In this document: positions 1 through 64,000 of the stretch, one piece after another
How the letters are laid out: every line of letters starts with the position of its first letter
Position numbering within the stretch: the first letter of the stretch is position 1
NCBI GenBank assembly: GCA_016194905.1
Contig: JACQAP010000019.1
Location: 248,001 to 312,000 of the forward strand
Source: Betaproteobacteria bacterium
GTDB lineage: Bacteria > Pseudomonadota > Gammaproteobacteria > Burkholderiales > JACQAP01
DNA length: 64,000 bases
Reading direction: 5' to 3'
The notes under the pieces: generated by a model
The model's database searches: none
The model's input: the letters and a program-made list of their open reading frames with translations, nothing else
What the model was told of the DNA's origin: nothing
Translations under genes and position numbers: made by a program

Positions 1-527
1 TTGATGATTACCCGCAACCGTTCGTAGCCCGACAGCGCGTCGTCCCAATGATCGGGCAGGTTGCCGTACATCTGCGCCAACAGATCGCGCCACCCGGATC
101 CTTTCAGCGCGTGTTCGGTTTCGTGCGCAAGGTCGAGCGCCTGGGCGATGCTCCATGAAGGCAACAGGCCCGCATGCACCATCGCGTATTCTCCGTCAAC
201 GTGCATCAGCGGCCGCCCGCGCAGCCAGGTCAGCAACTCGTCGCGATCGGGTGCATGGAGAATCGCTCCGAGCGTGTCCTTCCGGTGCGGTTTCACACGC
301 CCCTCGGCGACCATCAGCAAATGCAGGTCGTGGTTGCCGAGCACGCTGACGGCGCGTTCCCCCAGCGATTTCACGAACCGCAGGATTTCCAGAGACTGCG
401 GACCGCGGTTCACCAGATCGCCCACAAACCATAGCCGGTCGTCTGCCTCGCGGAAGCCGATCTCGCCAATCAATTTCTGCAACGAGTCGAAGCAGCCCTG
501 CAGGTCGCCTATCGCGTAGGTAGCCAT
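1..527 (-). CDS. apaH: Symmetrical bis(5'-nucleosyl)-tetraphosphatase ApaH (3' end outside window)
   Basis: The minus-strand reading frame begins MATYAIGDLQGC and continues through the calcineurin-like phosphoesterase signatures GDLVNRGP and GNHDLHLL, the metal-binding motifs of ApaH. The enzyme hydrolyses diadenosine tetraphosphate to two ADP in the cytoplasm. About 175 residues are visible; the family is normally around 270, so the C-terminal third lies beyond position 1. The start ATG at 527 is the obvious one because it opens directly on the conserved beta strand. Identification is secure; only completeness is unknown. Confidence 0.95.
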   Translation of the reverse strand, partial: MATYAIGDLQGCFDSLQKLIGEIGFREADDRLWFVGDLVNRGPQSLEILRFVKSLGERAVSVLGNHDLHLLMVAEGRVKPHRKDTLGAILHAPDRDELLTWLRGRPLMHVDGEYAMVHAGLLPSWSIAQALDLAHETEHALKGSGWRDLLAQMYGNLPDHWDDALSGYERLRVII

Positions 528-718
528 TAGAAGCGGTGACTGGTGATTAGTGCCCGAAGGATACCGGGCGTTGCCCATAATCGGTGAATGGTATCCAATG
601 GAGAGGCACCGCGTGGTGAATGTAGCAAACTGGTTGATTGAAACAAAAGGGCGCAGCAATTGCTGCGCCCTTGGATTCTGCCTTGCCAATTACCAATCAC
701 TGATCACCAATTACTGCT
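528..718. repeat. Heptamer-array repeat with hairpin core between apaH and the cytochrome gene
   Basis: The interval holds tandem variants of a 7-bp unit of the form CTGGTGA (about 535-550), then a core at 551-580 with a small hairpin GGGC-GTT-GCCC and a trailing ATAA, then TCGGTGAATGG. At 683-715 a second array of the same unit appears in inverted orientation (ACCAATCACTGATCACCAAT). The same core plan recurs at 60056-60089 and 61524-61558. No protein-coding gene is supported here. The right array directly abuts the stop codon of the cytochrome gene. Confidence 0.6.
641..672 (-). terminator. Rho-independent terminator of the cytochrome c gene
   Basis: A perfect 26-bp palindrome at 647-672 (arm AAGGGCGCAGCAA) is followed, reading on the minus strand, by the T-rich stretch TTTTGTTT. 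It lies about 50 bp after the stop codon of the cytochrome gene and in the right orientation for it. Confidence 0.75.
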
Positions 719-1261
719 TCACTTCGCCAGGCTCACCAGGTAATCCACTGCGGCCTTGACGTCGACATCGGGCGCGGATGCCAGGCCACCCTTCGCCGGC
801 ATCGCATTTTTGCCGTGCAGCGCGCTGTTGTAGAGCGCTTCCTTGCCACTGGCGATGCGCGGTTTCCAGGCGGCCTTGTCGCCGGTCTTCGGTGCCCCGG
901 CGATGCCCGCCGCGTGACACGCCATGCAAACGGTGTCGTAGAGTTTTTTCCCGGCACCGGCGCCCCCCGCGGCGGCCGTCTTGACGGCCCCGCCGCTTGC
1001 GGACTTCACCGCGGGTGTTCCCGCCGTCGGCTCTGCCGGCACTTCCCCGATCACCACGGTGCCGACCGGTTGCAGACGCTCCGCCACGGCAGTCGCACTG
1101 GCATCGGGACTCCGGCTGTCGACCCTCAGTCCGCCGGTGGCGAAACTGGCAATCATCACGATCCCGATGACCGGTATGAGGAAGGCCAGCAGCACGACCA
1201 CGATCAGTTGCTGCGGCGTCTTGATCAGCGACGAGTGTTCTTCGACGTGCACTTCGGACAT
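719..1261 (-). CDS. Membrane-anchored c-type cytochrome, cytochrome c5 family
   Basis: The 180-residue protein has one uncleaved N-terminal membrane helix (about residues 18-40), a flexible Ala/Pro/Gly linker (about 45-100) and a small C-terminal class I cytochrome domain. Haem attachment is CMACH at residues 112-116, and the methionine of NAMPAKGG near 154 is the likely sixth ligand. The domain would face the periplasm and shuttle electrons to a terminal oxidase or reductase; the partner cannot be read from the neighbours. The family assignment to cytochrome c5 (CycB/CycA-like) rests on the short domain and the MPAKGG motif. The start ATG at 1261 gives a typical short cytoplasmic N-terminus. 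Confidence 0.88.
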   Translation of the reverse strand: MSEVHVEEHSSLIKTPQQLIVVVLLAFLIPVIGIVMIASFATGGLRVDSRSPDASATAVAERLQPVGTVVIGEVPAEPTAGTPAVKSASGGAVKTAAAGGAGAGKKLYDTVCMACHAAGIAGAPKTGDKAAWKPRIASGKEALYNSALHGKNAMPAKGGLASAPDVDVKAAVDYLVSLAK

Positions 1262-1376
1262 GCAAAATCCTTTGCGGTTATGCCTTTGGAAGCCGCAAAT
1301 TATAGGCTATTCACCTCACTCCAAAAAGTGCGGTAATGGACGCCGATGCCCTTTGCCCGTACACTTACGTCCCAAT

Positions 1377-1453
1377 GCGCCCGTAGCTCAGTTGGATAGA
1401 GTGTCGGCCTCCGAAGCCGAAGGTCGTGGGTTCGACTCCCTCCGGGCGCGCCA
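1377..1453 (+). tRNA. tRNA-Arg (anticodon CCG)
   Basis: A full cloverleaf can be drawn: acceptor stem GCGCCCG (1377-1383) pairs with CGGGCGC (1443-1449), the anticodon stem TCGGC/GCCGA encloses loop CTCCGAA with anticodon CCG at 1411-1413, and the T arm carries GGTTCGACTCC. The CCA tail is encoded at 1451-1453. Confidence 0.97.
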
Positions 1454-1489
1454 TTCCTTCTGTCGTTTCTGCTCTTTCCCGCCGTTCAA

Positions 1490-1888
1490 TTGAACGAATC
1501 ATTCGGCCTTGGCGCGCTGTTCCTCAGCAGCTTTCTCGCGGCGACTTTGCTGCCCGGCGGATCCGAAGTCGTATTCGCAGGCGTGCTGGCGAGCGGTGCG
1601 GCCAGTCCGTGGCCGGCACTTGCCGTCGCGACAGTTGGCAACACGCTCGGCGGATCGAGTTCCTATCTGATAGGCCGACTGGTCCCGGATCGCAAGCTCG
1701 GCGGTCGCGCCCTGGAATGGGTACGTCGCTGGGGCGCGCCGGTACTGCTGCTGTCATGGGTACCGATCATCGGCGATGCACTGTGCGTCGCGGCCGGCTG
1801 GTTGAGGCTCAACATCGGGTGGTCGGTGTTGTTCATGGCGCTGGGCAAATTCGGGCGTTATTACATTATTGCCCGGCTTGTGGCCTGA
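1490..1888 (+). CDS. YqaA family membrane protein
   Basis: A 132-residue, very hydrophobic protein with about four membrane segments. It matches the YqaA branch of the DedA/SNARE-associated superfamily by the pattern [11 protein letters not shown] near the N-terminus, [14 protein letters not shown] in the middle and [21 protein letters not shown] after it; members sit in the inner membrane and their transport role is not settled. The gene starts just 36 bp after the tRNA. The only start in a sensible place is TTG at 1490, so the exact N-terminus is less certain than the identity. Confidence 0.85.
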
Positions 1889-1951
1889 ACGCGCATGCCG
1901 GGGTTGATGCGTCGCGGTAGAATTCTTCTCCAGTCATGAAGTCCTAATCAG

Positions 1952-4900
1952 ATGCAACCGATTCCCCCATTTGCCTCAACCGGCATCCGGCTTCGCGAAA
2001 TCCCCTACAACTACACGTCGTTCTCCGATCGCGAAATCGTGATTCGCCTGCTCGGCGCGCCGATGTGGCAGGTGCTGGACGAGTTGCGCAGCCAGCGTCG
2101 CACCGGACGTTCGGCACGCATGCTGTATGAAGTGCTCGGTGACATCTGGGTCGTCAACCGCAATCCCTACTTGCAAGACGACATGCTGGACAATCCCCGG
2201 CGCCGCGATGATTTGATCGAGGCGCTGCGCCACCGCCTACGCCAGATCGAACTGCGCCGCGGCGAAGGCGAAGAGGCCGCCAACGTGGCCGGCAAAGTCG
2301 CACAGTTGCTCGCGTCGGCGCACAAGGCGGTGGACGAATTCGAGCGCGATTTCGAGGATACGGCGAAGCTGCGGCGTAAAGTCCTGCGCCGGCTCACGCG
2401 TGTAACCCGGCGCGACAATATCGCTTTCGACGGCCTGGCGCGGGTGTCGCATGTGACGGACGCGACCGACTGGCGCGTCGAATATCCCTTTGTGGTGCTC
2501 CATCCCGACACCGAGGAAGAAGTGCAGCCTATCGTGCAGGCTTGCATCGAGCTCGGGCTTACCATCATTCCACGCGGCGGCGGCACCGGGTATACCGGCG
2601 GCGCGATACCGCTCGACAAACTTTCCGCGGTGATCAACACCGAGAAGCTGGAAGCGCTGGGTGCGGTGGAATTGATGCCATTGCCCGGCTTGGCGCAGCC
2701 GGTGGCGACCATTCATTGCGGCGCCGGTGTCGTGACCCGCAGGGTCATGGAAGCGGCGGAAGCCGCCGGCCGCATATTCGCGGTGGATCCGACTTCCGCG
2801 GATGCTTCCTGCATCGGCGGCAACGTCGCCATGAATGCCGGCGGCAAGAAAGCCGTGCTGTGGGGCACGGCCGTCGACAATTTGGCGTCATGGAAAATGG
2901 TGACGCCGGAGGCCGAGTGGATGCTGGTCGAGCGCATCGACCACAACCTTGGAAAAATCCACGACGCCGGAGTGGCGCGCTTTCGGATCACGCGCTTCGG
3001 CCGCGACGGCAGGATGCCGCGCGGTGAACCCGAGATCCTGGAAGTGCCGGGACGCCGCTTCCGCAAGGAAGGCCTCGGCAAGGACGTGACCGACAAATTT
3101 CTTGCGGGCCTGCCCGGCATTCAGAAGGAGGGTTGCGACGGCATCATCACGTCCGCGCGTTTCATCCTGCACAAGATGCCGGCGCACACGCGCACCGTCT
3201 GCCTGGAGTTTTACGGACAGGTCGGACATTCGGTGCCTTCGATCGTGGAAATCAAGGCTTATCTGGACCGCCGCCCCGGCGGTGCGATTCTCGCCGGCCT
3301 CGAGCATCTCGACGAACGCTATGTCAAAGCCGTCGGCTACGCCACCAAAGCCAAGCGCGGAGGCCGGCCGAAAATGGTATTGCTGGCCGATATCATCGGT
3401 GAAGACGACAAAGCGGTCGGCGAAGCCGCCTCCGCCGTGGTCAGAATCGCCAATGCCCGCGGCGGCGAGGGCTTCATCGCCGTCTCGACGGAAGCGCGCA
3501 AACAATTCTGGCTGGATCGATCCCGCACCGCCGCCATTGCCAAACATACCAATGCGTTCAAGATCAACGAGGACGTGGTCATCCCGCTCGACCGCCTCGG
3601 CGACTACTCCGACGGCATCGAGCGCATCAATATCGAACTGTCGCTCAGGAACAAGATTCGCCTGCTGGATGCGCTGGAGGAATTTTTCCAGGGCGAACTG
3701 CCCGTGCATCAGGAGGCCGAGAAGCTGGCGCAAGACGAGTTGCTCGGCGGCCGTGCGGCGAATGCAACCGATCTGGTGCGCACGACCCGCAACCGCTGGC
3801 AATGGCTGCTCGACAATCTCGACGCGCCGCTGACTGATTTTCAGAAATGGTTGGCCCAGACCGGGCAGGATGAGGGTGTTTCACCAGCCACCAGCCATTC
3901 ACTTCTATACCCCCTTGAGGGGTGCGAGCCACCAGCCACTGTTTTTCGCGCGCTTCAGAACCACAGCCTGCGCGTGTCATGGAAAAAGGAAGTCCGAGAG
4001 CTGCTGATGCAGATCTTCGATGGCCGCGCCTTCGATCCGATCCGTGCCGAGATCAATGCCATCCACAAGCGCGTGCTGAAGAGCCGGTTGTTCGTGGCCC
4101 TGCACATGCATGCCGGAGACGGCAATGTGCATACCAATATCCCGGTGAACTCCGACGACTACGCCATGCTGCACGAAGCCAATGTCGCCGTCGCACGCAT
4201 CATGAAAATGGCGCGAGCCCTGAACGGGGTGATCTCCGGCGAACATGGCATCGGGATCACCAAGCTGGATTATCTCGAATCTCATGAAATAGACGCCTTC
4301 GCCCGATACAAAAAGCGCGTGGATCCCGAAGGCCGTTTCAACAAGGGCAAATTGCTGCCCGGCGCCAATCTCGACAACGCCTACACGCCGAGCTTCAATC
4401 TGCTGGAGCTGGAGAGCCTGATCCTGGAGCAGAGCGCGATCGGTGAAATTTCCGATTCGATCAAGGACTGCCTGCGTTGCGGCAAGTGCAAGCCGGTGTG
4501 CTCGACCCACGTGCCGAGGGCGAACCTGCTGTACTCGCCGCGCAACAAGATCCTGGCCACGTCGCTGCTGATCGAGGCTTTTCTCTACGAAGAGCAGACC
4601 CGCCGCGGCGTGTCGCTCAAGCACTTCGACGAATTTTCCGACGTCGCCGATCACTGCACGGTCTGCCACAAATGCCTGAATCCCTGCCCGGTGGACATCG
4701 ACTTCGGCGATGTGTCGATCGCGATGCGCAATTTCCTGCGCCGTCAGGGCAAAAAGAAATTCAATCCGGGCACCGCCGCGTCGATGCTATTCCTGAACGC
4801 CACCGATCCGAACACCATCAAGGTCACGCGCAAGATAATGATCGAGTGGGGCTTCCGCGCGCAACGCCTGGCCTATCGCGCCGGGAAATCGCTCGGCCTG

Positions 4901-5875
4901 ATACAGGACCAGGTGAAGCATCCGCCGGCGACGCTTGGCAAGCCGTCGATCAAGGCGCAGGTGATCCACATCATCAACAAGCCGATGCCCGGGGGCTTGC
5001 CGAAGAAAACCTCGCGCGCTTTGCTGGACATCGAGGACACCCGCATGGTGCCGGTGATCCGCGACCCGAAAAAGGTGAACGAAGACTCGGACGCGGTGTT
5101 CTATTTCCCGGGATGCGGCAGCGAGCGCCTGTTCGGCCAGGTCGGGCTCGCCACCCAGGCGATGCTGTACGAAGTCGGCGCCGTCACCGTGCTGCCTCCA
5201 GGCTATCTGTGCTGCGGTTATCCGCAGACCTCCGCCGGGGAAGCCGAAAAGGGCCAGAAGATCAGCACCGACAATCGCGTGCTGTTCCACCGCGTCGCCA
5301 ATACGCTGAACTACCTCGACATCAAAACCGTGGTGGTGTCCTGCGGAACCTGCATGGACCAGTTGCAGAAATACGAATTCGACAAGATCTTCCCGGGCTG
5401 CCGGCTGCTCGACATTCATGAATACCTGCTGGAGAAAAACGTCCGTCTCGAAGGCGTGACGGGCGTGCGCTACATGTACCACGATCCCTGCCACACGCCG
5501 ATGAAGACTTATCAACCGGCAAAAGTCGTCAGCGCGCTGATGGGGTCGGATGTGAAGCTGAACGATCGCTGCTGCGGCGAATCCGGCACGCTGGCGGTCA
5601 CACGTCCCGACATTTCCACGCAGGTGCGCTTCCGCAAGCAGGAGGAAATGCAGAAGGCGGTGGCGGCCATTCGCGCACAGGGTAATGAAGAGCCGGTCAA
5701 GATCCTGACGTCCTGCCCGTCCTGCCTGCAGGGCCTGTCGCGCTACCGCGATGATACCGGCGTGCAGGCCGACTATATCGTCGTCGAGATCGCCAGACAT
5801 GTGCTCGGAGAGAACTGGATGGCCGACTATGTCGCAAAGGCGAATAACGGCGGCATCGAGCGCGTTCTACTGTAA
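1952..5875 (+). CDS. Giant FAD-binding / Fe-S oxidoreductase (DUF3683, GlcD-GlcF-like fusion)
   Basis: This 1307-residue protein fuses, in order, a DUF3683-type N-terminal region, an FAD-binding type 4 domain ([12 protein letters not shown] near residue 207), a C-terminal FAD-oxidase domain ([21 protein letters not shown]), a pair of ferredoxin-like cluster motifs ([11 protein letters not shown] near 840, CTVCHKC near 902) and two CCG cysteine-rich domains (near 1052 and 1177). This is the architecture of D-lactate or glycolate dehydrogenases joined to their Fe-S subunit, so a 2-hydroxy-acid dehydrogenase feeding the quinone pool is likely; the actual substrate is unknown. A repeat-derived insertion occupies about residues 642-665, between the two halves of the FAD-oxidase domain. 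The ATG at 1952 opens a long uninterrupted frame. Confidence 0.9.
3876..3943 (-). repeat. In-frame copy of the heptamer/hairpin repeat inside the DUF3683 gene
   Basis: Inside the reading frame lies TTTCACCAGCCACCAGCC, then a hairpin CCCCTTGAGGGG at 3911-3922, then GAGCCACCAGCCACTG. Read on the minus strand this is the same plan as the intergenic repeats (7-bp units, CCCC-loop-GGGG, TATA-like linker, 7-bp units). It adds roughly 23 codons without shifting the frame and the resulting residues ([18 protein letters not shown]) look like a low-constraint loop. Confidence 0.7.
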
Positions 5876-5897
5876 CGCATCTCGGCCACCCTGAATT

Positions 5898-6542
5898 ATG
5901 GTTGGACAGAGCGATCCGTGGTTCGAAGCATCGGATGTCATTCCGATGTTCCCGACGCTGGTCTGGAAGATTCAGGTCAAGGAAGGCGTGCGGGCAGCCA
6001 TAGCGGCAAAGATGCTCCCGGTGCTCGCGAAAATGGCACAGGACGCACCGAAACTGGCTTCCGGCCAGGGATGGCAATCGCAGCAAACGTTACATCGGCT
6101 CGACGAGTTGCAGGACCTCGTTTCCTGCGTCGACAAGGCGGTCAGGGGGGTTCTGAAGTTTCTGAGAATCGGTTATGACGCTTTTGAGATCACCGCTTGT
6201 TGGGCCACTGTTCTCGCCAAGGGTGCTGCCCACAGGATGCATAGCCACCCCAATAATTTTCTGAGCGGCATCTATTACCTTCGCACTTACCCGGGCGCGG
6301 ACACCATAAACCTTCATGATCCGAGAAATCAGACCGGCATCCTCAGGCCGCCGATCGTGGAACTGACGGGCGAGAACACAGATCAGGTCGTAGTCCGGGT
6401 GAGCAATGGCACGCTCCTGATCTTCCCGTCCTACCTGCAGCACTCCGTCGACGCCAATACGAGCGGGGAAGAAAGAATCAGTATCAGCTTCAACATCATG
6501 TTCTCTTCGTTCACGGAGAATCTCGCCAAGCCGCTATGGTAG
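5898..6542 (+). CDS. TIGR02466 family putative 2-oxoglutarate/Fe(II) dioxygenase
   Basis: The 214-residue protein carries the double-stranded beta-helix pattern of the TIGR02466 (2OG-Fe(II) oxygenase superfamily) proteins: MHSHPNNFLSGIYYL in the centre, with H-x-H/N providing metal ligands, and LLIFPSYLQHSVDAN with the distal histidine, followed by RISISFN. Substrates of this family are largely unknown; some members act in phage or secondary metabolism. It follows the DUF3683 gene by 22 bp and could be co-transcribed. It is the last ordinary gene before the integron's distal end. Confidence 0.8.
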   Translation: MVGQSDPWFEASDVIPMFPTLVWKIQVKEGVRAAIAAKMLPVLAKMAQDAPKLASGQGWQSQQTLHRLDELQDLVSCVDKAVRGVLKFLRIGYDAFEITACWATVLAKGAAHRMHSHPNNFLSGIYYLRTYPGADTINLHDPRNQTGILRPPIVELTGENTDQVVVRVSNGTLLIFPSYLQHSVDANTSGEERISISFNIMFSSFTENLAKPLW

Positions 6543-6559
6543 CCACCGCACGGCATAAC

Positions 6560-6783
6560 AAGCGGCTGGACCGCTTCACGCACGCTACGCGGCAGGCAAA
6601 AGGTCGAACCGCAGTGGAAGCTCTTCTGCCTGGTGCACAACATCGAGAAGCTCGCGCCTGCGAAATCTCGCCCCTGGGGGACCGCTGCCAATGCAAGGAA
6701 GAGAATCGCTGAAAAAGCTTTTTCTACCACCTCAAGGTTCGCGCTAAGCGGCGCGGCGGTTTTGAACGCGTCCGCTTGCGCGC
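6560..6783 (+). pseudogene. Transposase C-terminal remnant with degenerate attC-like hairpins
   Basis: In the frame beginning at 6600 the DNA reads KVEPQWKLFCLVHNIEKLA, which resembles the C-terminal end of IS1182-type DDE transposases; no upstream part of such a gene remains. Flanking it are GCATAAC plus the hairpin AAGCGG-CTGGA-CCGCTT (6553-6576) and, at about 6745-6776, AAGCGGCGCG with its partner CGCGTCCGCTT, both attC-like but without complete core sites. This appears to be the eroded far end of the cassette array. The transposase call depends on one 19-residue stretch. Confidence 0.5.
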
Positions 6784-7053
6784 TCACACCATCTTTCGCA
6801 ACTCGTCATTGATGCGTGTTTGGTAACCGCCGCCCATGGCCTTAAAAAAGGCGATAACGTCGGCATCAAGACGGGCGGACATTAATACTTTGGTTGGCGC
6901 TTTTTGCGGACCCCGCCCGCGCTTGAGTGCCGGCGGTCCAAGCATCTTCTCCGACCACGGAGGATTGTCCGGATCGGTTCGCTCATTTGAAGTAGTCTTT
7001 GGCGATTTCAAAGTATTAGACGGCGGCCGTACTGTGCATGCCACTGGCGTCAT
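6784..7053 (-). CDS. BrnA-type antitoxin, no BrnT partner seen
   Basis: The C-terminal half reads SARLDADVIAFFKAMGGGYQTRINDELRKMV, the ribbon-helix-helix pattern of BrnA antitoxins (partners of the RNase toxin BrnT). BrnT is normally encoded immediately upstream, but the upstream minus-strand sequence encodes a different, unrelated protein, so this looks like an orphan antitoxin in a cassette. The ATG at 7053 would overlap the preceding gene's stop at 7016; a TTG at 7011, just after that stop, would remove the poorly conserved N-terminal 14 residues and is a reasonable alternative. Confidence 0.7.
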   Translation of the reverse strand: MTPVACTVRPPSNTLKSPKTTSNERTDPDNPPWSEKMLGPPALKRGRGPQKAPTKVLMSARLDADVIAFFKAMGGGYQTRINDELRKMV

Positions 7054-7410
7054 ACAACACTGTGCGCTTTGCCTCGAATGCGGGCGACATCACTTCTATA
7101 TACCAACTTTGCGGAATCGATGGGAATGCGGCAGACAATGGACCAAAGAGATCGGGGAAACCGGCCCACTCTTCAGAGACCTGAACGGGCGCCTGACCTG
7201 AGCGGGATTCGAATAGCAGACAAATGCAGTCGGCGGTAAGGAGGTCGATTTTATAGGTCTGGATCCTTGAGACGTCCGCCCAGTGCACGGTGCGAATGAC
7301 ATCCTGGTCTTCGCATCGACGAGAGCAAACCCGTCATCCGTTACGCGGACGTTCGGTTCGACACGGGGTTTGCGACCGAAGAGCTGTTGGATGCGCGACC
7401 AGAGTGCCAT
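7016..7410 (-). pseudogene. Cassette gene of unknown function broken by one frameshift
   Basis: Two overlapping minus-strand frames join into one plausible protein. It starts at 7410 (MALWSRIQQLFGRKP...VTDDGFALVDAKT) and, after a single-base shift near 7300-7310, continues DVIRTVHWADVSRIQTYK and ends at 7016. Read through the shift the product would be about 130 residues of a small uncharacterised family with the pattern VTDDGF..VDA...I.W.DV..I.AYK.D. Either frame alone is implausible. The base shift may be genuine decay of an unused cassette or a sequencing error. Confidence 0.6.
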
Positions 7411-7420
7411 TTAGCCGCTA

Positions 7421-7463
7421 TATCAACGTCGCGCTCACCCGCGAGCGCCGCAGCAAGTTATGC
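7421..7463 (-). other. attC site (short) of the HicB-like cassette
   Basis: Core site GTTATGC (7457-7463) at the gene-proximal side and TATCAAC (7421-7427) at the far side flank the hairpin GCGCTC-ACCCGC-GAGCGC. The stop codon of the hicB-like gene (TAA at 7458-7460) is formed by the core site. The distal core is a weak match, so the exact end is uncertain. Confidence 0.6.
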
Positions 7464-7673
7464 GGCTTGTACTTCGACAATTTCGCTCGTCGAAGCAGGT
7501 GTAGGAATTGGCTGCCCCTCCTGCTTGAGGTCCTCAAGATGGAACTCGATGGCCTCCCGAATGAGCGAAAGAACCTCTTCTTTCGTTTCTCCAGCAGCGA
7601 TGCAGCCAGGAAGATCCGGAACATGGGCTCCGTAGGAAGAGGGGCCTTTTTCAACAACTACGAGGTATCGCAT
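7458..7673 (-). CDS. HicB-like antitoxin, no HicA partner seen
   Basis: The 71-residue product begins MRYLVVVEKGPSSYGAHVPDLPGC, the canonical partial RNase H fold of HicB antitoxins (HicB_lk family), and ends after SLIREAIEFHLEDLKQEG without a DNA-binding tail. HicB normally neutralises the RNA-binding toxin HicA, encoded next to it; no HicA-like frame is visible on either side within the cassette. Solitary HicB cassettes are known to occur in integrons, and an anti-addiction role is a possibility. The start at 7673 is fixed by the conserved first strand. Confidence 0.82.
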   Translation of the reverse strand: MRYLVVVEKGPSSYGAHVPDLPGCIAAGETKEEVLSLIREAIEFHLEDLKQEGQPIPTPASTSEIVEVQAA

Positions 7674-7694
7674 ATCGAATCGCGGCTCGTATCG

Positions 7695-7752
7695 CGTCTA
7701 ATTCTTGTGTCGATCGACTTCGGACTTTTTCTACAGCCTTGTGCCGTTGGGC
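7695..7752 (-). other. Possible degenerate attC of the 62-residue cassette
   Basis: GTTGGGC at 7746-7752 fits a core site after the stop of the 62-residue gene, and GTCTAAT at 7695-7701 could be an eroded partner 44 bp further left. The segment between them has the short palindrome GTCGATCGAC but not the long arms of the other sites. Position and spacing favour attC; sequence alone is weak. Confidence 0.35.
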
Positions 7753-7797
7753 GGCACCGCGGCTACAGATTCTACGAACAGGCTGCGCATGACTATG

Positions 7798-7986
7798 CTA
7801 TTTGTGTCCAGACCGAAATGCCCACACGCACAAGCTGCCAGCAACGACCATTGCAACCCAGGAAACCCACACTGGCACGTCGAAACCTGCGACTTGCACC
7901 GGCCATTGGTTCAGAGCCCGCACAGCTTGAACCACCGCTATCACGCCGAAGAGAACACCCGAAACGACGACATACTTACTCGGCAT
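7798..7986 (-). CDS. Small two-helix membrane protein (cassette)
   Basis: A 62-residue protein, MPSKYVVVSGVLFGVIAVVQ..., with two hydrophobic helices (about residues 4-24 and 38-57) joined by RALNQWPVQVAGFDVPVW. A strong ribosome binding site, AGGAGG, precedes the ATG by 8 bp, which supports real translation. Its layout is typical of the short hypothetical membrane proteins common in integron cassettes; no function can be assigned. Confidence 0.72.
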   Translation of the reverse strand: MPSKYVVVSGVLFGVIAVVQAVRALNQWPVQVAGFDVPVWVSWVAMVVAGSLCVWAFRSGHK

Positions 7987-8013
7987 TCTCGATCCTCCTA
8001 TTCAGAAAGTGAC

Positions 8014-8078
8014 GCCCAACGCCAAGTTGAGCCGCAGCAAGCATTTGCTTGCCGTCGGTCTCGAACTTGATGTTAGAT
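8014..8078 (-). other. attC site of the DUF4256 cassette
   Basis: GCCCAAC (8014-8020) and GTTAGAT (8072-8078) bound a 65-bp imperfect palindrome whose central arms are GCAAGCA and TGCTTGC, with AAGTT/AACTT inner sites. A second GTTAAAC at 8090-8096, which supplies the stop of the gene, could alternatively be the outer core site. Confidence 0.8.
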
Positions 8079-8090
8079 TTCGATCAAGAG

Positions 8091-8636
8091 TTAAACCTTG
8101 ATCCGACCGCGAAAACCTCTTGCGGCGTAGTACGATTCAGCACCGTTGTGATACACGAAAACATGATCATAGCGACGATCACAGAAGAGCGCACCACCAA
8201 GATCTCTTATCTTGGCTGGCGTATTCACCCAGCTCGAAGTTTTCCTGTCGAATTCTCCAAACTCTTGCAATTCTCGATATTGTTGTTCCGTGAGTATCTC
8301 AATACCTATCGAGGACGCCATTTCGATTGCGTTTCCACTTGGTTTGTTTTCTTTTCGTGAATCGAGAGCCTCGCGGTCATAACAAATGCTGCGTCGGCCT
8401 ATTGGACTTTCAGGTGAACAATCACAGAAAATGAACTCACTGGTCTTTTCATCATAACCAACGACATCCGGTTCGCCGCCGGTGCGTTCCATTTCATAGA
8501 GTGCTTGGATTTTTTCAGGACTAGCCTCCAATTTCGCTTGCATTGAGCTCCAGTCGATTCCTGTGTGACGACGCTTGTTTTTCGAGAACCGATCTTTGAG
8601 AGTCTTGATCAGCTCGTCAAGAAATGCTGCTTCCAT
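8091..8636 (-). CDS. DUF4256 family protein (cassette)
   Basis: The 181-residue product ends with ALFCDRRYDHVFVYHNGAE and SYYAARGFRG, the signature of DUF4256, and contains the matching EPDVVGYDEKTSEFIFCDCS block in the middle. The family's function is unknown. The ATG at 8636 is preferred over one 7 codons upstream because AGGGAG lies at proper spacing before it. The stop codon lies in a core-like GTTAAAC. The 188-base gap on its right leads to the IS-split attC. Confidence 0.82.
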   Translation of the reverse strand: MEAAFLDELIKTLKDRFSKNKRRHTGIDWSSMQAKLEASPEKIQALYEMERTGGEPDVVGYDEKTSEFIFCDCSPESPIGRRSICYDREALDSRKENKPSGNAIEMASSIGIEILTEQQYRELQEFGEFDRKTSSWVNTPAKIRDLGGALFCDRRYDHVFVYHNGAESYYAARGFRGRIKV

Positions 8637-8828
8637 TTCATTATCTCCCTTATGCAACTCGTTTACCGATCGTGTATCTTCAACTGTCTATCAATATTGC
8701 TGAATGCGTAAATCTAACGAATGAAAGGGACTTCCCCGTCCCGATAAAGCGGCGGAGAGGCTGCGCGGCATCGATCTGCCATGATGGTTGTTCGCGCAAA
8801 CATCAACTGTCTCGAAAGGGGAAGTCCA

Positions 8829-9842
8829 TGACGATTATCACTGTCGGTATCGATCTTGCCAAGAACGTGTTCTCCGTGCACGGCGTCGATGAGAATGGCA
8901 AGGTGGCGCTGCGGCGCACGGTGCGCCGTGACCAGTTGTTGGAGTTGATCGCCACGCTGCGCCCATGTGTTGTTGCGATGGAGGCCTGTTCGGGTGCACA
9001 CCACTGGGCGCGCCAGTTCGCAGCCTTGGGGCACACCCCGAAACTGATTGCCCCCAAGTTCGTCACGCCTTATCGCATGAGTGGCAAGCGCGGCAAGAAC
9101 GATGCTGCTGATGCGGCCGCCATCTGCGAAGCCGCCACCCGTCCGAAGATGCGTTTCGTCCCTCTCAAAACCGTCGATCAGCAGGGCACTCTGTGCGTGC
9201 ATCGGGTGCGTCAGGGCTTCATCGAGGAGCGCACTGCGACCATCAACCGCGTGCGCGGACTGCTCTGCGAATTCGGCATCGTGCTCCCGCAGAACGCCAA
9301 CACCGTGCGTCGCGAGGCTGCCGCGGCCCTGGAGGATTTGCCCGGCTGGGCGAATCGCGCCATCGGTGACTTGCTCAGCCATTTGCATGCGCTCGATCTG
9401 CGCATCGCCGAGTATGACGCCCACGTCAAGCTCAACGCACAAGCCGACGAACGCGCACGCAGACTCATGAGCACGCCCGGCATCGGCCCGACCCCCGCCA
9501 GTGCCCTGGCCGCGTCCATCGGGCAATGCCCATGACTTCAAAAACGGGAGGCAGCTCGCTGCCTGGCTCGGCCTGGTGCCCAGCCAGTACAGCACCGGCG
9601 GCAAACCCAGGTTGGGCAGCATCACCAAGGCGGGGGATGCCTACCTTCGAACCTTGTTGATCCTGGGCGCACGATCCGTTCTGGCCAACGCTCCCGGCAA
9701 GACCGATCGCATCAGCCGATGGGCGCTCGCTGTACAAGAGCGCACCGGCTACGGCAAGGCACTGGTTGCCATCGCCGCCAAGAACGCGCGCATGGCTTGG
9801 GCCATGCTCAGTAAAGGCGAGGCGTTCAGGTCGATGGCCTGA
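8829..9842 (+). pseudogene. IS110-family (IS1111 group) transposase, one frameshift
   Basis: The N-terminal part (MTIITVGIDLAKNVFSVHG...) has the RuvC-like DEDD catalytic domain of IS110 transposases, and the C-terminal part (GRQLAAWLGLVPSQYSTGG) has the serine-containing Tnp_IS116/IS110 domain. They are in different frames: the first ends at 9535 after AASIGQCP, and the continuation NAHDFKNG needs removal of one base near 9524. Intact it would be about 337 residues. GGGGAAGTCC immediately before the ATG is an inverted copy of the left end. The shift probably inactivates the enzyme unless translational frameshifting occurs. Confidence 0.88.
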
Positions 9843-10155
9843 GCCTCTCAACATCGCACCCGCCACGCTCGCCCGATAAGGAGCTCGTCGATGAGTTAGA
9901 AAGCGTTTCATACCGTTCACCGCGTCTGTCCATGTTGATGAGTCAAGGTTGGACCTGCGTGAGGTGTGCCTGATACAAGCCAAGGTGGACGCTACGGCGA
10001 TCCCGGCTAACGAATGAGGCCCTCACGCGCGTCTTTCATCAGGGTCCGCAGCCGATCGAACCGCTGCACCAAGACCGTTTGTAGAGCCTCAGTCCTTCAC
10101 CTTGCACACGCATCATCGACAGAAACCAGAAAGCAGCTTTGCAGACTTGACTATT
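9843..10155 (+). ncRNA. Candidate seekRNA/bridge RNA region of the left IS element
   Basis: This 313-base non-coding end follows the transposase. It contains CTAACGAATGA at 10007-10017, identical over 11 bases to the attC sequence at the left border of the insertion (8714-8724). In IS1111-type elements the guide RNA comes from the downstream end and carries short target-matching segments, so this is a candidate guide. RNA ends and fold were not determined. Confidence 0.5.
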
Positions 10156-10305
10156 GGAGAAGCCCTTGTAGTTTGACTTAAGCGGACTGCCGAAGGCAGG
10201 TCCGCTTGAATGATGGGATGGACTCCTCCCGCTGTTTGTGCGGCATCATTGTGCCAAGCTGAAACATGGGCATGGGTCAGCGTAACCAGACAGGAGGAAT
10301 CCAAA

Positions 10306-11373
10306 ATGAATGCTACTACCGTGGCGGTGGATCTGGCAAAGAACGTCTTCGAAGTCGCCGTGGCCGATTCTCACTGGAAGATCATCGAACGCGCCCGCCT
10401 TACGCGTTCGCAGTTCGAGCGCTGGTTCGATAATCGTGAGTGCGCCACGGTCGTCATGGAAGCCTGTGGCATCGCGCATCACTTTGCGCGCTGGCTCGGC
10501 GGCCTGGGCTTTACGGTCAAGCTGCTGCCCGCGCAGTACGTGCGTGCCTATGTGAAGCGCAACAAGACCGATGCAGCCGACGCGGCGGCGCTGCTGGAGG
10601 CCGTTCGTGCTGCCGACATCAAGCCGGTGGCGGTGAAGTCGATCGAGCAGCAGGCTCTCCAGGCGCTGCACCGCACGCGCGAAGCCTGGAAGAGCACGCG
10701 CACCCGGCGCATCAACACCCTGCGCGGCTTTTGCCGCGAGTTCGGATTGGTGGTGCCCGAGGGGGCGGCCACCGGCCTCGCACAGATGGCGCGTTATCTG
10801 GCCGACGAGCAGTCGGGATTGCCCGCGATGCTGCGTAGCCCCATGCGCCTGATGCTCGACGAGATCCGGCTCATGGAGGCGAGAATGGCGCAACTCGAAA
10901 CCCAGCTCGCCGACGTCGCTAAACACAGCCCCGCCTACCAGGTGCTGCTCACGGTGCCGGGCATCGGGCTGATCACCAGCACGGCCATGGTGGCCGCCGT
11001 GGGCAACCCGGCCAGCTTCGACTCGGGGCGGCGCTATGCGAGCTTTCTCGGGCTCACGCCGCGGGAATACTCTTCGGGCAATACGCGTTATCTGGGCCGC
11101 ATCTCCAAGCGCGGCGATCGCTATATCCGCACCCTGCTCACCCACGGGGCGAGGAGCGTGCTGCGCTCGGCTACCGTGGCGCATCGCGCCGGGCGCGAGA
11201 TCGACCGGTTGAAGCGTTGGGGGCTCGAGGTACAGGCGCGCACCAATCACAACAAGGCCGCGTGCGCGCTTGCCAACAAGTTGGCCCGCATCGCCTGGGC
11301 GGTGTGGGTCAAGCAGGAACGGTATCGGGGGCAGGCGCTGCCTGCATCTCAATCACCGCTGTGCAGTGTCTGA
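10306..11373 (+). CDS. IS1111-group transposase (IS110 family)
   Basis: The 355-residue enzyme starts MNATTVAVDLAKNVFEVAV after AGGAGG and contains the DEDD RuvC-like domain (first Asp near residue 9; NKTDAADAAALLEA near 87) and a C-terminal domain with VPGIGLITSTAMVAAVG and FLGLTPREYSSGNTRYLG, carrying the catalytic serine region. These recombinases act with an element-encoded guide RNA and leave no target duplication. The gene is undamaged, in contrast with its neighbour to the left, and the two transposases are clearly different in sequence, so they arrived independently. Confidence 0.93.
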   Translation: MNATTVAVDLAKNVFEVAVADSHWKIIERARLTRSQFERWFDNRECATVVMEACGIAHHFARWLGGLGFTVKLLPAQYVRAYVKRNKTDAADAAALLEAVRAADIKPVAVKSIEQQALQALHRTREAWKSTRTRRINTLRGFCREFGLVVPEGAATGLAQMARYLADEQSGLPAMLRSPMRLMLDEIRLMEARMAQLETQLADVAKHSPAYQVLLTVPGIGLITSTAMVAAVGNPASFDSGRRYASFLGLTPREYSSGNTRYLGRISKRGDRYIRTLLTHGARSVLRSATVAHRAGREIDRLKRWGLEVQARTNHNKAACALANKLARIAWAVWVKQERYRGQALPASQSPLCSV

Positions 11374-11618
11374 GAATGAGTAGGAATCTTTTTCCGCGGT
11401 TTGCGTAAGAGAGACGACGCCCATCATGGCAACAACGGTCGGACCGGCACGGGAGAAAGCCGATAACTCTGCTGATCGAAGCTTGATCGCTCAGAACGTG
11501 TGGCTTCCCGTGCGCAGATTCCATGTCGGCACGAGCCCTCAGAGGTTCACTTCAGATGCCGGATAGTCGACTGCAACCGATTCCCGCGTTGACAACCCTA
11601 CGGCGTTTCTCTTGTTTC
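11374..11618 (+). ncRNA. Candidate seekRNA/bridge RNA region of the right IS element
   Basis: The 245 bases between the transposase stop and the right inverted repeat encode no protein. CCCATCAT at 11420-11427 is complementary to ATGATGGG at the left border of the insertion (10210-10217), and AACCCT at 11594-11599 is complementary to AGGGTT at the right border (11640-11645). Two short guides, one per target half, are what the seekRNA model predicts; 6-8 base matches can also arise by chance. Confidence 0.5.
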
Positions 11619-11649
11619 GCGGGAGGAGTCCATATAGGAAGGGTTAGGC

Positions 11650-12609
11650 CTATCCCGCACGAACGTACAGCCCTTCGAAAGTTGAAGGAATCTCAGCTAA
11701 TTCTGCTTCGAGATACGGCACGCTCGAGATCGACAAGAGCCACTCGAGATACACATCTTCGGTGAAGTAGGCGTCGACTGCCTGAAGTGCCCGTGAGCGT
11801 GAATCCGCGGACAGGAGAGACGGCACTGCAGGTGCTTCGGCCGCATCCGCCGCGGCTAGCTCCGCCCTCAGGCAGTGGGACCACTCCCAACCGACGGAAG
11901 GCCTAGCTTCGACAAGGAACTCGGATGGCCACTGGATACGTCCGTTGAGGATGCCATGCGCGCCCACCAGCCAAGCCAAGACCTGGGCCCGCCAATGTGG
12001 GGAAGGAATCGCCAGAACCGACTGCAGCCAACCCTGAAGTAGTGGGCTAGGCAAGTACTTCAGGCAGAAGAACATTGACGCACTGAAGTCGCCGCTGGCG
12101 TCCCACCAGCACCAGACGCGGTTTGGGTTGTTGTTCGATCGATGGAGCAGCGTTCCCAAGACGATGTCTGTGCCGTTCCAGCACCTCTCGTCCATCATGC
12201 AGCGGCCAAGGGTAACGAGCGCGTCGTCAAGAAACTGGCGGTAGGGTGGTGAGTGCACGCCGTTCGGATACAGCGCCACGAAGCCAGTGATGAGTGACTC
12301 AAGAAGCGAGCTAACGAAGTGCTCGTGACCGCGAGAGAGTAGCTGGCCCAGCATGTAGTGATACCAGTCGTGCCACTCTTGCATCGGGCCGAAGGAACTG
12401 GTGCCGGATGCGATCTCCTGAAGTGGCGCCTGGAGCTCCCGAGCAGCTAGCGACGCAAGATCGCCTTGTAGTTCGCAAAAGAGGCGTCGCTCTTCGCCCA
12501 TGAACCATGCCTCACCCATCGGCTCCTTAGGGCGCCTGAAGTGGCCTCGGAGCCGCGCGAGTGCGGCGGCATCGATTCCATCTCCTGGTTGCCAGACAAA
12601 CCGATTCAC
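11650..12609 (-). CDS. Hypothetical protein, 319 residues (cassette)
   Basis: No family is recognised. The sequence is tryptophan-rich (MQEWHDWYHYMLGQLLSRG; CWWDASGDFSASMFFCLKYL) and mainly helical, without signal peptide or clear membrane segment. The frame is open further upstream to an ATG at 12702, but those 31 codons run through the attC of the neighbouring cassette, so the first start inside this cassette, GTG at 12609 (VNRFVWQPGDG), is chosen. The stop TAG directly precedes core site GTTAGGC, the cassette's own attC now split by two IS elements. Confidence 0.65.
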   Translation of the reverse strand: MNRFVWQPGDGIDAAALARLRGHFRRPKEPMGEAWFMGEERRLFCELQGDLASLAARELQAPLQEIASGTSSFGPMQEWHDWYHYMLGQLLSRGHEHFVSSLLESLITGFVALYPNGVHSPPYRQFLDDALVTLGRCMMDERCWNGTDIVLGTLLHRSNNNPNRVWCWWDASGDFSASMFFCLKYLPSPLLQGWLQSVLAIPSPHWRAQVLAWLVGAHGILNGRIQWPSEFLVEARPSVGWEWSHCLRAELAAADAAEAPAVPSLLSADSRSRALQAVDAYFTEDVYLEWLLSISSVPYLEAELAEIPSTFEGLYVRAG

Positions 12610-12617
12610 TTGATGGG

Positions 12618-12680
12618 GCCTAACGTCAAAGCTCAGAGGCGCGCAGGTTATCGCGCGTCCCTTGGAGCGATCGGTTAGGA
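12618..12680 (-). other. attC site of the DUF4034 cassette
   Basis: GCCTAAC (12618-12624) and GTTAGGA (12674-12680) bound a 63-bp imperfect palindrome with central arms GGCGCGC and GCGCGTCC. It is easily missed because open frames of both neighbouring genes read into it. The TAA stop of the DUF4034-like gene is part of the right core site. Confidence 0.75.
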
Positions 12681-13676
12681 CGACAAAGCCCAATCTCGAC
12701 ATCTGGTGAACACTTCGATGCCGTCTGGTTCCCAGACGATTAACGCGGGACTACCGCCAATCATTTTCATCAATTCTACTGATTTCTCCTTATCTCTTGC
12801 GAGACATGCAAAATGCGCATAGATATTCGCGTTCCACGGGTCGGGGTAACGCCTCAGCAAGTCCTCAAATCCAATCTTCATTCTTGGCCAGGAGGCCTTT
12901 GATTGACTAAACAATTCGTGCTTATACTGAAATTGGGACGCCGCCGCGTAGAACCTCGCGTAGAGTTCCATGCCTCTTTTCTCTTGCGTTTTTGTGACTA
13001 CGTAAGATACGAAATGTTCTAGCTGATCGGCATCTCCGTGCCATTTCGGAAATAGATAATCCAGAACCGCGTAATAGATTCTGTCGTCATCGACGTTCTT
13101 ACTAAGAGCTTCCTCAATAAAGGGGTTGATCCTCTCTCGCTTCCAACCCAAGTGTTTGGCAATGTGTATCTTAATGGCATACCAGCCCGTATCTGCGGAA
13201 GCGATACTCTCGTTCTTGTTGAGGTAATCCATAGCGATATTTTCATATCGAAAGAATGGTTCCCAAGCCTCCTCGGGAACCGTATTGGCGTAACCTTTTC
13301 CTCTAAAGAAAAACGCATGAGCTGATAGCGCGCGGGCATACGCAATTCGTGCCGCTGGTGATTTCGGATAAGCCCCTATCCAATTGAGCACTTTCTTTTC
13401 CATCCGATCACAATATTTCTCGTCTTCGTTTGGTGGTGGAGTGAGCGCCAAATTTAACCCATCATCAAACAAGCTAATCTTCTGGGCGCCACTAGGCGTT
13501 CGTTTGTCGTTTTTGCCATAGAGAATTGAAAGCCTTTCAAGCTCAGGGAAGTTTTCCGATAACAATGCATTTCGTGCTTGATTGCGGATCGAGTCTCTTA
13601 TCGAGAGTTCGTCCGCATAAGCAGTTCGGAAAGTAAATAGCAGAAATAGGACCAACAAATAGCTATGACGTTTCAT
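12675..13676 (-). CDS. Secreted DUF4034-like protein (cassette)
   Basis: A 333-residue protein with a signal peptide (MKRHSYLLVLFLLFTFRTAYA, cleavage after AYA) and, from about residue 30, a pattern resembling DUF4034: an early helix with LLSENFPELERLSILYGKN, then RTPSGAQKISLFDDGL, then long helices with RIAYARALSAHAFFFRGKGY. Function of the family is unknown; a periplasmic location is likely. The gene is visibly richer in A and T than the host genes, a sign of separate origin. Its stop is built from the attC core site. Confidence 0.75.
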   Translation of the reverse strand: MKRHSYLLVLFLLFTFRTAYADELSIRDSIRNQARNALLSENFPELERLSILYGKNDKRTPSGAQKISLFDDGLNLALTPPPNEDEKYCDRMEKKVLNWIGAYPKSPAARIAYARALSAHAFFFRGKGYANTVPEEAWEPFFRYENIAMDYLNKNESIASADTGWYAIKIHIAKHLGWKRERINPFIEEALSKNVDDDRIYYAVLDYLFPKWHGDADQLEHFVSYVVTKTQEKRGMELYARFYAAASQFQYKHELFSQSKASWPRMKIGFEDLLRRYPDPWNANIYAHFACLARDKEKSVELMKMIGGSPALIVWEPDGIEVFTRCRDWALSS

Positions 13677-13683
13677 GGCGTCT

Positions 13684-13746
13684 TTCTAACGTTCTCAATC
13701 AGCCGCCGGCCGCTCTTGGCCGGTCGGCTGCATTAATTTGTTAGGC
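13684..13746 (-). other. attC site
   Basis: TTCTAAC (13684-13690) and GTTAGGC (13740-13746) bound a 63-bp imperfect palindrome with strong central arms CAGCCGCCGGCC and GGCCGGTCGGCTG around GCTCTT. The right core site supplies the stop codon of the 185-residue gene. Confidence 0.9.
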
Positions 13747-14298
13747 GAACCTTTGAGAGTGAGCGCCACTTTCGCCTTCGCCAAACAGGCACCAGAAATA
13801 TTCTGGGCTTTGTTTCTGCGGAACGTTCCGGCCCTCATGCGGCAAGACCGCGCTGATGTCTGCGGTCGTCTTGCCAGTGGGCAAATGGACAAAGTCGACT
13901 GCGTTCCCGCTGACATATGCCTGCCTGCTGCCATCTGAAAAGAGAAGTGTGAACAAGCAATATCCCATGCCGGACTCGCCAGCGCGATATAGCTCATTAG
14001 CCAGTCTGACAGGAAGCCGTAGCGGACTTTCGGCGATTGACACCAAATCTTCTATCCGGACATGGTGCTTGCCCTTGTCATCCTGAGGCCATACGCCCCA
14101 GACATCGATGTATGACTGGGCATTCATCACATAAACGCACAGAAGCGTACGCCCGTCCTTCAACGTGACGCTGCAAGGGTAGTACTCCAGCTTTCCATTG
14201 ACACTCGGAGCAATCGTTTCCCATGCGGCCAGCAGACTACCGGTCAAGGCAGCGTAAGAGCGCTTTCCTGGGACGTACGCCTTGAGCTGCTGAGTCAT
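13741..14298 (-). CDS. Hypothetical protein, 185 residues (cassette)
   Basis: Unknown family. The product is soluble, with a beta-rich middle (YYPCSVTLKDGRTLLCVYVM; IDVWGVWPQDDKGKHHVRIEDL) and a glycine-rich region LSFSDG-like near 120; no signal peptide. The start ATG at 14298 lies only about 6 bp from the neighbouring attC core site, so there is no room for a normal ribosome binding site and translation may depend on the preceding cassette or on integron promoter read-through. The last codons, QRFA, and the stop are already attC sequence. Confidence 0.68.
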   Translation of the reverse strand: MTQQLKAYVPGKRSYAALTGSLLAAWETIAPSVNGKLEYYPCSVTLKDGRTLLCVYVMNAQSYIDVWGVWPQDDKGKHHVRIEDLVSIAESPLRLPVRLANELYRAGESGMGYCLFTLLFSDGSRQAYVSGNAVDFVHLPTGKTTADISAVLPHEGRNVPQKQSPEYFWCLFGEGESGAHSQRFA

Positions 14299-14303
14299 GG
14301 GTC

Positions 14304-14375
14304 GTCTAACGCCAGCGCTCAGCCGCGGGCCGAGCCCACAGGACGAGGCCCGTCGGCTGGTGCGCCTGGTTGGGT
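14304..14375 (-). other. attC site
   Basis: GTCTAAC (14304-14310) and GTTGGGT (14369-14375) bound a 72-bp imperfect palindrome with arms GCCGCGGGCC-GAG and ACGAGGCCCGTCGGC. The last 17-18 codons of the membrane-protein cassette gene run through it. Confidence 0.85.
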
Positions 14376-14840
14376 GGCAGCGCTCTCTCGGATCGCCGCG
14401 AGGATGCGACGCGCATTAGGAAGCCCGAACAACCAACCAATGAACGTGATGCCAAAGAATGCTGCGATGAAGGTGAGCATGAACTCAATTTCTTTAACCT
14501 TCCAGCCAGGCACATAACCCGGGCGAACCTCGGGCTGTTGGAACGCGGCCAGGAGCTGATACAGGAGCATGCCCAAAAATAAGACGCTGAACATCAACGT
14601 GTACCAATGAACGCGGAAGTAACCGCTCAAGTAACTGCGCGCTCCGTCATGCGCAAAGCGACCAACGAAGATTGGATTCCAAGAGTTGCGGAAGAACAAC
14701 CCCAGCTTCTTTTCGACTTTGATTCGCGCGCCATTCACTGAATGCTTCAGTTCATGTTTCTGAAACGCTTCGACAAGGCGCTGTTGCGGGTTAACTATTT
14801 CGGGTGGGTAGTCGAATCGATAGCGAACGAACCAGATCAT
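14319..14840 (-). CDS. Membrane protein, 173 residues (cassette)
   Basis: The product starts MIWFVRYRFDYPPEIV, has a charged N-terminal domain (about residues 1-80), two membrane helices (about 82-104, WYTLMFSVLFLGMLLYQLL, and about 120-142, MLTFIAAFFGITFIGWLFGL) and a proline/alanine-rich tail. The tail from QPGAPADG onward is translated attC, so it is unlikely to be functional. A start 7 codons upstream exists but would lie in the previous attC; ATG 14840 is preferred. No known family. Confidence 0.66.
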   Translation of the reverse strand: MIWFVRYRFDYPPEIVNPQQRLVEAFQKHELKHSVNGARIKVEKKLGLFFRNSWNPIFVGRFAHDGARSYLSGYFRVHWYTLMFSVLFLGMLLYQLLAAFQQPEVRPGYVPGWKVKEIEFMLTFIAAFFGITFIGWLFGLPNARRILAAIRESAATQPGAPADGPRPVGSARG

Positions 14841-14849
14841 TTCTCTGCC

Positions 14850-14904
14850 ACCCAACGTCATGGTCAGCGGCGCCGATAGGCGTCCGCTGCACCTAAAGTT
14901 AGGC
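14850..14904 (-). other. attC site
   Basis: ACCCAAC (14850-14856) and GTTAGGC (14898-14904) bound a 55-bp imperfect palindrome with arms GCGGCGCC and GGCGTCCGC. It lies 9 bp past the stop of the HEPN-like gene. Confidence 0.85.
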
Positions 14905-14913
14905 ACCGGCTGC

Positions 14914-15531
14914 TCAACCCTGCCACCTTTCGTACTCGGAAGCGATGTCGTCTTGATGTGAAAAGTCCAGATAGGCGCACTCAAAGAAATTCTCCAAGCC
15001 TTCCATGACTTCGCGCAGATTCGCCAGATCAATGCCCCTGTCACCGAACTTAAATGGTGCTTCATCGCGACCCGTAGCAAACCTAAATCCATCTGACTTT
15101 TGATCAGCCTCATGCATCTCAGCAACAAGCTTTTGCGCGGCACTCAGGCCCAACGTTTCGCCCCTAGACCGCTCGTTAGCAATGCACATGAATCTTTCCC
15201 AGAGGATGTTGAGTTCGTGCGTGTACCTCGGTGAATACTCTTTCCCTTTGCCGAATTCATCAATCAGACGTTTCAAGAAAAGTTCGATCGATTGCCTGTA
15301 GCAGAAGAGCGCTGCGTAGATTATGTTCGCTCGATCAACAACATCAGTTGCTGCCTGATCGACTAGGAGGTCACCGGCGCGCTTGTAGCCCATAGGCAGG
15401 CGATAGAAACGTTCGCCTGGGTCGCAAACTACGTGTGCATCGTATGCCCAAGCAGACTCGACAAAGAGACGATCACCATCCTTTGGCCAAGGCGCGTCGA
15501 GGTCTTCTGCTTCTGGCACGTTGTCATTCAT
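14914..15531 (-). CDS. HEPN-like protein, 205 residues (cassette)
   Basis: The helical centre ANIIYAALFCYRQSIELFLK RLI followed by THELNILWERF resembles the helix pair of HEPN-type domains, in which an Arg and a downstream His lie across the dimer interface; the exact R-x4-6-H motif is not evident, so RNase activity is not claimed. The rest (MNDNVPEAEDLDAPWPKDG at the N-terminus) is not recognised. The ATG at 15531 is preferred over a TTG two codons upstream. A cassette-borne stress, defence or toxin function would fit, but this is inference. Confidence 0.55.
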   Translation of the reverse strand: MNDNVPEAEDLDAPWPKDGDRLFVESAWAYDAHVVCDPGERFYRLPMGYKRAGDLLVDQAATDVVDRANIIYAALFCYRQSIELFLKRLIDEFGKGKEYSPRYTHELNILWERFMCIANERSRGETLGLSAAQKLVAEMHEADQKSDGFRFATGRDEAPFKFGDRGIDLANLREVMEGLENFFECAYLDFSHQDDIASEYERWQG

Positions 15532-15549
15532 GGTCAATGTAGTGGCGGT

Positions 15550-15615
15550 GCCTAACGAACAAGCTGTGCGGCCGAACGCAGCAGGCGGACGGTCCGAACC
15601 AGCGAAAAGTTAGCC
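15550..15615 (-). other. attC site
   Basis: GCCTAAC (15550-15556) and GTTAGCC (15609-15615) bound a 66-bp imperfect palindrome; the inner arms include CAAGCTGTGCGGCCG and CGGACGGTCCG-like segments. It lies 9 bp past the stop of the 144-residue gene. Confidence 0.8.
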
Positions 15616-15624
15616 ACTGCGTTC

Positions 15625-16059
15625 TCAAGGAAACAGTGCAACGATATTGTCATCGAAGCGGAAGGTGTTGAGAACCCATCCCTTGTTGCTTCTATAGAAG
15701 TAAAACATCCATCGCATTGCATGCTTGTCGAATCGGTGAATATGGGTGATGCGAAGCAGGCTCTCGCCTACCTTTTCTTCGCGCACGAACTCGGTTCCGA
15801 GGCTTGCGCCGAATCGTTGAGCGATCATGGACTGTTGGAGCTTGAACTGACCAAAGGTCGCATCGACTTCGGCTTCAGGCACGATCGTGAAAGGTTTTAG
15901 CAGTTTGATGGCCGCGTCCAGGTCGTTCACGCCAACTTTGGCCATGATCTTGTCCGTAATGGCTCGCGCTTCTTTTGGCGTAGGGACTGTCTCAAATGCG
16001 TAATTGCTTAAAGCAACAGTCGCTAGGAATGCTGCGAATAGACTACGCACAAGGTACAT
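15625..16059 (-). CDS. Exported hypothetical protein, 144 residues (cassette)
   Basis: MYLVRSLFAAFLATVALSNYA looks like a signal peptide; the mature part has an NTF2-like flavour, with helices KEARAITDKIMAKVG and DLDAAIKLLKPF followed by strands (TEFVREEKVGESLLRIT; MRWMFYFYRSNKGWVLNTF) and a C-terminal FRFDDNIVALFP. No catalytic residues are recognisable. The ribosome binding site GAGGAG precedes ATG 16059 by 7 bp. A periplasmic location is inferred. Confidence 0.68.
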   Translation of the reverse strand: MYLVRSLFAAFLATVALSNYAFETVPTPKEARAITDKIMAKVGVNDLDAAIKLLKPFTIVPEAEVDATFGQFKLQQSMIAQRFGASLGTEFVREEKVGESLLRITHIHRFDKHAMRWMFYFYRSNKGWVLNTFRFDDNIVALFP

Positions 16060-16076
16060 AGGATGACTCCTCAGAT

Positions 16077-16140
16077 GGCTAACGAATTAGCTCAGCGACG
16101 CGGCGCTTTTTGCCGCGTCCGCTGAAGCGCTGGGTTGGGC
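16077..16140 (-). other. attC site of the first cassette
   Basis: GGCTAAC (16077-16083) and GTTGGGC (16134-16140) bound a 64-bp imperfect palindrome: CAGCGACGCGGCGC pairs with GCCGCGTCCGCTG across TTTTT. This is the clearest site in the array and a good template for the others. Confidence 0.93.
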
Positions 16141-16180
16141 TTGCGTTCGGTCGGGTTTGCATATGGCCTCCGTTAAACCA

Positions 16181-16426
16181 CTAACCGCGACCCATAACGT
16201 CATTAAGTAAGTGCAGCCGCGCCCGTTCCCGCAGAGAAAGTAACAATTTTTTCTCCACTCCTTCAACGGCCAACAGTTCTTGCAATGGGATGTAGGCCAC
16301 TTCCTCAATGATGGTCAGTCCCGCTACAACCAACGCAATTGCTACTTGTTCGTTAATGCCGAGCACGCGCATAAACATTTCGACGATAGAACGATCTGGT
16401 TCGTCCATTTCGGCCACTATGTTCAT
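16181..16426 (-). CDS. Free-standing NusA C-terminal acidic-repeat-like domain (first cassette)
   Basis: The 81-residue product reads IVEMFMRVLGINEQVAIALV, then a short turn and EEVAYIPLQELLAVEGVEKK, then LRERARLHLL. This is the helix-hairpin-helix acidic repeat of NusA (F..L.I.E..A..LV..G....EE.AY.P..ELL.IEG......LRERA), where in E. coli it contacts RNA polymerase alpha C-terminal domain and lambda N. Here only one repeat exists, without NusA N-terminal, S1 or KH domains. The frame is open upstream, but the ATG at 16426 begins where similarity begins. As the attI-proximal cassette it should be the best expressed one. Confidence 0.72.
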   Translation of the reverse strand: MNIVAEMDEPDRSIVEMFMRVLGINEQVAIALVVAGLTIIEEVAYIPLQELLAVEGVEKKLLLSLRERARLHLLNDVMGRG

Positions 16427-16576
16427 GCAATGCCGTCCTCCGATGTCAGGCCCAACTAGAAGTAGCAATCCCATTGACGGGATATTTTGCGTCAACTTGA
16501 CGGATAATCTGGCGGGGCGCATGATAACTACTGGATATATCAACAGTCCTCATCCCGGGAAACCTCCCATTAGGTC
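16427..16576 (-). promoter_or_regulatory. attI region between the first cassette and intI
   Basis: The insertion point should be a GTTRRRY-like site on the minus strand; GTTGATA (complement of 16538-16544) is the best placed candidate, and a GTTATCA at about 16524-16530 is another. GTTGATAT is also the distal core of the last-but-one attC at 7421. Promoters for the cassettes and for intI should lie here or within intI, but no clear -35/-10 pair could be identified. Confidence 0.4.
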
Positions 16577-17563
16577 ATGAACGCGCCCGATGCCACCGGA
16601 CCGAAGAAAAGCCTACTCTTGGACCGTGTCCGGGACAAGATCCGCCTGAAGCATTACAGCATCCGGACGGAATCGGCCTATGTCGATTGGGTACGCCGGT
16701 TCGTGGTGTTTCACCACCGTCGCCACCCGCGCGAACTCGGTCCCGAGCACGTGGAGGCATTCCTTTCCCACCTTGCCGTGCAGCGCAACGTAGCTGCCTC
16801 AACCCAGAACCAGGCCAAAAGTGCCTTGTTGTTTCTCTACAAGGAGGTGCTCGGCTCGGAACTGCCCTGGCTGGATAACGTGGAAAACGCCAAGCGGCCT
16901 CAACGCCTGCCTGTGGTGCTTAGCCGCACCGAAGTCGATGCGGTACTCGGCAGGATGCATGGCACCAATGGCCTGATTGCGCGGCTGCTGTACGGCTCGG
17001 GTTTGCGGATCATGGAGGCGGTCAGGCTACGGGTCAAGGATCTCGATTTGGAGAGTTGCGAAATCCTGGTCCGCGACGGTAAAGGTGCCAAGGACCGGGT
17101 GACGATGTTGCCGTCCAGTCTGGTCGATCCACTGCGTGCCCATCTGGTGCTCGTGCGCGAACTGCATGCTCAGGACTTGGCCGCAGGACTGCCCGGGGTT
17201 TATCTGCCGTATGCTCTGGATCGCAAGTATCCGAATGCTCCCCGGGAGTGGGCCTGGCAGTATGTGTTCCCGTCCGATCGTCTTTCCACCGACCCGCGAT
17301 CGGGCCTGCGGCGCCGGCATCACGTCGATGAACAGAATGTCCAGCGCGCGATGCGCCAGGCGCTGCGGGACGCAGGCGTGGCAAAACCCGCCACGCCGCA
17401 CACCCTGCGATACTCTTTCGCCACGCACCTGCTCCAGTCCGGCTACGACATTAGGACCGTGCAGGAACTGCTGGGCCACTCGGATGTTTCGACGACGATG
17501 ATCTACACGCATGTGTTGAATCGCGGTGGCCGGGGAGTGGTGAGCCCACTCGATGCGCGTTGA
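16577..17563 (+). CDS. intI: Integron integrase IntI (tyrosine recombinase)
   Basis: The 328-residue enzyme has the SAM-like N-terminal core-binding domain and the catalytic residues Arg144, Lys171 region, His275, Arg278, His301 and nucleophile Tyr310. The family-specific extra segment is present at about 205-233 ([16 protein letters not shown], then WQYVFPS), which distinguishes IntI from XerC/D. It recombines folded single-stranded attC sites with attI. It reads away from the cassettes, and its 3' end nearly touches the HIT gene. The array lies upstream of intI in the usual inverted layout. The gene looks intact. Confidence 0.96.
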
Positions 17564-17585
17564 GTCGACCCCGAATCCGGAAACC

Positions 17586-18011
17586 ATGAAGTCAGAAAAC
17601 TGTGTGCTTTGTGTCTCTCCCGGCGGCGAAGTGCTCTGGGACGACGGTTTCGCGCGCGTGGTGCTCGCGGGCGATGCGGATCACCCCGGATTCTGCCGGG
17701 TGATCCTGAATGATCACGCGAAGGAAATGACGGATTTGCCGGAGGCGGAGCGCGCGCGGCTGATGGGCATCGTCTATGCGGTCGAGGAATTGCTGCGCGA
17801 GCTGCTTGCGCCGGAAAAAATCAATCTCGCCAGTTTCGGCAATGTCGTGCCGCATCTGCACTGGCACGTCATACCGAGGTTCTCCGACGATCCGCATTTT
17901 CCGAATTCCGTCTGGTCGACCCGGGTGCGCGATGGCGCGCGTCCGCTGCCTGCGGGGTTCAATCGATTGCTGCGCCAGCGTTTGGGCGAGCTGCTCGGCC
18001 CGAAGCGCTAG
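17586..18011 (+). CDS. HIT family protein
   Basis: A 141-residue histidine-triad protein: NCVLC at the start and NLASFGNVVPHLHWHVIPRF with the HxHxH triad near residue 95. Such proteins hydrolyse dinucleotide polyphosphates or nucleoside phosphoramidates. ATG 17586 is preferred; the frame extends 11 codons upstream into the end of intI, but that part is not conserved. Its 3' end overlaps the phoR stop by 4 bp on the opposite strand, so the genes are convergent. Confidence 0.9.
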   Translation: MKSENCVLCVSPGGEVLWDDGFARVVLAGDADHPGFCRVILNDHAKEMTDLPEAERARLMGIVYAVEELLRELLAPEKINLASFGNVVPHLHWHVIPRFSDDPHFPNSVWSTRVRDGARPLPAGFNRLLRQRLGELLGPKR

Positions 18012-19339
18012 GCGGACTCTTTTGCGGGCGGTGCGTGGCTGGTGACCAGGCGGCGGGTATCGGGGAATACGACAGAAAACGTACTGCCGCTGCCCGGCGC
18101 GCTCTGGATATCGAATCGTGCCTGATGACGGTTCAGCACGTGCTTGACGATCGCAAGGCCCAGGCCGGTACCGCCGGTTTCACGCGAACGGCTGCGGTCC
18201 ACGCGATAGAAGCGCTCGGTCAGCCGGTCGATATGCTGCGGTTCGATGCCGATCCCGGTGTCGCGCACGGCGAACGTCGGATGACCATCGCGCATTTCCC
18301 AGCGTATTTCGATCTCGCCGCTTTCGGGCGTGTAGCGCACGGCGTTGCTGATCAGGTTGCCGAAAGCACTGCGTAATTCGTCGGCATTGCCTTTCAGCCA
18401 TTCGGCGCTTTCCAGCTTTACGCGAATCCGGTGGCGGCCAGCCGACAGCACCTGGGCGTCCTCGTGCAGCGCACGCAGCATTTCCGGCACGTTGACGTCT
18501 TCTTCCCGCAGTGGATTCTGGGTGCTCTCGAGCCGCGACAACGTGAGCAGATCCTCGACCAGTCGCGTCATCCGATTGGTCTGCTGTCGCATCAGTTCGA
18601 TGGCGCGTTTCGACATTTCCGGATCCGGTGCGTCCATGTCGTCCAGCGTTTCCAGGAAACCGCCGACGACGGTGAGCGGTGTGCGCAACTCGTGCGAAAC
18701 GTTGGCAACGAAATCGCGCCGTGTCGTTTCGAGGCGCTCCCAGCGGGTGATGTCGCGGCCGAGGATCAGTTTGCGGCTGTCGCCATAAGGCACTTGTTGC
18801 ACAGCCAGCACCATTTCGCCGCCCGGGCGCAACATTTTCAGCACCAGCGGTTCGCCGGCGTGATTCGACGACAGATGTTCGACGAACTGCGGCTGCCTGA
18901 GAATGTAAGTGATCTGCTGACCGCGGTCGCGCTGGTTGTCTAGGCCGAAATAATCCTCGGCTCTCGGATTGCACCATTCGATGCGATCGGCGGCGTCGAG
19001 GATGACGACCGCGTCCGGCAACGCTGCGCCCGCAAGCTGAAAGCCCGACAGCGCCTGGCCGAGCCGTTGTTCCGTAGCCCGCTGGCGCTTGAGCATCCTG
19101 AGCATGTGGGAAGACAGATATTCCCAGGCACCGGATCCCATCGGCATGCTCTGCGACCGCGGATTTTGCAACCACCGGTACAGCAGCGAGAGATTGCGCA
19201 GATGATGCAGCAGCAATCCGAGCAGCATCAGGCTGAGAAACAGCAGTGCGCCCCCGGAGCCCAGCATCGGCCAGGAAACAAGCGCAATCGCGCCGATCAG
19301 GACGACGGTGGAGAGGGGCCTGCCCCACATGAACTTCAA
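18008..19339 (-). CDS. phoR: Phosphate regulon sensor histidine kinase PhoR
   Basis: 443 residues: two N-terminal membrane helices (about 9-27 and 30-47), a PAS domain (about 105-190), a HisKA domain with phospho-accepting His216 in FVANVSHELRTPL, and an HATPase_c domain with the N box at Asn332, DTGIGI and GGTGLGLAIVKH. It sits directly downstream of phoB, with a 72-bp gap, on the same strand, the standard phoB-phoR arrangement. The kinase senses phosphate limitation through the Pst transporter and PhoU, neither of which is in the window. Confidence 0.93.
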   Translation of the reverse strand: MKFMWGRPLSTVVLIGAIALVSWPMLGSGGALLFLSLMLLGLLLHHLRNLSLLYRWLQNPRSQSMPMGSGAWEYLSSHMLRMLKRQRATEQRLGQALSGFQLAGAALPDAVVILDAADRIEWCNPRAEDYFGLDNQRDRGQQITYILRQPQFVEHLSSNHAGEPLVLKMLRPGGEMVLAVQQVPYGDSRKLILGRDITRWERLETTRRDFVANVSHELRTPLTVVGGFLETLDDMDAPDPEMSKRAIELMRQQTNRMTRLVEDLLTLSRLESTQNPLREEDVNVPEMLRALHEDAQVLSAGRHRIRVKLESAEWLKGNADELRSAFGNLISNAVRYTPESGEIEIRWEMRDGHPTFAVRDTGIGIEPQHIDRLTERFYRVDRSRSRETGGTGLGLAIVKHVLNRHQARFDIQSAPGSGSTFSVVFPDTRRLVTSHAPPAKESA

Positions 19340-19411
19340 GCGCTTCGTCCCTCGAATGAATCGGCGGGAATTATCGCAGAATTTTCCGACACCAATCCTG
19401 CATGGACTCGA

Positions 19412-20098
19412 TCAGCTTGCGGAGAAACGATAACCGGTGCCGCGCACGGTCTGTACCAGGCGGTCCAGTCCGGTGGGTTCGAGCGCCTTGCGCAGCCGCC
19501 GGATGTGCACGTCCACCGTGCGTTCCTCAACGAACACATGGTCGCCCCAGACCTGGTCGAGCAACTGGGTGCGCGAATGCACGCGTTCCGAATGCGTCAT
19601 CAGAAAGTGCAGCAATCGGAATTCGGTCGGCCCGAGCTCGACGGGTTCGCCGTTGCCGGTCACTCGATGGCTGGCCGGATCGAGCTTGAGGCCACCGAGC
19701 TGCACCATGTCGTCCGTCATCTCCGGGGCACGCCGGCGCAGCACCGCCTTGATGCGGGCATTCAACTCGCGGGGTGAAAAAGGCTTGGTGATGTAATCGT
19801 CGGCGCCGGTCTCCAGACCTTGCAGCTTGTCCTGTTCGTCGGAGCGCGCGGTCAGCATGATGATCGGTATCGAGCGGGTGCGCTTGTCGGCGCGCAATCG
19901 TCTCGCGAACTCGATGCCCGAGAGTCCGGGCAGCATCCAGTCCAGCAGAACCAAGTCAGGCAAGGCATTGGCCACGAGGTGGAGTGCCTGCTCGGCATTG
20001 TCGGCGCGCAACGGCTGATGGCCCGCCTGCTTCAGGTTGTAGGCGATCAGTTCCTGGATTGCCGGTTCGTCTTCGACGACGAGGATGGTGGCTGCCAT
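19412..20098 (-). CDS. phoB: Phosphate regulon response regulator PhoB
   Basis: 228 residues with a receiver domain (acidic pocket VVEDE, phospho-acceptor Asp53 in LLDWMLPG, conserved Lys in ITKPFSP) and an OmpR-type winged-helix DNA-binding domain ending in [11 protein letters not shown]. Phosphorylated by PhoR, it activates phosphate-starvation genes. ATG 20098 is chosen over one three codons upstream because it gives the standard [10 protein letters not shown] start and better spacing from GGGAA. A possible Pho box lies 50-70 bp upstream. Confidence 0.93.
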
Positions 20099-20149
20099 AA
20101 ATGACATTTCCCGCTTGATTTTTTACGTTTGCAATACTATGAAGCAAAT

Positions 20150-20167
20150 GTTACAAGCTCGTGACAT
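20150..20167 (-). promoter_or_regulatory. Possible Pho box upstream of phoB
   Basis: Read on the minus strand, ATGTCAC-GAGC-TTGTAAC shows two 7-bp half sites separated by 4 bp, the geometry of the PhoB site (consensus CTGTCAT twice). Matches are about 5 of 7 and 4 of 7. phoB autoregulation is common, which makes the position credible, but the match is imperfect. Confidence 0.42.
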
Positions 20168-20260
20168 GGTTGCGGGACGCCGGCACGGTTGACGGCTATG
20201 ATGGCGCCTGACGCAACCGTGCATTGTCCATTCCGAGAGCCGCCGTTTCCGACAGTAACC

Positions 20261-20677
20261 ATGGCAGGACTTCAGCCCGGGGCTCCTCGTCCCGTCGAAA
20301 TCAAATTGCATCAGAAGTCGCGCGTGCTGGAGATCAGCTTCGACGACGGCAAGAGCTATCGCCTGTCCTGCGAGTATCTCCGGGTGTATTCCCCGTCGGC
20401 GGAAGTGCGCGGGCACGGGCCCGGGCAGGAGGTCCTGCAGGAAGGTAAAAAGGAAGTGGAAATAACCGCAATCGAGCCGGTCGGCAACTATGCGGTCAAG
20501 CTGGTCTTCAGTGACGGCCACGACACCGGACTGTACTCCTGGGATTATCTGTACAGCCTTGGCGAAAATCAGCCCCGGCTATGGCAGCGGTATCTCGAAA
20601 GGATGGCTCTTGCCGGCGTGAACCGCGAGCCGGCAGGCAAGGCACCGCCGCCCGTATCCGGCTGGAAAAAGCTCTAA
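20261..20677 (+). CDS. DUF971 domain protein
   Basis: 138 residues: [20 protein letters not shown] and [14 protein letters not shown] followed by [27 protein letters not shown] are the hallmark blocks of DUF971, a small beta-rich domain also found at the N-terminus of gamma-butyrobetaine dioxygenase. Free-standing copies occur in Fe-S-related or ubiquinone-related gene neighbourhoods in betaproteobacteria, and here it lies 34 bp before ubiE. ATG 20261 is preferred; the upstream 24 codons are not conserved. Confidence 0.88.
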
Positions 20678-20720
20678 CTCTTGGCTAACAAGAATCCTCC
20701 GCGGTGAGCGCTTGAATTCC

Positions 20721-21458
20721 ATGGACAAGAAAACCACGCACTTCGGATATCACGAAATCGCGGAGGAAGACAAGGCGAAGAAAGTCGCCGGCGTATTCAG
20801 TTCGGTTGCAAACCGTTACGACATCATGAACGACCTGATGTCGGCCGGACTGCACCGCCTGTGGAAGCGCTTCGCGGTCGAGATGAGTGCCGTGCGCGTT
20901 GGCGATCGTGTTCTGGATGTCGCCGGGGGAACAGGTGACCTCTCTTCGTTGTTCGCATCCCGTGTCGGCGAAGGCGGCGAAGTCTGGCTGACGGACATCA
21001 ATCGCGGGATGCTCGAACGCGGGCGCGATCGCCTGATCGATGCCGGCCGCTTGATGCCGGCTTTGCAGTGCGACGCCGAGCGGTTGCCGCTGCCGGATGA
21101 ATATTTCGATTGCGCGATCGTCGGCTTCGGCTTGCGCAACATGACACACAAGGACAGGGCTCTGGCGGAAATGCTGCGGGTCGTGCGCACCGGCGGCCGC
21201 GTGCTGGTGCTGGAGTTCTCCCAGGTCTGGCAGCCGCTGCGACCGGCTTACGACGCTTATTCGTTCAAGCTGCTGCCGCTGCTGGGCAGGCTCGTCACCG
21301 GCGATTCAGACAGCTATCGTTATCTCGTGGAATCGATTCGCAAGCATCCGGGCCAGGAAGAACTCAAGCAGATGATGGAGCAGGCCGGCTGCGTACGCGT
21401 CGAGTACTACAACCTGACCGCGGGCGTGGTGGCACTGCACATCGGCCACAAACTCTGA
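20721..21458 (+). CDS. ubiE: Ubiquinone/menaquinone C-methyltransferase UbiE
   Basis: 245 residues with UbiE signature [21 protein letters not shown] near the start, SAM-binding [12 protein letters not shown] and [14 protein letters not shown] in the middle. It methylates the benzoquinone ring carbon during ubiquinone synthesis. ATG 20721 is the conventional start; a TTG three codons earlier is possible. It heads the ubiE-ubiJ-ubiB cluster, with gaps of 4 and 17 bp, so the three are almost certainly one transcript. Confidence 0.96.
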
Positions 21459-21462
21459 CCCG

Positions 21463-22047
21463 ATGCTCGCTGTCCCTTTCAGTGCATTCGTCAATCACCT
21501 GCTCGCCCCGGCGGCATGGGCGCGGGAGAGCCTCGCCGCGCACGCCGGCAAGATCGCGGTGTTCGATCTGTTCCCGCTGCGCGTCGCGGTCGCCGTCGAT
21601 CCCGACGGAACGCTGCGCGCTGCGCCGGAGAACGCTTCGCCAGCAGTCACGATCCGCCTGACCCATGCCACCGCGCTGCAAATCCTCGCGGAAGGCGAGA
21701 ATGCCTGGCGCAAGACGAACGTGGAGGGCGATACCGAATTTGCGTCGGCCATTTCCAAGGTCGCGGCCAATCTGCGCTGGGACGTCGAAGAAGATTTGAG
21801 CCGGATGTTCGGCGACATCGCAGCGCATCGCCTGACCGAAGCCGGGCGCTCGGCCGCCGCGTGGCCGAAGCAGGCGGCGAGAAGTCTGGCGGGAAACGTC
21901 GCCGAATTTCTGACCGAGGAGAAACATCTGCTGGTCACGCCCTTGCGAGCCGCCGAGTTCGTGCGCGGCGTCGACGATCTGCGCGACGCCGTCGAGCGTC
22001 TCGACAAACGCATCGACCGCCTGCAACGGCAAGTCCGCGGCGACTGA
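21463..22047 (+). CDS. ubiJ: Ubiquinone biosynthesis accessory factor UbiJ (SCP2 domain)
   Basis: 194 residues with an SCP2 sterol-carrier-like N-terminal domain (about 15-110) and a C-terminal segment ending in a predicted coiled coil, [21 protein letters not shown]. UbiJ scaffolds the soluble Ubi complex and binds ubiquinone intermediates. Position between ubiE and ubiB is the conserved proteobacterial order and supports the name more than the sequence alone. Confidence 0.88.
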
Positions 22048-22064
22048 GACTGCGGCCAGCCCCC

Positions 22065-23588
22065 ATGCATCTGCTGCGGTTGCTGAAAATCATTCGTGTA
22101 TCGCTGCGCTACGGGCTCGACGAATTCTTCCTCGGCCACGAGCGCGTGCGGGGATTGCGGCCGCTGCTGTCGGCGGCATTGTTCTGGCGCCGGCTCGAAC
22201 GTCCTCGCGGCGAACGCTTGCGCCTCGCGCTGGAAGCGCTCGGACCGATATTCGTCAAGTTCGGCCAGGTATTGTCGACGCGGCGCGATCTGCTTCCGCT
22301 CGATATCGCGGACGAACTGGCGAAGTTGCAGGACAGGGTGCCGCCGTTCCCGGTCGAACGGGTCTATCGCACGCTCGAACGCACCTATCGCCTGCCGGTC
22401 GACCAAGTCTTCGAGCATTTCGACCCGATAGCGACTGCCAGCGCTTCGGTGGCACAGGTGCATCTGGCTGTATTGCCTGGGGGGCGCGAAGTCGCCGTCA
22501 AGGTATTGCGGCCCGGAATTGCGTCCGTGATCGTCGAGGACATCGCGCTGCTCAATGTCGCCGCCAGTCTGGTCGAGAAGCTCTGGGCGGACGGCCGCCG
22601 GCTCAAACCCAGGGAAGTAGTGGCAGAGTTCGAAAGGCATTTGAAAGACGAGCTCGATTTGATGCGCGAGGCGGCCAACGCCAGCCAACTGCGCCGCAAT
22701 TTCGAGAATTCGGCGCTGCTGCTCGTCCCGGAAATATTCTGGGACTTCTGCGGGTCCGAGGTCATGGTGATGGAGCGCATGATCGGCACACCGATTAGCC
22801 AGGTGAACCGGTTGCGTGCGCAAGGCATCGATGTCCCGAAGCTGGCGCGGGCAGGCGTGGAGATCTTCTTCACCCAGGTATTCCGCGACGGGTTTTTTCA
22901 TGCCGACATGCATCCGGGCAACATACTGGTGGCGTCCGACGGCCGTTACATTGCGCTCGACTTCGGCATCATGGGTACGCTCAACGAGGTTGACAAGAAT
23001 TACCTCGCGCAGAACTTCCTGGCTTTCTTCCGTCGCGATTACCGTCGCGTCTCGCAGATTCACATGGAGTCGGGCTGGATTCCTTCCGAAACCAGGATGG
23101 AAGAATTCGAGACGGCCATCCGCGCGGTTTGCGAACCGATTTTCAACAGGCCGCTCAGGGAAATCTCCTTCGGCAAGGTGCTGCTGCGCCTGTTCCAGAC
23201 TTCGCGGCGCTTCAACATCGAGATCCAGCCCCAACTGGTCCTGCTGCAGAAAACGCTGCTGAATATCGAAGGCCTGGGGCGCGATCTCGAACCGGATCTC
23301 GACCTGTGGACGACAGCCAAACCCTATCTGGAGCGCTGGATGTCGGAGCAGGTGGGCTGGCGCGGCCTGCTGCAGAACATCCGCAATGAAGCGCCCCAGT
23401 GGAGCGCACTGCTGCCGCAGTTGCCGCGCCTGCTGCACCGGGCGCTGTCCGATCGTTCCTCCCTGAACCTGCAGACGGCGGTCATGGCCCTGCTGTTGAG
23501 CCAGCGGCGCCACAACCGGCTGCTGGCCTGGATGCTCGCTGTTCTACTGGTTATCCTGGTTTTCGCAGCAGCCCGCTGGTTCGTCTGA
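22065..23588 (+). CDS. ubiB: Ubiquinone biosynthesis protein UbiB (ABC1/ADCK atypical kinase)
   Basis: 507 residues with the UbiB family KxGQ motif ([15 protein letters not shown]), A-rich loop ([11 protein letters not shown]), ATP-binding KVLRPG, catalytic MHPGNILV and ALDFGIMG, and one or two membrane helices at the C-terminus (about 475-503). It supports extraction of ubiquinone precursors from the membrane. The long frame is open further upstream, overlapping ubiJ, but ATG 22065 starts the conserved [12 protein letters not shown]. Confidence 0.95.
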
Positions 23589-23725
23589 GCCAGGCCCCGG
23601 CAATATCCCCGTCATCCGGGGGACATTTCGCGTTCATCTGTCTGTCACATTCGACCCCCAGAATTCGACCCCGTCAGGCACCTGCATGGTTCGGTGCGCA
23701 AGTTTTCAACTGGGAGAATTATTAA

Positions 23726-25231
23726 ATGGGACTCACGACCACGGCATCCAAGCGCTTGATTCTGGCAGCGGCGCTAGCCGGCCTGTTTGGCGGCGCCGTC
23801 ACGCCAGCGTTTGCCGACATGGAAACCCTGCTCGACAAGCTGCACGAGAAGGGCGTGTTGAGCGACGATGACTATGACCAAATGCGTACCGAAGCGCGTG
23901 CCGAACGGCGCGCCCAGGCACTGAAAAATGCCGGCGATGTGGAAAAAGAGCAAAGAGCCAAGGGAGCGTCTACCTCAACGCTCAAGGTCCCTGACGCTCT
24001 TAAGAGCATGGAACTTTACGGTGACCTGCGGTTGCGCTACGAGAACCGCATTGCCAGAGCGGCATCCGACGCCGCGACTTCCGAGGAGCGCCAACGCTGG
24101 CGTTACGCTCTCCGCGTCGGCCTGCGAGGCGACGTAAGCGACGATTTCTTTTACGGCATTCGCCTGGACACCGGCACCTATGGCCGGTCGGCATGGGTGA
24201 CGATGGCCGATGACAATGCTGCCGGTACGCCAGCTACCTCAAAGGCATCACAATCAAACAAGACCACCGATGCGGTTGCTGTCGGCCTTGCCTTTATCGG
24301 CTGGAAACCGACTGATTGGGCGCAAGTGATCGTCGGCCGTCAGAGCAACCCCCTCTATACCAGCGCGATGGTATGGGATCCGGACATCACCCCGGAGGGC
24401 CTGACCGAAAAGTTCAGCTACAAGCTCAATGACGAAGCGACCCTGTTCGCCACGGCCGGGCAGTTCCTTTACTCTCAGATCGGCAAGCGCACCGGCGCCT
24501 GGAACGGTGCAACGCTGAACGGCCCCAGCCTTGGATTTGGTACCAGCCAGTCGGCCATGCTGTTTGCAACGGAAGTGGGGGGTGCCTACAAGTTCTCCGA
24601 GAGCACGGCGGCGAAGGCGGCCTTGAACTACTACCACTATCGCCTGACCGCGGACGAAACCGTGTTCAACAGCAACTTCCAGGGCACGGGCGGCACCATC
24701 AATGATCTTGGCATCAAGAACCTGCAGGTCGTCGAGATCCCGATGGAAGTGCGCTTCCCGGTGTCCAGCCTTTCGGGGGCCGTGTTCGCCGACTATGCAT
24801 GGAACACCAAGGGCGACGACCGCGCCCGCCTGAGCGCCACGCCGAACATCACCGGCCAGAACAAGGCGATCATGATCGGTCTTTCGCTTGCCAGTTCTGG
24901 CGTGCCGCAGTCCCTGAACCAGGGCCCGACGCTGGGCAGTTCCGCCAAAAAAGGCACATGGGAAGTCCGTAGCTACTGGCAACGGACCGAACAGTTTGCA
25001 TTGGATCAGAACATGCTGGATTCCGACTACTTCGAGCGCACCAACGTGGTCGGTTACTTTCTGGCCGGCGCCTATAGCCCAGCAAACGGCATCATCACCA
25101 CGCTGCGCTACGGGCAGGCCAAGCGGCTCAACGACAACATGGGAACCGGTGGCTTCAACGACGACTCGTCGAACGTGGGCACCATCGACAAGTACCGGAT
25201 CATTCAGGCTGACTTGACGCTGCGGTTCTGA
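23726..25231 (+). CDS. Outer-membrane porin (Porin_5-like)
   Basis: 501 residues: signal peptide (cleavage after PAFA, about residue 30), a short charged helix (METLLDKLHEKGVLSDDDYDQM, possibly anchoring to peptidoglycan or trimerising), then a long beta-rich region beginning MELYGDLRLRYENR and ending IIQADLTLRF with a C-terminal aromatic residue, as in outer-membrane barrels. Substrate is unknown. A ribosome binding site GGGAG lies 9 bp before the ATG, and a strong terminator follows, so the gene is a single unit. Confidence 0.85.
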   Translation: MGLTTTASKRLILAAALAGLFGGAVTPAFADMETLLDKLHEKGVLSDDDYDQMRTEARAERRAQALKNAGDVEKEQRAKGASTSTLKVPDALKSMELYGDLRLRYENRIARAASDAATSEERQRWRYALRVGLRGDVSDDFFYGIRLDTGTYGRSAWVTMADDNAAGTPATSKASQSNKTTDAVAVGLAFIGWKPTDWAQVIVGRQSNPLYTSAMVWDPDITPEGLTEKFSYKLNDEATLFATAGQFLYSQIGKRTGAWNGATLNGPSLGFGTSQSAMLFATEVGGAYKFSESTAAKAALNYYHYRLTADETVFNSNFQGTGGTINDLGIKNLQVVEIPMEVRFPVSSLSGAVFADYAWNTKGDDRARLSATPNITGQNKAIMIGLSLASSGVPQSLNQGPTLGSSAKKGTWEVRSYWQRTEQFALDQNMLDSDYFERTNVVGYFLAGAYSPANGIITTLRYGQAKRLNDNMGTGGFNDDSSNVGTIDKYRIIQADLTLRF

Positions 25232-25273
25232 TCCGTTCGGTCGTAGTGACCGACACTCTTCCGGGAAAATCAC

Positions 25274-25302
25274 CGGGCGCCAATAGGGCGCCCGTTTTTT
25301 TT
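25274..25302 (+). terminator. Rho-independent terminator of the porin gene
   Basis: An 8-bp perfect stem CGGGCGCC/GGCGCCCG with loop AATAG (25274-25294) is followed by eight T residues. It lies 43 bp after the porin stop codon. Confidence 0.92.
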
Positions 25303-25893
25303 GCAGCAACTCAAACGAACGGGCTAACATTTCAAATTGATTTAAAGATTTCAAACTGACATAAACCCTGATTCAAAGTCGCAAAAAGGACAAAAATGGA
25401 TGCATGCTTCCCGCATGTAGCGCGCCGGATCTGGCCGATACCGGGATTGAGGCAGTAGCTACGGGATAATTGAGGGCCGGGCCAGCTAGTTGCGTTACTC
25501 GCTGTGATCGTTCCCGTTCGTGTACCGTGTGTTGCTTCGGTCGACAGGTCGATCGGCATTTCTCGAGCGTCAACGCCGATTGTGCGAGTCGCGTTAACGC
25601 GCCGAAACTCTCGATCACGTGCTGCCATGTTGTATTTACGAAAGGCATTGCAGAATCGCGTCTAGGATAAAATCGCGCCCAAGGGATTGCCAGACGTGGG
25701 TTTACAGAACTTGCGAAGCCGGGTAAGTCGGCATCTGGACATCGTGCACGGACAACTCAAGAGGATGTAAAAAAATTTGAAGGCGGTAGCGCTTGACCCG
25801 GAAGGCGCAACCGGGTATTTCACAACGCAGATGGCGATGCGTATGACAACACGCCCGAGCATTGCTTGCGCCGTGGCCGTTCGGACCTAGCCC
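25303..25893. other. Gene-free interval of about 590 bp before the efflux operon
   Basis: Neither strand has a frame with credible coding character or a ribosome binding site. The first part is A/T-rich around 25330-25400 (ACATTTCAAATTGATTTAAAG), which may contain promoter elements, and the last part repeats short inverted segments (GACCCGG/CCGGGT). No RNA gene, repeat family or mobile element could be recognised. A transcribed leader or regulator-binding region for the efflux genes is possible. Confidence 0.45.
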
Positions 25894-27111
25894 ATGGAAT
25901 CAGATGCGCAGAAACCCGGAACAAAACGCGGCCGTCGGCTGTTGTCCACCGCTTTTCTGGTGACAGCGCTTGTTGCCGGAGCGGCGATTGTGTATGTGCG
26001 ACACGGAACCGGAACGCCGGTTTCCGAAGCTGTCGGGCCCCGCGCCATCCCTCTTGTTTCGGTTACTCCATCCCGGCGCGAGGACCTTGCCGATCAACTG
26101 AAACTTTCCGCGGAATTCCTGCCCTTTCAGGAAATCAACGTATACGCCAGGGTGGCGGGGTACGTTCGCCAGATGAGGGTCGATGTGGGCGACCGGGTCA
26201 GAACGGGAGATGTGATCGCGGTGCTGGAAATTCCCGAACTCGACAACGACCTGCAGCGGGCCGCTGCCGCGACGGAACGCGCTATTCAGGAAGTCGTTCG
26301 GGCAAAGGCGGCTTATGACGAAGCACACCTGAGCTTCGAGCGATTGTCCGAAGTCATCAAGCAGCAGCCGAACCTGATCGCCCAGCAGGAGATCGATCAA
26401 GCCAAGGCGCGGGACGACACGTTTCGCGCCTCCTGGATTGCGGCGCAGTCCGCGGAGCGCGAGGCTCGAGCCAACCAGGCAAAGTACAGGACGATGGTGG
26501 CCTACTCGCGCATTGCCGCTCCGTTTGCCGGTGTCATTACAAAGCGCTATGCGGATACCGGCTCACTGGTGGGCGCAGGAACCGGATCGGGCAGTCAGGC
26601 TCTGGTGAGCCTGTCGCAGGTCGACCCGCTGCGTCTGATCCTCCCCGTTCCGGAATCCGCCGTGTCGAAAGTCAAGGTCGGAACCCCTGTCGAAATCTCC
26701 ATTCAATCCACCAAACAGGCTCTCTCCGCTGTCGTGATTCGGACCAGCGGCCGTATCGCCACCGAGACCCGGACCATGCACGTCGAAGTGGATGTTCCCA
26801 ACCCGGGATTGAGCATGGCGCCCGGAATGTATGCGACCGCAACGCTGGAACTGGAAAACCGCAAGCAGGCGCTATCTATTCCCGTCGAGTCCTTGCAGGA
26901 GAGAAATGACACCGCCGCGACCGTTCTCGTTCTCGGCAAGCAGCACAAGATAGAGGAACGGAAGATCACGACCGGGATGGAGACGCCCACACGGATCGAG
27001 GTTGTTTCCGGGCTGACTGAAGGTGAGATGGTCGTACTGGGCGGACAGGGTCGCTATCAACCCGGCCAGTCCGCGGAGCCCAAGCTGGCCACCGAAAGCA
27101 ATTCGCAATGA
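25894..27111 (+). CDS. RND efflux membrane-fusion (adaptor) protein
   Basis: 405 residues with one N-terminal membrane anchor (about 15-37), a lipoyl-like half motif (VYARVAGYVRQMRVDVGDRV), a long coiled-coil hairpin (about 110-190), the second lipoyl half (YSRIAAPFAGVITKRYADTG) and beta-barrel/membrane-proximal domains. It bridges the pump and outer-membrane channel encoded downstream. The anchor appears to be a true helix rather than a lipidated cysteine. Substrate class is not readable. Confidence 0.9.
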   Translation: MESDAQKPGTKRGRRLLSTAFLVTALVAGAAIVYVRHGTGTPVSEAVGPRAIPLVSVTPSRREDLADQLKLSAEFLPFQEINVYARVAGYVRQMRVDVGDRVRTGDVIAVLEIPELDNDLQRAAAATERAIQEVVRAKAAYDEAHLSFERLSEVIKQQPNLIAQQEIDQAKARDDTFRASWIAAQSAEREARANQAKYRTMVAYSRIAAPFAGVITKRYADTGSLVGAGTGSGSQALVSLSQVDPLRLILPVPESAVSKVKVGTPVEISIQSTKQALSAVVIRTSGRIATETRTMHVEVDVPNPGLSMAPGMYATATLELENRKQALSIPVESLQERNDTAATVLVLGKQHKIEERKITTGMETPTRIEVVSGLTEGEMVVLGGQGRYQPGQSAEPKLATESNSQ

Positions 27112-27169
27112 CGCAGCTGCTCGTCCGCGACCAGAAGTAAGGGTTCAGCGCTAAGCCAGTACGATCGCC

Positions 27170-30100
27170 ATGTCCCGATTCGCCATCCGCTTTCCCTATT
27201 TCGTCATCGTGTCCTGTCTGATGACGGCAGTCGTCGGCATTACCAGCCTGGTGAGGATGCCGGTAGACCTGTTTCCGAACATCAACATTCCGGTTGTCGT
27301 CGTGGCGACTTTCTTTTCCGGAATGCCGCCTGAGCAGGTCGAAAACGACATTACCGGCCGCTTCGAGCGGTTCTTTACCCTCGGCAGCGGCATCGAGCAT
27401 ATCGAGTCGCGCTCGCTGCCCGGAGTCAGTCTGATCAAGGTGTACTTCCAGCCCGGGAGCAATGCGGATTCGGCTGTCACGCAGATATCCAATCTGGCGA
27501 TGGCCAATCTGCGGCGATTGCCACCCGGGACCCTTCCGCCCGTTGTCCTCAAGTTCGACGCCTCGAGCCTGCCGGTGTGCCTGATTACCTTGAAGGGCCA
27601 GGGGCTCAACGAAACCCAGTTGCGGGATCTCGCGCAATATAACGTGCGCAATCAGGTGGCCAACATCCCGGGTGCGGCGGTGCCCCAGCCGTTCGGCGGG
27701 CGATATCGCCAGATCATGGTCTACGTTGATCCGTTGAAACTCGAGGCCCACGAGTTGAGCGTCATGGACGTCGTCCGGTCGGTCAACGACGCGAACCTGA
27801 TCCTGCCGGCGGGGCACGTGGCCATCGGGCCTTATGACTACAGCCTCTACACCAATAGCCAGATATCCTCGATACCGGAGATAGATCAGTTGCCGCTCAA
27901 GACGGTGGATGGCGCCTCGGTGATGGTGGGCGACGTGGGCAAGGCGCGCGACGCGTCCCAGATCCAGACCAGCGTCGTGCGCGTGGACGGCCAGCGTTCG
28001 GTCTACCTGCCCGTGCTCAAGCAGGGCGGGGACGTCAATACGATCGCGGTGGTGGAAGGGGTAAAGCGCGCCGTATCCAATCTTCTTGACATACCCAAGT
28101 CGCTCGTCACCTCCGTGATCTTCGACCAGTCGGTATTCGTGAAGACTTCGATCGAGAACCTGCTGCATGAGGGCGCAATCGGCCTGGTGCTGACCGGGCT
28201 CATGATTCTGATCTTCCTCGGCAGCATGCGCGCCACGGCGGCGGTTTTCCTTTCGGTGCCGCTGTCGGCGCTTGCCACTTTCATAGCGCTTTCAGCCGGG
28301 GACAATTCGGTGAACGCGATGGTGCTCGGAGGTCTGGCCCTGGCCTTTTCGCGGTTGATCGACAATTCGGTGGTCGTGTTGGAGAACATCTTCCGCCACA
28401 TGGAGCTTGGAGAACCGCCGCTGATCGCCGCGGAGAAAGGCGGAAAGGAAGTGGCATTGCCGGTGCTGGCGGCAACGCTGGCGACGGCGATCGTATTCTT
28501 TCCGGTCGTGTTTCTGTATGGGGTGAGCAAGTTTCTCTTCACGGCGCTGGCGCTGGCCGTGGTCCTGTCCCTGCTGGCGTCGTACCTCGTCGCGATGACC
28601 GTGGTACCGCTTTTCTGTGCTTACTGGATCAAGGGAGTGCCGGCGCACGCAGCCGGCAAAGTCCAGCCCGGCACCCGCATGGAGCGCTTCAATGCCTGGT
28701 TCAATGCGAAGTTCCAGGCCATGCTGAAGCAGTACGACCGCGCCGTGGCTGTGGCGCTGATGCGTCCGGCCGCGACTCTGGCGGGATTCCTGGGACTGTT
28801 CCTGCTCAGCCTGGGCCTGCTGCCCTACCTGGGAATGGCCTATTTTCCGCGCACCGATCCCGGCCAGTTCGTCATAAATCTCAAGACGCCCACCGGGACC
28901 AATGTGGACCTCACAGAACAGGCCGTTGCCCGGATCGAGAATATCGTCAGGGAAGAAGTCGGCACCGAGGACCTGAGGCTGGTCGTATCGAATATCGGCT
29001 CCGTTCCCGGATTCTCGTCCATGTATACCCCGAATTCTGCGTCCCATACCGCTTTCGTGCAGGTCAGCCTGAACGAGAACCACCGCGTAGGCAGCTACGA
29101 TTACATGGACAAGGTGAGAACGCGCATCCGACGCGACCTGCCGCAACTCACGACCTATTTCCAGTCCGGCGGACTGGTGGACGCGGTACTGAATCTCGGC
29201 CTGCCGACCCCCATCGATGTCCAGGTCAGCGGAAGTAATCTGGAAGCCGCACATGGCACGGCCGTGAAACTTGCGGATTCCATCAGACGGCTTTCCGGAG
29301 TCAACGACGTGCTCATTCCGCAAGACATCGACGCGCCCTCGCTGCAGATGGACATCGATCGCGTGCAGGCGGCCAAGCTCGGTCTGACCCAGAAGGAAGT
29401 TGTGAGCAACATCATTACCGCATTGACTTCCAACGCGATGATCGCGCCCAGCTACTGGGTTGATCCGCGCAGCGGCAACGACTATCTCCTGACGGTGCAG
29501 TACCCGGAACAGGCGGTACAGTCAGTCGGCGATCTGAAGGCGATTCCGATCCGGGCGAGCAACCGGTCCGAGCCGGTCAGGCTCGATGCGGTGGCAAGGC
29601 TCGGCGTGATCAGGGCACCGACGGAAGTGGGGCACTATCAGCTGCGTCGGATTGTGGATGTGTATGTTGGGCCGGCCAAGGAAGACATCAGGCAGTTGAT
29701 CGCGGACGTGGAACACATCGTCGCTCGGACCGCATTGCCAGAGGGAGTAAGGGTGACCCTGCGCGGAACGGTGCAAAGCATGCGGGCCTCGTTCTCGAGT
29801 TTCGGGCTCGGGCTTCTGCTTTCCGTAGTGCTCGTCTATCTCATACTGGTTGCCCAGTTCGCGTCGTTCCTTGATCCCTTGATTATCCTGCTCGCCATCC
29901 CGACCGGCTTGACGGGCGTGCTGGCGACAATGCTGCTCACCGGCACCACGTTGAATGTCATGTCTCTCATGGGCGTTGTGATGATGGTCGGCATCGTCGT
30001 TTCCAACAGCATCCTGATCGTCGAATTCACACGCCACTTGCGTGCAGACGGCGTGCCGCTGCGCGAAGCGGTTGTGCTTGCTTGCCGCGTGCGCCTGCGC

Positions 30101-30313
30101 CCGGTGCTCATGACGTCGCTGGCGACCATCATCGGCCTGCTTCCGATGGCGGCGAAGCTGGGCACCGGAACCGAGGCGTATGCGCCACTGGCGCGGGCGA
30201 TCATCGGTGGTCTGACCGTGTCGGTTGTCACCACCATCTTCATCGTTCCCGCCGCTTACTACCTGGCCTACCGCGGGAAGGAAGCAGCGGTTGCCGCGCA
30301 GCAAGGCACCTGA
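27170..30313 (+). CDS. RND efflux pump, HAE1/AcrB-type permease
   Basis: 1047 residues with the twelve-helix, two-repeat RND architecture: MSRFAIRFPYFVIVSCLMTA at the start, large periplasmic loops, and C-terminal helices with LLAIPTGLTGVLATMLLTG and MGVVMMVGIVVSNSILIVEF. In the fourth helix the usual Asp-Asp proton relay is SRLIDNSVVVLENI (near residues 393-406), so the second Asp is Asn. Several uncharacterised RND branches share this change. It follows the adaptor gene by 58 bp and forms one operon with the channel gene. Confidence 0.9.
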   Translation: MSRFAIRFPYFVIVSCLMTAVVGITSLVRMPVDLFPNINIPVVVVATFFSGMPPEQVENDITGRFERFFTLGSGIEHIESRSLPGVSLIKVYFQPGSNADSAVTQISNLAMANLRRLPPGTLPPVVLKFDASSLPVCLITLKGQGLNETQLRDLAQYNVRNQVANIPGAAVPQPFGGRYRQIMVYVDPLKLEAHELSVMDVVRSVNDANLILPAGHVAIGPYDYSLYTNSQISSIPEIDQLPLKTVDGASVMVGDVGKARDASQIQTSVVRVDGQRSVYLPVLKQGGDVNTIAVVEGVKRAVSNLLDIPKSLVTSVIFDQSVFVKTSIENLLHEGAIGLVLTGLMILIFLGSMRATAAVFLSVPLSALATFIALSAGDNSVNAMVLGGLALAFSRLIDNSVVVLENIFRHMELGEPPLIAAEKGGKEVALPVLAATLATAIVFFPVVFLYGVSKFLFTALALAVVLSLLASYLVAMTVVPLFCAYWIKGVPAHAAGKVQPGTRMERFNAWFNAKFQAMLKQYDRAVAVALMRPAATLAGFLGLFLLSLGLLPYLGMAYFPRTDPGQFVINLKTPTGTNVDLTEQAVARIENIVREEVGTEDLRLVVSNIGSVPGFSSMYTPNSASHTAFVQVSLNENHRVGSYDYMDKVRTRIRRDLPQLTTYFQSGGLVDAVLNLGLPTPIDVQVSGSNLEAAHGTAVKLADSIRRLSGVNDVLIPQDIDAPSLQMDIDRVQAAKLGLTQKEVVSNIITALTSNAMIAPSYWVDPRSGNDYLLTVQYPEQAVQSVGDLKAIPIRASNRSEPVRLDAVARLGVIRAPTEVGHYQLRRIVDVYVGPAKEDIRQLIADVEHIVARTALPEGVRVTLRGTVQSMRASFSSFGLGLLLSVVLVYLILVAQFASFLDPLIILLAIPTGLTGVLATMLLTGTTLNVMSLMGVVMMVGIVVSNSILIVEFTRHLRADGVPLREAVVLACRVRLRPVLMTSLATIIGLLPMAAKLGTGTEAYAPLARAIIGGLTVSVVTTIFIVPAAYYLAYRGKEAAVAAQQGT

Positions 30314-30340
30314 CCTGATTTCGCCGGGGGAGATTCGTTC

Positions 30341-31684
30341 ATGAAGCACGTCGCAAGCGTGGTTGCCGTTCTGCTGGTTTGTCTGTCCGCATCGCGATCT
30401 ATCGCCCAGCAGCAACAGCAGCCGTTGACTCTGAAAGAGGCGCGACAGATCGCCCTGGCAAACCGGCCTCTGGTGCGGGCGGTGGATCTGTCGGTTGCGG
30501 GGGCTCGGCAGAACACGATCCAGGTGCAATCCGCGCGCTATCCGCAATTGTCGGCAAGCATAACCGCAGCCGATGCCTACCGCGAGACCACCACGCAGGA
30601 TGGCAAAGAGGTGACGCTGGATACCCGCATTGCGGCGGGAGGCCTAAACAATCCGACTATCCTGCGCAGAGAATCCAACGGGCTGTTCCTCAGTCAGCTG
30701 ATCACGGACTTCGGCCGCACGGCCAATTTGGTGGAAAGCGCGAAATTCGCGGAGACGGCGCAGCAACATCTGGCAAACGCGACGCGCGCCCAGGTTATTC
30801 TAGAAACCAGCGACGCCTACTTTGCCGCTCTCGCAGCCCAGTCCGTGCTGCGAGTTGCGGCAAAGACTGTGGACGCGCGCAGCCTTTTGTTCGACAAGAT
30901 CTCGGCGCTGGCCAGGAACAAGATCAAGTCCGAACTCGACGTCAGGTTTGCGCAGGTGAATCTGGGCGAGGCGCGTCTGTTGCAACTCAAGGCAGAGAAC
31001 GCCGTGGACGCGGCTTTTGCCCGACTTTCCACCAGTCTCGGCTACCACGATGCGCGGCGCTTTACTCTGGCGGACGAATCGACCGCCGAGCCGCTCGGCG
31101 ATATCGATACGCTGCTTGGACAGGCCGTGGCGGCGCGTCCGGAACTTGCGAGCCTGCGCGCAGACCGCGAGGCCGCCAAGAAATCCGTGGACGCGGCAAA
31201 AGCACTCAGTTATCCGACAATCAATTTATACGCTGCGGCCGGCGTGACGCCATACGGGGACGACCGCCTGTCGCGAAACTACGGGGCGATCGGGCTCAAC
31301 TTGAGCGTGCCGCTGTTCGATGGCGGGAAGATATCGGCGTTGCAGCAGCAAGCGCAACTGAGGTCGCTCGCCCTTTCCGAAAATCTGGTGGAGGCGCAGA
31401 ACAACGTCTTGCGGTCGGTTCGCGTTGCCTGGCTCAATGCGCGGTCCGGTTACGAGAATATCGGGATCACGGAAAATATCCGGGACGCGGCATCCCAGGT
31501 TCTGAGCCTCGCCGAATCGCGCTACAACCTCGGGATCACGTCGATCGTTGAGCTGAACCAGGCACAACTCAGCGCGATCGACGCGGAAATAGCGAATAGC
31601 CGCGCCAGGTACGACTATCTCATCGCGCGTACCGCACTCGACTACGAGGTAGGCGCGCTCGACCTGACGGGCGCCACAAAGTAA
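30341..31684 (+). CDS. TolC family outer-membrane efflux channel
   Basis: 447 residues: signal peptide (to about SIAQ, residue 22), then two repeats of the OEP domain with long amphipathic helices (ANATRAQVILETSDAYFAAL; LSLAESRYNLGITSIVELNQ). It forms the trimeric exit duct for the RND pump encoded 27 bp upstream. Ribosome binding site GGGGGAGA precedes the ATG. The end nearly meets the convergent acyl-CoA synthetase gene, with 15 bp between stops. Confidence 0.9.
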   Translation: MKHVASVVAVLLVCLSASRSIAQQQQQPLTLKEARQIALANRPLVRAVDLSVAGARQNTIQVQSARYPQLSASITAADAYRETTTQDGKEVTLDTRIAAGGLNNPTILRRESNGLFLSQLITDFGRTANLVESAKFAETAQQHLANATRAQVILETSDAYFAALAAQSVLRVAAKTVDARSLLFDKISALARNKIKSELDVRFAQVNLGEARLLQLKAENAVDAAFARLSTSLGYHDARRFTLADESTAEPLGDIDTLLGQAVAARPELASLRADREAAKKSVDAAKALSYPTINLYAAAGVTPYGDDRLSRNYGAIGLNLSVPLFDGGKISALQQQAQLRSLALSENLVEAQNNVLRSVRVAWLNARSGYENIGITENIRDAASQVLSLAESRYNLGITSIVELNQAQLSAIDAEIANSRARYDYLIARTALDYEVGALDLTGATK

Positions 31685-31699
31685 CGGCGCAAACCCGTG

Positions 31700-33232
31700 T
31701 CACGCAAGGCCCAGCTTCTGGGCAAGGCCGATGCGTTGCAGCTTCCCGGTCGCTCCCTTCGGGATCTCGGCAAGAATGAGTATCTTGCGCGGCACCTTGA
31801 AGTCCGCCAGACGTATTGCGGCGAACTCCCGCAAGTCTTTCTCGCTGGCCTCGGCACCTTCGCGGAGAACCACGGCAGCGGCGACATCCTCACCCAGCTT
31901 GTCGTGGGGGACGGAGAACGTGACGCATTGCTGGACCGACGGGTGGTCCATGAGCACTTCGTCCACCTCGCGCGGGGAAATTTTCTCCCCGCCCCGGTTG
32001 ATGATTTCCTTCAAGCGCCCGGTGATCGTGACGTAGCCTTCCGCATCCATGACGCCCTGATCCCCGGTGCGAAACCAGGACTTGGCATAGGCTTCGGCGT
32101 TGGCCTTCGGGTTATTCTCGTACCCCGGCATGACGTTCTCGCCTTGAATCGCGATTTCTCCCACGACACCGGGTGGCAGCGAATTGCCCTCGGTGTCGAT
32201 CACGCACACCTCGGGCCCCGCCGCCTGCCCAACCGTGCCCGGTTTGCGCTCGCCGGGCGGCAGCGGGTTGCTGGCCATCTGATGTGCGGCTTCCGTCATC
32301 CCATAGGCTTCGATCACCGGGACGCCGAAGATCTCTTCAAGCTCCCGGATGACCTGCGGAGGAAGCGAGGACGATGACGAGCGAATGAAGCGCAGCGAGC
32401 AGGCCCTGACGACATCGAGGTTCTTTGCCGCACGGGAGAGTATTGCCTGGTGCATGGTCGGCACGGCCGTGTACCAGGTCGGACGAACCTCGGCCATCCA
32501 GGAGAAGAATTTCAAGGCGTTGAACCCGGTGGTGCAGCAGACCTGGCCACCCGCCGACAGCGGCGCCAGAATACCCGCGATCAGGCCGTGAATGTGGAAC
32601 AAAGGCATGATGTTGAGCCCACGATCGGCCGCAATGAACGCGACCGTCCGGCTCACGTTGTGAGCCGAGGCGCAGACGTTGCGCTGGGAAAGCGGCACGA
32701 TCTTCGGCCGCGATGTGGTGCCGGATGTGTGCAGCACCAGTGCAGTGTCTTCCGGCGCAGCCGCACCGGATTTTTCGGCGCGCCGCGTTGCAAACCCCTT
32801 CGGGAATTCCAGGGCGAAACTGCCCGCGCCTCTTTCGGGCGCGGGGACGAGCCGGACGAGCGGAATATCGAGCCGGTTCGCCACCTCGACTGCGGGCGAA
32901 GACATCTCGCGCCCGACCACGAGAAGCTTGGCCTTCAGGTCGGATAGATAGAATTCGAACTCGTCCGCACGGTAGGCAGGGTTCAAAGGCGCGGCGGTGG
33001 CGCCGGCGGAAATGCACAGGAACGCTGCCGCCATTTCCGGACCATTGTCGAGCACGATCGCAATGCGGTCGTTTCTGCCGATCCCCTGGGCATTGAGCGC
33101 GGTGAGCGTGTCGGACGCGAGGTTGCGCAAGGATTGATAGGTGAGCGGCACGCCGCCAGGTGCGCTCAAGGCGGTCGCACCTGGCGCGCCCCGTTCCAGC
33201 AATCCGATCACGGTCGAAGCTGAAGTGCTCAT
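31700..33232 (-). CDS. Acyl-CoA synthetase, oxalate-CoA ligase-like (AMP-forming)
   Basis: 510 residues of the ANL superfamily: ATP-binding loop LHTSGTTSRPKIVPLSQRN at 168-186, YGMTEAAHQMASNPLPPG near 315, hinge and A8 motif TGRLKEIINRGGEKISPREVDE and the A10 lysine in PKGATGKLQR. The loop SGTTSRPK and TEAAHQM pattern match oxalate-CoA ligases (AAE3-like) better than long-chain enzymes. It is last in an operon led by an OxlT-type antiporter, supporting a short dicarboxylate such as oxalate, though the substrate is inferred. The ATG at 33232 is followed by a natural N-terminus. Confidence 0.82.
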   Translation of the reverse strand: MSTSASTVIGLLERGAPGATALSAPGGVPLTYQSLRNLASDTLTALNAQGIGRNDRIAIVLDNGPEMAAAFLCISAGATAAPLNPAYRADEFEFYLSDLKAKLLVVGREMSSPAVEVANRLDIPLVRLVPAPERGAGSFALEFPKGFATRRAEKSGAAAPEDTALVLHTSGTTSRPKIVPLSQRNVCASAHNVSRTVAFIAADRGLNIMPLFHIHGLIAGILAPLSAGGQVCCTTGFNALKFFSWMAEVRPTWYTAVPTMHQAILSRAAKNLDVVRACSLRFIRSSSSSLPPQVIRELEEIFGVPVIEAYGMTEAAHQMASNPLPPGERKPGTVGQAAGPEVCVIDTEGNSLPPGVVGEIAIQGENVMPGYENNPKANAEAYAKSWFRTGDQGVMDAEGYVTITGRLKEIINRGGEKISPREVDEVLMDHPSVQQCVTFSVPHDKLGEDVAAAVVLREGAEASEKDLREFAAIRLADFKVPRKILILAEIPKGATGKLQRIGLAQKLGLA

Positions 33233-33279
33233 GCTGAGGACCCTCGCAATAAATTTGGTGGTTGGAACTCGGCCGAAAC

Positions 33280-34284
33280 CTAGTTCGCGACAGTCAGCCT
33301 GCCGTGCCGGACATTCAGAGTCCTCGCCAGCAGGCTGGCGCACGCAAACATCGCGCTGATGTGCGGCGTCGGCGTCCGGGTTAACGAACCCAGTTCGACC
33401 ACCGACCCGACCAGCGCTTCGATCTCGATCGGCCGGCCTTGTTCGACGTCCTGCAGCATCGAAGTCTTGTGGGCGCCGACTTTTTCCGCGCCGGCGATGC
33501 GTTTTTCGATACCGACCCTGAAGGTGATTCCCAGCTTTTTCGCGATCGTCTCGGCCTCGGTCATCATCTGCGTGGCGAGATCGCGCGTGAGCGCAAACTG
33601 GCAGATATCCACCAGCGTCGCATGGGTCAGCGCGCTGATCGGGTTGAAGCTCAAATTGCCCCATAGCTTCAGCCAGATCTCGCTGCGGATCTCGTTGGTG
33701 ATGGGCGCCTTGAAGCCCGCCTTGATGAGGCTTGCCGCGATCGCCTGCAGTCGCGGCGTGGTCGAGCCGTCGAGCTCGCCCAGAGTGAATCGATTTCCTT
33801 CCACCACTTGCACCACGCCGGGCGCGATCAGGTTCGCCGCCGGATAGACGACGCAACCGACGATTCGCGCCGGGTCGATATGACGAGCGATCGTGCCGCC
33901 GGGATCCGCAGCCAGGACCGGTTTGCCCTCGTACTCCCCGCCGTGTTTCTGGAAATACCACCAGGGAATGCCGTTCTGCATCGTGACGATGCTGGTCTGC
34001 TCGTGAAAAAGATCCCGCAGCTCCGGGGCGACCGCGGTAACCTGGTGTGCCTTGACGGTGAGCAGCACGACGTCTTGCGGACCGGCTTCGCTCATTTTCT
34101 CGCAGGCCCGGGCGCCGCTCGCGTGCACCTCGGCGCCATCCTCCAGGATTAACTTCATTCCCCTGCTGCGGATCGCATCGAGATTCGCTCCCCGGGCGAT
34201 GAACGTGACTTCCGCGCCGGCGGCGGCAAGCCTCGTGCCCAGATATCCGCCGATTGCGCCGGCGCCGACTATGGCAATTCTCAT
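33280..34284 (-). CDS. Ketopantoate reductase family (PanE/ApbA-like) oxidoreductase
   Basis: 334 residues: Rossmann loop VGAGAIGGYLGTRLAAAG at the N-terminus, TVKAHQ and MQNGIPWW in the nucleotide domain, the C-terminal helical domain with KLWGNLSFNPISALTHAT (catalytic Lys) and a long tail. NADPH-dependent reduction of 2-oxo acids is the family reaction. Because it lies in a carboxylate operon and not with other pantothenate genes, it may reduce another 2-oxo acid; panE itself cannot be claimed. Confidence 0.85.
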   Translation of the reverse strand: MRIAIVGAGAIGGYLGTRLAAAGAEVTFIARGANLDAIRSRGMKLILEDGAEVHASGARACEKMSEAGPQDVVLLTVKAHQVTAVAPELRDLFHEQTSIVTMQNGIPWWYFQKHGGEYEGKPVLAADPGGTIARHIDPARIVGCVVYPAANLIAPGVVQVVEGNRFTLGELDGSTTPRLQAIAASLIKAGFKAPITNEIRSEIWLKLWGNLSFNPISALTHATLVDICQFALTRDLATQMMTEAETIAKKLGITFRVGIEKRIAGAEKVGAHKTSMLQDVEQGRPIEIEALVGSVVELGSLTRTPTPHISAMFACASLLARTLNVRHGRLTVAN

Positions 34285-34306
34285 GGCGATTTCCCCGAGC
34301 GATGTT

Positions 34307-35072
34307 TCATGCGTATTGGTTCGAAAGCCTTCCTACGCCGTCGATGACCACATCCACGGTCGCCCCGTTCGGGAGCGACCCCGTTCCCACCGAAGTACCG
34401 CAGGAGATTACGTCCCCGGGAAACAGGGTCAGGTCCCGGGAAATCAGGCTCACCAACTGCTCGGGCGAGAAGATCATGTCCCGCACCGGGTAGTTCTGCC
34501 GTTCCTTGCCGTTGACCAGCGTGCGCACGGTCAATACCGCCGGATCTACTGCGGTCGCGATGACCGGGCCGAACGGCCCGAAGCCGTCGAAACTCTTGGC
34601 GCGCGTCCACTGGGCGAAGCTGGGGTCGGACTTCAACAACTCGTAAGCCGTCACATCGTTTACGCAGGTGTATCCGAAGATATGGCTTGCCGCCTGATCC
34701 GGCGGAATGTCTTTCCCTTGTTTGCCGATGACAATGCCGAGCTCGCCTTCATAGAGCACTTTGCCGGAATTAGGACTTCGGCGCCGGAATCGTAGCGTCG
34801 TGCGGGCAGAAAGAATTGGCGCTCTTCACGAAGAACAACGGCTCCTTGGGGACGGCGAGCGAGAGCTTTGCTGACGCCTCGTGAAAATTGTTCCATAGCG
34901 CAATCATTTTCGTCGGCGTGCAGGGCGTTTCCCAGCGAATTTCGTTCAACGCGATGAGTTCGTCGGTCTTCTCCCAGGCGGAAAACATGTCGCCCCGGCA
35001 TGCGCGCACCCCGTCTGCTTCCATGATGCCGAATTCGCTTCTGCCCTGCCGCGAGAATCTCAACCAGTGCAT
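34307..35072 (-). pseudogene. Fumarylacetoacetate hydrolase family gene, one-base frameshift
   Basis: The first frame (35072 to 34770) begins MHWLRFSRQGRSEFGIMEAD and ends DATIPAPKS before a TAA; the second continues SGKVLYEGELGIVIGKQGKD to 34307 with the family's metal-binding ExE and C-terminal GDVISCGTSVGTGSLPNG. Removing one T near 34772 (in TCCTAATTCC) joins them into about 254 residues, near the family's usual length. Strong ribosome binding site GGGAGGGGGG precedes the ATG. Family members hydrolyse or decarboxylate beta-dicarbonyl acids. Decay or an assembly error cannot be told apart here. Confidence 0.8.
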
Positions 35073-35109
35073 CTCTGCCCCCCTCCCGCAGTCACAACCG
35101 TCCTTTCAA

Positions 35110-36378
35110 TCATGATTTTCTCATGCCGGCGCGCAGCGGCTTCAGTAGAAATAGTGCGGTGAATGCAGCGACGAAATTCATCACGCTTGCGGTCACGAAA
35201 ATCGTATGCCATCCGCCCGTGGACGCGGCTACGATGCTGGTGAGGGGCACCAGCAGCGAGGCCGTGCCTTTGGCCGTGTAGAGCAGGCCGGCATTGGCTG
35301 TGGCGTATCTCGATCCGAAGGTGTCGCCGCAGGTAGCGGGAAACAGGCTGTAGATCTCTCCCCACGCGAAGAACACGAGTCCGGTAAGCAACACAAACGC
35401 CACCGGGTCATGTCCGAAGCGGCTCAACATGAGTATGCCAACCGCTTCCAGAAAAAACGCGATGAACATCGTATTCTCCCGGCCTAAACGATCCGACACC
35501 CAGCCGAAAAACGGGCGGGTGACGCCGTTAAGCACGCGGTCGATCGACAGTGCAAAAGTAAGTGCGGGCAGGGTCAGGCCGAGGATGCTCACCGGCATAT
35601 CGGCAATCTGGAAATCCTTGGCAATCGGCGCTAGCTGGGCCGTCGCCATCAGACCCCCCGCTGCCATCAGCACGAACATCGCGTACATGATCCAGAACAC
35701 CGGCGTAGCGGCCATCTGCAGCGGCGTGTAGTCGCGCCGCGCAGGCGCGGCGTCCGCTTCGCGGGCGGCGCCGAAGCCCGGGTCGGGCTTCCGCAAAAAC
35801 CAGCCCAGCACGAACACGACCAGACCCTGGGCGATGCCGAAGTACAGGAACGTCGCCTGGTAGCCGCTCGACTTGATCATCGAGGCGATCGGAATCACCG
35901 TGAGCGCGGAGCCGGCGCCGAATCCCATCGCGGTGAGGCCGGCAGCCAGGCCACGCCGATCGGGAAACCATTTCAATGCCTGACCGACGCAAGTGCCGTA
36001 CACGGCTCCGGCGCCGATTCCCCCCACGGTGGCAGCCAAATAGAACAGGAAAAGCGAATCCGCAACCGAGTTCAATACCCACGACAAGCCGACCAGAAGC
36101 CCCGCGACGACGGTGACCGGTCCCGGGCCGAACCTGTCCACCAAGTAGCCCTCGACCGGCACCAGCCAGGTTTCGGTGAGGACGAAAATGGTAAATGCGA
36201 CCTGGATCGAAGCTTTGCCCCACTGGAACTTGTCGTTGATCGGGTTGACGAACAGCGTCCAGCCGTACTGGAGATTGGCGATCATCGACATGCAGATGAT
36301 GCCGATAATCAGTTGCCGCCAGCGGCTGGACGTGGAGGCGCGCACGTCGCCCGGCGTGGATGCCGCCGCTCCCCTCAT
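35110..36378 (-). CDS. MFS transporter, oxalate/formate antiporter (OxlT/OFA) family
   Basis: 422 residues with twelve predicted membrane helices and OFA family markers: NLQYGWTLFVNPI in helix 1, DRFGPGPVTVVAGLLVG in helix 2-3, KWFPDRRGLAAGLTAMGFG in the 4-5 region and GWVSDRLGRENTMF between 7 and 8. It exchanges small carboxylates across the inner membrane. It is the promoter-proximal gene of the four-gene minus-strand operon (gaps of 37, 22 and 47 bp). Confidence 0.87.
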   Translation of the reverse strand: MRGAAASTPGDVRASTSSRWRQLIIGIICMSMIANLQYGWTLFVNPINDKFQWGKASIQVAFTIFVLTETWLVPVEGYLVDRFGPGPVTVVAGLLVGLSWVLNSVADSLFLFYLAATVGGIGAGAVYGTCVGQALKWFPDRRGLAAGLTAMGFGAGSALTVIPIASMIKSSGYQATFLYFGIAQGLVVFVLGWFLRKPDPGFGAAREADAAPARRDYTPLQMAATPVFWIMYAMFVLMAAGGLMATAQLAPIAKDFQIADMPVSILGLTLPALTFALSIDRVLNGVTRPFFGWVSDRLGRENTMFIAFFLEAVGILMLSRFGHDPVAFVLLTGLVFFAWGEIYSLFPATCGDTFGSRYATANAGLLYTAKGTASLLVPLTSIVAASTGGWHTIFVTASVMNFVAAFTALFLLKPLRAGMRKS

Positions 36379-36556
36379 CTGTTTGGGTCTTCCTCCGGTG
36401 TCCGGGAAATTGTTCTCTGCTTCGGCGCGGACCGCCAGACAACCGGATTGGGTCGTCGTGCGTCAATCCTATCATCCCGCAAATGCAGCTCGACGGTTTA
36501 TCGCGGTGCGCCATTTGCTAGAATCGCGGCTTCATTTGCGTCCTGGTCTTTCCCCG

Positions 36557-37642
36557 ATGGCACTGCTCGAGATCCGCAACGTGACCCGCCGTTTCGGCGA
36601 CTTCACGGCGGTCGACAATGTCAGCATCAGCATCGAAGGTGGCGAGTTCTTCACCCTCCTCGGCCCCTCCGGTTGCGGCAAGACCACGCTGCTGCGCATG
36701 ATCGCCGGATTCGATGCACCGGACGCCGGCAGCATCGTCGTTGACGGCAAGGACATGACCGGCATCCCGCCGGAAGCGCGCAACATCCATACGGTATTCC
36801 AGAGCTATGCGTTGTTTCCGCACATGACGGTCGCGCAGAACATTGCATTCCCGCTGAAGATGGCCAACGCAGACCCGGGACAGATCGGCAAACGTGTCGA
36901 GGAGGCGCTCGAGGACGTGCGGCTGACCGGCATGGAGAAGCGCTATCCGAACGAATTGTCCGGCGGGCAGAAGCAGCGGGTGGCGGTTGCGCGTGCGCTG
37001 ATCAATCGGCCGAAGTTGCTGCTGCTCGACGAACCGCTTGCCGCGCTCGACGCCAAGCTCAAGGAAAGCGTGCAGCTGGAACTGATCGGCCTGCAGAAGG
37101 AAGTCGGCATCACCTTCGTTTACGTCACCCACGACCAGAGCGAAGCGCTGGCATTGTCGCACCGGATCGCCGTCATGAACCACGGGCGCGTCGAGCAGGT
37201 CGACGAACCGTCGAAAATCTACGGCTTTCCGAGGAATCGTTTCGTCGCCGATTTCATCGGCCAGTGCAACCTGCTCGACGGTGAAATCAAATCCTGCGCC
37301 GGAGAGCGCATGACCGTCGCGTTGTCCGGTATCGGTGACGTGGCCGCGTTGAACGTCGAAAGCGATGCGCCCGGACTCAAGGGCGCGCTGGCGCTGCGTC
37401 CGGAGAAGGTTGCGATCGGTCGCGATCTTGCCGCCGGTCCCGATGTCAACCGCTTTGCCGGCAAAGTCCACGATTTCCTCTATCTCGGCGACGTGACGAT
37501 CTACATCGTCGAACTCGCCAACGGCATGCGCATCGAAGCGCTGCTGCCCAATTCCACCGCGGGCCGCACCAAGTTCTTCGAGGCCGGCGACGATGTCCAG
37601 GTGAGCTGGCGTTACGATGCCGGCCATTTCCTGAACGATTGA
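36557..37642 (+). CDS. potA: Polyamine ABC transporter ATP-binding protein PotA
   Basis: 361 residues: Walker A LLGPSGCGKTTLLRMIAG, Q loop, signature NELSGGQKQRVAVARAL, Walker B LLLLDEPLAALD, switch histidine THDQSEAL, then a C-terminal TOBE domain. Frame and similarity begin at ATG 36557 (MALLEIRNVTRRFG); the upstream open frame overlaps the divergent transporter gene and is not used. With potB-potC-potD it forms a spermidine/putrescine-type importer. Confidence 0.93.
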   Translation: MALLEIRNVTRRFGDFTAVDNVSISIEGGEFFTLLGPSGCGKTTLLRMIAGFDAPDAGSIVVDGKDMTGIPPEARNIHTVFQSYALFPHMTVAQNIAFPLKMANADPGQIGKRVEEALEDVRLTGMEKRYPNELSGGQKQRVAVARALINRPKLLLLDEPLAALDAKLKESVQLELIGLQKEVGITFVYVTHDQSEALALSHRIAVMNHGRVEQVDEPSKIYGFPRNRFVADFIGQCNLLDGEIKSCAGERMTVALSGIGDVAALNVESDAPGLKGALALRPEKVAIGRDLAAGPDVNRFAGKVHDFLYLGDVTIYIVELANGMRIEALLPNSTAGRTKFFEAGDDVQVSWRYDAGHFLND

Positions 37643-37870
37643 AATGCCGAACCCCCCACCTCACCCCGGCGCGCGGACACGTTAGTGATGAAATCACCCG
37701 TTTGCGGGCAGCGCGCCAGGCATCGCTTCCCGCCCCAATGGCAACATCCATTCGCCGAGTCAGCGATGCCCTCTCCCCCCGAAGGCGGAGAGGGAGATAA
37801 AAACACGGCGGCCCGTGGTTTGGAGAGGTTGGGCAGTGAGATTCTTTTCTCCGGGACTTTGTGGTGAGCG
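37643..37870. repeat. Repeat-bearing spacer between potA and potB
   Basis: The 228-bp spacer separates two genes that usually touch. It holds a long inverted pair GGCGCGC/GCGCGCC (about 37669-37718) and a compact hairpin CCCTCTCC-CCCCGAAGGC-GGAGAGGG (about 37770-37795), a common intergenic palindrome type in proteobacteria. Nothing coding is seen. The second hairpin could act as an mRNA stabiliser or attenuator between potA and potB. Confidence 0.55.
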
Positions 37871-38767
37871 ATGAAGTCCGCGGCTAGTCAGACGCGCCTG
37901 CACAAATGGCTGATCGGCGGGCCGCCGCTCGCCTATCTGGTGGTGTTCTTCGCCATTCCCGTGCTGATCATGGTGGTCGCGTCGTTCCGCAATCCGGGCG
38001 AGTTCGGCGGCTTGGCGCCCATCTTCGCCGAGGGCGAAGGCGGCGGACAACTCGACCTCACCACGGAAAGCTACGGCCGCTTCTTCTCGGATTTTCTTTA
38101 TACCGAACTGTTCCTGAAGTCATTCGCCTACGCGGCGATCACGACTCTCGTCTGCCTGATCATTGCCTACCCGCTGGCGATGCTGATCGCGCGCAGCCCG
38201 AAGAAACACCGCGACCTGCTGGTGCTGCTGGTGATCCTGCCGTTCTGGTCGAACTTCCTGATCCGCGTCTACGCGTGGATGATCATCCTCGGGCCGCAGT
38301 CGGTGTTCGTAACCGCCCTCAACAACGTCCTCGGCCTGTTCAGGTTCGAGCCGGTCACGCTGCTGTATACGCCGTTCGCGGTCATTGTCGGACTGGTCTA
38401 CGTGCACCTGCCGTTCATGGTGCTACCGCTCTACGCCAACCTGGAAAAACACGATCCGGCGCTGCTCGATGCCGCGCAGGATCTCGGCGCCAATGCGTGG
38501 CGGCGCTTCTGGCGGGTTACGTTCCCGTTGTCGTTGCCGGGTGTCTACGCCGGTGCCGCGCTGGTCTTCATTCCCGCGCTGGGCATCTTCGCCATTCCCG
38601 ATATTCTCGGCGGCACCGAAGGCATCATGATCGGCAACGTGATCAAGCAGCAGTTTCTCGACACGCGCGACTGGCCGTTCGGCAGCGTGCTGTCGATGGT
38701 GCTGACGGTGATGGCGGTAAGCATTGCGGGGTTGACCGCCTGGGTGGCAAGGAGATCGCGGACATGA
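37871..38767 (+). CDS. potB: Polyamine ABC transporter permease PotB
   Basis: 298 residues with six membrane helices and the EAA-type loop that docks to the ATPase (LDAAQDLGANAWRRFWRVTFPLSLPG, near residues 197-222). The start MKSAASQTRLHKWLIGGPPL is typical. Its stop overlaps the potC start (ATGA at 38764-38767), so translation is coupled. Confidence 0.92.
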   Translation: MKSAASQTRLHKWLIGGPPLAYLVVFFAIPVLIMVVASFRNPGEFGGLAPIFAEGEGGGQLDLTTESYGRFFSDFLYTELFLKSFAYAAITTLVCLIIAYPLAMLIARSPKKHRDLLVLLVILPFWSNFLIRVYAWMIILGPQSVFVTALNNVLGLFRFEPVTLLYTPFAVIVGLVYVHLPFMVLPLYANLEKHDPALLDAAQDLGANAWRRFWRVTFPLSLPGVYAGAALVFIPALGIFAIPDILGGTEGIMIGNVIKQQFLDTRDWPFGSVLSMVLTVMAVSIAGLTAWVARRSRT

Positions 38768-39537
38768 ACCGGCGCTCGCGCGGATTATGGGCCGCGGCAA
38801 TCTTTGCGTATGCGTTTCTCTATGCGCCGCTGGTGATCGTCGTCGCGTATTCCTTCAACGATTCCAGGCTCAACGCCGAGTGGGTGGGCTTCACGCTGTC
38901 CTGGTACGGAAAGCTCTTCCACAACGAGAAGATGCTGAAGGCTGCGTGGAACTCGCTGCTGATCGGCATTTCCGCAAGTGCGGTATCCACGGTCTTCGGC
39001 ACCATGGCGGGTTATGCGATGTATCGCTTCAGGACGCGATTGCTGCCGCTGCTGGTGCTGGCACCGATCGCGATCCCCGAGATCCTGATGGGCGTCTCGC
39101 TGCTGATCTTCTTCGTGCTGCTGAACATCTCGCTCGGCATGGTCTCCATCGTGCTGTCGCACATTGCGTTTTGCATCGGTTTCGTCGCCATCGTCGTGCG
39201 TTCGCGCCTGGCCGGCATGGACGAGAGCCTGACCGAGGCCGCGCGCGACCTGGGTGCCACGCCATGGAAAGCCTTCCGGCTGGTGACGCTGCCGCTGATC
39301 ATGCCGGGCGTGGTCGCCGGCGCACTGATGGCGTTTACGTTGTCGATCGATGATTTCGTAATCACGTTCTTCACTGCCGGCGTCGGTTCGACCACGCTGC
39401 CGCTGCAGATTTACACGATGGTCAAGATTGCGGTAACGCCCGAGGTCAACGCCATCTCCACCTTGCTGATGATGCTGACCTTGGCGCTGATCCTGATCGC
39501 CTCCAAACTCTCGCCCGGCTCATTGCGTGCGGAGTGA
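38764..39537 (+). CDS. potC: Polyamine ABC transporter permease PotC
   Basis: 257 residues, six membrane helices, EAA loop LTEAARDLGATPWKAFRLVTLPLIMPG and the PotC-like SLSIDDFVITFFTAGVGSTTLPL block. It pairs with PotB to form the membrane channel. The real start is ATG 38764, overlapping the potB stop; the longer open frame upstream is a shadow of potB. Confidence 0.92.
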   Translation: MNRRSRGLWAAAIFAYAFLYAPLVIVVAYSFNDSRLNAEWVGFTLSWYGKLFHNEKMLKAAWNSLLIGISASAVSTVFGTMAGYAMYRFRTRLLPLLVLAPIAIPEILMGVSLLIFFVLLNISLGMVSIVLSHIAFCIGFVAIVVRSRLAGMDESLTEAARDLGATPWKAFRLVTLPLIMPGVVAGALMAFTLSIDDFVITFFTAGVGSTTLPLQIYTMVKIAVTPEVNAISTLLMMLTLALILIASKLSPGSLRAE

Positions 39538-39637
39538 GCCCGCTGCCGGGATGCCGCTGGACGGGTTTCCCGAGTTTGCCTAATCTGGCGCTGGCGGATT
39601 TGCAAAAAAGCCACTTCCCCAAACACGGAGTACGATC

Positions 39638-40693
39638 ATGAAAAAGCTGTTGTTCCTGCTGTTGTTCGCCACCCTGCCGGCGCTGGCTGCAGACGAATTG
39701 CATTTATACAACTGGAACGACTACGTCGCCCCGGACGCGGTGAAGAGCTTCGAAGCCCAGTGCAAATGCAAGGTGGTGCAGGACTTCTACGGTGACAATG
39801 AAGAACTGCTTGCCAAGCTTGCCGCGGGAGCGAGAGGGTACGACGTGATGGTTCCGACTTCGAATTACGTCGCGGGCATGGCCAAGGCCGGCTGGCTGCA
39901 GCCGCTCGACAAGGGCAAGTTGCCGAACTTCAAGAACCTGATGCCGACCTATCTCAACACCGAGTTCGATCCGGGCAACAAGTACTCCGTGCCTTACGCG
40001 ATGTCGATTACGCTGATCGGCTACAACGACCAGAAACTCAAGGAGCTCGGCATTACCGTGGACTCCTGGGCTGTGATCTTCGATCCCAAAATCCTGCAGA
40101 AGATAAAAGGCAAGGTGACCGTGCTCGACAGCCAGGCCGAAGTCATGGCGGCGGCGCTGAAGTATCTGGGCTACTCGGTCAACGACCGTGATCCCGCGCA
40201 CTGGAAGCAGGCGAAGGAAACCATCCTCAAGGCCAAGCCCTACTGGGCGGCGTTCATGGCGCAGGGCTACATCAAGGAGTTGTCGACGGGCAACATCTGG
40301 GTGGTACACGGCTACTCGAACGATATTTTCCAGGCCGATACCGGCGCGCAGGAAGCCAAGCAGAAATTCCGCATCCGCCACGCCCTGCCCAAGGAAGGCG
40401 CTGTACTGGCCCTGGATGCGATGGTGATCGCGAAGACGGCGCCGCGCCCCGACCTTGCCCACCAGTTCATCAACTTCATGCTCGAGGGCAAGAACTCGGC
40501 CGCGCTAACCAACATTACCGGCTCCGGCAATCCGAATTCCGAGGCGATGCAGTTCATCAAGCCGGAGATCAAGTCGATTAAGGCCGTATTCCCCGACGCG
40601 GAATCCGCCAAACGGCTCGAGCAGCTGAAGGACATGAACAAGAAGGAGCGGCAACTGCTCAACAAGATCTGGACCGAGATCAAGGCCAAGTAG
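39638..40693 (+). CDS. potD: Polyamine ABC transporter substrate-binding protein (PotD/PotF)
   Basis: 351 residues: signal peptide MKKLLFLLLFATLPALA then the family start DELHLYNWNDYVAPDAVKSFE, and GYDVMVPTSNYVAGMAKAGW downstream. It is a periplasmic type 2 binding protein delivering putrescine or spermidine to PotABC. The 100-bp gap after potC and own terminator suggest it may be expressed at a higher level than the membrane parts. Confidence 0.92.
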   Translation: MKKLLFLLLFATLPALAADELHLYNWNDYVAPDAVKSFEAQCKCKVVQDFYGDNEELLAKLAAGARGYDVMVPTSNYVAGMAKAGWLQPLDKGKLPNFKNLMPTYLNTEFDPGNKYSVPYAMSITLIGYNDQKLKELGITVDSWAVIFDPKILQKIKGKVTVLDSQAEVMAAALKYLGYSVNDRDPAHWKQAKETILKAKPYWAAFMAQGYIKELSTGNIWVVHGYSNDIFQADTGAQEAKQKFRIRHALPKEGAVLALDAMVIAKTAPRPDLAHQFINFMLEGKNSAALTNITGSGNPNSEAMQFIKPEIKSIKAVFPDAESAKRLEQLKDMNKKERQLLNKIWTEIKAK

Positions 40694-40703
40694 TCGTCCC
40701 GCC

Positions 40704-40743
40704 CGTCTGGAAGCGCACGAGTGGCGCTTCCAGACGGTTTTTT
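40704..40743 (+). terminator. Rho-independent terminator of the pot operon
   Basis: CGTCTGGAAGCGC and GCGCTTCCAGACG form a 13-bp perfect stem around ACGAGTG, followed by GTTTTTT. It lies 10 bp past the potD stop and ends at the stop of the convergent DHH gene, where it may serve both directions. Confidence 0.93.
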
Positions 40744-41726
40744 CAGGGGTCTGCCGCCGATTCCGGCGTAGCGCCTGCGAAGGGATGCCGCAGGAGCGCC
40801 AACAACCTGGCAACGTCACGCTCCGGCAAAAACTGGATGCCCGCGGATCGCGCCCTGCCGTTTCCCGATTCGAACTGCTGCGCCAGAAGATGCATCGCCG
40901 ATCCACCGTGTTCGGGTGCGCGCAAACTGACCTGATAGCCGGCGCCGCTGCGCACCAGCAATGCCACCGTTCGATCGGTGTGCCGCCGTGACAATTCGTT
41001 GGCGAACGTGCCGGCGACGCGCCGGCTCCATGCGGCTTCCGGCATGAAGACCACCAAAGCATCATCGCCCACATTCTCGATCGGCAACGCAGTCGACTGC
41101 TTCAGATCATCGGCACTGGCGCGGCGCAATGCATCGAGCTCGGGCGTCTGCGCGCAGAACGCAAGCGGATCTGCGTAAGGCTGCATGCGCAGGTAAAGCT
41201 CCGCCGGATGAAAATGCAGGTCGGCGAGATTGGCGCCGTAGGCGTTGTAATTCAGGCATTCGCCCAATTCCCTCAGGGTTTCGACATCGGCGTGCTTAAG
41301 GCCAAGCGCGCTCGCCGCGGAATACGCCTGGGCGCGAAGGTTGTCCCCGAATGCGGCGGCGACGGCCCATGCGCGATGACGGCCTCCGAGATGGCGGTCG
41401 ACGATCAGGCTGGTGCAGACCGTCGCAGAGGGGTCGATATGGGCTTCGAGCAGGCCGTGATGCGGAATTTCTCCGGCGAAATGGTGATCGAAATAGCGCA
41501 CGCGCGCTCCGATCCGCAGGGCGCCGAGCAGCGCTTCCCGATTGGTGTCGAGCGAGACGTCGAGCACGGTGAGTTCGTCGCCGGGTTCGGGGGTCAAACG
41601 CGCGAGCAGGGCTATGTCGCGCTTGACACCGGTTATCAGCGTGGCTTTCCGTGGTTCGGCGAGCCGGAGTTGGTGCAGCGCGCAGAGTCCGTCGGCGTCG
41701 CCGTTGAAGATGTCATAGAATCTCAT
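40743..41726 (-). CDS. DHH family phosphoesterase-like protein
   Basis: 327 residues. FNGDADGLCALHQLRL (residues 7-22) provides the first Asp pair and VRYFDHHFAGE (near 80) the DHH motif of the phosphoesterase superfamily; the C-terminal DHHA1-like domain contains VALLVRSGAGYQVSLRAPE. Relatives include oligonucleotide- and cyclic dinucleotide-degrading enzymes and acetyltransferases fused to DHH; the substrate here is unknown. It stands alone between convergent and divergent neighbours. Confidence 0.83.
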   Translation of the reverse strand: MRFYDIFNGDADGLCALHQLRLAEPRKATLITGVKRDIALLARLTPEPGDELTVLDVSLDTNREALLGALRIGARVRYFDHHFAGEIPHHGLLEAHIDPSATVCTSLIVDRHLGGRHRAWAVAAAFGDNLRAQAYSAASALGLKHADVETLRELGECLNYNAYGANLADLHFHPAELYLRMQPYADPLAFCAQTPELDALRRASADDLKQSTALPIENVGDDALVVFMPEAAWSRRVAGTFANELSRRHTDRTVALLVRSGAGYQVSLRAPEHGGSAMHLLAQQFESGNGRARSAGIQFLPERDVARLLALLRHPFAGATPESAADP

Positions 41727-41782
41727 GCTGTGCCGCCCGCTGCGGATAGACGATCCCCGGCCCGGCGCATTGCCTACACCAC

Positions 41783-42904
41783 ATGAGCGGTTCGCTTCCT
41801 TTTCCGTCCGCGCGTTACGCGCGCAATTCCAGGCTGGTCGCCTACCTCGCCGTAGCTTACCTTCTGCTCGTCGTGTATGCCAGCTTGTACCCCTTCACCG
41901 ATTGGCGCGTGCCGAACGACGAAGCGACGCGATTCTTGTTTGCCGGCTGGCCGTCTTATATCGTCGTCTCGGACGTTGTGCTCAACATCCTGGCTTACAT
42001 GCCGCTCGGTCTGCTGCTGACCTTGTCGTGGATGGGGCGGGTGCCGCGCTGGGTCGCGGTAGTGCTCAGCGTCACTGCTGGAATGTTGTTGAGCCTGTCG
42101 ATCGAGTTTGCGCAGGCCTATCTGCCCACGCGCATTTCCTCGAACGTTGATGTGCTGACCAATTCCATCGGTATGCTGGCGGGTGCCGCAATAGCCTGTG
42201 TGTGCGGCGAGCGCTGGCTGCTGTCGGGAGAGCTGCGTCGATTGCGCGAGACCCATTTCCGGGCTGGCGCACGCACCGACCTCGCCTTCGTACTGCTCGC
42301 CCTCTGGCTACTTACGCAACTGAACGCGGAGATCTGGCTCTTCGGCAACGGTGATCTGCGCCATCTGATTCCCGCCAATTTCGGTGTGCACTATTCCGCG
42401 GACGCCTATCTGCTGCTGGAAGCGGGTGTCGCGGCACTGAATTTTGCCGGAGTGGCCTTCCTGACCGGCGCGATTGCCCGCTCATTTGCCGCGGCGGCCG
42501 CATCGGTCGCCGCGCTGATATTGACCGCGCTGATGTTGAAGACCATAGCGTCGATGGCATTGTTCATTCCCGGCAATCCCGGCTTGTGGCTGACGCCGGG
42601 ATCCGCACTGGGGCTGGTTGCGGGCGTGATGCTGTGGCTGCCGCTGGCACGGTGCCCGCCGGTGAGGTCAATGCGCGCTGCCGCGATCTGCTTTGCAGCG
42701 GGACTCTTCCTGGTGAATCTTGCGCCCGAGAATCCTTATCTTGTCGCTGCTTTGCAGATTCTGCAACGCGGGCATTTCCTGCGATTCAACGCCATGACCG
42801 GGTTATTGTCTTCGTGGTGGCCATTTCTGGCGTTTGCCTTTCTCGTATTTCTGATGCGCGGCGACAACGAGGACCGGCCGGATTCCGGCCGGTCCGGCAA
42901 ATGA
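41783..42904 (+). CDS. VanZ family membrane protein
   Basis: 373 residues with about ten membrane helices. The N-terminal part carries the VanZ pattern YPFTDWRVP, DVVLNILAYMPLGLLL and LSLSIEFAQAYLPTRISSNVDVLTNSIGMLAGA; the C-terminal half adds further helices of unknown role. VanZ proteins can affect glycopeptide susceptibility in other organisms, but most are uncharacterised. The stop overlaps an ATG of the next frame (ATGA). Confidence 0.85.
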   Translation: MSGSLPFPSARYARNSRLVAYLAVAYLLLVVYASLYPFTDWRVPNDEATRFLFAGWPSYIVVSDVVLNILAYMPLGLLLTLSWMGRVPRWVAVVLSVTAGMLLSLSIEFAQAYLPTRISSNVDVLTNSIGMLAGAAIACVCGERWLLSGELRRLRETHFRAGARTDLAFVLLALWLLTQLNAEIWLFGNGDLRHLIPANFGVHYSADAYLLLEAGVAALNFAGVAFLTGAIARSFAAAAASVAALILTALMLKTIASMALFIPGNPGLWLTPGSALGLVAGVMLWLPLARCPPVRSMRAAAICFAAGLFLVNLAPENPYLVAALQILQRGHFLRFNAMTGLLSSWWPFLAFAFLVFLMRGDNEDRPDSGRSGK

Positions 42905-42915
42905 AGGGACCTGTC

Positions 42916-43269
42916 ATGACGATACCGGTGCCTGCGGCGAGCCCGCCGCCCGACAGCCTGGACGATTTGCGCGAACGCCTGCGCCGGTTCTCCGCAGAGC
43001 GCGACTGGGAGCAATACCACACGCCGAAAAACCTGGCGATGTCGGTCGCGATCGAGGCTGCCGAGATCATGGAGCATTTCCAGTGGCTGACCGTTGCCCA
43101 AAGCGCCAATCTCGACGAGGCCGCCCGGCACGACGTAGCGCTCGAAATCGCGGACGTGCTGCTCTATCTCGTCAGACTGGCGGACGTGCTCGATATCGAC
43201 ATGGCTGCCGCGGCGCGCGAGAAAATCGGACTCAATGCGCACAAGTATCCGGCGCGGCGCGGCTTATAA
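42916..43269 (+). CDS. MazG-like nucleotide pyrophosphohydrolase
   Basis: 117 residues, all-alpha NTP-PPase: RDWEQYHTPKNLAMSVAIEAAEIMEHFQW supplies the ExxE metal site and EIADVLLYLVRLADVLDID the second ExxD. It probably hydrolyses dCTP or a damaged nucleotide to the monophosphate. ATG 42916 is chosen over 42901 because AAGGGA precedes it at 7 bp. Confidence 0.88.
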   Translation: MTIPVPAASPPPDSLDDLRERLRRFSAERDWEQYHTPKNLAMSVAIEAAEIMEHFQWLTVAQSANLDEAARHDVALEIADVLLYLVRLADVLDIDMAAAAREKIGLNAHKYPARRGL

Positions 43270-43298
43270 TTGCGCACCGGCTTCATGAGGATCGTCCT

Positions 43299-43607
43299 GT
43301 GAGTTTCTACACCCATCATGTGTTCTTCTGCTGCAACCAGCGCCAGAACGGCGAGGCTTGCTGCGGCAATCATGACGCACGGCAAATGCGCGACTATGCA
43401 AAGTCAATGGTCAAATCCCTCGAGCTCGCCGGCAAAGGCAAGGTGCGCATCAACCAGGCGGGCTGCCTCGACCGTTGCGAGGAAGGGCCGGTGATCGTGG
43501 TTTATCCCGAGGAAGTCTGGTATACCTACGTGGACAAGAACGACATCGACGAGATCATCGAGGAGCATCTGGTCAACGGGCGTGTCGTCGAACGCCTGCG
43601 CATTTGA
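43299..43607 (+). CDS. Thioredoxin-like (2Fe-2S) ferredoxin
   Basis: 102 residues with FFCCNQRQNGEACCGNHDA at the N-terminus and INQAGCLDRCEEGPVIVVYPEEVWYT at the centre; the cysteines bind a 2Fe-2S cluster in the thioredoxin-like fold. The start is GTG 43299 (VSFYTHHVFFC), the first in-frame start adjoining the conserved region. Its stop overlaps the TTG start of the next gene (TTGA), implying coupled translation. Confidence 0.88.
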   Translation: MSFYTHHVFFCCNQRQNGEACCGNHDARQMRDYAKSMVKSLELAGKGKVRINQAGCLDRCEEGPVIVVYPEEVWYTYVDKNDIDEIIEEHLVNGRVVERLRI

Positions 43608-44215
43608 GGCCCGCGTCCCCACAAAAGCTTTCCATCGACGGCCCGGCGGGAAAGCTCGAGGTTGCCGTCAGCGAACCCGGCGCGGCGCGGCGTGGCATCG
43701 CGTTGATCGCCCATCCCCATCCGCTTTACGGCGGCACGCTGGACAACAAGGTCGTGCAAACGCTGGCGAAGGCCTTTGTCGCGCTGGGATACTGCGCGTT
43801 GCGGTTGAATTTTCGCGGTGTCGGCGCAAGCGACGGAGTATTCGACGAGGGGCGCGGCGAAATCGAGGATTTCCTCGCGTTGGCGGATTACGGGCGGCGT
43901 ACTTACGGCGAAAGCGAACTCGCGATCGGCGGGTTTTCCTTCGGAGGTTTCATCGCGGCGGCCGTGGCGGAGCGGCTTGCGCCACGGCATCTGGTATTGG
44001 CGGCTCCCGCGGTGGGGCGTTTTCCGGTCGGCAACGTGCCGGAAAATACGCTGGTCGTGCATGGCGAGGAAGATGATGTCGTGCCTTTGAAAGACGTGTT
44101 CGACTGGGCACGGCCGCAAACGCTTCCGGTGATCGTGTTCCCCGGTGGCGGCCATTTTTTCCACGGCAACCTGGTTACGCTGCAACGACTGGTCGAACAG
44201 CATTGCCGGACCTGA
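43604..44215 (+). CDS. Alpha/beta hydrolase
   Basis: 203 residues: LIAHPHPLYGGTLDNKVVQTL, LNFRGVGASDG, nucleophile elbow IGGFSFGGF with the serine, VVHGEEDDVVPLKD with the acid, and FPGGGHFFHG with the histidine. This is the CPBP-type KANL/dienelactone-like serine hydrolase family often found with 2Fe-2S genes. The start TTG 43604 overlaps the preceding stop. Confidence 0.87.
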   Translation: MRPASPQKLSIDGPAGKLEVAVSEPGAARRGIALIAHPHPLYGGTLDNKVVQTLAKAFVALGYCALRLNFRGVGASDGVFDEGRGEIEDFLALADYGRRTYGESELAIGGFSFGGFIAAAVAERLAPRHLVLAAPAVGRFPVGNVPENTLVVHGEEDDVVPLKDVFDWARPQTLPVIVFPGGGHFFHGNLVTLQRLVEQHCRT

Positions 44216-44221
44216 ACAGAC

Positions 44222-45133
44222 ATGCCGCTTCTCGAAGTCAGCGAACTGCGCAAAAGCTACGGTGACCTGGAGGTGTTGCGCGGCGTGAGCCTGTCGCTCG
44301 ACGCCGGCGAATGCCATGGCCTGCTTGGCCCGAACGGCGCCGGCAAGACCACGACCTTGCGGCTATGCCTCGGGCTGACGGATGCGGATGCCGGCCGGAT
44401 CTCGCTGCTCGGTTTTCCGGTGCCGAAAGCGGCGCGCGAGGCGCGTATCCGGCTGGGCGTCGTGCCGCAAATCGACAATCTCGATCCGGACTTCACGGTA
44501 TTCGAGAATCTGCTGGTGTACGGTCGCTATTTCGGCGAGGCGGAGGCGACGATACGCGGCCGCATACCCGATCTTCTGGAATTTGCCGGACTCGCGGCGC
44601 GCGCGACATCAAAGATCCAGACGCTCTCCGGTGGCATGAAGCGGCGCCTGTCGCTGGCGCGAGCGCTGATCAACGATCCCGACCTGCTTTTCCTGGACGA
44701 ACCGACCACCGGGCTCGACCCCCAGGCCCGTCATATGATCTGGGACAGGTTGAAGCAGCTCGTCAACCAAGGCAAGACCATTCTCCTGACTACGCATTTC
44801 ATGGACGAGGCCGAACGGCTGTGCCACCGGCTCGCCATCATGGATCACGGCCGCATCATTTCCACCGGCACGCCGCGCGAACTGATTTCCCGCCACATCG
44901 AACCTCAAGTGCTGGAGGTTTACGGCGAAGGCGTTGCCGAATGGGCCACCGCGCATGGCGACAAACTGGCCGATCGCGCGGAGCGCGCGGGGGAAACGGT
45001 ATTCTGCTATACCCGGCATGCGGAACCGCTGATCGCGACGCTGGAGAACAATCCCGACCTGCGTTACCTGCACCGGCCGGCGAATCTCGAGGACGTGTTC
45101 CTGAAACTCACCGGTCGCGACCTGAGGGACTGA
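44222..45133 (+). CDS. ABC-2 exporter ATP-binding protein (NodI/DrrA type)
   Basis: 303 residues: Walker [20 protein letters not shown], signature [20 protein letters not shown], Walker [18 protein letters not shown], switch [12 protein letters not shown]. The C-terminal extension is typical of NodI-like exporters. Together with the downstream permease it forms an exporter whose substrate, possibly a polysaccharide or lipid-linked product, is unknown. Confidence 0.9.
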
Positions 45134-45228
45134 TGCTCACGCACCCGTTTGTCAGCGCATTGTCGAAAAGACCAACGCTTTCACTGCGGTGAACGAGGTT
45201 CTGTTTTGACGTTGGCGAAGCCGTGACC

Positions 45229-46014
45229 ATGAGAACGAAAGATTTTCGTCTACCGATATTGAGCTTGCGCTTCGTGCACGTATGGCGCCGCAATTTCCAC
45301 GTGTGGCGCAAGCTTGCCATTCCGTCGATGCTCGGCAACCTTGCGGACCCGATGCTCTATATGCTCGGGCTCGGGTTCGGCCTCGGCAAACTGGTCGGCG
45401 AAGTCGGTGGGCTGCCTTATATTACCTTTCTGGCCGCCGGCACGGTCTGCTACAGCACCATGAACACTGCGACGTTCGAGGCCCTCTACTCGGCATTTTC
45501 GCGCATGCACGTACAGAAAACCTGGGACGCGATCATGAACACGCCACTCAATCTCGACGACGTGCTGCTGGCAGAAGCGGTCTGGGCGGCGAGCAAAAGC
45601 TTCCTGTCCGGCTGCGCCATCCTGCTGATCATCTTCGCACTCGGCTTGTCGCATTCGCCGATGACGCTGTGGATCATTCCGCTCGCGTTTCTGATCGGAC
45701 TGACATTCGCCAGCCTCGCGCTGGTCATGAACGCGGTTTCGCCGAGCTACGATTTCTTCCTGTATTACTTCACATTGCTGATCACGCCAATGGTGTTGCT
45801 GTGCGGCGTCTTCTTTCCGACCGATCAGTTGCCTCCGGCTTTGCAGGCCGTTTCCTCGGTGCTGCCGCTTACCCACGCCGTACAGATCTCGCGGCCGCTG
45901 GTGACCGGCGTTGTGCCAACCGGTACGTTGACACATGTCCTGGCGTTGCTCGGTTACGCAGTTGCCGGGCTCTATGCCGCCCTTGTGCTGACACGGCGCC
46001 GGTTGCTTTCCTGA
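45229..46014 (+). CDS. ABC-2 exporter permease (NodJ type)
   Basis: 261 residues, six membrane helices and the ABC-2 signature PLTHAVQISRPLVTG near the C-terminus; LYMLGLGFGLGKLVGEVGGLPY in the first third is NodJ-like. ATG 45229 is preferred over GTG 45223. A 95-bp gap separates it from the ATPase gene. Confidence 0.9.
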   Translation: MRTKDFRLPILSLRFVHVWRRNFHVWRKLAIPSMLGNLADPMLYMLGLGFGLGKLVGEVGGLPYITFLAAGTVCYSTMNTATFEALYSAFSRMHVQKTWDAIMNTPLNLDDVLLAEAVWAASKSFLSGCAILLIIFALGLSHSPMTLWIIPLAFLIGLTFASLALVMNAVSPSYDFFLYYFTLLITPMVLLCGVFFPTDQLPPALQAVSSVLPLTHAVQISRPLVTGVVPTGTLTHVLALLGYAVAGLYAALVLTRRRLLS

Positions 46015-46024
46015 AGGGTTCGTC

Positions 46025-46438
46025 ATGCTCTGGATCAAGGCGTTTCACATCATCTTCATGGTCACCTGGTTCGCCGGCCTGTTTTATCTGCCGCGCCTGT
46101 TCGTCTACCACGCCGTGAGCGAAGATACGACAAGCCGTGAGCGCTTCAAGGTCATGGAGCGCAAACTGTTTTTCGGCATCATGACACCGGGCGCTCTGCT
46201 GACGATCGCGTTCGGCCTGTGGCTGTGGTTGGGTTACGGTTTCTACGGCGGCTGGCTTTTCGCCAAGATGGCGCTGGTGGCTGTGCTGGTGCTCTATCAC
46301 GGCTACTGCGGGAAGCTGATGATCGATTTCAAGCATGACCGCAATCGTCACGGCCACGTGTTCTATCGCTGGCTGAACGAGCTTCCGGTCGTCGTACTGA
46401 TCGCGATCATCCTGCTGGTGGAATTGCAGCCGTTCTGA
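46025..46438 (+). CDS. hemJ: Protoporphyrinogen oxidase HemJ
   Basis: 137 residues, four membrane helices: MLWIKAFHIIFMVTWFAGLF with the conserved histidine and YLPRLFVYH, and HVFYRWLNELPVVVLIAIILLVE at the end. HemJ oxidises protoporphyrinogen IX in haem synthesis of many proteobacteria lacking HemG/HemY. It starts 10 bp after the ABC permease and shares one base with the next gene. Confidence 0.9.
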   Translation: MLWIKAFHIIFMVTWFAGLFYLPRLFVYHAVSEDTTSRERFKVMERKLFFGIMTPGALLTIAFGLWLWLGYGFYGGWLFAKMALVAVLVLYHGYCGKLMIDFKHDRNRHGHVFYRWLNELPVVVLIAIILLVELQPF

Positions 46439-46824
46439 TGCCGATGACCAGGGCTGCGTGGCTCTTCACCGTCGTTGCGGTCTTCGCTGCCACCTTGCTG
46501 CACGCGGCGCAGCCGGCGACGCGCATCCTCATACAAAGCTCGCCCGTCGCCGGATTCCAGTTTCACGAAGGCAAGTGGCTGTGGGATCAGTTGAAGGTCG
46601 GCGATGCATTGACGCTGGTGCGCGAACCCGACAATCCGCATGATGCACGTGCGGTGCGCGTCGAATGGAATGGCCACATGCTCGGTTACGTCCCGCGTGT
46701 CGAGAACGACGCGGTAGCGCGCCAGCTGGATCGCGGCAACAAGCTTGAAGCGCGCATCGCGCGGCTGACCAGACACCGCGATCCGTGGAAGCGCATCGAA
46801 TTCGAAGTCTTTCTACGGCTCTAG
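46438..46824 (+). CDS. HIRAN domain protein with signal peptide
   Basis: 128 residues: a hydrophobic N-terminus (MPMTRAAWLFTVVAVFAATLLHAA) ends at a plausible signal-peptidase site, then a HIRAN domain (GFQFHEGKWLWDQLKVGDALTLVREPDNPHDARAVRVEW, then GHMLGYVPRVENDAVARQLD). HIRAN normally recognises DNA ends in helicase proteins and phages, so an exported, single-domain version is unusual, although small secreted HIRAN proteins exist in proteobacteria. Function unknown. Confidence 0.83.
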   Translation: MPMTRAAWLFTVVAVFAATLLHAAQPATRILIQSSPVAGFQFHEGKWLWDQLKVGDALTLVREPDNPHDARAVRVEWNGHMLGYVPRVENDAVARQLDRGNKLEARIARLTRHRDPWKRIEFEVFLRL

Positions 46825-46834
46825 AAAATTGAAC

Positions 46835-47000
46835 CGCAAAGGCGCAAAGGCGCAAAGGCGCAAAGAGAACGCAAAGGAAACGAAAGATGAGAAAAAGCAC
46901 AGTCAATAATCCATTGACGGCGATTTTCGCATCAGTTGTTGTTTTTCTGCTGCTGTTCTTCTTTGCGAGTACTTCTTTGCGCCTTCGCGCCTTTGCGGTG
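46835..47000. repeat. Inverted heptamer arrays (GCAAAGGC type), no core hairpin
   Basis: At 46835-46880 the unit GCAAAGGC is repeated three to four times with variants, and at 46961-46999 the inverse CTTTGCGCC/GCGCCTTTGC appears. Between them are A/T-rich unremarkable bases. No frame or RNA gene is supported. It occupies the spacer between the HIRAN gene and the methyltransferase gene. Confidence 0.7.
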
Positions 47001-47024
47001 AAGGGTTTGACTGGGTAACTATTC

Positions 47025-48200
47025 TTGAAGCAAGAACGTTTTTTCGCACCGTGCCCGCGCGGACTTGAAGCGGTACTGGCCGGGGAGCTGGCCGAACTGG
47101 GCGCGGGCGAGATCACCGCAACGGAAGGCGGGGTGGGCTTTTCCGGCCCGCTATCGGTTGCCTACGCTGCCAATCTGCACAGCCGCATCGCGAGCCGTGT
47201 TCTATGGCAAGTCGGCGTGGGCCGATATCGTAGTGAAGACGACGTTTATCGCGGCGTGAATGCGCTCGACTGGAAGCAACTGTTCGCTGTCGCCCTGACG
47301 ATACGCGTGAACGTCGCCGCGGTACGCAGTCCGCTCAACAGCCTGGATTTCATCACGTTGCGGATCAAGGATGCGGTCTGCGACAAGTTTCGCTCGCAGA
47401 CGGGCGTTCGCCCGAACGTGGATACCGCGCAACCCGATGTGCGTATCCATGCCTTCCTGGAGACGGAACGCTTCACGCTGTATCTCGATACTTCCGGCGA
47501 GCCGCTGTTCAAACGCGGCGCCAGGCAGATCGCCGGGGAAGCGCCGTTGCGCGAGAACCTTGCCGCCGGAATCCTGAAGCTGTCCGGCTGGACCCCTGAC
47601 CTGCCGCTGCTCGACCCGATGTGCGGCAGCGGGACCTTCCTGATCGAGGCTCTGCAGATTGCGCGCGGGATTCCTCCCGGCGCGCGTCGCCAGTTCGGCT
47701 TCGAGAAGCTGCGCAACTTCGATGAGGCGAAATGGCACCGGATTAAGGCGGAGGCCGCTGCGCGACCGGCACCGAATCCTTTGCCGGCGATTTTCGGCAG
47801 CGATCTATACGGCGATGCGCTGAAACTGGCGCGCGTGAATCTTGCGGCGGCCGGATTTGCCGACGCCGTCTCGCTCAAGCAGGCCAACATGCTGGAGATT
47901 TCCGCGCCGGGCGCGGAAGGCGTTCTGGTGGCCAATCCGCCTTACGGTGTGCGCATCGGCGAGCAGGACGACCTGGCTTCGTTTTACCCGCAGATGGGAG
48001 ACGTGCTGAAGAAGAAATTCGCCGGCTGGCGTGCTTACCTGTTCACCGCCGACATGCGGCTGCCGAAGCTGATCGGGCTGTCACCCTCGAAACGTACCCC
48101 GCTCTATAACGGCGCGCTCGAGTGCCGGCTGTATGAATTCAAGATGGTTTCCGGGGCGATGCGGAGGGAAAAGCAGGGGCTAGGGAACAGCAGGGACTAG
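47025..48200 (+). CDS. THUMP-domain 23S rRNA G2445-type methyltransferase (RlmL/RlmK N-terminal half)
   Basis: 391 residues: THUMP domain (about 45-155, LWQVGVGRYRSEDDVYRG...), then a class I methyltransferase with LLDPMCGSGTFLIEAL and the catalytic NPPYGVRIGEQ. In betaproteobacteria the RlmL half occurs as a single protein, without the RlmK half of the E. coli fusion. TTG 47025 is the start used. The last about 10 residues (KQGLGNSRD) are encoded by the adjacent repeat. Confidence 0.86.
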   Translation: MKQERFFAPCPRGLEAVLAGELAELGAGEITATEGGVGFSGPLSVAYAANLHSRIASRVLWQVGVGRYRSEDDVYRGVNALDWKQLFAVALTIRVNVAAVRSPLNSLDFITLRIKDAVCDKFRSQTGVRPNVDTAQPDVRIHAFLETERFTLYLDTSGEPLFKRGARQIAGEAPLRENLAAGILKLSGWTPDLPLLDPMCGSGTFLIEALQIARGIPPGARRQFGFEKLRNFDEAKWHRIKAEAAARPAPNPLPAIFGSDLYGDALKLARVNLAAAGFADAVSLKQANMLEISAPGAEGVLVANPPYGVRIGEQDDLASFYPQMGDVLKKKFAGWRAYLFTADMRLPKLIGLSPSKRTPLYNGALECRLYEFKMVSGAMRREKQGLGNSRD

Positions 48201-48296
48201 GGGCTAGGGGGAAAAGCAGGGATCGGAAAGCTTAAGGCGGGACCAAAGGTCAGAAGCTTTGCGGGTTTCCCCTAGCCCCTAGTCCCTCGCCCCTAA
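48165..48296. repeat. Inverted heptamer arrays (GGGGCTAGGGACTAG type)
   Basis: AGGGGCTAGGGAACAGCAGG with further CTAGGGG units at 48165-48222 is mirrored at 48264-48296 by CCCCTAGCCCCTAGTCCCTC. The left array supplies the last codons and stop of the methyltransferase gene, and the right array supplies the stop of pilU. It lies between convergent genes. Confidence 0.8.
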
Positions 48297-49429
48297 ACGA
48301 TGTTCAGGTGATCCACCCCGGACGTGAGGTCGCGATCCTTCATTTCCTTGCCGTGCAGCTTGATCTGCAGGCGCAGTTCGTTCATCGAGTCGGCATTGCG
48401 CATGGCGTCCTCGTAGCCGATCTTGCCGCCCTCGTACAGGTCGAACAAAGCCTGGTCGAAGGTCTGCATGCCCAGTTCGCGCGACTTCTTCATGATTTCC
48501 TTGATTTCGTGCACCTCGCCCTTGAAGATCAGATCGGAGATCAGCGGAGAGTTCAGCAGGATTTCGATCGCGGCGGCACGACCCTTGGACTCCTTCAACG
48601 GGATCAGGCGCTGCGACACCAGCGCCTTGAGGTTAAGCGACAAGTCCATCAACAACTGCGAGCGGCGTTCTTCCGGGAAGAAGTTGATGATCCGATCCAG
48701 CGCCTGGTTGGCGCTGTTGGCGTGCAGCGTGCACAAACACAAGTGGCCGGTTTCGGCGAACGCGATGGCATGTTCCATGGTTTCGCGTTCGCGGACTTCG
48801 CCGATCAGTATCACGTCCGGTGCCTGGCGCAGCGTGTTCTTCAGCGCGGCCTCCCAGGAATCGGTATCGACGCCGACTTCGCGCTGGGTGACGAGACAAT
48901 TCTTGTGGTCATGCACGTATTCGATCGGATCTTCGATCGTGATGATGTGGCCGTGACTGTTTTCGTTGCGGTAGCCGATCATCGCGGCAAGCGACGTCGA
49001 CTTGCCCGATCCGGTTCCTCCAACCAGGATTACCAGGCCGCGCTTGGTCATCGCCACGTCTTTGAGAACCGGCGGCAATCCCAGTTCGTCAATTTTGGGA
49101 ATTGCCGTGGTGATGGTGCGCAGCACGATGCCGACGCGGGCCTGCTGCACGAAAGCATTGACGCGAAAGCGGCCGATTCCGGGCGGGTTGACGGCGAAGT
49201 TGCATTCCTTGCTGGCCTCGAACTCCTGCGCCTGCTTGTCGTTCATCAGCGAGCGCGCCAGTTCCTGCGTGTGCTGCGGCGTCAGGCTCTGGTTCGACAC
49301 CGGCGTCATTTTGCCGTCGAGCTTGAATGCCGGCGGAAAGCCGGCGGTGATGAACAGGTCGGAGGCTTTCTTCGCCACCATGGCCCGCAACAGTTCGTGA
49401 ATGAATTTGACGGCCTGATCTTTTTCCAT
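48293..49429 (-). CDS. pilU: Type IV pilus retraction ATPase PilU
   Basis: 378 residues of the GspE/PilT family: Walker A VGGTGSGKSTSLAAMIG, Asp box IIGEVRERETMEHA, Walker B and His box, then a C-terminal tail longer than PilT's (GVDHLNIV). FITAGFPPAFKLDGK marks the PAS-like N-terminal domain. PilU works with PilT in pilus retraction and twitching. The gene follows pilT by 45 bp on the same strand. Confidence 0.93.
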   Translation of the reverse strand: MEKDQAVKFIHELLRAMVAKKASDLFITAGFPPAFKLDGKMTPVSNQSLTPQHTQELARSLMNDKQAQEFEASKECNFAVNPPGIGRFRVNAFVQQARVGIVLRTITTAIPKIDELGLPPVLKDVAMTKRGLVILVGGTGSGKSTSLAAMIGYRNENSHGHIITIEDPIEYVHDHKNCLVTQREVGVDTDSWEAALKNTLRQAPDVILIGEVRERETMEHAIAFAETGHLCLCTLHANSANQALDRIINFFPEERRSQLLMDLSLNLKALVSQRLIPLKESKGRAAAIEILLNSPLISDLIFKGEVHEIKEIMKKSRELGMQTFDQALFDLYEGGKIGYEDAMRNADSMNELRLQIKLHGKEMKDRDLTSGVDHLNIV

Positions 49430-49474
49430 CTGCTACTCCTGGCTAATGTCCGGTGTGCCCGCCGTCCCGGCAGG

Positions 49475-50515
49475 TCAGTTGAACGCATCCTTGTTTGCTG
49501 CCTTTCCTCGCGCTTCGTCCTTCGTGATGATGTTGCGCTTGATCATTTCGGTGAGGTTCTGGTCCAGTGTCTGCATGCCTATGTTCTGGCCGGTCTGGAT
49601 CGCGGAATACATTTGCGCGATCTTGGCTTCGCGGATCAGGTTGCGGATGGCCGGCGTGCCGATCATGATTTCATGCGCCGCCGCACGTCCGGTGCCGTCC
49701 TTGGTCTTGCACAGCGTTTGCGAGATCACGGCGCGCAGCGATTCCGACAGCATTGCGCGCACCATTTCCTTTTCAGCCGCCGGGAATACATCGATGATCC
49801 GGTCGACCGTCTTTGCGGCAGAACTCGTGTGCAGCGTCCCGAACACCAGGTGGCCGGTTTCGGCCGCGGTCAGCGCCAGGCGGATGGTTTCCAGGTCGCG
49901 CAATTCGCCGACCAGGATGATGTCCGGATCTTCGCGCAGCGCGCTGCGCAGCGCATTGTTGAACGACAGCGTATGCGGCCCGACCTCGCGCTGGTTGATC
50001 AGACACTTCTTGCTTTCGTGTACGAATTCGATCGGATCTTCCACCGTGAGAATGTGACCCATCTCGTTCTCGTTGATGTCGTTGACCATGGCTGCGAGCG
50101 TGGTCGACTTGCCCGAACCGGTCGGGCCGGTCACCAGCACCACGCCGCGCGGGTACTGGGCGATTTCCTTGAAAATCGCGGGTGCCTTCAGCTCTTCCAG
50201 GGTCAATACCTTGGACGGAATGGTCCGCATCACCGCGCCCGCGCCGCGGTTCTGTACGAAGGCGTTGACGCGGAAGCGCGCCAGATTCGGGATCGCGAAC
50301 GAGAAGTCGCACTCGAGGTTTTCCTCGTAGAACTTGCGCTGACCGTCGTTCATGATGTCATAGATCATAGCGTGCACGTCCTTGTGCTCCATCGGCGGCA
50401 GATTGATGCGCCTGACGTCGCCATGCACCCGGATCATGGGGGGCAATCCGGCCGACAGGTGAAGGTCGGAAGCCTTGTTCTTGACCACAAAAGCGAGGAG
50501 TTCAGCGATGTCCAT
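49475..50515 (-). CDS. pilT: Type IV pilus twitching motility ATPase PilT
   Basis: 346 residues: Walker A TGPTGSGKSTTLAAMVND, LVGELRDLETIRLALTAAETGH, and the AIRNLI(R)EAK motif region essential for retraction. The pilT-pilU pair next to yggS-proC is conserved in many beta- and gammaproteobacteria. No pilin genes are in the window. Confidence 0.95.
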   Translation of the reverse strand: MDIAELLAFVVKNKASDLHLSAGLPPMIRVHGDVRRINLPPMEHKDVHAMIYDIMNDGQRKFYEENLECDFSFAIPNLARFRVNAFVQNRGAGAVMRTIPSKVLTLEELKAPAIFKEIAQYPRGVVLVTGPTGSGKSTTLAAMVNDINENEMGHILTVEDPIEFVHESKKCLINQREVGPHTLSFNNALRSALREDPDIILVGELRDLETIRLALTAAETGHLVFGTLHTSSAAKTVDRIIDVFPAAEKEMVRAMLSESLRAVISQTLCKTKDGTGRAAAHEIMIGTPAIRNLIREAKIAQMYSAIQTGQNIGMQTLDQNLTEMIKRNIITKDEARGKAANKDAFN

Positions 50516-50626
50516 TTATAATTCTCCGACGACGGCTAGATGGGGAACGAAACATGCCGGCGGCCTCGGCGCAGATCGAAAATGCTCGCTGCATTCGATG
50601 GTTACGGTCAAGAATGCAAGGGAATT

Positions 50627-51520
50627 ATGACAAGAATAGCGTCCCGCTTGCAAGCCGTACGCAGCCGTATTGACGCAGCGGCCGTTACGGCCGGCAGGTC
50701 ACCGTGGGACATCAGGCTGATTGCCGTCAGCAAGACCTTTGCGCCGGTTGCCATCGCGGAAGCCCACGCCGCCGGCCAGGTCGCATTTGGCGAGAACTAT
50801 CTGCAGGAAGCGGTCGGAAAGATTGCGGCATTGGCCGATTTAGGGCTCGAATGGCACGTCGCGCACGGAAAGCAGGACGACGAGCGGCGAGAGGGCGACG
50901 TGCGCCCCTCCGCCGGGGTGCGCCAGCGAGACGTTGACGGGGCATTGGGCCAGGCCGTGGAGCTGGCGCATGGAAGCGCCTCCTCGGTCGCACGTGCCGA
51001 GGCTCCGCGTTCCGGCGCTTCCTCCCCACAAGCGGGGCCCCTGCTCCTCCCTCTGGAGTGGCACTTCATCGGGCCGATCCAGAGCAACAAGACCCGTCAG
51101 ATCGCCGAGCAATTTCACTGGGTACACAGTGTGGATCGGCTAAAGATCGCCGAACGCCTGTCATTTTCGCGCCCCACTATCCTGCCGCCGCTGCAAATTT
51201 GCATTCAGGTCAACGTCAGCGGCGAGGAATCCAAGAGCGGTATCCGGCCGGACGAAGTCCTTGCGCTGGCGAAAGCGGCATCGCGCCTGACGGGAATCCG
51301 GCTGCGCGGATTAATGGCCATCCCGGAACCGACCCCGGATATTGGATTGCAACGCGCCCGGTTTCGGCTGCTGCGCCAACTCCGGGACGAAACCGTCAGC
51401 CGCGGAGTCCCGCTGGACACCCTGTCGATGGGCATGTCCGATGATCTGGAGGCCGCTATTGCCGAAGGTGCGACCCTGGTTCGTGTCGGCCGGGCAATCT
51501 TCGGCGAGCGCCTGCCCTGA
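50627..51520 (+). CDS. yggS: YggS/PLPBP-type pyridoxal-phosphate-binding protein with a 69-residue insertion
   Basis: 297 residues against a usual 225-235. The conserved parts are intact: LIAVSKTF (PLP lysine), VAFGENYLQEAVGKI, WHFIGPIQSNKTRQI, ICIQVNVSGEESKSGI and LSMGMSDDLEAAIAEG. Between residue 77 and 147 extra sequence is inserted in frame (VAHGKQDDERREGDVRPSAG and on), after which LEWH is repeated. It regulates PLP homeostasis. Start ATG 50627 is preferred over an upstream ATG because similarity starts there. Confidence 0.92.
   Translation: MTRIASRLQAVRSRIDAAAVTAGRSPWDIRLIAVSKTFAPVAIAEAHAAGQVAFGENYLQEAVGKIAALADLGLEWHVAHGKQDDERREGDVRPSAGVRQRDVDGALGQAVELAHGSASSVARAEAPRSGASSPQAGPLLLPLEWHFIGPIQSNKTRQIAEQFHWVHSVDRLKIAERLSFSRPTILPPLQICIQVNVSGEESKSGIRPDEVLALAKAASRLTGIRLRGLMAIPEPTPDIGLQRARFRLLRQLRDETVSRGVPLDTLSMGMSDDLEAAIAEGATLVRVGRAIFGERLP
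50858..51064 (+). repeat. Hairpin-rich insertion (207 bp) within yggS
   Basis: Near-identical 12-bp sequences, CTCGAATGGCAC (50846-50857) and CTGGAGTGGCAC (51053-51064), flank a GC-rich segment containing nested inverted repeats: GGAAGCGCC with GGCGCTTCC around CCTCGG/CCGAGG, plus GGGCGACGTGCGCCC and CCCCTCCGCCGGGG. Its length (207 = 3 x 69) keeps the frame. Flanking direct repeats suggest target duplication. Confidence 0.72.
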
Positions 51521-51638
51521 TTCCGGCCCGGGGCAATTTGCCCGCGATGGTGGCGCCCCCCTATACTGACCGGCCGGATGTGCAGGATTTGGCGACCGGA
51601 TCGAGTTGGCTTACTGCTGCGAACATGGGAGAAACAAG

Positions 51639-52175
51639 ATGAACAGAAGGAACTGGATCATGGCTGCCGGTCTGCTGCTGGCGATGCCAGGCATGGCTTT
51701 CGCCGCCAAGGCCGGATATCTGGGTGTAAAGGAAAGTGTCGAGATCAATGCTCCGCCAGCCAAGGTCTGGAGCCTGGTGAAGAACTGGAACAGCTTGCAC
51801 AAGTGGCATCCGGCGTTCTCGAATACCGAGATCAAATCCGGCGAGAACAACAAGCGGGGATCAGTGCGTACGCTTACGATGACCGATGGCAGCAAATTCG
51901 ACGAGGAACTCGATGGCTTCAGCGAAAAGAGCCGGTTCGTCAAATACCGGATCATCAGCGATTCGCCGCTGCCCGTTTCCGACTATTCGTCGACCATCTC
52001 CGTGAAGCCAGGCAAGGCAAAAGGGTCGTCGGTGCTGGTCTGGAAGGGCAAGTTCAAGCGCAAAGTGGTCGACAATCCCCCGGCGGGCCAGGATGACGCC
52101 GGCGTCAAGAAGGCGATCATCGGTGCGTACCAGGCGGGGTTGCAGAACGTCAAGAAAATTGCGGAGACCAAGTAA
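51639..52175 (+). CDS. Exported SRPBCC (START-like) family protein
   Basis: 178 residues: signal peptide MNRRNWIMAAGLLLAMPGMAFA, then a polyketide-cyclase/START-like domain (VEINAPPAKVWSLVKNWNSLHKWHPAF at its front; VLVWKGKFKRK in the middle; a C-terminal helix GVKKAIIGAYQAGLQNVKK). Such domains bind hydrophobic ligands. Start ATG 51639 follows GGGAGAAACAAG. It lies within the yggS-proC neighbourhood without a clear tie to them. Confidence 0.82.
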   Translation: MNRRNWIMAAGLLLAMPGMAFAAKAGYLGVKESVEINAPPAKVWSLVKNWNSLHKWHPAFSNTEIKSGENNKRGSVRTLTMTDGSKFDEELDGFSEKSRFVKYRIISDSPLPVSDYSSTISVKPGKAKGSSVLVWKGKFKRKVVDNPPAGQDDAGVKKAIIGAYQAGLQNVKKIAETK

Positions 52176-52187
52176 CAGGCTTTCATT

Positions 52188-52212
52188 GCGGCGCGGACGT
52201 CGTCCGCGCCGC
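52188..52212 (+). terminator. Probable terminator hairpin after the SRPBCC gene
   Basis: GCGGCGCGGAC-GTC-GTCCGCGCCGC is an 11-bp perfect stem, followed after 5 bases by ATTTT. The weak U-run makes it less typical than the other terminators in the window. Confidence 0.55.
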
Positions 52213-52253
52213 CCGCATTTTCCGGGGCTGCAAATCCGCTTCGATTCGAAATC

Positions 52254-53063
52254 ATGCACATACTTTTCATAGGCGGCGGCAACATGGCCACCGCCTTGAT
52301 CGGCGGCTTGTTGCAGCAGGGTTTCAGGCCAGGCGACCTGCGTGTCGTTGAGGTATCGGAAGAAGCGCGCCAGCGATTGCAGCAACGGTTCGGCGTCAGT
52401 GCAACCCCTGCGGTCGACGGCGCAGTTACCGATGATGTCGTGCTGCTCGCGGTGAAACCGCAGCAGCTGCACGCGGTCGCGAAGAATTTGAGTGCCAGCC
52501 TGCGCGGGCAACTGGTCATCAGCATCGCCGCCGGCATCCGCACGACCGATCTCACGCGCTGGCTCGATGGCCATGATCGCATCGTGCGCGCGATGCCCAA
52601 CACGCCCGCACTGATCCGGTCAGGCGTATCCGGATTGTTTGCGGCTGCGGCCGTCAAGCAGTCTGACAGAGATAGCGCGCAAGACATTCTCGGTGCGGTG
52701 GGCGGTGTGGTCTGGGTGAAAAGCGAGTCGGACATCGATGCTGTCACGGCCATTTCCGGCAGCGGGCCGGCCTATGTTTTTTACTTTATCGAAGCTCTCG
52801 AACAGGCGGCCGTAGAGCTGGGCCTGAACGACGGGCAGGCTCATGAGCTTGCGGTCCAGACCTTTGCCGGTGCGGCGAAACTCGCGGCTGGCAGCAGCGA
52901 ATCTGCAAGTGTGTTGCGAGCGCGCGTGACCTCGAAGGCGGGAACTACGGAGGCGGCGCTGAAGAACATGGAAGCCAACGACATCAGGAACAAGATCGTG
53001 GAAGCCGTGCGGGCTGCGGCCAGGCGCTCGAGCGAACTCGGCGACGAATTCGGCCAAGACTAG
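52254..53063 (+). CDS. proC: Pyrroline-5-carboxylate reductase ProC
   Basis: 269 residues: Rossmann motif LFIGGGNMATALIGGLLQQG, RAMPNTPALI, and the signature ITAISGSGPAYVFYFIEAL near the domain junction, with TSKAGTTEAAL toward the C-terminus. It catalyses the last step of proline synthesis with NAD(P)H. It precedes yggT by 12 bp, the conserved yggS-proC-yggT arrangement. Confidence 0.95.
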   Translation: MHILFIGGGNMATALIGGLLQQGFRPGDLRVVEVSEEARQRLQQRFGVSATPAVDGAVTDDVVLLAVKPQQLHAVAKNLSASLRGQLVISIAAGIRTTDLTRWLDGHDRIVRAMPNTPALIRSGVSGLFAAAAVKQSDRDSAQDILGAVGGVVWVKSESDIDAVTAISGSGPAYVFYFIEALEQAAVELGLNDGQAHELAVQTFAGAAKLAAGSSESASVLRARVTSKAGTTEAALKNMEANDIRNKIVEAVRAAARRSSELGDEFGQD

Positions 53064-53075
53064 GCGACGAAAGAA

Positions 53076-53648
53076 ATGAACCAGGCGTTGATTTTCCTGC
53101 TCGAAACTTTTCTTGGCTTGTTTTCGCTGGCGCTGCTGCTGCGGTTCTATCTGCAGGCGGTACGCGCAGCAGCACGCAATCCGCTGTCCCAGTTTCTCAC
53201 TGCGCTTACTGATTTTATCGTGCGTCCGACGCGGCGGGTGGTTCCGGGGTTGTGGGGTTACGACCTGTCCACGCTGCTGCTGGCATGGCTCACTGAGCTG
53301 CTCCTGGTCGGCGGCGTGCTCGCGTTGAAGGGTTATCAGCTCGGGCCTGGCGTGGGGACCGCGGTAATCGGGTTGATGCTGCTGGCGGCGCTGAACCTGC
53401 TGAAACTGTTCACCTACATCCTGATGGTCGCCGTATTCGCGCAGGCCATCCTGTCCTTCATTGCTCCCCGCGGCCCGGCGACGTCCATCCTCGCGAGCCT
53501 CACACGGCCCTTCCTCGGCGTTTTCCAGCGCCGCATCCCGCCGATCGGCGGCGTGGATCTTTCCCCGCTGTTTGTGCTGGTCATTTGTCAGATAGTGCTG
53601 ATGTGGCCGGTGACCTCCCTCGAACTCGCGCTCACCCGCATGCTGTGA
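53076..53648 (+). CDS. yggT: YggT family membrane protein
   Basis: 190 residues with two YGGT repeats, each a helix followed by a conserved segment, ARNPLSQFLTALTDFIVRPTRRVVPG and APRGPATSILASLTRPFLGVFQRRIPP. These proteins are linked to osmoprotection or cell division; the role is unsettled. The order proC-yggT-yggU is typical. Confidence 0.88.
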   Translation: MNQALIFLLETFLGLFSLALLLRFYLQAVRAAARNPLSQFLTALTDFIVRPTRRVVPGLWGYDLSTLLLAWLTELLLVGGVLALKGYQLGPGVGTAVIGLMLLAALNLLKLFTYILMVAVFAQAILSFIAPRGPATSILASLTRPFLGVFQRRIPPIGGVDLSPLFVLVICQIVLMWPVTSLELALTRML

Positions 53649-53657
53649 TCAATCCGC

Positions 53658-53966
53658 ATGCTCGAATCCTGGTATCGCTACGATCCGGATCGCGGCCTGC
53701 TGACGCTAAGCCTGCATGTGCAGCCCAATGCCCGGCGCACCGAGGTCGCGGGATTGCACGGCGGCCGACTCAAGGTGCGCGTTGCCGCACCGGCCGTCGA
53801 AGGCAAAGCCAATGACTTGCTCGTCGGTTTTCTGGCGGACAAGTTTGATCTGCCGGACGGGCGGGTTATGATTCGCCGTGGCAGCCACGGGCGCACCAAG
53901 ACCGTCGAAATTTACGGCCAGGCAGCTTCCCTCCTGGCGCGGGTGAAAGAGCTTCTGCACTCATGA
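53658..53966 (+). CDS. DUF167 family protein (YggU-like)
   Basis: 102 residues with the DUF167 core LSLHVQPNARRTEVAGLHGGRLKVRVAAPAVEGKANDLLVGFLAD followed by VMIRRGSHGRTKTVEIYG. Function unknown; the fold is small alpha/beta. It starts 9 bp after yggT stop and its stop overlaps the start of the next gene (ATGA). Confidence 0.88.
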   Translation: MLESWYRYDPDRGLLTLSLHVQPNARRTEVAGLHGGRLKVRVAAPAVEGKANDLLVGFLADKFDLPDGRVMIRRGSHGRTKTVEIYGQAASLLARVKELLHS

Positions 53967-55903
53967 CCAGCGATCTCGAGAATCAGGTATCCGCGTACCA
54001 GCAGTGGCGCGATGAACTGCGCGATTGTATCCAGGCCTATCAGAACTGGCTGGAAGATCACGGCCACGCCGATATCCAGCGCAGCCTGCGCATTTACGAC
54101 CTGGTTGAAAGCCTGCGCAACGACCGCATGATCCTGGCCTTTCTCGCGGAATTCTCGCGCGGCAAGACGGAATTGATCAACGCGATGTTCTTCTCCGACT
54201 TCAAGCAACGCCTGCTGCCGTCCGATGTCGGCCGTACGACCATGTGCCCGACCGAAATCTTCTACGATGCCAGTGAAGAGCCTTACATCAAACTGTTGCC
54301 CATCGAGTCGCGCAAAAGCGACGAGAGCATCGCCGCGCTCAAGCACAAGCCGGTCGAGTGGGTAAAAATCAAGCTCAATCTGGCCTCCCAGGAAGAAATG
54401 GCTACGGCGATGTCCAGCCTTGCCCAGGTGAAGTCGGTCGCGGTGGAAGAAGCAGGCGCACTCGGGCTGCTCGACGAAACCGACTTCGTGACCACGACCG
54501 TAGTGGTGAAGTACGGCGGCAAAGTGGAAATTCCGTGCTGGCGCCATGCCCTGGTCAACTACCCGCATCCGCTGCTGAAAAAGGGGCTGGTCATCCTCGA
54601 TACGCCAGGGCTGAATGCGCTCGGCACCGAGCCGGAACTGACGCTGTCCATGATTCCGAGCGCGCACGCGGTCTTGTTCCTGCTGGCGATGGATACGGGG
54701 GTCACCAAGTCCGATCTCGATGTCTGGCAAAAATACGTGCAGAGCTATGTCACGCGCCGCATCGCCGTGCTGAACAAGATCGACCTGATGTGGGACGATT
54801 TGAAGTCCGACGAACAGATCGAAATAGGCGTCGAGCGCCAGCTCGTCGAGACGGCGAGAATTCTCGGTCTGCCGCGCGATCATGTCATAGCGCTTTCCGC
54901 GCAGAAGGGCCTGATTGCGCGCATACGCGGTGATGTGAGCCTGCTGGCAAAAAGCCGGATCGAAGTGCTGGAGCGCCTGCTGGCGGAGGAAATCATCCCG
55001 TCGAAACAACAGATCCTGCGCGCGGCCGTCTCCAGGGAAATCGGCAACATGCTCGAAACGTCCCTGCAAAGCACAACTGCCCAGCTTGCCAGCACGCGCG
55101 GCGAGTTGCAGGAGATGTCCAAGCTCTCAGGAAAGAATCGGGATCTTGCAAAACTGCTCCTGGCCAGGCTGGAGCAGGACAAGGCCGGTTACCTGAGGCA
55201 CATGGAGAGCTTCAAGCGCTCCTATGCGACAGTGCTGAAGCAGGGAAATGTGCTGATCGGTACATTGGCGGACGATCGCCTCGACGAGATGATGAGCCGC
55301 AGCCTCGAGGCGATCGAAGGCAGCTGGACCACCGCCGGCCTGATGCGCAGCATGCAGGCACTGTTCGACACCTTCTCGCGGCAGGCGGAAAAGATCCTCA
55401 ACTTCTCCGGCGAAACCCGCAACTACGTGGACGGCGTGTACACCGAATTCCACAAGATGTACGGCTTTCCGAAGATGACGCCGCCGGTGCTGAATCTCGA
55501 GCGCCACATCCTGCGCATGCACTCGCTGCATCAGAGCACCGAGCGCTTCTGCAAGGATCCGGTCAATGTAATGACCGAGAAGCACTTTCTCGTGCGCCGC
55601 TTCTACGGTGGCCTGGTGGCGCATGCGCGCGAATTATTCAGCCACCTTCGGCTGGAGCTCGACGCCTGGGTCAATTCGGCATTGATGCCGTTGTCCCTGC
55701 AGCTCAAGGAGCACCAGAAACTCCTGGAACGCAAAGTTGAAAATCTGCGCAAAGTCGTGGGTGACATCAATACGCTCCAGGAACGCGTACGCCAGCTTGA
55801 ACAGCAGCAACTGCAACTCGGCAAGCAAGTCGAGGAACTCACGCAGATTCGCGACGTGCTGCAGCGCGATCCGGCGGAGATGAAAGTAGCGAAGGTCGCA
55901 TAG
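53963..55903 (+). CDS. Dynamin-like GTPase
   Basis: 646 residues: P-loop region LAEFSRGKTELINAMF (residues 61-76; the first Gly of GxxxxGKT is replaced by Ala/Glu), G3 DTPGLNALG near 212, G4 LNKIDLMWDD near 271, and a long helical C-terminal part with coiled coil (about 570-640, LQERVRQLEQQQLQLGKQVEEL). The architecture is that of the bacterial dynamin-like/LeoA-type proteins, often membrane-remodelling. Start codon overlaps the DUF167 stop. Confidence 0.85.
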   Translation: MTSDLENQVSAYQQWRDELRDCIQAYQNWLEDHGHADIQRSLRIYDLVESLRNDRMILAFLAEFSRGKTELINAMFFSDFKQRLLPSDVGRTTMCPTEIFYDASEEPYIKLLPIESRKSDESIAALKHKPVEWVKIKLNLASQEEMATAMSSLAQVKSVAVEEAGALGLLDETDFVTTTVVVKYGGKVEIPCWRHALVNYPHPLLKKGLVILDTPGLNALGTEPELTLSMIPSAHAVLFLLAMDTGVTKSDLDVWQKYVQSYVTRRIAVLNKIDLMWDDLKSDEQIEIGVERQLVETARILGLPRDHVIALSAQKGLIARIRGDVSLLAKSRIEVLERLLAEEIIPSKQQILRAAVSREIGNMLETSLQSTTAQLASTRGELQEMSKLSGKNRDLAKLLLARLEQDKAGYLRHMESFKRSYATVLKQGNVLIGTLADDRLDEMMSRSLEAIEGSWTTAGLMRSMQALFDTFSRQAEKILNFSGETRNYVDGVYTEFHKMYGFPKMTPPVLNLERHILRMHSLHQSTERFCKDPVNVMTEKHFLVRRFYGGLVAHARELFSHLRLELDAWVNSALMPLSLQLKEHQKLLERKVENLRKVVGDINTLQERVRQLEQQQLQLGKQVEELTQIRDVLQRDPAEMKVAKVA

Positions 55904-55972
55904 CAGCAAGAACGGGGATGAGCCCGGGATCGCTTGCTGTCCGGACAACACAAGAACAATCGCTGACCTCCC

Positions 55973-56335
55973 ATGTCTATTACCAGAGATTTCTCCCTCT
56001 CCGCGATCGTTGCGGGCTTCGTCACGGTTCTGGTCGGGTTCACGAGTTCGGCAGTCATTTATGTGCTGATCGGGCTGTTCGGCGCGACGGTCGGTGCGCT
56101 GTTCACCGCGCTTCCGCATGAACTCGTTGCCGCCATAGCGGGCCTTGCGCTGATCGGCACGATCGGCAACGGTCTCGCGGCTGCGATGGCGGCCGAACGC
56201 GACCGGGAGGCCGCGCTGGTCACCTTCCTCGTTACCGCCTCGGGCGTGACGCTCTTCGGGATAGGGTCGGCGTTCTGGGGCTTGGTCGCAGGCGGTCTGG
56301 CGTTGCCGATACTGCATCCAAAAGCAAAAGGCTGA
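55973..56335 (+). pseudogene. benE: BenE (benzoate/H+ symporter) with internal deletion
   Basis: The 120-residue frame joins the BenE N-terminus (SLSAIVAGFVTVLVGFTSSAV) directly to its C-terminus (YVLIGLFGATVGALFTALPHELV, REAALVTFLVTASGVTLFGIGSAFWGLVAG). Full-length BenE is about 390 residues, so roughly 270 residues of the membrane core are missing between codons near 28-30. The frame remains open, but the product can hardly transport. Probably a recent in-frame deletion. Confidence 0.75.
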
Positions 56336-56376
56336 CCGCGAAAGCACAGGACTTCCGGCACGCGGTACTTCTCTTA

Positions 56377-57831
56377 TTACATCAAAACGATGTCGTACTG
56401 CTCTTGCGTGTAGATCGTTTCCACCTGAAGTGAAATCGGCTTGCTGATGAATTCCTCGAGCATCGCCAGGCTCTGCGATTCCTCGTCGAGGAACATGTCG
56501 ATGACTTTTTGCGAGGCGAGGATGCGGAATTCCCGCGCGTCGAACTGCCGTGATTCGCGCACCAGCTCGCGCAGGATTTCGTAGCAAATCGTCTGCGCGG
56601 TTTTGACCTCGCCGCGCGCCTGACAGGTCGGGCAGGGTTCGCACAGGATATGTGCGAGGCTCTCGCGGGTGCGCTTTCTCGTCATCTCCACCAGTCCGAG
56701 ATGCGTGAAGCCGTTCACCGTCATGCGCGTGCGATCGGGCAGCAAAGCTTTCTTGAACTCCGAGATGACCGCATTGCGGTGCACTTCGTTGTCCATGTCG
56801 ATGAAGTCGATGATGATGATGCCGCCCAGGTTGCGCAGGCGCAACTGGCGCGCGATCACCTGTGACGCTTCGAGGTTGGTCTTGAAGATGGTCTCGTCGA
56901 AATTGCGGCCGCCGACAAAGCCGCCGGTATTCACATCGATCGTGGTCAGCGCCTCCGTCTGGTCGATGATCAGATAGCCGCCGGACTTGAGCGGCACACG
57001 GCGTGCGAGTGCCCGCTCTATTTCGTCTTCGACGGCATACAGGTCGAACAGCGGCCGGTCGCCGGTGTAGTGATGGATGCGATCGACAAAGGACAATGTG
57101 TACTCGGTCGCAAACGCCTGCATGCGCTGGAAGGTCTCGCGCGAATCCACCAGGATGCGGCCGCTTTCGTCGTTGACGAAATCGCGCAGCACGCGCAGCG
57201 ACAGACTCAGGTCCTGGTAAAGCAGCGCCGGCGTGGCAACGGTGCGCGATTTTTCCTGGATGTCGGACCACAGCTTGCGCAGATATTCGATGTCGGCGCC
57301 AAGCTCTTTTTCGCTGGCGGTCTCCGCCATGGTGCGCACGATGTAGCCGCCGGTTTCATCGGCGGAAATCAGGTGCTGCAGTTTTTCGCGCAGCAATGCG
57401 CGCTCGTTTTCGTCCTCGATGCGCTGCGAAATGCCGATGTGGGATTCCTGCGGCAGATGGACCAGCAGGCGACCGGCGATGCTGATCTGCGTCGACAGCC
57501 GCGCACCTTTTGTCCCGATCGGATCCTTGATGACCTGCACCAGCAGCTTCTGGCCGTCGTGCAGGATGCGTTCGATCGGTTTGGCGTCTTCATGGTTCTG
57601 GCGATGGAACCAGATGTCGGCCACGTGCAGGAAAGCGGCGCGGTCCAGACCGATCTGGATGAACGCCGATTGCATGCCCGGCAACACGCGGCTGACCTCG
57701 CCGACATAGATGTTGCCCACTATGCCGCGGCTGGCGCTGCGTTCAATGTGCAATTCCTGGACGACACCCTGCTGCATCACCGCGACCCGGGTTTCCTGCG
57801 GGGTGACGTTGATCAGGATTTCCTCGTTCAC
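56377..57831 (-). CDS. rng: Ribonuclease G
   Basis: 484 residues, RNase E/G family: N-terminal S1 domain (GNIYVGEVSRVLPGMQSAFIQIGLDRAAFLH), catalytic metal sites in DQTEALTTIDVNTGGFVG and IIDFIDMDNEVHR, Zn-link cysteines in CEPCPTCQARG near 396. No long C-terminal scaffold, so RNase G rather than E. The start is GTG 57831, overlapping the maf stop (GTGA). Confidence 0.93.
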   Translation of the reverse strand: MNEEILINVTPQETRVAVMQQGVVQELHIERSASRGIVGNIYVGEVSRVLPGMQSAFIQIGLDRAAFLHVADIWFHRQNHEDAKPIERILHDGQKLLVQVIKDPIGTKGARLSTQISIAGRLLVHLPQESHIGISQRIEDENERALLREKLQHLISADETGGYIVRTMAETASEKELGADIEYLRKLWSDIQEKSRTVATPALLYQDLSLSLRVLRDFVNDESGRILVDSRETFQRMQAFATEYTLSFVDRIHHYTGDRPLFDLYAVEDEIERALARRVPLKSGGYLIIDQTEALTTIDVNTGGFVGGRNFDETIFKTNLEASQVIARQLRLRNLGGIIIIDFIDMDNEVHRNAVISEFKKALLPDRTRMTVNGFTHLGLVEMTRKRTRESLAHILCEPCPTCQARGEVKTAQTICYEILRELVRESRQFDAREFRILASQKVIDMFLDEESQSLAMLEEFISKPISLQVETIYTQEQYDIVLM

Positions 57832-58448
57832 AGCAGCTGGAAGCCGAGATGAGTCAAGAGGCGCGAGGTTTCGAACATAGGCAGTCCGACCACGCCGCTG
57901 TAGCTGCCGTTGATGGATTCGATGAACATCGACGCCTTGCCCTGGATGCCGTAGGCCCCGGCCTTGTCCATCGGGTCGCCGCTGGCGACGTAGCGTCGGA
58001 TCTCGTCGTCGGAAAGCTCGCGCAAGCGCACTTCGGTGACCGAAAGGGCCTCCTGCAGCGAATCGTGGAATTTGACGGCCACCGCGGTATAGACCTGATG
58101 CACCGTGCCGGAGAGCTGCTTGAGCATGGCCACCGCTTCCTCGCGGTCTTTGGGTTTGGCGAGAATGGTGTCGTTGAAAGCGACCGTGGTGTCGCCCGCC
58201 AGCACCGGGTGGCGCATGAGGCGTCGCTGCTCCAGGCGCAACCAGCCTGCTTCCGCCTTCAGTCGGGCGACGCGCACGACATAGTCGCGCGGCAATTCGT
58301 TGCCGATCTGCGATTCGTCGAAATCGGCATCGCGGCCGGCGCCTTCGCGCAGCAGCAGCATCTCGAAGTTCACGCCCATCTGCTTGAGCAGGTCACGGCG
58401 GCGCGCACTGCGCGAGGCGAGGTAGATATGTTTTTCCAGCGACGGCAC
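57828..58448 (-). CDS. maf: Maf-like nucleotide pyrophosphatase
   Basis: 206 residues: SARRRDLLKQMGVNFE at the N-terminus, AGDTTVAFNDTILAKPKDREEAVAMLKQL with the conserved Asp, TAVAVK, and AGAYGIQGKASMFIESINGSYSGVVGLP. Members hydrolyse dTTP, UTP or modified nucleotides; the subclass (YhdE versus YceF) cannot be settled. Confidence 0.9.
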   Translation of the reverse strand: MPSLEKHIYLASRSARRRDLLKQMGVNFEMLLLREGAGRDADFDESQIGNELPRDYVVRVARLKAEAGWLRLEQRRLMRHPVLAGDTTVAFNDTILAKPKDREEAVAMLKQLSGTVHQVYTAVAVKFHDSLQEALSVTEVRLRELSDDEIRRYVASGDPMDKAGAYGIQGKASMFIESINGSYSGVVGLPMFETSRLLTHLGFQLL

Positions 58449-58491
58449 GTGTGTTCGGCTCTTGGTTTTGTCGGCGCCGAAATCGGCGGCG

Positions 58492-58974
58492 CTATTCCCG
58501 GTGATAAGGGTGGTTCCGGATCATCGACATTGCGCGGTAAAGCTGTTCGGCGAGCAACACCCGCACCATGGCATGCGGAAGCGTCATCGCCGAAAGGGCA
58601 AGCAGGAGATCGGCGTTGGCTTTCAGTTCCTGATCGAGCCCATCGGCACTGCCAATCATGAAAGCAACGTCGCTTCCCCCCCGCATCCAGGCCGCCAGCT
58701 TGCGGGCCAGTTCGGCTGTGGTGAGCTGCTTACCGCGTTCGTCCAGCGCTATTCTTACACAGCCCGGCGGGAGGGCAGCAAGGAAGCGGGCCTTTTCCAC
58801 GGCGAGTATCCGGAAAATCGATGCCGCCGACTGGGCCCGGCCGCTCCGGGGGGCGGGTTTGATCTCGGTAACTTCGATGCGCGCCTCGCGTGGCATGCGC
58901 CGGACATAGTCCTCGAACCCGGCCACCACCCAGGCGGGCGGTTTATGGCCGATGGCGAGGATATGCAGCTTCAA
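58492..58974 (-). CDS. rlmH: 23S rRNA pseudouridine-1915 N3-methyltransferase RlmH
   Basis: 160 residues, SPOUT fold with the trefoil knot: [59 protein letters not shown] and the invariant ending NHPYHRE. TTG 58974 is chosen as start because similarity begins there (LKLHILAIG); upstream codons read into rsfS spacing. Confidence 0.93.
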
Positions 58975-58987
58975 TCGGAAGGGAGGC

Positions 58988-59374
58988 TTACAAGGCGGCC
59001 GGCGGTTCGGCGCCGGGAGCGTTTCTCCAGGTGGTCGCATGCGGGGAGGGCGGCCTGCCGCCCCACAATTGCTCGAGGTTGTAATAGCTGCGAATCTCCG
59101 GCTGCATTACATGCACGATGATGTCGCCCAGGTCGACCAGCACCCATTCCCCGGTCTTTTCGCCTTCCAGACCCTGGACGCGTACCCCCAGCTCCCTGAG
59201 CTTCTCCTGCACGTTTCTTGCCAGCGCCTTGGTCTGGCGCGCCGATTCGGCGGTGGCGACGATCATGTAATCGAACAGGGACGTCATTTTCCTGACGTCG
59301 AGGACGGTGATGTCCCTGGCCTTGATTTCTTCCAGGGCCTCGACGGCGGCTTGTTTCACGGCTTCAACGTGCAT
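58988..59374 (-). CDS. rsfS: Ribosomal silencing factor RsfS
   Basis: 128 residues: [36 protein letters not shown], then [38 protein letters not shown]. It blocks subunit joining by binding L14. ATG 59374 overlaps the end of nadD by 11 bp. The C-terminal 18 residues beyond YYNLEQLW are a non-conserved tail. Confidence 0.92.
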
Positions 59375-60035
59375 CGCGTTCCTTGTAAAGACGGTTGGTT
59401 TCAATGTAATCGAGAACCGCATCCGGGACCAGATAGCGCGCACTCCCGCCGCCGGCCAGCAGTCCCCGGATCTGGGTCGCGGCAATGTCCAACGCAGTGA
59501 TTTCCCTGGCGTAAACGGTCCCGGCACTGTCTCGCCGCAGAATTCCGGTGGAAGCGGCCAGCCGCTGCAGGTAGATCTTGCGCAGCGGCCCCGGCAGGGA
59601 AGACTGCAACTGCTGCGGGGAAAAGCCCGGGCGGTGCGCGATCACGATATGGGCCAGGTCGAACAGCTCTTCCCAACGGTGCCAGGTGGTCAATGCGGAA
59701 AAAGCGTCCGATCCCATCAACAGACACAGCGGGCGGTCGCCAAGTTCGGCCCGCAATTCATTCAGCGTGTCGAAGGTGTAGCAAACGCCCTGGCGGCGGA
59801 TTTCGCGGTCGTCCGCCTCGAAGCGCGGATTGCCGGCAATCGCCAGGCGCACCATCTCCATCCTGTGAGCCCCGGTCACCTTCGGAGTTCCTCGATGCGG
59901 CGGCGCGCCGGTCGGAATGAAGCGAACCTTGGACAGGCCGATGCCGTCCGCGAGCTCTTCGGCCAGGCGCAGATGGGCGCAATGAACCGGATCGAAGGTT
60001 CCGCCCAGTACGCCGATTGGGGTTGATGAACTCAA
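59364..60035 (-). CDS. nadD: Nicotinate-nucleotide adenylyltransferase NadD
   Basis: 223 residues: GVLGGTFDPVHCAHLRLAEELA with HxGH-like signature, and LDIAATQIRGLL near the C-terminus. It makes NaAD from nicotinate mononucleotide. The first codon used is TTG 60035; no ATG lies close to the conserved start. The operon continues nadD-rsfS-rlmH-maf-rng with small gaps or overlaps. Confidence 0.92.
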   Translation of the reverse strand: MSSSTPIGVLGGTFDPVHCAHLRLAEELADGIGLSKVRFIPTGAPPHRGTPKVTGAHRMEMVRLAIAGNPRFEADDREIRRQGVCYTFDTLNELRAELGDRPLCLLMGSDAFSALTTWHRWEELFDLAHIVIAHRPGFSPQQLQSSLPGPLRKIYLQRLAASTGILRRDSAGTVYAREITALDIAATQIRGLLAGGGSARYLVPDAVLDYIETNRLYKERDAR

Positions 60036-60150
60036 TCTGGGTCAACAGGGAACAGCGCCCCTGAAGGGGTACCGGTCTTCGACCATAAACAGCGAACAGC
60101 GAACGCAAACGACATTTATATTCGACCGATCGCTGTTCGCCGATAACCGT
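60036..60150 (+). repeat. Heptamer/two-hairpin repeat between aceF and nadD
   Basis: GGGAACAGCG units, core CCCCTGAAGGGG (60058-60069) - TACC - GGTCTTCGACC (60074-60084) - ATAAA, then CAGCGAACAGCGAACG, and inverted CGCTGTTCGCCG with CCGTTCAC near 60131-60153. No gene is seen in this interval. Nearly the entire spacer is the repeat. Confidence 0.75.
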
Positions 60151-61473
60151 TCACAAAAGGACGCGGCGGATATCCGAGAGGGTGGTTGACAAGTTGGTAA
60201 TGAACCGCGCGCCTTGCGCGCCGTCCACCGCGCGGTGATCGTAGGACAGCGACAGCGGCATCATCAGTCGCGGTACGAACTGTCCGTCCTTCCAGACCGG
60301 TTTCGTCGACGACTTCGATACCCCGAGGATCGCGATTTCGGGAGCATTGATGATCGGCGTGAAATGTGTGCCGCCGATTCCACCCAGGCTCGATATGGAG
60401 AACGTCCCGCCCTGCATCTCGGCCGGCCCCAGCTTGCCGTCGCGCGCCTTCGCGCTGGTCTCCGCGAGTTCCTTCGCCAGTTGCAGGACGCCTTTCTGAT
60501 CGACGTTGCGAACCACCGGCACCACCAGCCCACCCGGTGTATCGACTGCGACACCGATGTGATAGTAGCGCTTCAGAATCAGCGCATCGCCCGCGGGCGC
60601 GAGCGAAGAATTGAATTCCGGATGGTTCTTCAGCGCAGCGACGACGGCCTTCATGATGAAGGCGAGCGGCGTGAGCTTGACGCCCTGCTTCTGCGCTTCA
60701 TCTGCCATGCTCTTGCGGAAGGCTTCGAGTTCGGTGATGTCGGCTTCGTCGTTCTGCGTGACGTGGGGGATGGATACCCAGTTGCGATGCAGGGCCGGGC
60801 CGGAAATTTTCTTGATGCGCGACAGCGCAAGGGTTTCCACCGGGCCGAACTTCGCGAAATCCACTTGTGGCCACGCCGGCAATCCGAGCGACAGTCCTGC
60901 CTCGCCGCCGCTTCCGCCGGACGGTTGTGCCAGCGTGGTTTTGACGAAACCGGCGATATCTTCCTTGAGGATGCGTTCTTTGGGCCCGCTGCCCCTGATG
61001 CGTCCGAGGTCGACACCGAGTTCGCGCGCGAAGCGGCGCACGGAAGGGCTCGCGTGCGCGCGGGAAAATCCTTCTTCGTTGATCGCAGCAGCGACAGGTG
61101 CGGCGACCGGTGGCGCGGGTGCGGGCGTTGCGGCGGCCGGCACCGGCGGTTGGGCCGCGGGAGCTGGCGCTGGAGCAGGTGCGGCGGCGGGTTTCTGTGG
61201 TGCCGCTGCAGGCGCCGGGGCTGCCGCGCCTTCGCTGATTTCCAGGCTGAGGATCGCCGCGCCTTCCGATACCTTGTCGCCGGGTCTTATTTTCAATTCC
61301 TTCACCACACCGGCGAACGGCGCCGGTACTTCCATCGTCGCCTTGTCGGATTCCAGCGTGATCAGCGAATCCTCCGCCTTCACGGTATCGCCCGGCTTGA
61401 CCAGAACTTCGATCACCGGAATGTTCTTGAAGTCGCCGATATCGGGGACGAGGACGTCTCTGAGGCTGCCCAT
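60151..61473 (-). CDS. aceF: Pyruvate dehydrogenase complex dihydrolipoamide acetyltransferase (E2)
   Basis: 440 residues: one lipoyl domain (lysine in LESDKATMEVP near 45), a long Ala/Pro linker (about 85-130), peripheral-subunit-binding domain (HASPSVRRFARELGVDLGRI near 140-160) and the catalytic acetyltransferase domain ending with SYDHRAVDGAQGARFI (DHRxxDG). It links E1 and E3 of the complex. Gene order aceE-aceF on the minus strand with a repeat-filled spacer of 140 bp. Confidence 0.94.
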   Translation of the reverse strand: MGSLRDVLVPDIGDFKNIPVIEVLVKPGDTVKAEDSLITLESDKATMEVPAPFAGVVKELKIRPGDKVSEGAAILSLEISEGAAAPAPAAAPQKPAAAPAPAPAPAAQPPVPAAATPAPAPPVAAPVAAAINEEGFSRAHASPSVRRFARELGVDLGRIRGSGPKERILKEDIAGFVKTTLAQPSGGSGGEAGLSLGLPAWPQVDFAKFGPVETLALSRIKKISGPALHRNWVSIPHVTQNDEADITELEAFRKSMADEAQKQGVKLTPLAFIMKAVVAALKNHPEFNSSLAPAGDALILKRYYHIGVAVDTPGGLVVPVVRNVDQKGVLQLAKELAETSAKARDGKLGPAEMQGGTFSISSLGGIGGTHFTPIINAPEIAILGVSKSSTKPVWKDGQFVPRLMMPLSLSYDHRAVDGAQGARFITNLSTTLSDIRRVLL

Positions 61474-61477
61474 AATT

Positions 61478-61613
61478 TATTCAGTGAATAGTGAATGGTA
61501 AATGATGGATCTGTGAATGTGTGCCCCGCTCGGCGGGATACCGGCCTTTGGCCATAAAGGCGTGAAAGGTGAAGGGTGAACAAACGCAGACTCATTCGCG
61601 CATTCACCGAATT
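61478..61613 (+). repeat. Heptamer/two-hairpin repeat between aceE and aceF
   Basis: TTCAGTGAATAGTGAATGG units, core CCCGCTCGGCGGG (61525-61537) - ATACC - GGCCTTTGGCC (61543-61553) - ATAAA, then GTGAAAGGTGAAGGGTGAAC and the inverted CATTCGCGCATTCACCGAAT near 61592-61612. It fills the spacer between aceE and aceF. Confidence 0.78.
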
Positions 61614-64000
61614 TCATACCGTGACCGGGTTCGGCTTGTTGGGATCGATGCCGTATTTCTTGATTGCCTTGGCGACCGTCGCGGCCGGAACGCTGCCTTC
61701 GTCGGCCAGCGCCTTCAGCGCCGCCACCGTCACGTAGTAGCGATCCACTTCGAAGAACTTGCGCAACTGCCGGCGGTAATCCGAGCGGCCAAAACCGTCA
61801 GTTCCGAGCACGACATAGTGCTTGTAGAGGAACGGACGGATCTGATCGGCGAACAGCTTCATGTAATCGGTCGCGGCCACCACCGGACCGGACGCTGCAT
61901 TGAGGCAACGGCCGACATAGGTTTCGCGCGGCTTGTCTTCCGGATGCAGCAGGTTCCAGCGCTGCACATCCAGGCCTTCACGGCGCAGCTCGTTGAAGCT
62001 GGGGCAGCTCCAGACATCCCCCGCGACGCCAAAATCCTTTTCCAGCAGGTCCTGCGCAGCGATGACTTCGCGCAAAATCGCGCCGCTGCCCAGCAATTGC
62101 ACTCGCGGTGCAGCCTTCTTGCCCTTGCCTTCGGACAATCTGTACATCCCCTTGAGGATGCCTTCCTCCACGCCCTTCGGCATTGCCGGCTGGACATAAT
62201 TTTCGTTCAGCAGCGTGATGTAGTAGAAAACATCCTCCTGCTCCTTGAACATGCGGCGCAGGCCGTCCTGGATGATGACCGCGACTTCGTAAGCGTAGGT
62301 CGGGTCGTACGAGATACAGTTCGGAATCGTCGACGACAGGATGTGGCTGTGGCCGTCCTCGTGCTGCAGGCCTTCGCCGTTCAGCGTGGTGCGCCCGGAC
62401 GTGCCGCCGAGCATGAAACCGCGCGCACGCTGGTCGCCCGCCGCCCAGGCCAGGTCGCCGACGCGCTGGAAGCCGAACATGGAGTAATAGATGTAGAACG
62501 GGATCATGGACACGCCGTGATTCGAGTACGACGTGGCCGCCGCGATCCATGACGACATCGCGCCGGGTTCGTTGATGCCCTCCTGCAGGATCTGCCCTTG
62601 CTTGTCCTCCTTGTAGAACATCAACTGTTCGGCGTCCTGCGGCGTGTACAGCTGCCCGACCGAGGACCAGATGGCGAGCTGGCGGAACATGCCTTCCATG
62701 CCGAAGGTGCGCGACTCATCCGGTACGATCGGCACCACGCGCTTGCCGACGTTCTTGTCTTTCACCAGGATGTTCAGAATGCGCACGAACGCCATCGTCG
62801 ACGACGACTCGCGTTCCTCCGAGCTCTTCAGCAGCGGCTCGAAGGCGGACAACGGCGGGATTTCCAGCGTATCGCCCTTTTGCCGGCGCGAGGGCAGGTA
62901 GCCGCCCAGCGCTTCGCGGCGCTTGCGCATGTAGTCGAGTTCCGGCGAGCCTTCTTCGAACGTCAGGTAAGGCACTTCATCCAGTTTGTCGTCGGGCACC
63001 GGCAGGTCGAAGCGGTCGCGGAATGCCCTCAGCGACGTCGTGCCCATTTTCTTCTGCTGGTGGGTGATGTTCTGCGCTTCGCCGGCTTCGCCCATGCCGT
63101 AACCCTTGATGGTCTTGGCCAGGATCACGGTCGGTTGGCCCACGGTTTTCATCGCCGCGGCATAGGCGGCGTACATCTTGTGCGGATCGTGGCCGCCGCG
63201 ATTCAAGCGCCAGACGTCGTCGTCGGACATGTTGGCCACCATCTCCAGCAACTCCGGATACTTGCCGAAGAAGTGCTTGCGCACGTAGGCACCGTCCTTG
63301 GATTTGAAAGTCTGATACTCGCCGTCGACCGCTTCTTCCATGCGCTTGACCAGCGTGCCGTTCTTGTCCTTGGCCAGCAGCGGATCCCAGTAGGCGCCCC
63401 AGATCACCTTGATCACGTTCCAGCCGGCACCGCGGAAATCCGCTTCGAGTTCCTGGATGATCTTGCCGTTGCCGCGCACCGGGCCGTCCAGCCTCTGCAG
63501 ATTGCAGTTCACGACGAAAATGAGGTTGTCGAGTTTCTCTCTCGCGGCCACGCCGATCGCGCCCATCGATTCGGGCTCATCGATCTCGCCGTCGCCGAGG
63601 AAACACCAGACCTTGCGCCCCTCGGTGTTGGCGAGGCCGCGGTCCTGAAGGTATTTCATGAAGCGGGCCTGGTAGATCGCCATGATGGGACCCAGTCCCA
63701 TCGATACTGTCGGGAACTGCCAGAAATCCGGCATCAGCCACGGGTGCGGATAGGAAGACAGGCCTTTGCCGTCCACTTCCTGACGAAAGCTGTCCATCTG
63801 CTCCCGCGACAGCCGGCCGAGCATGAAGGCGCGGGCATAGACGCCGGGGGCCGAATGCCCCTGCACGAACACCAGGTCGCCGCCGTGATTTTCCGACCGT
63901 GCATGCCAGAAGTGATTGAAACCGACGTCGTACAGCGTTGCCGCCGACGCAAAGCTGGCGATATGGCCGCCGAGCTCCGAGGATTGCTTGTTGGCGCGCA
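61614..64000 (-). CDS. aceE: Pyruvate dehydrogenase E1 component AceE (5' end outside window)
   Basis: About 795 residues of the roughly 890-residue homodimeric E1 are visible. Motifs: QSSELGGHIASFASAATLYDVGFNHFWHA at the visible N-terminal side, GDGEIDEPESMGAIGVAAREKLDNLIFVVNCNLQRLDG (thiamine diphosphate binding), and the C-terminal VTVAALKALADEGSVPAATV. It decarboxylates pyruvate for acetyl-CoA production, partner of the AceF gene downstream. The start codon lies beyond 64000. Confidence 0.95.
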   Translation of the reverse strand, partial: RANKQSSELGGHIASFASAATLYDVGFNHFWHARSENHGGDLVFVQGHSAPGVYARAFMLGRLSREQMDSFRQEVDGKGLSSYPHPWLMPDFWQFPTVSMGLGPIMAIYQARFMKYLQDRGLANTEGRKVWCFLGDGEIDEPESMGAIGVAAREKLDNLIFVVNCNLQRLDGPVRGNGKIIQELEADFRGAGWNVIKVIWGAYWDPLLAKDKNGTLVKRMEEAVDGEYQTFKSKDGAYVRKHFFGKYPELLEMVANMSDDDVWRLNRGGHDPHKMYAAYAAAMKTVGQPTVILAKTIKGYGMGEAGEAQNITHQQKKMGTTSLRAFRDRFDLPVPDDKLDEVPYLTFEEGSPELDYMRKRREALGGYLPSRRQKGDTLEIPPLSAFEPLLKSSEERESSSTMAFVRILNILVKDKNVGKRVVPIVPDESRTFGMEGMFRQLAIWSSVGQLYTPQDAEQLMFYKEDKQGQILQEGINEPGAMSSWIAAATSYSNHGVSMIPFYIYYSMFGFQRVGDLAWAAGDQRARGFMLGGTSGRTTLNGEGLQHEDGHSHILSSTIPNCISYDPTYAYEVAVIIQDGLRRMFKEQEDVFYYITLLNENYVQPAMPKGVEEGILKGMYRLSEGKGKKAAPRVQLLGSGAILREVIAAQDLLEKDFGVAGDVWSCPSFNELRREGLDVQRWNLLHPEDKPRETYVGRCLNAASGPVVAATDYMKLFADQIRPFLYKHYVVLGTDGFGRSDYRRQLRKFFEVDRYYVTVAALKALADEGSVPAATVAKAIKKYGIDPNKPNPVTV

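What the first reader, a model, noticed from the sequence alone, without database searches (positions are those of the whole stretch)
8712..11649. A single attC site split in both arms by two different IS1111-type elements
Removing 8725-10176 and about 10218-11642 leaves a near-symmetrical 60-bp attC: ATCTAACGAATGA + CTTAAGCGGACTGCC-GAA-GGCAGGTCCGCTTGAATGATGG + GTTAGGC. Each arm of an attC is an inverted version of the other, so each IS found a similar target in its own arm. Two distinct transposases in one site, one decayed and one intact, imply two successive invasions and a locked cassette.
Basis: partly seen in the sequence, partly recalled or inferred. Interest (0 to 1): 0.8.

Follow-up and report, generated by a model that had tools for sequence, protein, structure and literature searches.

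The report
attC site split by two guided insertion-sequences
One recombination site in a bacterial gene-cassette array has been interrupted on both sides by two unrelated RNA-guided jumping elements, and one of them belongs to a widespread second lineage that aims at the very edge of such sites, about one base from where cassettes are joined.

Summary
The finding is real, with corrected junctions. In a betaproteobacterial chromosomal integron (intI 16577-17563), the attC of the seventh cassette is split by two IS1111-family elements: IS1 (8719-10170, transposase frameshifted) and IS2 (10211-11636, intact). Both reader junctions are shifted by about 6 bp. Family end rules and an intact sister attC in the same genome (C21:750-804, 95% identical) fix the empty site as ATCTAAC|GTTTGACTTAAGCGGACTGCCGAAGGCAGGTCCGCTTGAA|GGAAGGGTTAGGC. 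The two elements did not find 'similar targets'. IS2 belongs to the known IS1111-attC group (ISPa25/ISKpn4 clade; same R'' position and orientation). IS1 belongs to a separate transposase clade that inserts exactly at the R' box edge (RYYYAAC|G), about 1 nt from the integrase crossover. An unbiased scan on IS1's inverted repeat gave 80 relatives, 52 preceded by CTAAC, CCAAC or TTAAC. Their 3' noncoding RNA has a covarying structure with two guide segments that covary with the two target halves over seven target classes. So attC targeting apparently arose at least twice in IS1111. Three other genomes carry type-I-left/type-II-right remnants in what looks like one attC. 'Locked cassette' is overstated: cassettes 7 and 8 could still leave together.

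The parts
8712..8718 (-). R' (1R) box of the attC of cassette 7, GTTAGAT on the - strand; also the boundary of cassette 8
   Evidence: sequence; matches the box position of the intact sister attC
8719..10170 (+). IS1 (type I, 1452 bp): LE extension GAATGA, sTIR AAGGGACTTCCCC (8725-8737), right sTIR GGAGAAGCCCTT (10156-10167), RE extension GTA
   Evidence: relatives share both ends
8828..9842 (+). IS1 transposase gene (DEDD/IS110), interrupted by one +1 frameshift near 9520-9523; second part open in another frame (9501-9842)
   Evidence: NF033542 E=5.7e-68 and 8.3e-33 for the two parts; PF01548
9955..10036 (+). predicted IS1 seeker-type RNA, target-guide domain: stem closing a loop with the right-target guide AAGCCAA (9977-9983) and the left-target guide CTAAC+GAATGA (10007-10017)
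   Evidence: covarying consensus structure; guide/target runs
10171..10210 (.). surviving inner hairpin of the attC (L'-loop-L''), 40 nt between the two ISs
   Evidence: matches C21:750-804
10211..11636 (+). IS2 (type II, ISPa25-like, 1426 bp): LE extension TGATGGG, sTIRs 10218-10232 / 11619-11633 (15/15), RE extension ATA
10306..11373 (+). IS2 transposase, 355 aa, intact
   Evidence: NF033542 E=4.7e-94; PF01548 + PF02371; 51% identical to ISPa25, 46% to ISKpn4
11374..11636 (+). IS2 3' noncoding region with candidate guides TAACTCT (11464-11470, right target, 6/7) and GCTTGA (11481-11486, left target)
   Evidence: aligns with the known ISKpn4/ISPa25 seekRNA region; the left guide is uncertain
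11637..11649 (-). R'' end of the same attC (GCCTAACCCTTCC on the - strand)
11650..12600 (-). ORF of cassette 7 (unknown function), whose attC is split
   Evidence: the ORF listing; no NCBIfam match
8091..8636 (-). ORF of cassette 8 (DUF4256)
   Evidence: PF14066 E=1.8e-89
16577..17563 (+). integron integrase intI
   Evidence: TIGR02249 E=7.8e-144
12618..16140 (-). array with the attC sites of cassettes 1-6 (16077-16140, 15551-15613, 14828-14904, 14303-14377, 13685-13746, 12618-12679)
   Evidence: boxes and folds

Best explanation
Two RNA-guided IS1111-family elements of different lineages each inserted once into the same attC, at different and non-overlapping targets. IS2 is an ordinary member of the known IS1111-attC group: its guide RNA recognises the L''-R'' side, and it sits where ISKpn4 and ISPa25 sit. 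IS1 belongs to a second lineage whose guide RNA recognises the R' box (RYYYAAC) plus the adjacent L' side and inserts exactly at the box edge, about 1 nt from the integrase crossover point. Together they leave the inner hairpin intact but put the R' and R'' boxes about 2.9 kb apart, so the attC can no longer fold as a unit. Shown: ends, empty site, clade membership, target preference, guide-target covariation. Inferred: the transposition mechanism, the RNA being made by IS1, and loss of attC function.
For: Intact sister attC in the same genome fixes the junctions. IS2 flanks equal those of ISKpn4, ISPpu24 and ISPa25 on plasmids: CTTGAA or CTTGAG, then IS, then GTTRRRY. An unbiased scan on IS1's sTIR gave 80 relatives: CTAAC 41, CCAAC 9, TTAAC 2 next to the left end. 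Joined flanks of 12 of 16 YYAAC elements with both ends give an attC hairpin or a matching GTTRRRY box. A crude ORF-based orientation test puts 67 of 80 at the R' end. Guide-target match runs: left 110 against 90.1 +/- 4.0, right 132 against 88.7 +/- 4.9 on re-pairing, 0/5000 each. RNA structure: 58 double-change cells against 18.7 +/- 3.4 shuffled, sliding controls fail. Transposase tree separates the two clades, 100/100 and 100/99. IS1111 seekRNA mechanism published (PMC11187229).
Against: IS1's own right-target guide matches with one mismatch (AAGCCAA against AAGTCAA), and IS2's left-target guide is only a 6-nt match outside the aligned ISKpn4 position. IS1's RNA folded alone is not unusually stable (z -0.87). 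No orthologous empty site was found. The transposase tree warns of long branches.
Confidence: 0.88

Rival explanations
1. The two elements are one attC-targeting lineage that hit mirror-image copies of the same target.
For: attC arms are inverted repeats, both insertions fall between an R and an L box, and both transposases are IS110-type.
Against: Different clades (38.9% identity between a close relative of IS1 and IS2; tree), different sTIRs, different offset from the R box (0 against 6 nt), opposite reading direction relative to the arm, different guides.
Confidence: 0.04
2. IS1 is a general IS1111 element with no attC specialisation; its place here is chance or secondary.
For: The same clade contains elements with other targets (CCAAA, TAATC, TTAGC, CTAGA, GCATAAG) and the named ISShdy1 and IS5708.
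Against: 52 of 80 unselected left ends follow CTAAC, CCAAC or TTAAC; IS1's own guide reads CTAAC; attC hairpins at most complete copies.
Confidence: 0.04
3. The composite arose by rearrangement: a deletion or recombination joined an IS1-bearing attC to an IS2-bearing attC, so it is not one attC hit twice.
For: In L213, L241 and L247 only a type-I left end and a type-II right end survive, which such a deletion would also give.
Against: In the window both elements keep both ends, and the 40-nt inner hairpin plus both outer boxes match one intact sister attC along its whole length.
Confidence: 0.04

Closest known systems
IS1111-attC group (ISKpn4, ISPst6, ISPa21, ISPa25, ISPpu24; Tetu & Holmes 2008, Post & Hall 2009, cited in PMC11187229)
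   Same: IS2: same clade, same sTIR as ISPa25 (ATGGACTCCTCCCG), same position and orientation in attC, guide at the same place in the 3' NCR.
   Different: IS1: different clade, different sTIR, inserts at the R' box edge at the opposite end of the attC, different guides. The two founding papers are not in the held library, so I could not check whether they mention such elements.
IS1111 seekRNA system (ISEc11, ISPa11, ISKpn4; PMC11187229)
   Same: sTIR with 6/3 or 7/3 extensions, 3' NCR with two guide segments, top-strand match 5' of the bottom-strand match.
   Different: IS1's RNA is inferred from sequence only; nothing was sequenced or assayed.
ISShdy1 and IS5708 (IS110-like elements named in plasmid annotation)
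   Same: Closest named relatives of IS1's transposase found, about 57-58% identity; same clade.
   Different: The copies examined lie next to other sequences (CTTTCGC, CCTTAGC).
ISPa21 insertions in attC of blaGES-5 integrons (PMC11616780)
   Same: An IS1111 element in an attC, suggested there to immobilise cassettes.
   Different: One element per attC, not two lineages in one site.

Membership tests
IS1111 family (IS1 and IS2) | sTIR of about 11-13 bp with 7/3 or 6/3 bp extensions | tested here: met
   IS2 15/15, 7/3; IS1 6/3 with one indel and one mismatch between its repeats
IS1111 family (IS1 and IS2) | DEDD/IS110-type transposase with the long NCR downstream | tested here: met
   NCRs 9843-10170 and 11374-11636
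IS1111-attC group: IS2 | transposase in the ISKpn4/ISPa25 clade | tested here: met
   100/100 clade
IS1111-attC group: IS2 | insertion at the common position and orientation near the R'' end of attC | tested here: met
   same CTTGAA, IS, GTTRRRY layout as L018 and L019
IS1111-attC group: IS1 | transposase in the ISKpn4/ISPa25 clade | tested here: not met
   separate 100/99 clade
IS1111-attC group: IS1 | common insertion position in attC | tested here: not met
   inserts at RYYYAAC|G of the R' end
attC site | R'', L'', L', R' boxes forming an imperfect hairpin | tested here: met
   corrected 60-mer z -5.5 and 95% match to an intact attC
attC site | recombination by IntI | not testable with these tools
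   needs an assay
[quoted passage not shown]
   matches and covarying structure shown; RNA itself not observed

The most novel reading that the evidence does not exclude
attC targeting evolved independently in a second IS1111 lineage, common in Betaproteobacteria, whose guide RNA reads the R' box and places the element about one base from the integrase crossover, at the opposite end of the attC from the known group. The two lineages repeatedly attack the same arrays and sometimes the same attC, converting recombining cassettes into fixed ones.
Probability: 0.6. Interest if true: 0.68.

Novelty: new variant of a known kind. Interest (0 to 1): 0.55.

Why it matters
Integron cassettes are thought to be frozen or freed mainly through integrase activity and attC quality. 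A second guided IS lineage that writes itself at the cassette boundary is another force that fixes cassettes in arrays. Because target and guide covary over seven natural target classes, the lineage also offers a ready natural series for working out the pairing rules of IS1111 guide RNAs.

Tried and rejected
Rfam on 6000-17600: one chance match (snoU54, below gathering). Orthologous cassette 7 in 399 genomes of the order: only short chance matches. The founding IS1111-attC paper could not be read: PMC2447020 is not held. A simple inverted-repeat search failed for some IS1 relatives because their sTIR carries an indel; the right end was found from RE homology instead. Many type I left ends have no right end: they are deletion remnants within arrays, not full elements.

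Full report
Context. The window lies at G000:C19:248001-312000 of a 4.75-Mb, 36-contig genome. It holds a chromosomal integron. The integrase gene at 16577-17563 matches TIGR02249 with E=7.8e-144. Its cassettes run on the minus strand, away from the integrase, from about 16.5 kb down to about 6.7 kb, each followed by an attC. The site in question is the attC of the seventh cassette (ORF 12600-11650), followed by cassette 8, a DUF4256 gene.

The observation, corrected. IS1111 elements have subterminal inverted repeats with 7 (or 6) bp beyond the left repeat and 3 bp beyond the right one (PMC11187229). For IS2 the perfect 15-bp repeats at 10218-10232 and 11619-11633 give 10211-11636. For IS1 the ends GAATGA+AAGGGACTTCCCC and GGAGAAGCCCTT+GTA give 8719-10170; relatives in other genomes share these ends. 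The empty site is then ATCTAAC GTTTGACTTAAGCGGACTGCCGAAGGCAGGTCCGCTTGAA GGAAGGGTTAGGC. An uninterrupted attC on another contig of the same genome (C21:750-804) has the same sequence at 95% identity, across both junctions. No relative holding this same cassette was found.

IS2. Its transposase is 51% identical to ISPa25 and 46% to ISKpn4 and falls with them at 100/100. Its repeat equals that of ISPa25. ISKpn4, ISPpu24 and ISPa25 copies on public plasmids lie between CTTGAA or CTTGAG and a GTTRRRY box, exactly as IS2 does. It is an ordinary member of the IS1111-attC group.

IS1. Its transposase (two frames, one +1 shift near 9520-9523) lies in a different clade, 100/99; a full-length member of that clade is only 36-40% identical to IS2, ISPa25 and ISKpn4. 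Of 80 left ends, 52 are preceded by CTAAC, CCAAC or TTAAC; the rest by TTAGC, CTAGA, TTAGA, TAATC, CGAAT and others. Random flanks would give well under one YYAAC (my estimate). For 16 YYAAC elements with both ends recovered, joining the flanks gives an attC hairpin or a matching GTTRRRY box in 12; IS1 itself needs IS2 removed as well; the others are unclear. A rough ORF-based test puts 67 of 80 at the R' end, next to the following cassette. The insertion point RYYYAAC|G is about one base from the known integrase crossover in G^TTRRRY (established knowledge).

Guide RNA. Downstream of the transposase these elements share a conserved region. Its consensus fold is a stem closing a loop with one variable segment, a small hairpin, and a second variable segment; 14 of 25 pairs show double changes, 58 double-change cells against 18.7 +/- 3.4 in shuffles, and slid controls collapse. 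The second variable segment copies the left target half: CTAAC with CTAAC, CCAAC with CCAAC, CCAAA with CCAAA, TAATC with TAATC, CTAGA with CTAGA or TTAGA, TTAGC with TTAGC, GCATAAG with GCATAAG. The first is complementary to the right half, for example AAAATCGTAC against GTACGATTTT in L231 and an 11-nt match in L115. Match runs exceed re-pairing among the 22 elements: left 110 against 90.1 +/- 4.0, right 132 against 88.7 +/- 4.9, 0 of 5000 in each case. Shared ancestry inflates this somewhat; within the 16 attC-type elements the right half stays significant (2/5000) while the left half does not vary enough to test. This is the order described for IS1111 seekRNAs. IS1's own guides read CTAACGAATGA and AAGCCAA (6 of 7 against its right target).

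Recurrence. Among the fetched loci, L213 (a Betaproteobacteria MAG), L241 (a Pseudomonadota MAG) and L247 (Curvibacter sp. CHRR-16) carry a type I left end after a YYAAC box and, about 330-500 bp on, a type II right end before GTTRRRY. Their middles are deleted, so a fusion between neighbouring sites cannot be excluded; the window is the only complete case. Several other loci have type II right ends in a neighbouring attC.

Consequence. The inner hairpin survives (10171-10210), but the two R boxes are about 2.9 kb apart, so recombination at this attC is probably lost (inference). Cassettes 7 and 8 cannot leave singly through it, but attC 6 and attC 8 could still excise both together with the ISs. 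'Locked' is therefore too strong. Insertion order is not established: the two target footprints do not overlap.

Novelty. Single IS1111 insertions in attC, and their guide RNAs, are known. New here, as far as the held literature shows, are the double occupation of one attC and a second, separate lineage that targets the R' edge. The two founding IS1111-attC papers were not readable, so this is stated with caution.

Noticed in passing
16181-16543 (-): First ORF between intI and the first attC encodes a short protein with a NusA C-terminal-repeat-like helix-hairpin-helix domain (TIGR01954 E=2.9e-11, just below cut-off).
   Followed up: no
6743-6790: The far end of the array has a degenerate attC-like hairpin that shares its core with the attC at 16090-16131 (79% over 42 nt) but lacks clear R boxes.
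   Followed up: partly
L002 1501-1702 and L003 1501-1597 (G000:C8, C29): Two remnants of IS2-like elements elsewhere in the genome, one beside a GTTAGAG box, so IS2's lineage probably hit other attC sites here too.
   Followed up: partly
L004 (G000:C21:1-2299): Start of another contig carries a second cassette array with several attC sites, possibly a broken-off part of the same integron.
   Followed up: no
L063, L213, L225, L243, L245: Arrays with several type I left ends in successive attC sites, many without a right end: repeated invasion followed by internal deletion.
   Followed up: partly
L257: An E. coli plasmid IS110-type element whose left flank contains an inverted copy of the type I guide-RNA anchor (GCGCGTCTTTCATCAGGGCCCGAATCG), as if inserted into or beside the guide region of a relative.
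   Followed up: no

Follow-up and report, generated by a model that had tools for sequence, protein, structure and literature searches.

The closest described counterparts of the protein studied here are the C-terminal repeats of NusA. In E. coli, the first of these, AR1, binds phage N, whereas AR2, through its terminal W490-F491 pair, is the repeat bound by the alpha CTD, NusG, SuhB and phage Q (PMC7171158). Work from 2025 reports a contact between IF2 domain I and KH2-AR1, and E. coli stays viable without the C-terminal repeats (PMC12297416). The closest described genetic setting is that of the sedentary chromosomal integrons and their cassettes. We know of no core transcription factor domain that has been described as a circulating gene cassette.

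The locus described here lies in a 64,000-nucleotide stretch of DNA from a betaproteobacterium, hereafter called the window. Like the cassettes of sedentary chromosomal integrons, its cassette 1 carries a single ORF with self-matching attC R boxes and stands first after attI, next to a divergent, SOS-boxed intI; unlike them, it is predicted to encode a core transcription factor domain severed from the rest of the protein, a product for which our literature search found no counterpart. The same search, with subscription papers outside its scope, yielded no description of a NusA-AR1 gene cassette, in agreement with the initial annotation of this DNA, which knew of none. Both the fold and the kind of mobile unit are known; their combination is new.

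A Stand-Alone Domain of the NusA AR1 Type

The gene and its putative ribosome-binding site are located as follows.

16181..16426, minus strand: cassette-1 ORF (ATG at 16426, stop at 16181), predicted from profile, PDB and fold matches to encode an 81-aa stand-alone HhH domain of the NusA AR1 type
16437..16441, minus strand: putative Shine-Dalgarno sequence GGAGG, about 10 nt 5' of the cassette-1 ATG, sequence GGAGGACGGCATTGCATG

In a profile search, the cassette-1 protein matched TIGR01954 (nusA_Cterm_rpt) with E=1.1e-11 and 44.6 bits, slightly below the curated cut-off of 48.15 bits, which the relative L050 exceeds (55.5 bits). Judged by its sequence, homology to the NusA repeat is clear, although the protein stays below the equivalog line of that profile. 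All PDB sequence matches down to E ~1e-9 were to NusA, and always to the AR1 stretch (E. coli residues ~353-416). AlphaFold, given a 13-row alignment, modelled the protein with a pLDDT of 86, and the best structural matches of the model by Foldseek and VIA-align were to NusA AR1 (1u9l). The 1u9l structure, an AR1-phage N complex, aligned over 70 residues with Z 12.0 and an rmsd of 1.4, followed by 1wcl, also NusA AR1, with Z 10.6; these matches indicate the AR1 helix-hairpin-helix fold. The AR2 structure 6ib8 scored lower (Z 7.5), and generic HhH proteins (RadA, Rad51) ranked next, below NusA AR1. For a divergent relative, L042, the predicted helix order was identical (pLDDT 94).

No NusA core (NTD, S1, KH1, KH2) surrounds the domain, which makes up the whole 81-aa product, and the C-terminus, LLNDVMGRG, lacks the terminal Trp-Phe pair of AR2. 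The model thus depicts a small protein that consists of one domain, folded like NusA AR1 and cut free from NusA. The initial annotation had described a stand-alone NusA C-terminal HhH repeat without the RNA-binding and polymerase-binding core, and had proposed a comparison of predicted structure with AR1 and AR2; the profile and fold matches above, and the presence of a full-length host nusA on a separate contig, agree with that description. Its label of "acidic-repeat domain" holds for the fold, which is specifically that of AR1, but the domain is not strongly acidic.

Compared with NusA AR1, the cassette-1 protein shares, besides the fold, ~33-43% identity and the core EEVAYxPxxEL ... R..AR, but it is detached from NTD-S1-KH1-KH2 and AR2, carries an extra short N-terminal segment, lacks the acidic surface and is encoded on a gene cassette. 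With NusA AR2 (1wcn, 6ib8) it has the HhH fold in common; the match is weaker, and it is without the W490-F491-type pair for the alpha CTD, NusG, SuhB and Q.

Integron Setting of the Gene

The integrase gene, the recombination sites and the other cassettes of the window are arranged as follows.

16577..17563, plus strand: intI, full-length integron integrase (328 aa), divergently oriented to the cassettes (TIGR02249, E=7.8e-144, 478.8 bits against a cut-off of 265; 314/315 positions)
16529..16548, no strand assigned: LexA (SOS) box TACTGGATATATCAACAGTC directly before intI (16/20 consensus matches; runner-up in the 64-kb window, 12/20)
16450..16456, minus strand: attI x cassette-1 junction G^TTGGGC, complementing R'' GCCCAAC of attC1
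16077..16140, minus strand: attC1 of the NusA-AR1 cassette, GCCCAAC ... GTTAGCC, hairpin (R boxes; fold z -3.3)
15625..16059, minus strand: cassette-2 ORF (from the ORF list), 144 aa, no assigned family
15550..15615, minus strand: attC2, GGCTAAC ... GTTAGGC (R boxes)
14914..15537, minus strand: cassette-3 ORF (from the ORF list), 207 aa, no assigned family
14850..14904, minus strand: attC3, GCCTAAC ... GTTGGGT (R boxes; fold z -4.2)
14304..14375, minus strand: attC4, ACCCAAC ... GTTAGAC (R boxes)
13741..14298, minus strand: cassette-5 ORF (from the ORF list), 185 aa, no assigned family
13684..13746, minus strand: attC5, GCCTAAC ... GTTAGAA (R boxes; fold z -7.3)
12675..13676, minus strand: cassette-6 ORF (from the ORF list), 333 aa, no assigned family
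12618..12682, minus strand: attC6-like site, TCCTAAC ... GTTAGGC (R boxes)

The R'' box of attC1, GCCCAAC, is the exact complement of the 5' end of cassette 1 itself, and the same rule is followed in cassettes 2, 3 and 4. At least six attC-type sites were found in the window, reaching ~12.6 kb, with another attC-like R'' box near 11.65 kb. Because a loose end-pairing scan gave a background of 9 hits in 40 kb of control DNA, these calls rest on manually identified self-complementary R boxes and on folding; since a cassette has its R' in common with the one that follows, an over-strict R-box rule overlooks attC sites. A family search of the other cassette ORFs scanned returned no clear family. 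The AR1 gene is flanked by recombination sites with R'' complementarity and an attC hairpin, and intI lies beside attI and the array. From this arrangement, it appears to be the first cassette of a working-looking chromosomal integron, and the strong LexA box suggests SOS control of the integrase. The presence of the gene in several arrays (L016, G337, L024, L049) leads us to infer that IntI excises and integrates the cassette. A mobile cassette in the attI-proximal position, as had been proposed, therefore fits the G^TTGGGC junction, attC1 and the intact intI.

Two IS110-family transposase genes (8624-9842 and 10210-11373, plus strand) abut the distal end of the array; attC sites are a frequent target of IS110/IS1111 elements. 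Beyond them, a DUF4256 protein (8091-8657, minus strand, E=2.1e-89) is encoded, possibly by a former cassette or a chromosomal gene.

Members and Distribution of the Stand-Alone Family

Seven intact stand-alone copies and one broken one (G337) were found, nearly all in one betaproteobacterial order. The relatives of the window copy come from a betaproteobacterial MAG (L024, 60%), G118 (L049), G253 (L050), G025 (L016), Acidovorax sp. sic0104 (L042) and a provirus contig (L045). In a tree from an alignment of 70-80 residues (76 columns), with long branches for L042, L045 and L016, the seven intact stand-alones fell on one side of a branch and 53 NusA AR1s on the opposite side, with support of 93/92, slightly under the starred level, and presence in 96% of bootstrap trees. 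These data point to a single old and rare family of AR1-like proteins, freed from NusA long ago.

A stand-alone gene was carried by 5 of 399 genomes in a sample of the order, the genome of the window included, and, at E<=1e-21, by 1 of 398 in a sample of the Acidovorax family. The phylum sample (319 genomes, E<=1e-24) held none except that of the window, and the class sample (369 genomes) no other among the matches listed. The same loci came back when the order was sampled around the Acidovorax genome, which places the host of the window in the order of Acidovorax.

At least two other copies lie within attC arrays (G025, G337), and two lie beside decayed intI genes (L024, L049). In G025, where the array has ~48 attC sites, the copy (L016/L076) stands at about cassette position 23. 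The G337 copy (L127, G337:C28, 5520-5717) is an attC-flanked cassette with an apparent frameshift that leaves just the C-terminal half in frame; its shifted N-terminal half appears to be an assembly error or a sign of a pseudogene. The suggested search for relatives elsewhere found them in other integrons (G025, G337), whereas none was seen in plasmid or annotated phage records. L050 (1408-1728, minus strand) has a longer C-terminal tail and lies directly downstream of a sulfurtransferase gene, with an apparent decayed attC (GCCCAGC...GTCGGGT) in its flank.

Surface of the Domain and Possible Partners

The stand-alone proteins keep one face of NusA AR1 and have shed much of the rest. G36, E42, V43, A44, P47, E50, R66, A69 and R70 (window numbering) are invariant among them and nearly so in NusA, and they retain the EEVAYxPxxEL ... 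R..AR face, with R..AR in the last helix. In contrast, the acidic positions conserved in NusA (23, 25, 27, 35, 55, 60 and 64) are variable or lost. The core net charge is -2 for the cassette-1 protein and -4 to -5 for the other stand-alones, against -9 to -16 for 53 NusA AR1s, with no overlap, so that the strongly acidic surface of NusA AR1 is missing. The hairpin glycine of the HhH motif is lost in most of them, and the net charge remains negative. Since acidity is mostly lost, the binding surface would not be a faithful copy of that of NusA AR1, and the conserved positions are in part structural.

The initial annotation had the NusA repeat touching both alpha and phage N, which merged the two repeats: AR1 does bind N, but alpha binds AR2, and the cassette-1 product is AR1-like and has no WF pair. 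The idea of a decoy of the NusA surface loses weight, since most acidic residues are gone from the family.

As the shared AR1 positions are kept while the acidic remainder is shed, we consider that the protein most likely binds a partner contacted by NusA AR1, or a paralogue of such a partner. Our preferred reading, to which we assign a probability of roughly 0.4, is that the stand-alone protein is an AR1-type protein-protein interaction module that acts in trans and competes with NusA for a shared partner. Candidates for that partner are IF2 domain I, an N-type antiterminator of a phage, some other host factor, or a paralogue of such a contact of NusA AR1. Being occupied without delivery to RNA polymerase, the partner would leave a NusA-dependent process dampened or redirected, and the timing and amount of the protein would be set by integron position and the SOS-controlled integrase. 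The AR1 fold, the age of the family, purifying selection, the cassette nature of the gene, the shared conserved positions and the AR1 partners reported in papers are consistent with this model. Against it stand the largely lost acidity, the small number of alignment columns, the three long branches and the group support slightly under the starred level. Strong expression, which had been thought probable, is possible only where the cassette is first in its array, but the G025 copy is about the 23rd.

The main rival holds that the AR1 fold was a mere starting scaffold and that the protein has acquired a new protein or nucleic-acid partner outside NusA biology, as is frequent for HhH domains. We regard this as quite possible, though short of an even chance. 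That the acidic surface and the seven NusA acidic positions are lost while the core is retained, the long branches of L042, L045 and L016, and the rank of RadA and Rad51 just behind NusA in the fold comparison would all suit it. However, EEVAYxPxxEL and R..AR are as invariant as in NusA AR1, beyond what a bare scaffold would need, and the loss of the hairpin glycine in most members together with a charge that is still negative disfavours DNA binding.

A broader extension of the trans-acting competitor model seems unlikely. In it, free NusA-AR1 mimics encoded by a mobile, SOS-shuffled cassette family would act in trans to control transcription antitermination or the coupling of transcription to translation, for example by sequestering N-type phage antiterminators or IF2, and would serve as portable regulators or in phage defence.

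Phage and Defence

More specifically, free AR1 might be an anti-phage decoy that blocks the early genes of temperate phages by sequestering their N-type antiterminators. Chromosomal integrons are reported as phage-defence biobanks (PMC12409362, with reference to Darracq 2025, Kieffer 2025 and Getz), and the anti-phage cassettes mentioned there (Darracq 2025, Kieffer 2025) are, like the present one, small accessory proteins of chromosomal integrons; unlike those, the cassette-1 product matches no defence family. The decoy reading is possible, and attractive because integrons hold defence genes, but it is unsupported. The repeat bound by N in E. coli is AR1 (PMC7171158), the window copy is first beside attI, and the relative L045 lies in a provirus-rich contig; yet PADLOC gave no match to a defence family, known or candidate, for the cassette-1 protein or for the neighbouring cassette proteins tested, no stand-alone was seen in annotated phage records or plasmid records, the acidic surface is lost, and no host-phage protein resembling N was identified. 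We therefore rate it as distinctly improbable, and the interference with phage suggested at first found no link.

Among 50,697 annotated phage records, no stand-alone AR1 was seen; a match in Pseudomonas phage Y6 comes from an unverified record and is a complete nusA (499 aa), which we read as host contamination. None was seen in 72,556 plasmid records either, where the annotated matches were nusA, identities were at most 43% and many records were chromosome-sized. PHROGs gave no match for four stand-alones and a weak match to an unknown family for L045, and a second scan of viral contigs with a larger profile again returned L045 alone. On the contig of L045 (G780, 4850-12300, an IMG/VR provirus), two phage head/tail modules are separated by 5 kb of unknown small genes that hold the 69-aa AR1 relative; the integrase gene neighbours tRNA-Cys/tRNA-Gly and lon. 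A search of this contig for a left att repeat and for attC sites found neither. L045 is not called a phage gene, because it lies in the 7-12 kb stretch between the tail genes and the second portal module, with no left att repeat.

Selection, Retention and Origin

Pairwise dN/dS was 0.145 between cassette 1 and L024 and 0.142 between cassette 1 and L049, both ratios being rough since dS of these pairs (1.8-1.9) is near saturation, and 0.155 between L024 and L049 (dS 1.1). In pairs among the window, L024 and L049, substitutions were concentrated at third positions in significant excess. With this excess, a dN/dS of ~0.15 marks the protein as functional and under purifying selection. N-terminal intI remnants lie beside the AR1 gene at L024 2153-2620 and L077 7312-7431, in two species of one genus, and in G118 and L024 the attC sites are poorly preserved or unrecognisable with the AR1 ORF intact. 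In the L024/L077 lineage, the integron thus seems to have decayed and the AR1 cassette to have stayed. Both intI-remnant loci are near a dinG-like helicase gene.

These observations largely refute the view that an integron captured a drifting, non-functional nusA fragment. Most cassettes have no known function and the G337 copy is apparently frameshifted, as this view would allow, but the low dN/dS over three lineages, the third-position excess, the intact ORF beside decayed intI in L024 and L049, and the conserved RBS and start in the window and L024 make it very improbable. To a recent local duplication of the host nusA C-terminus, raised at the outset as a case to check, we give practically no credence despite the homology of the repeats: the host nusA is full length (499 aa) on a different contig (C27), its AR1 is 41% identical to the cassette-1 protein against 60-63% for L024 and L049, and a clade of cassette 1 with host NusA is rejected (p-AU 0.012).

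Significance

As the family shows, the NusA AR1 module functions well enough by itself to be retained under selection, even outliving its integron. The stand-alone AR1 also offers a small, expressible protein for asking what AR1 does in bacteria, a question worth asking because its reported partners in the literature searched are only phage N and, recently, IF2, and because E. coli can do without the C-terminal repeats. If the broader extension of the trans-acting model is true, part of a core elongation factor would have been split off and put to new use in portable regulation or in defence against phages.
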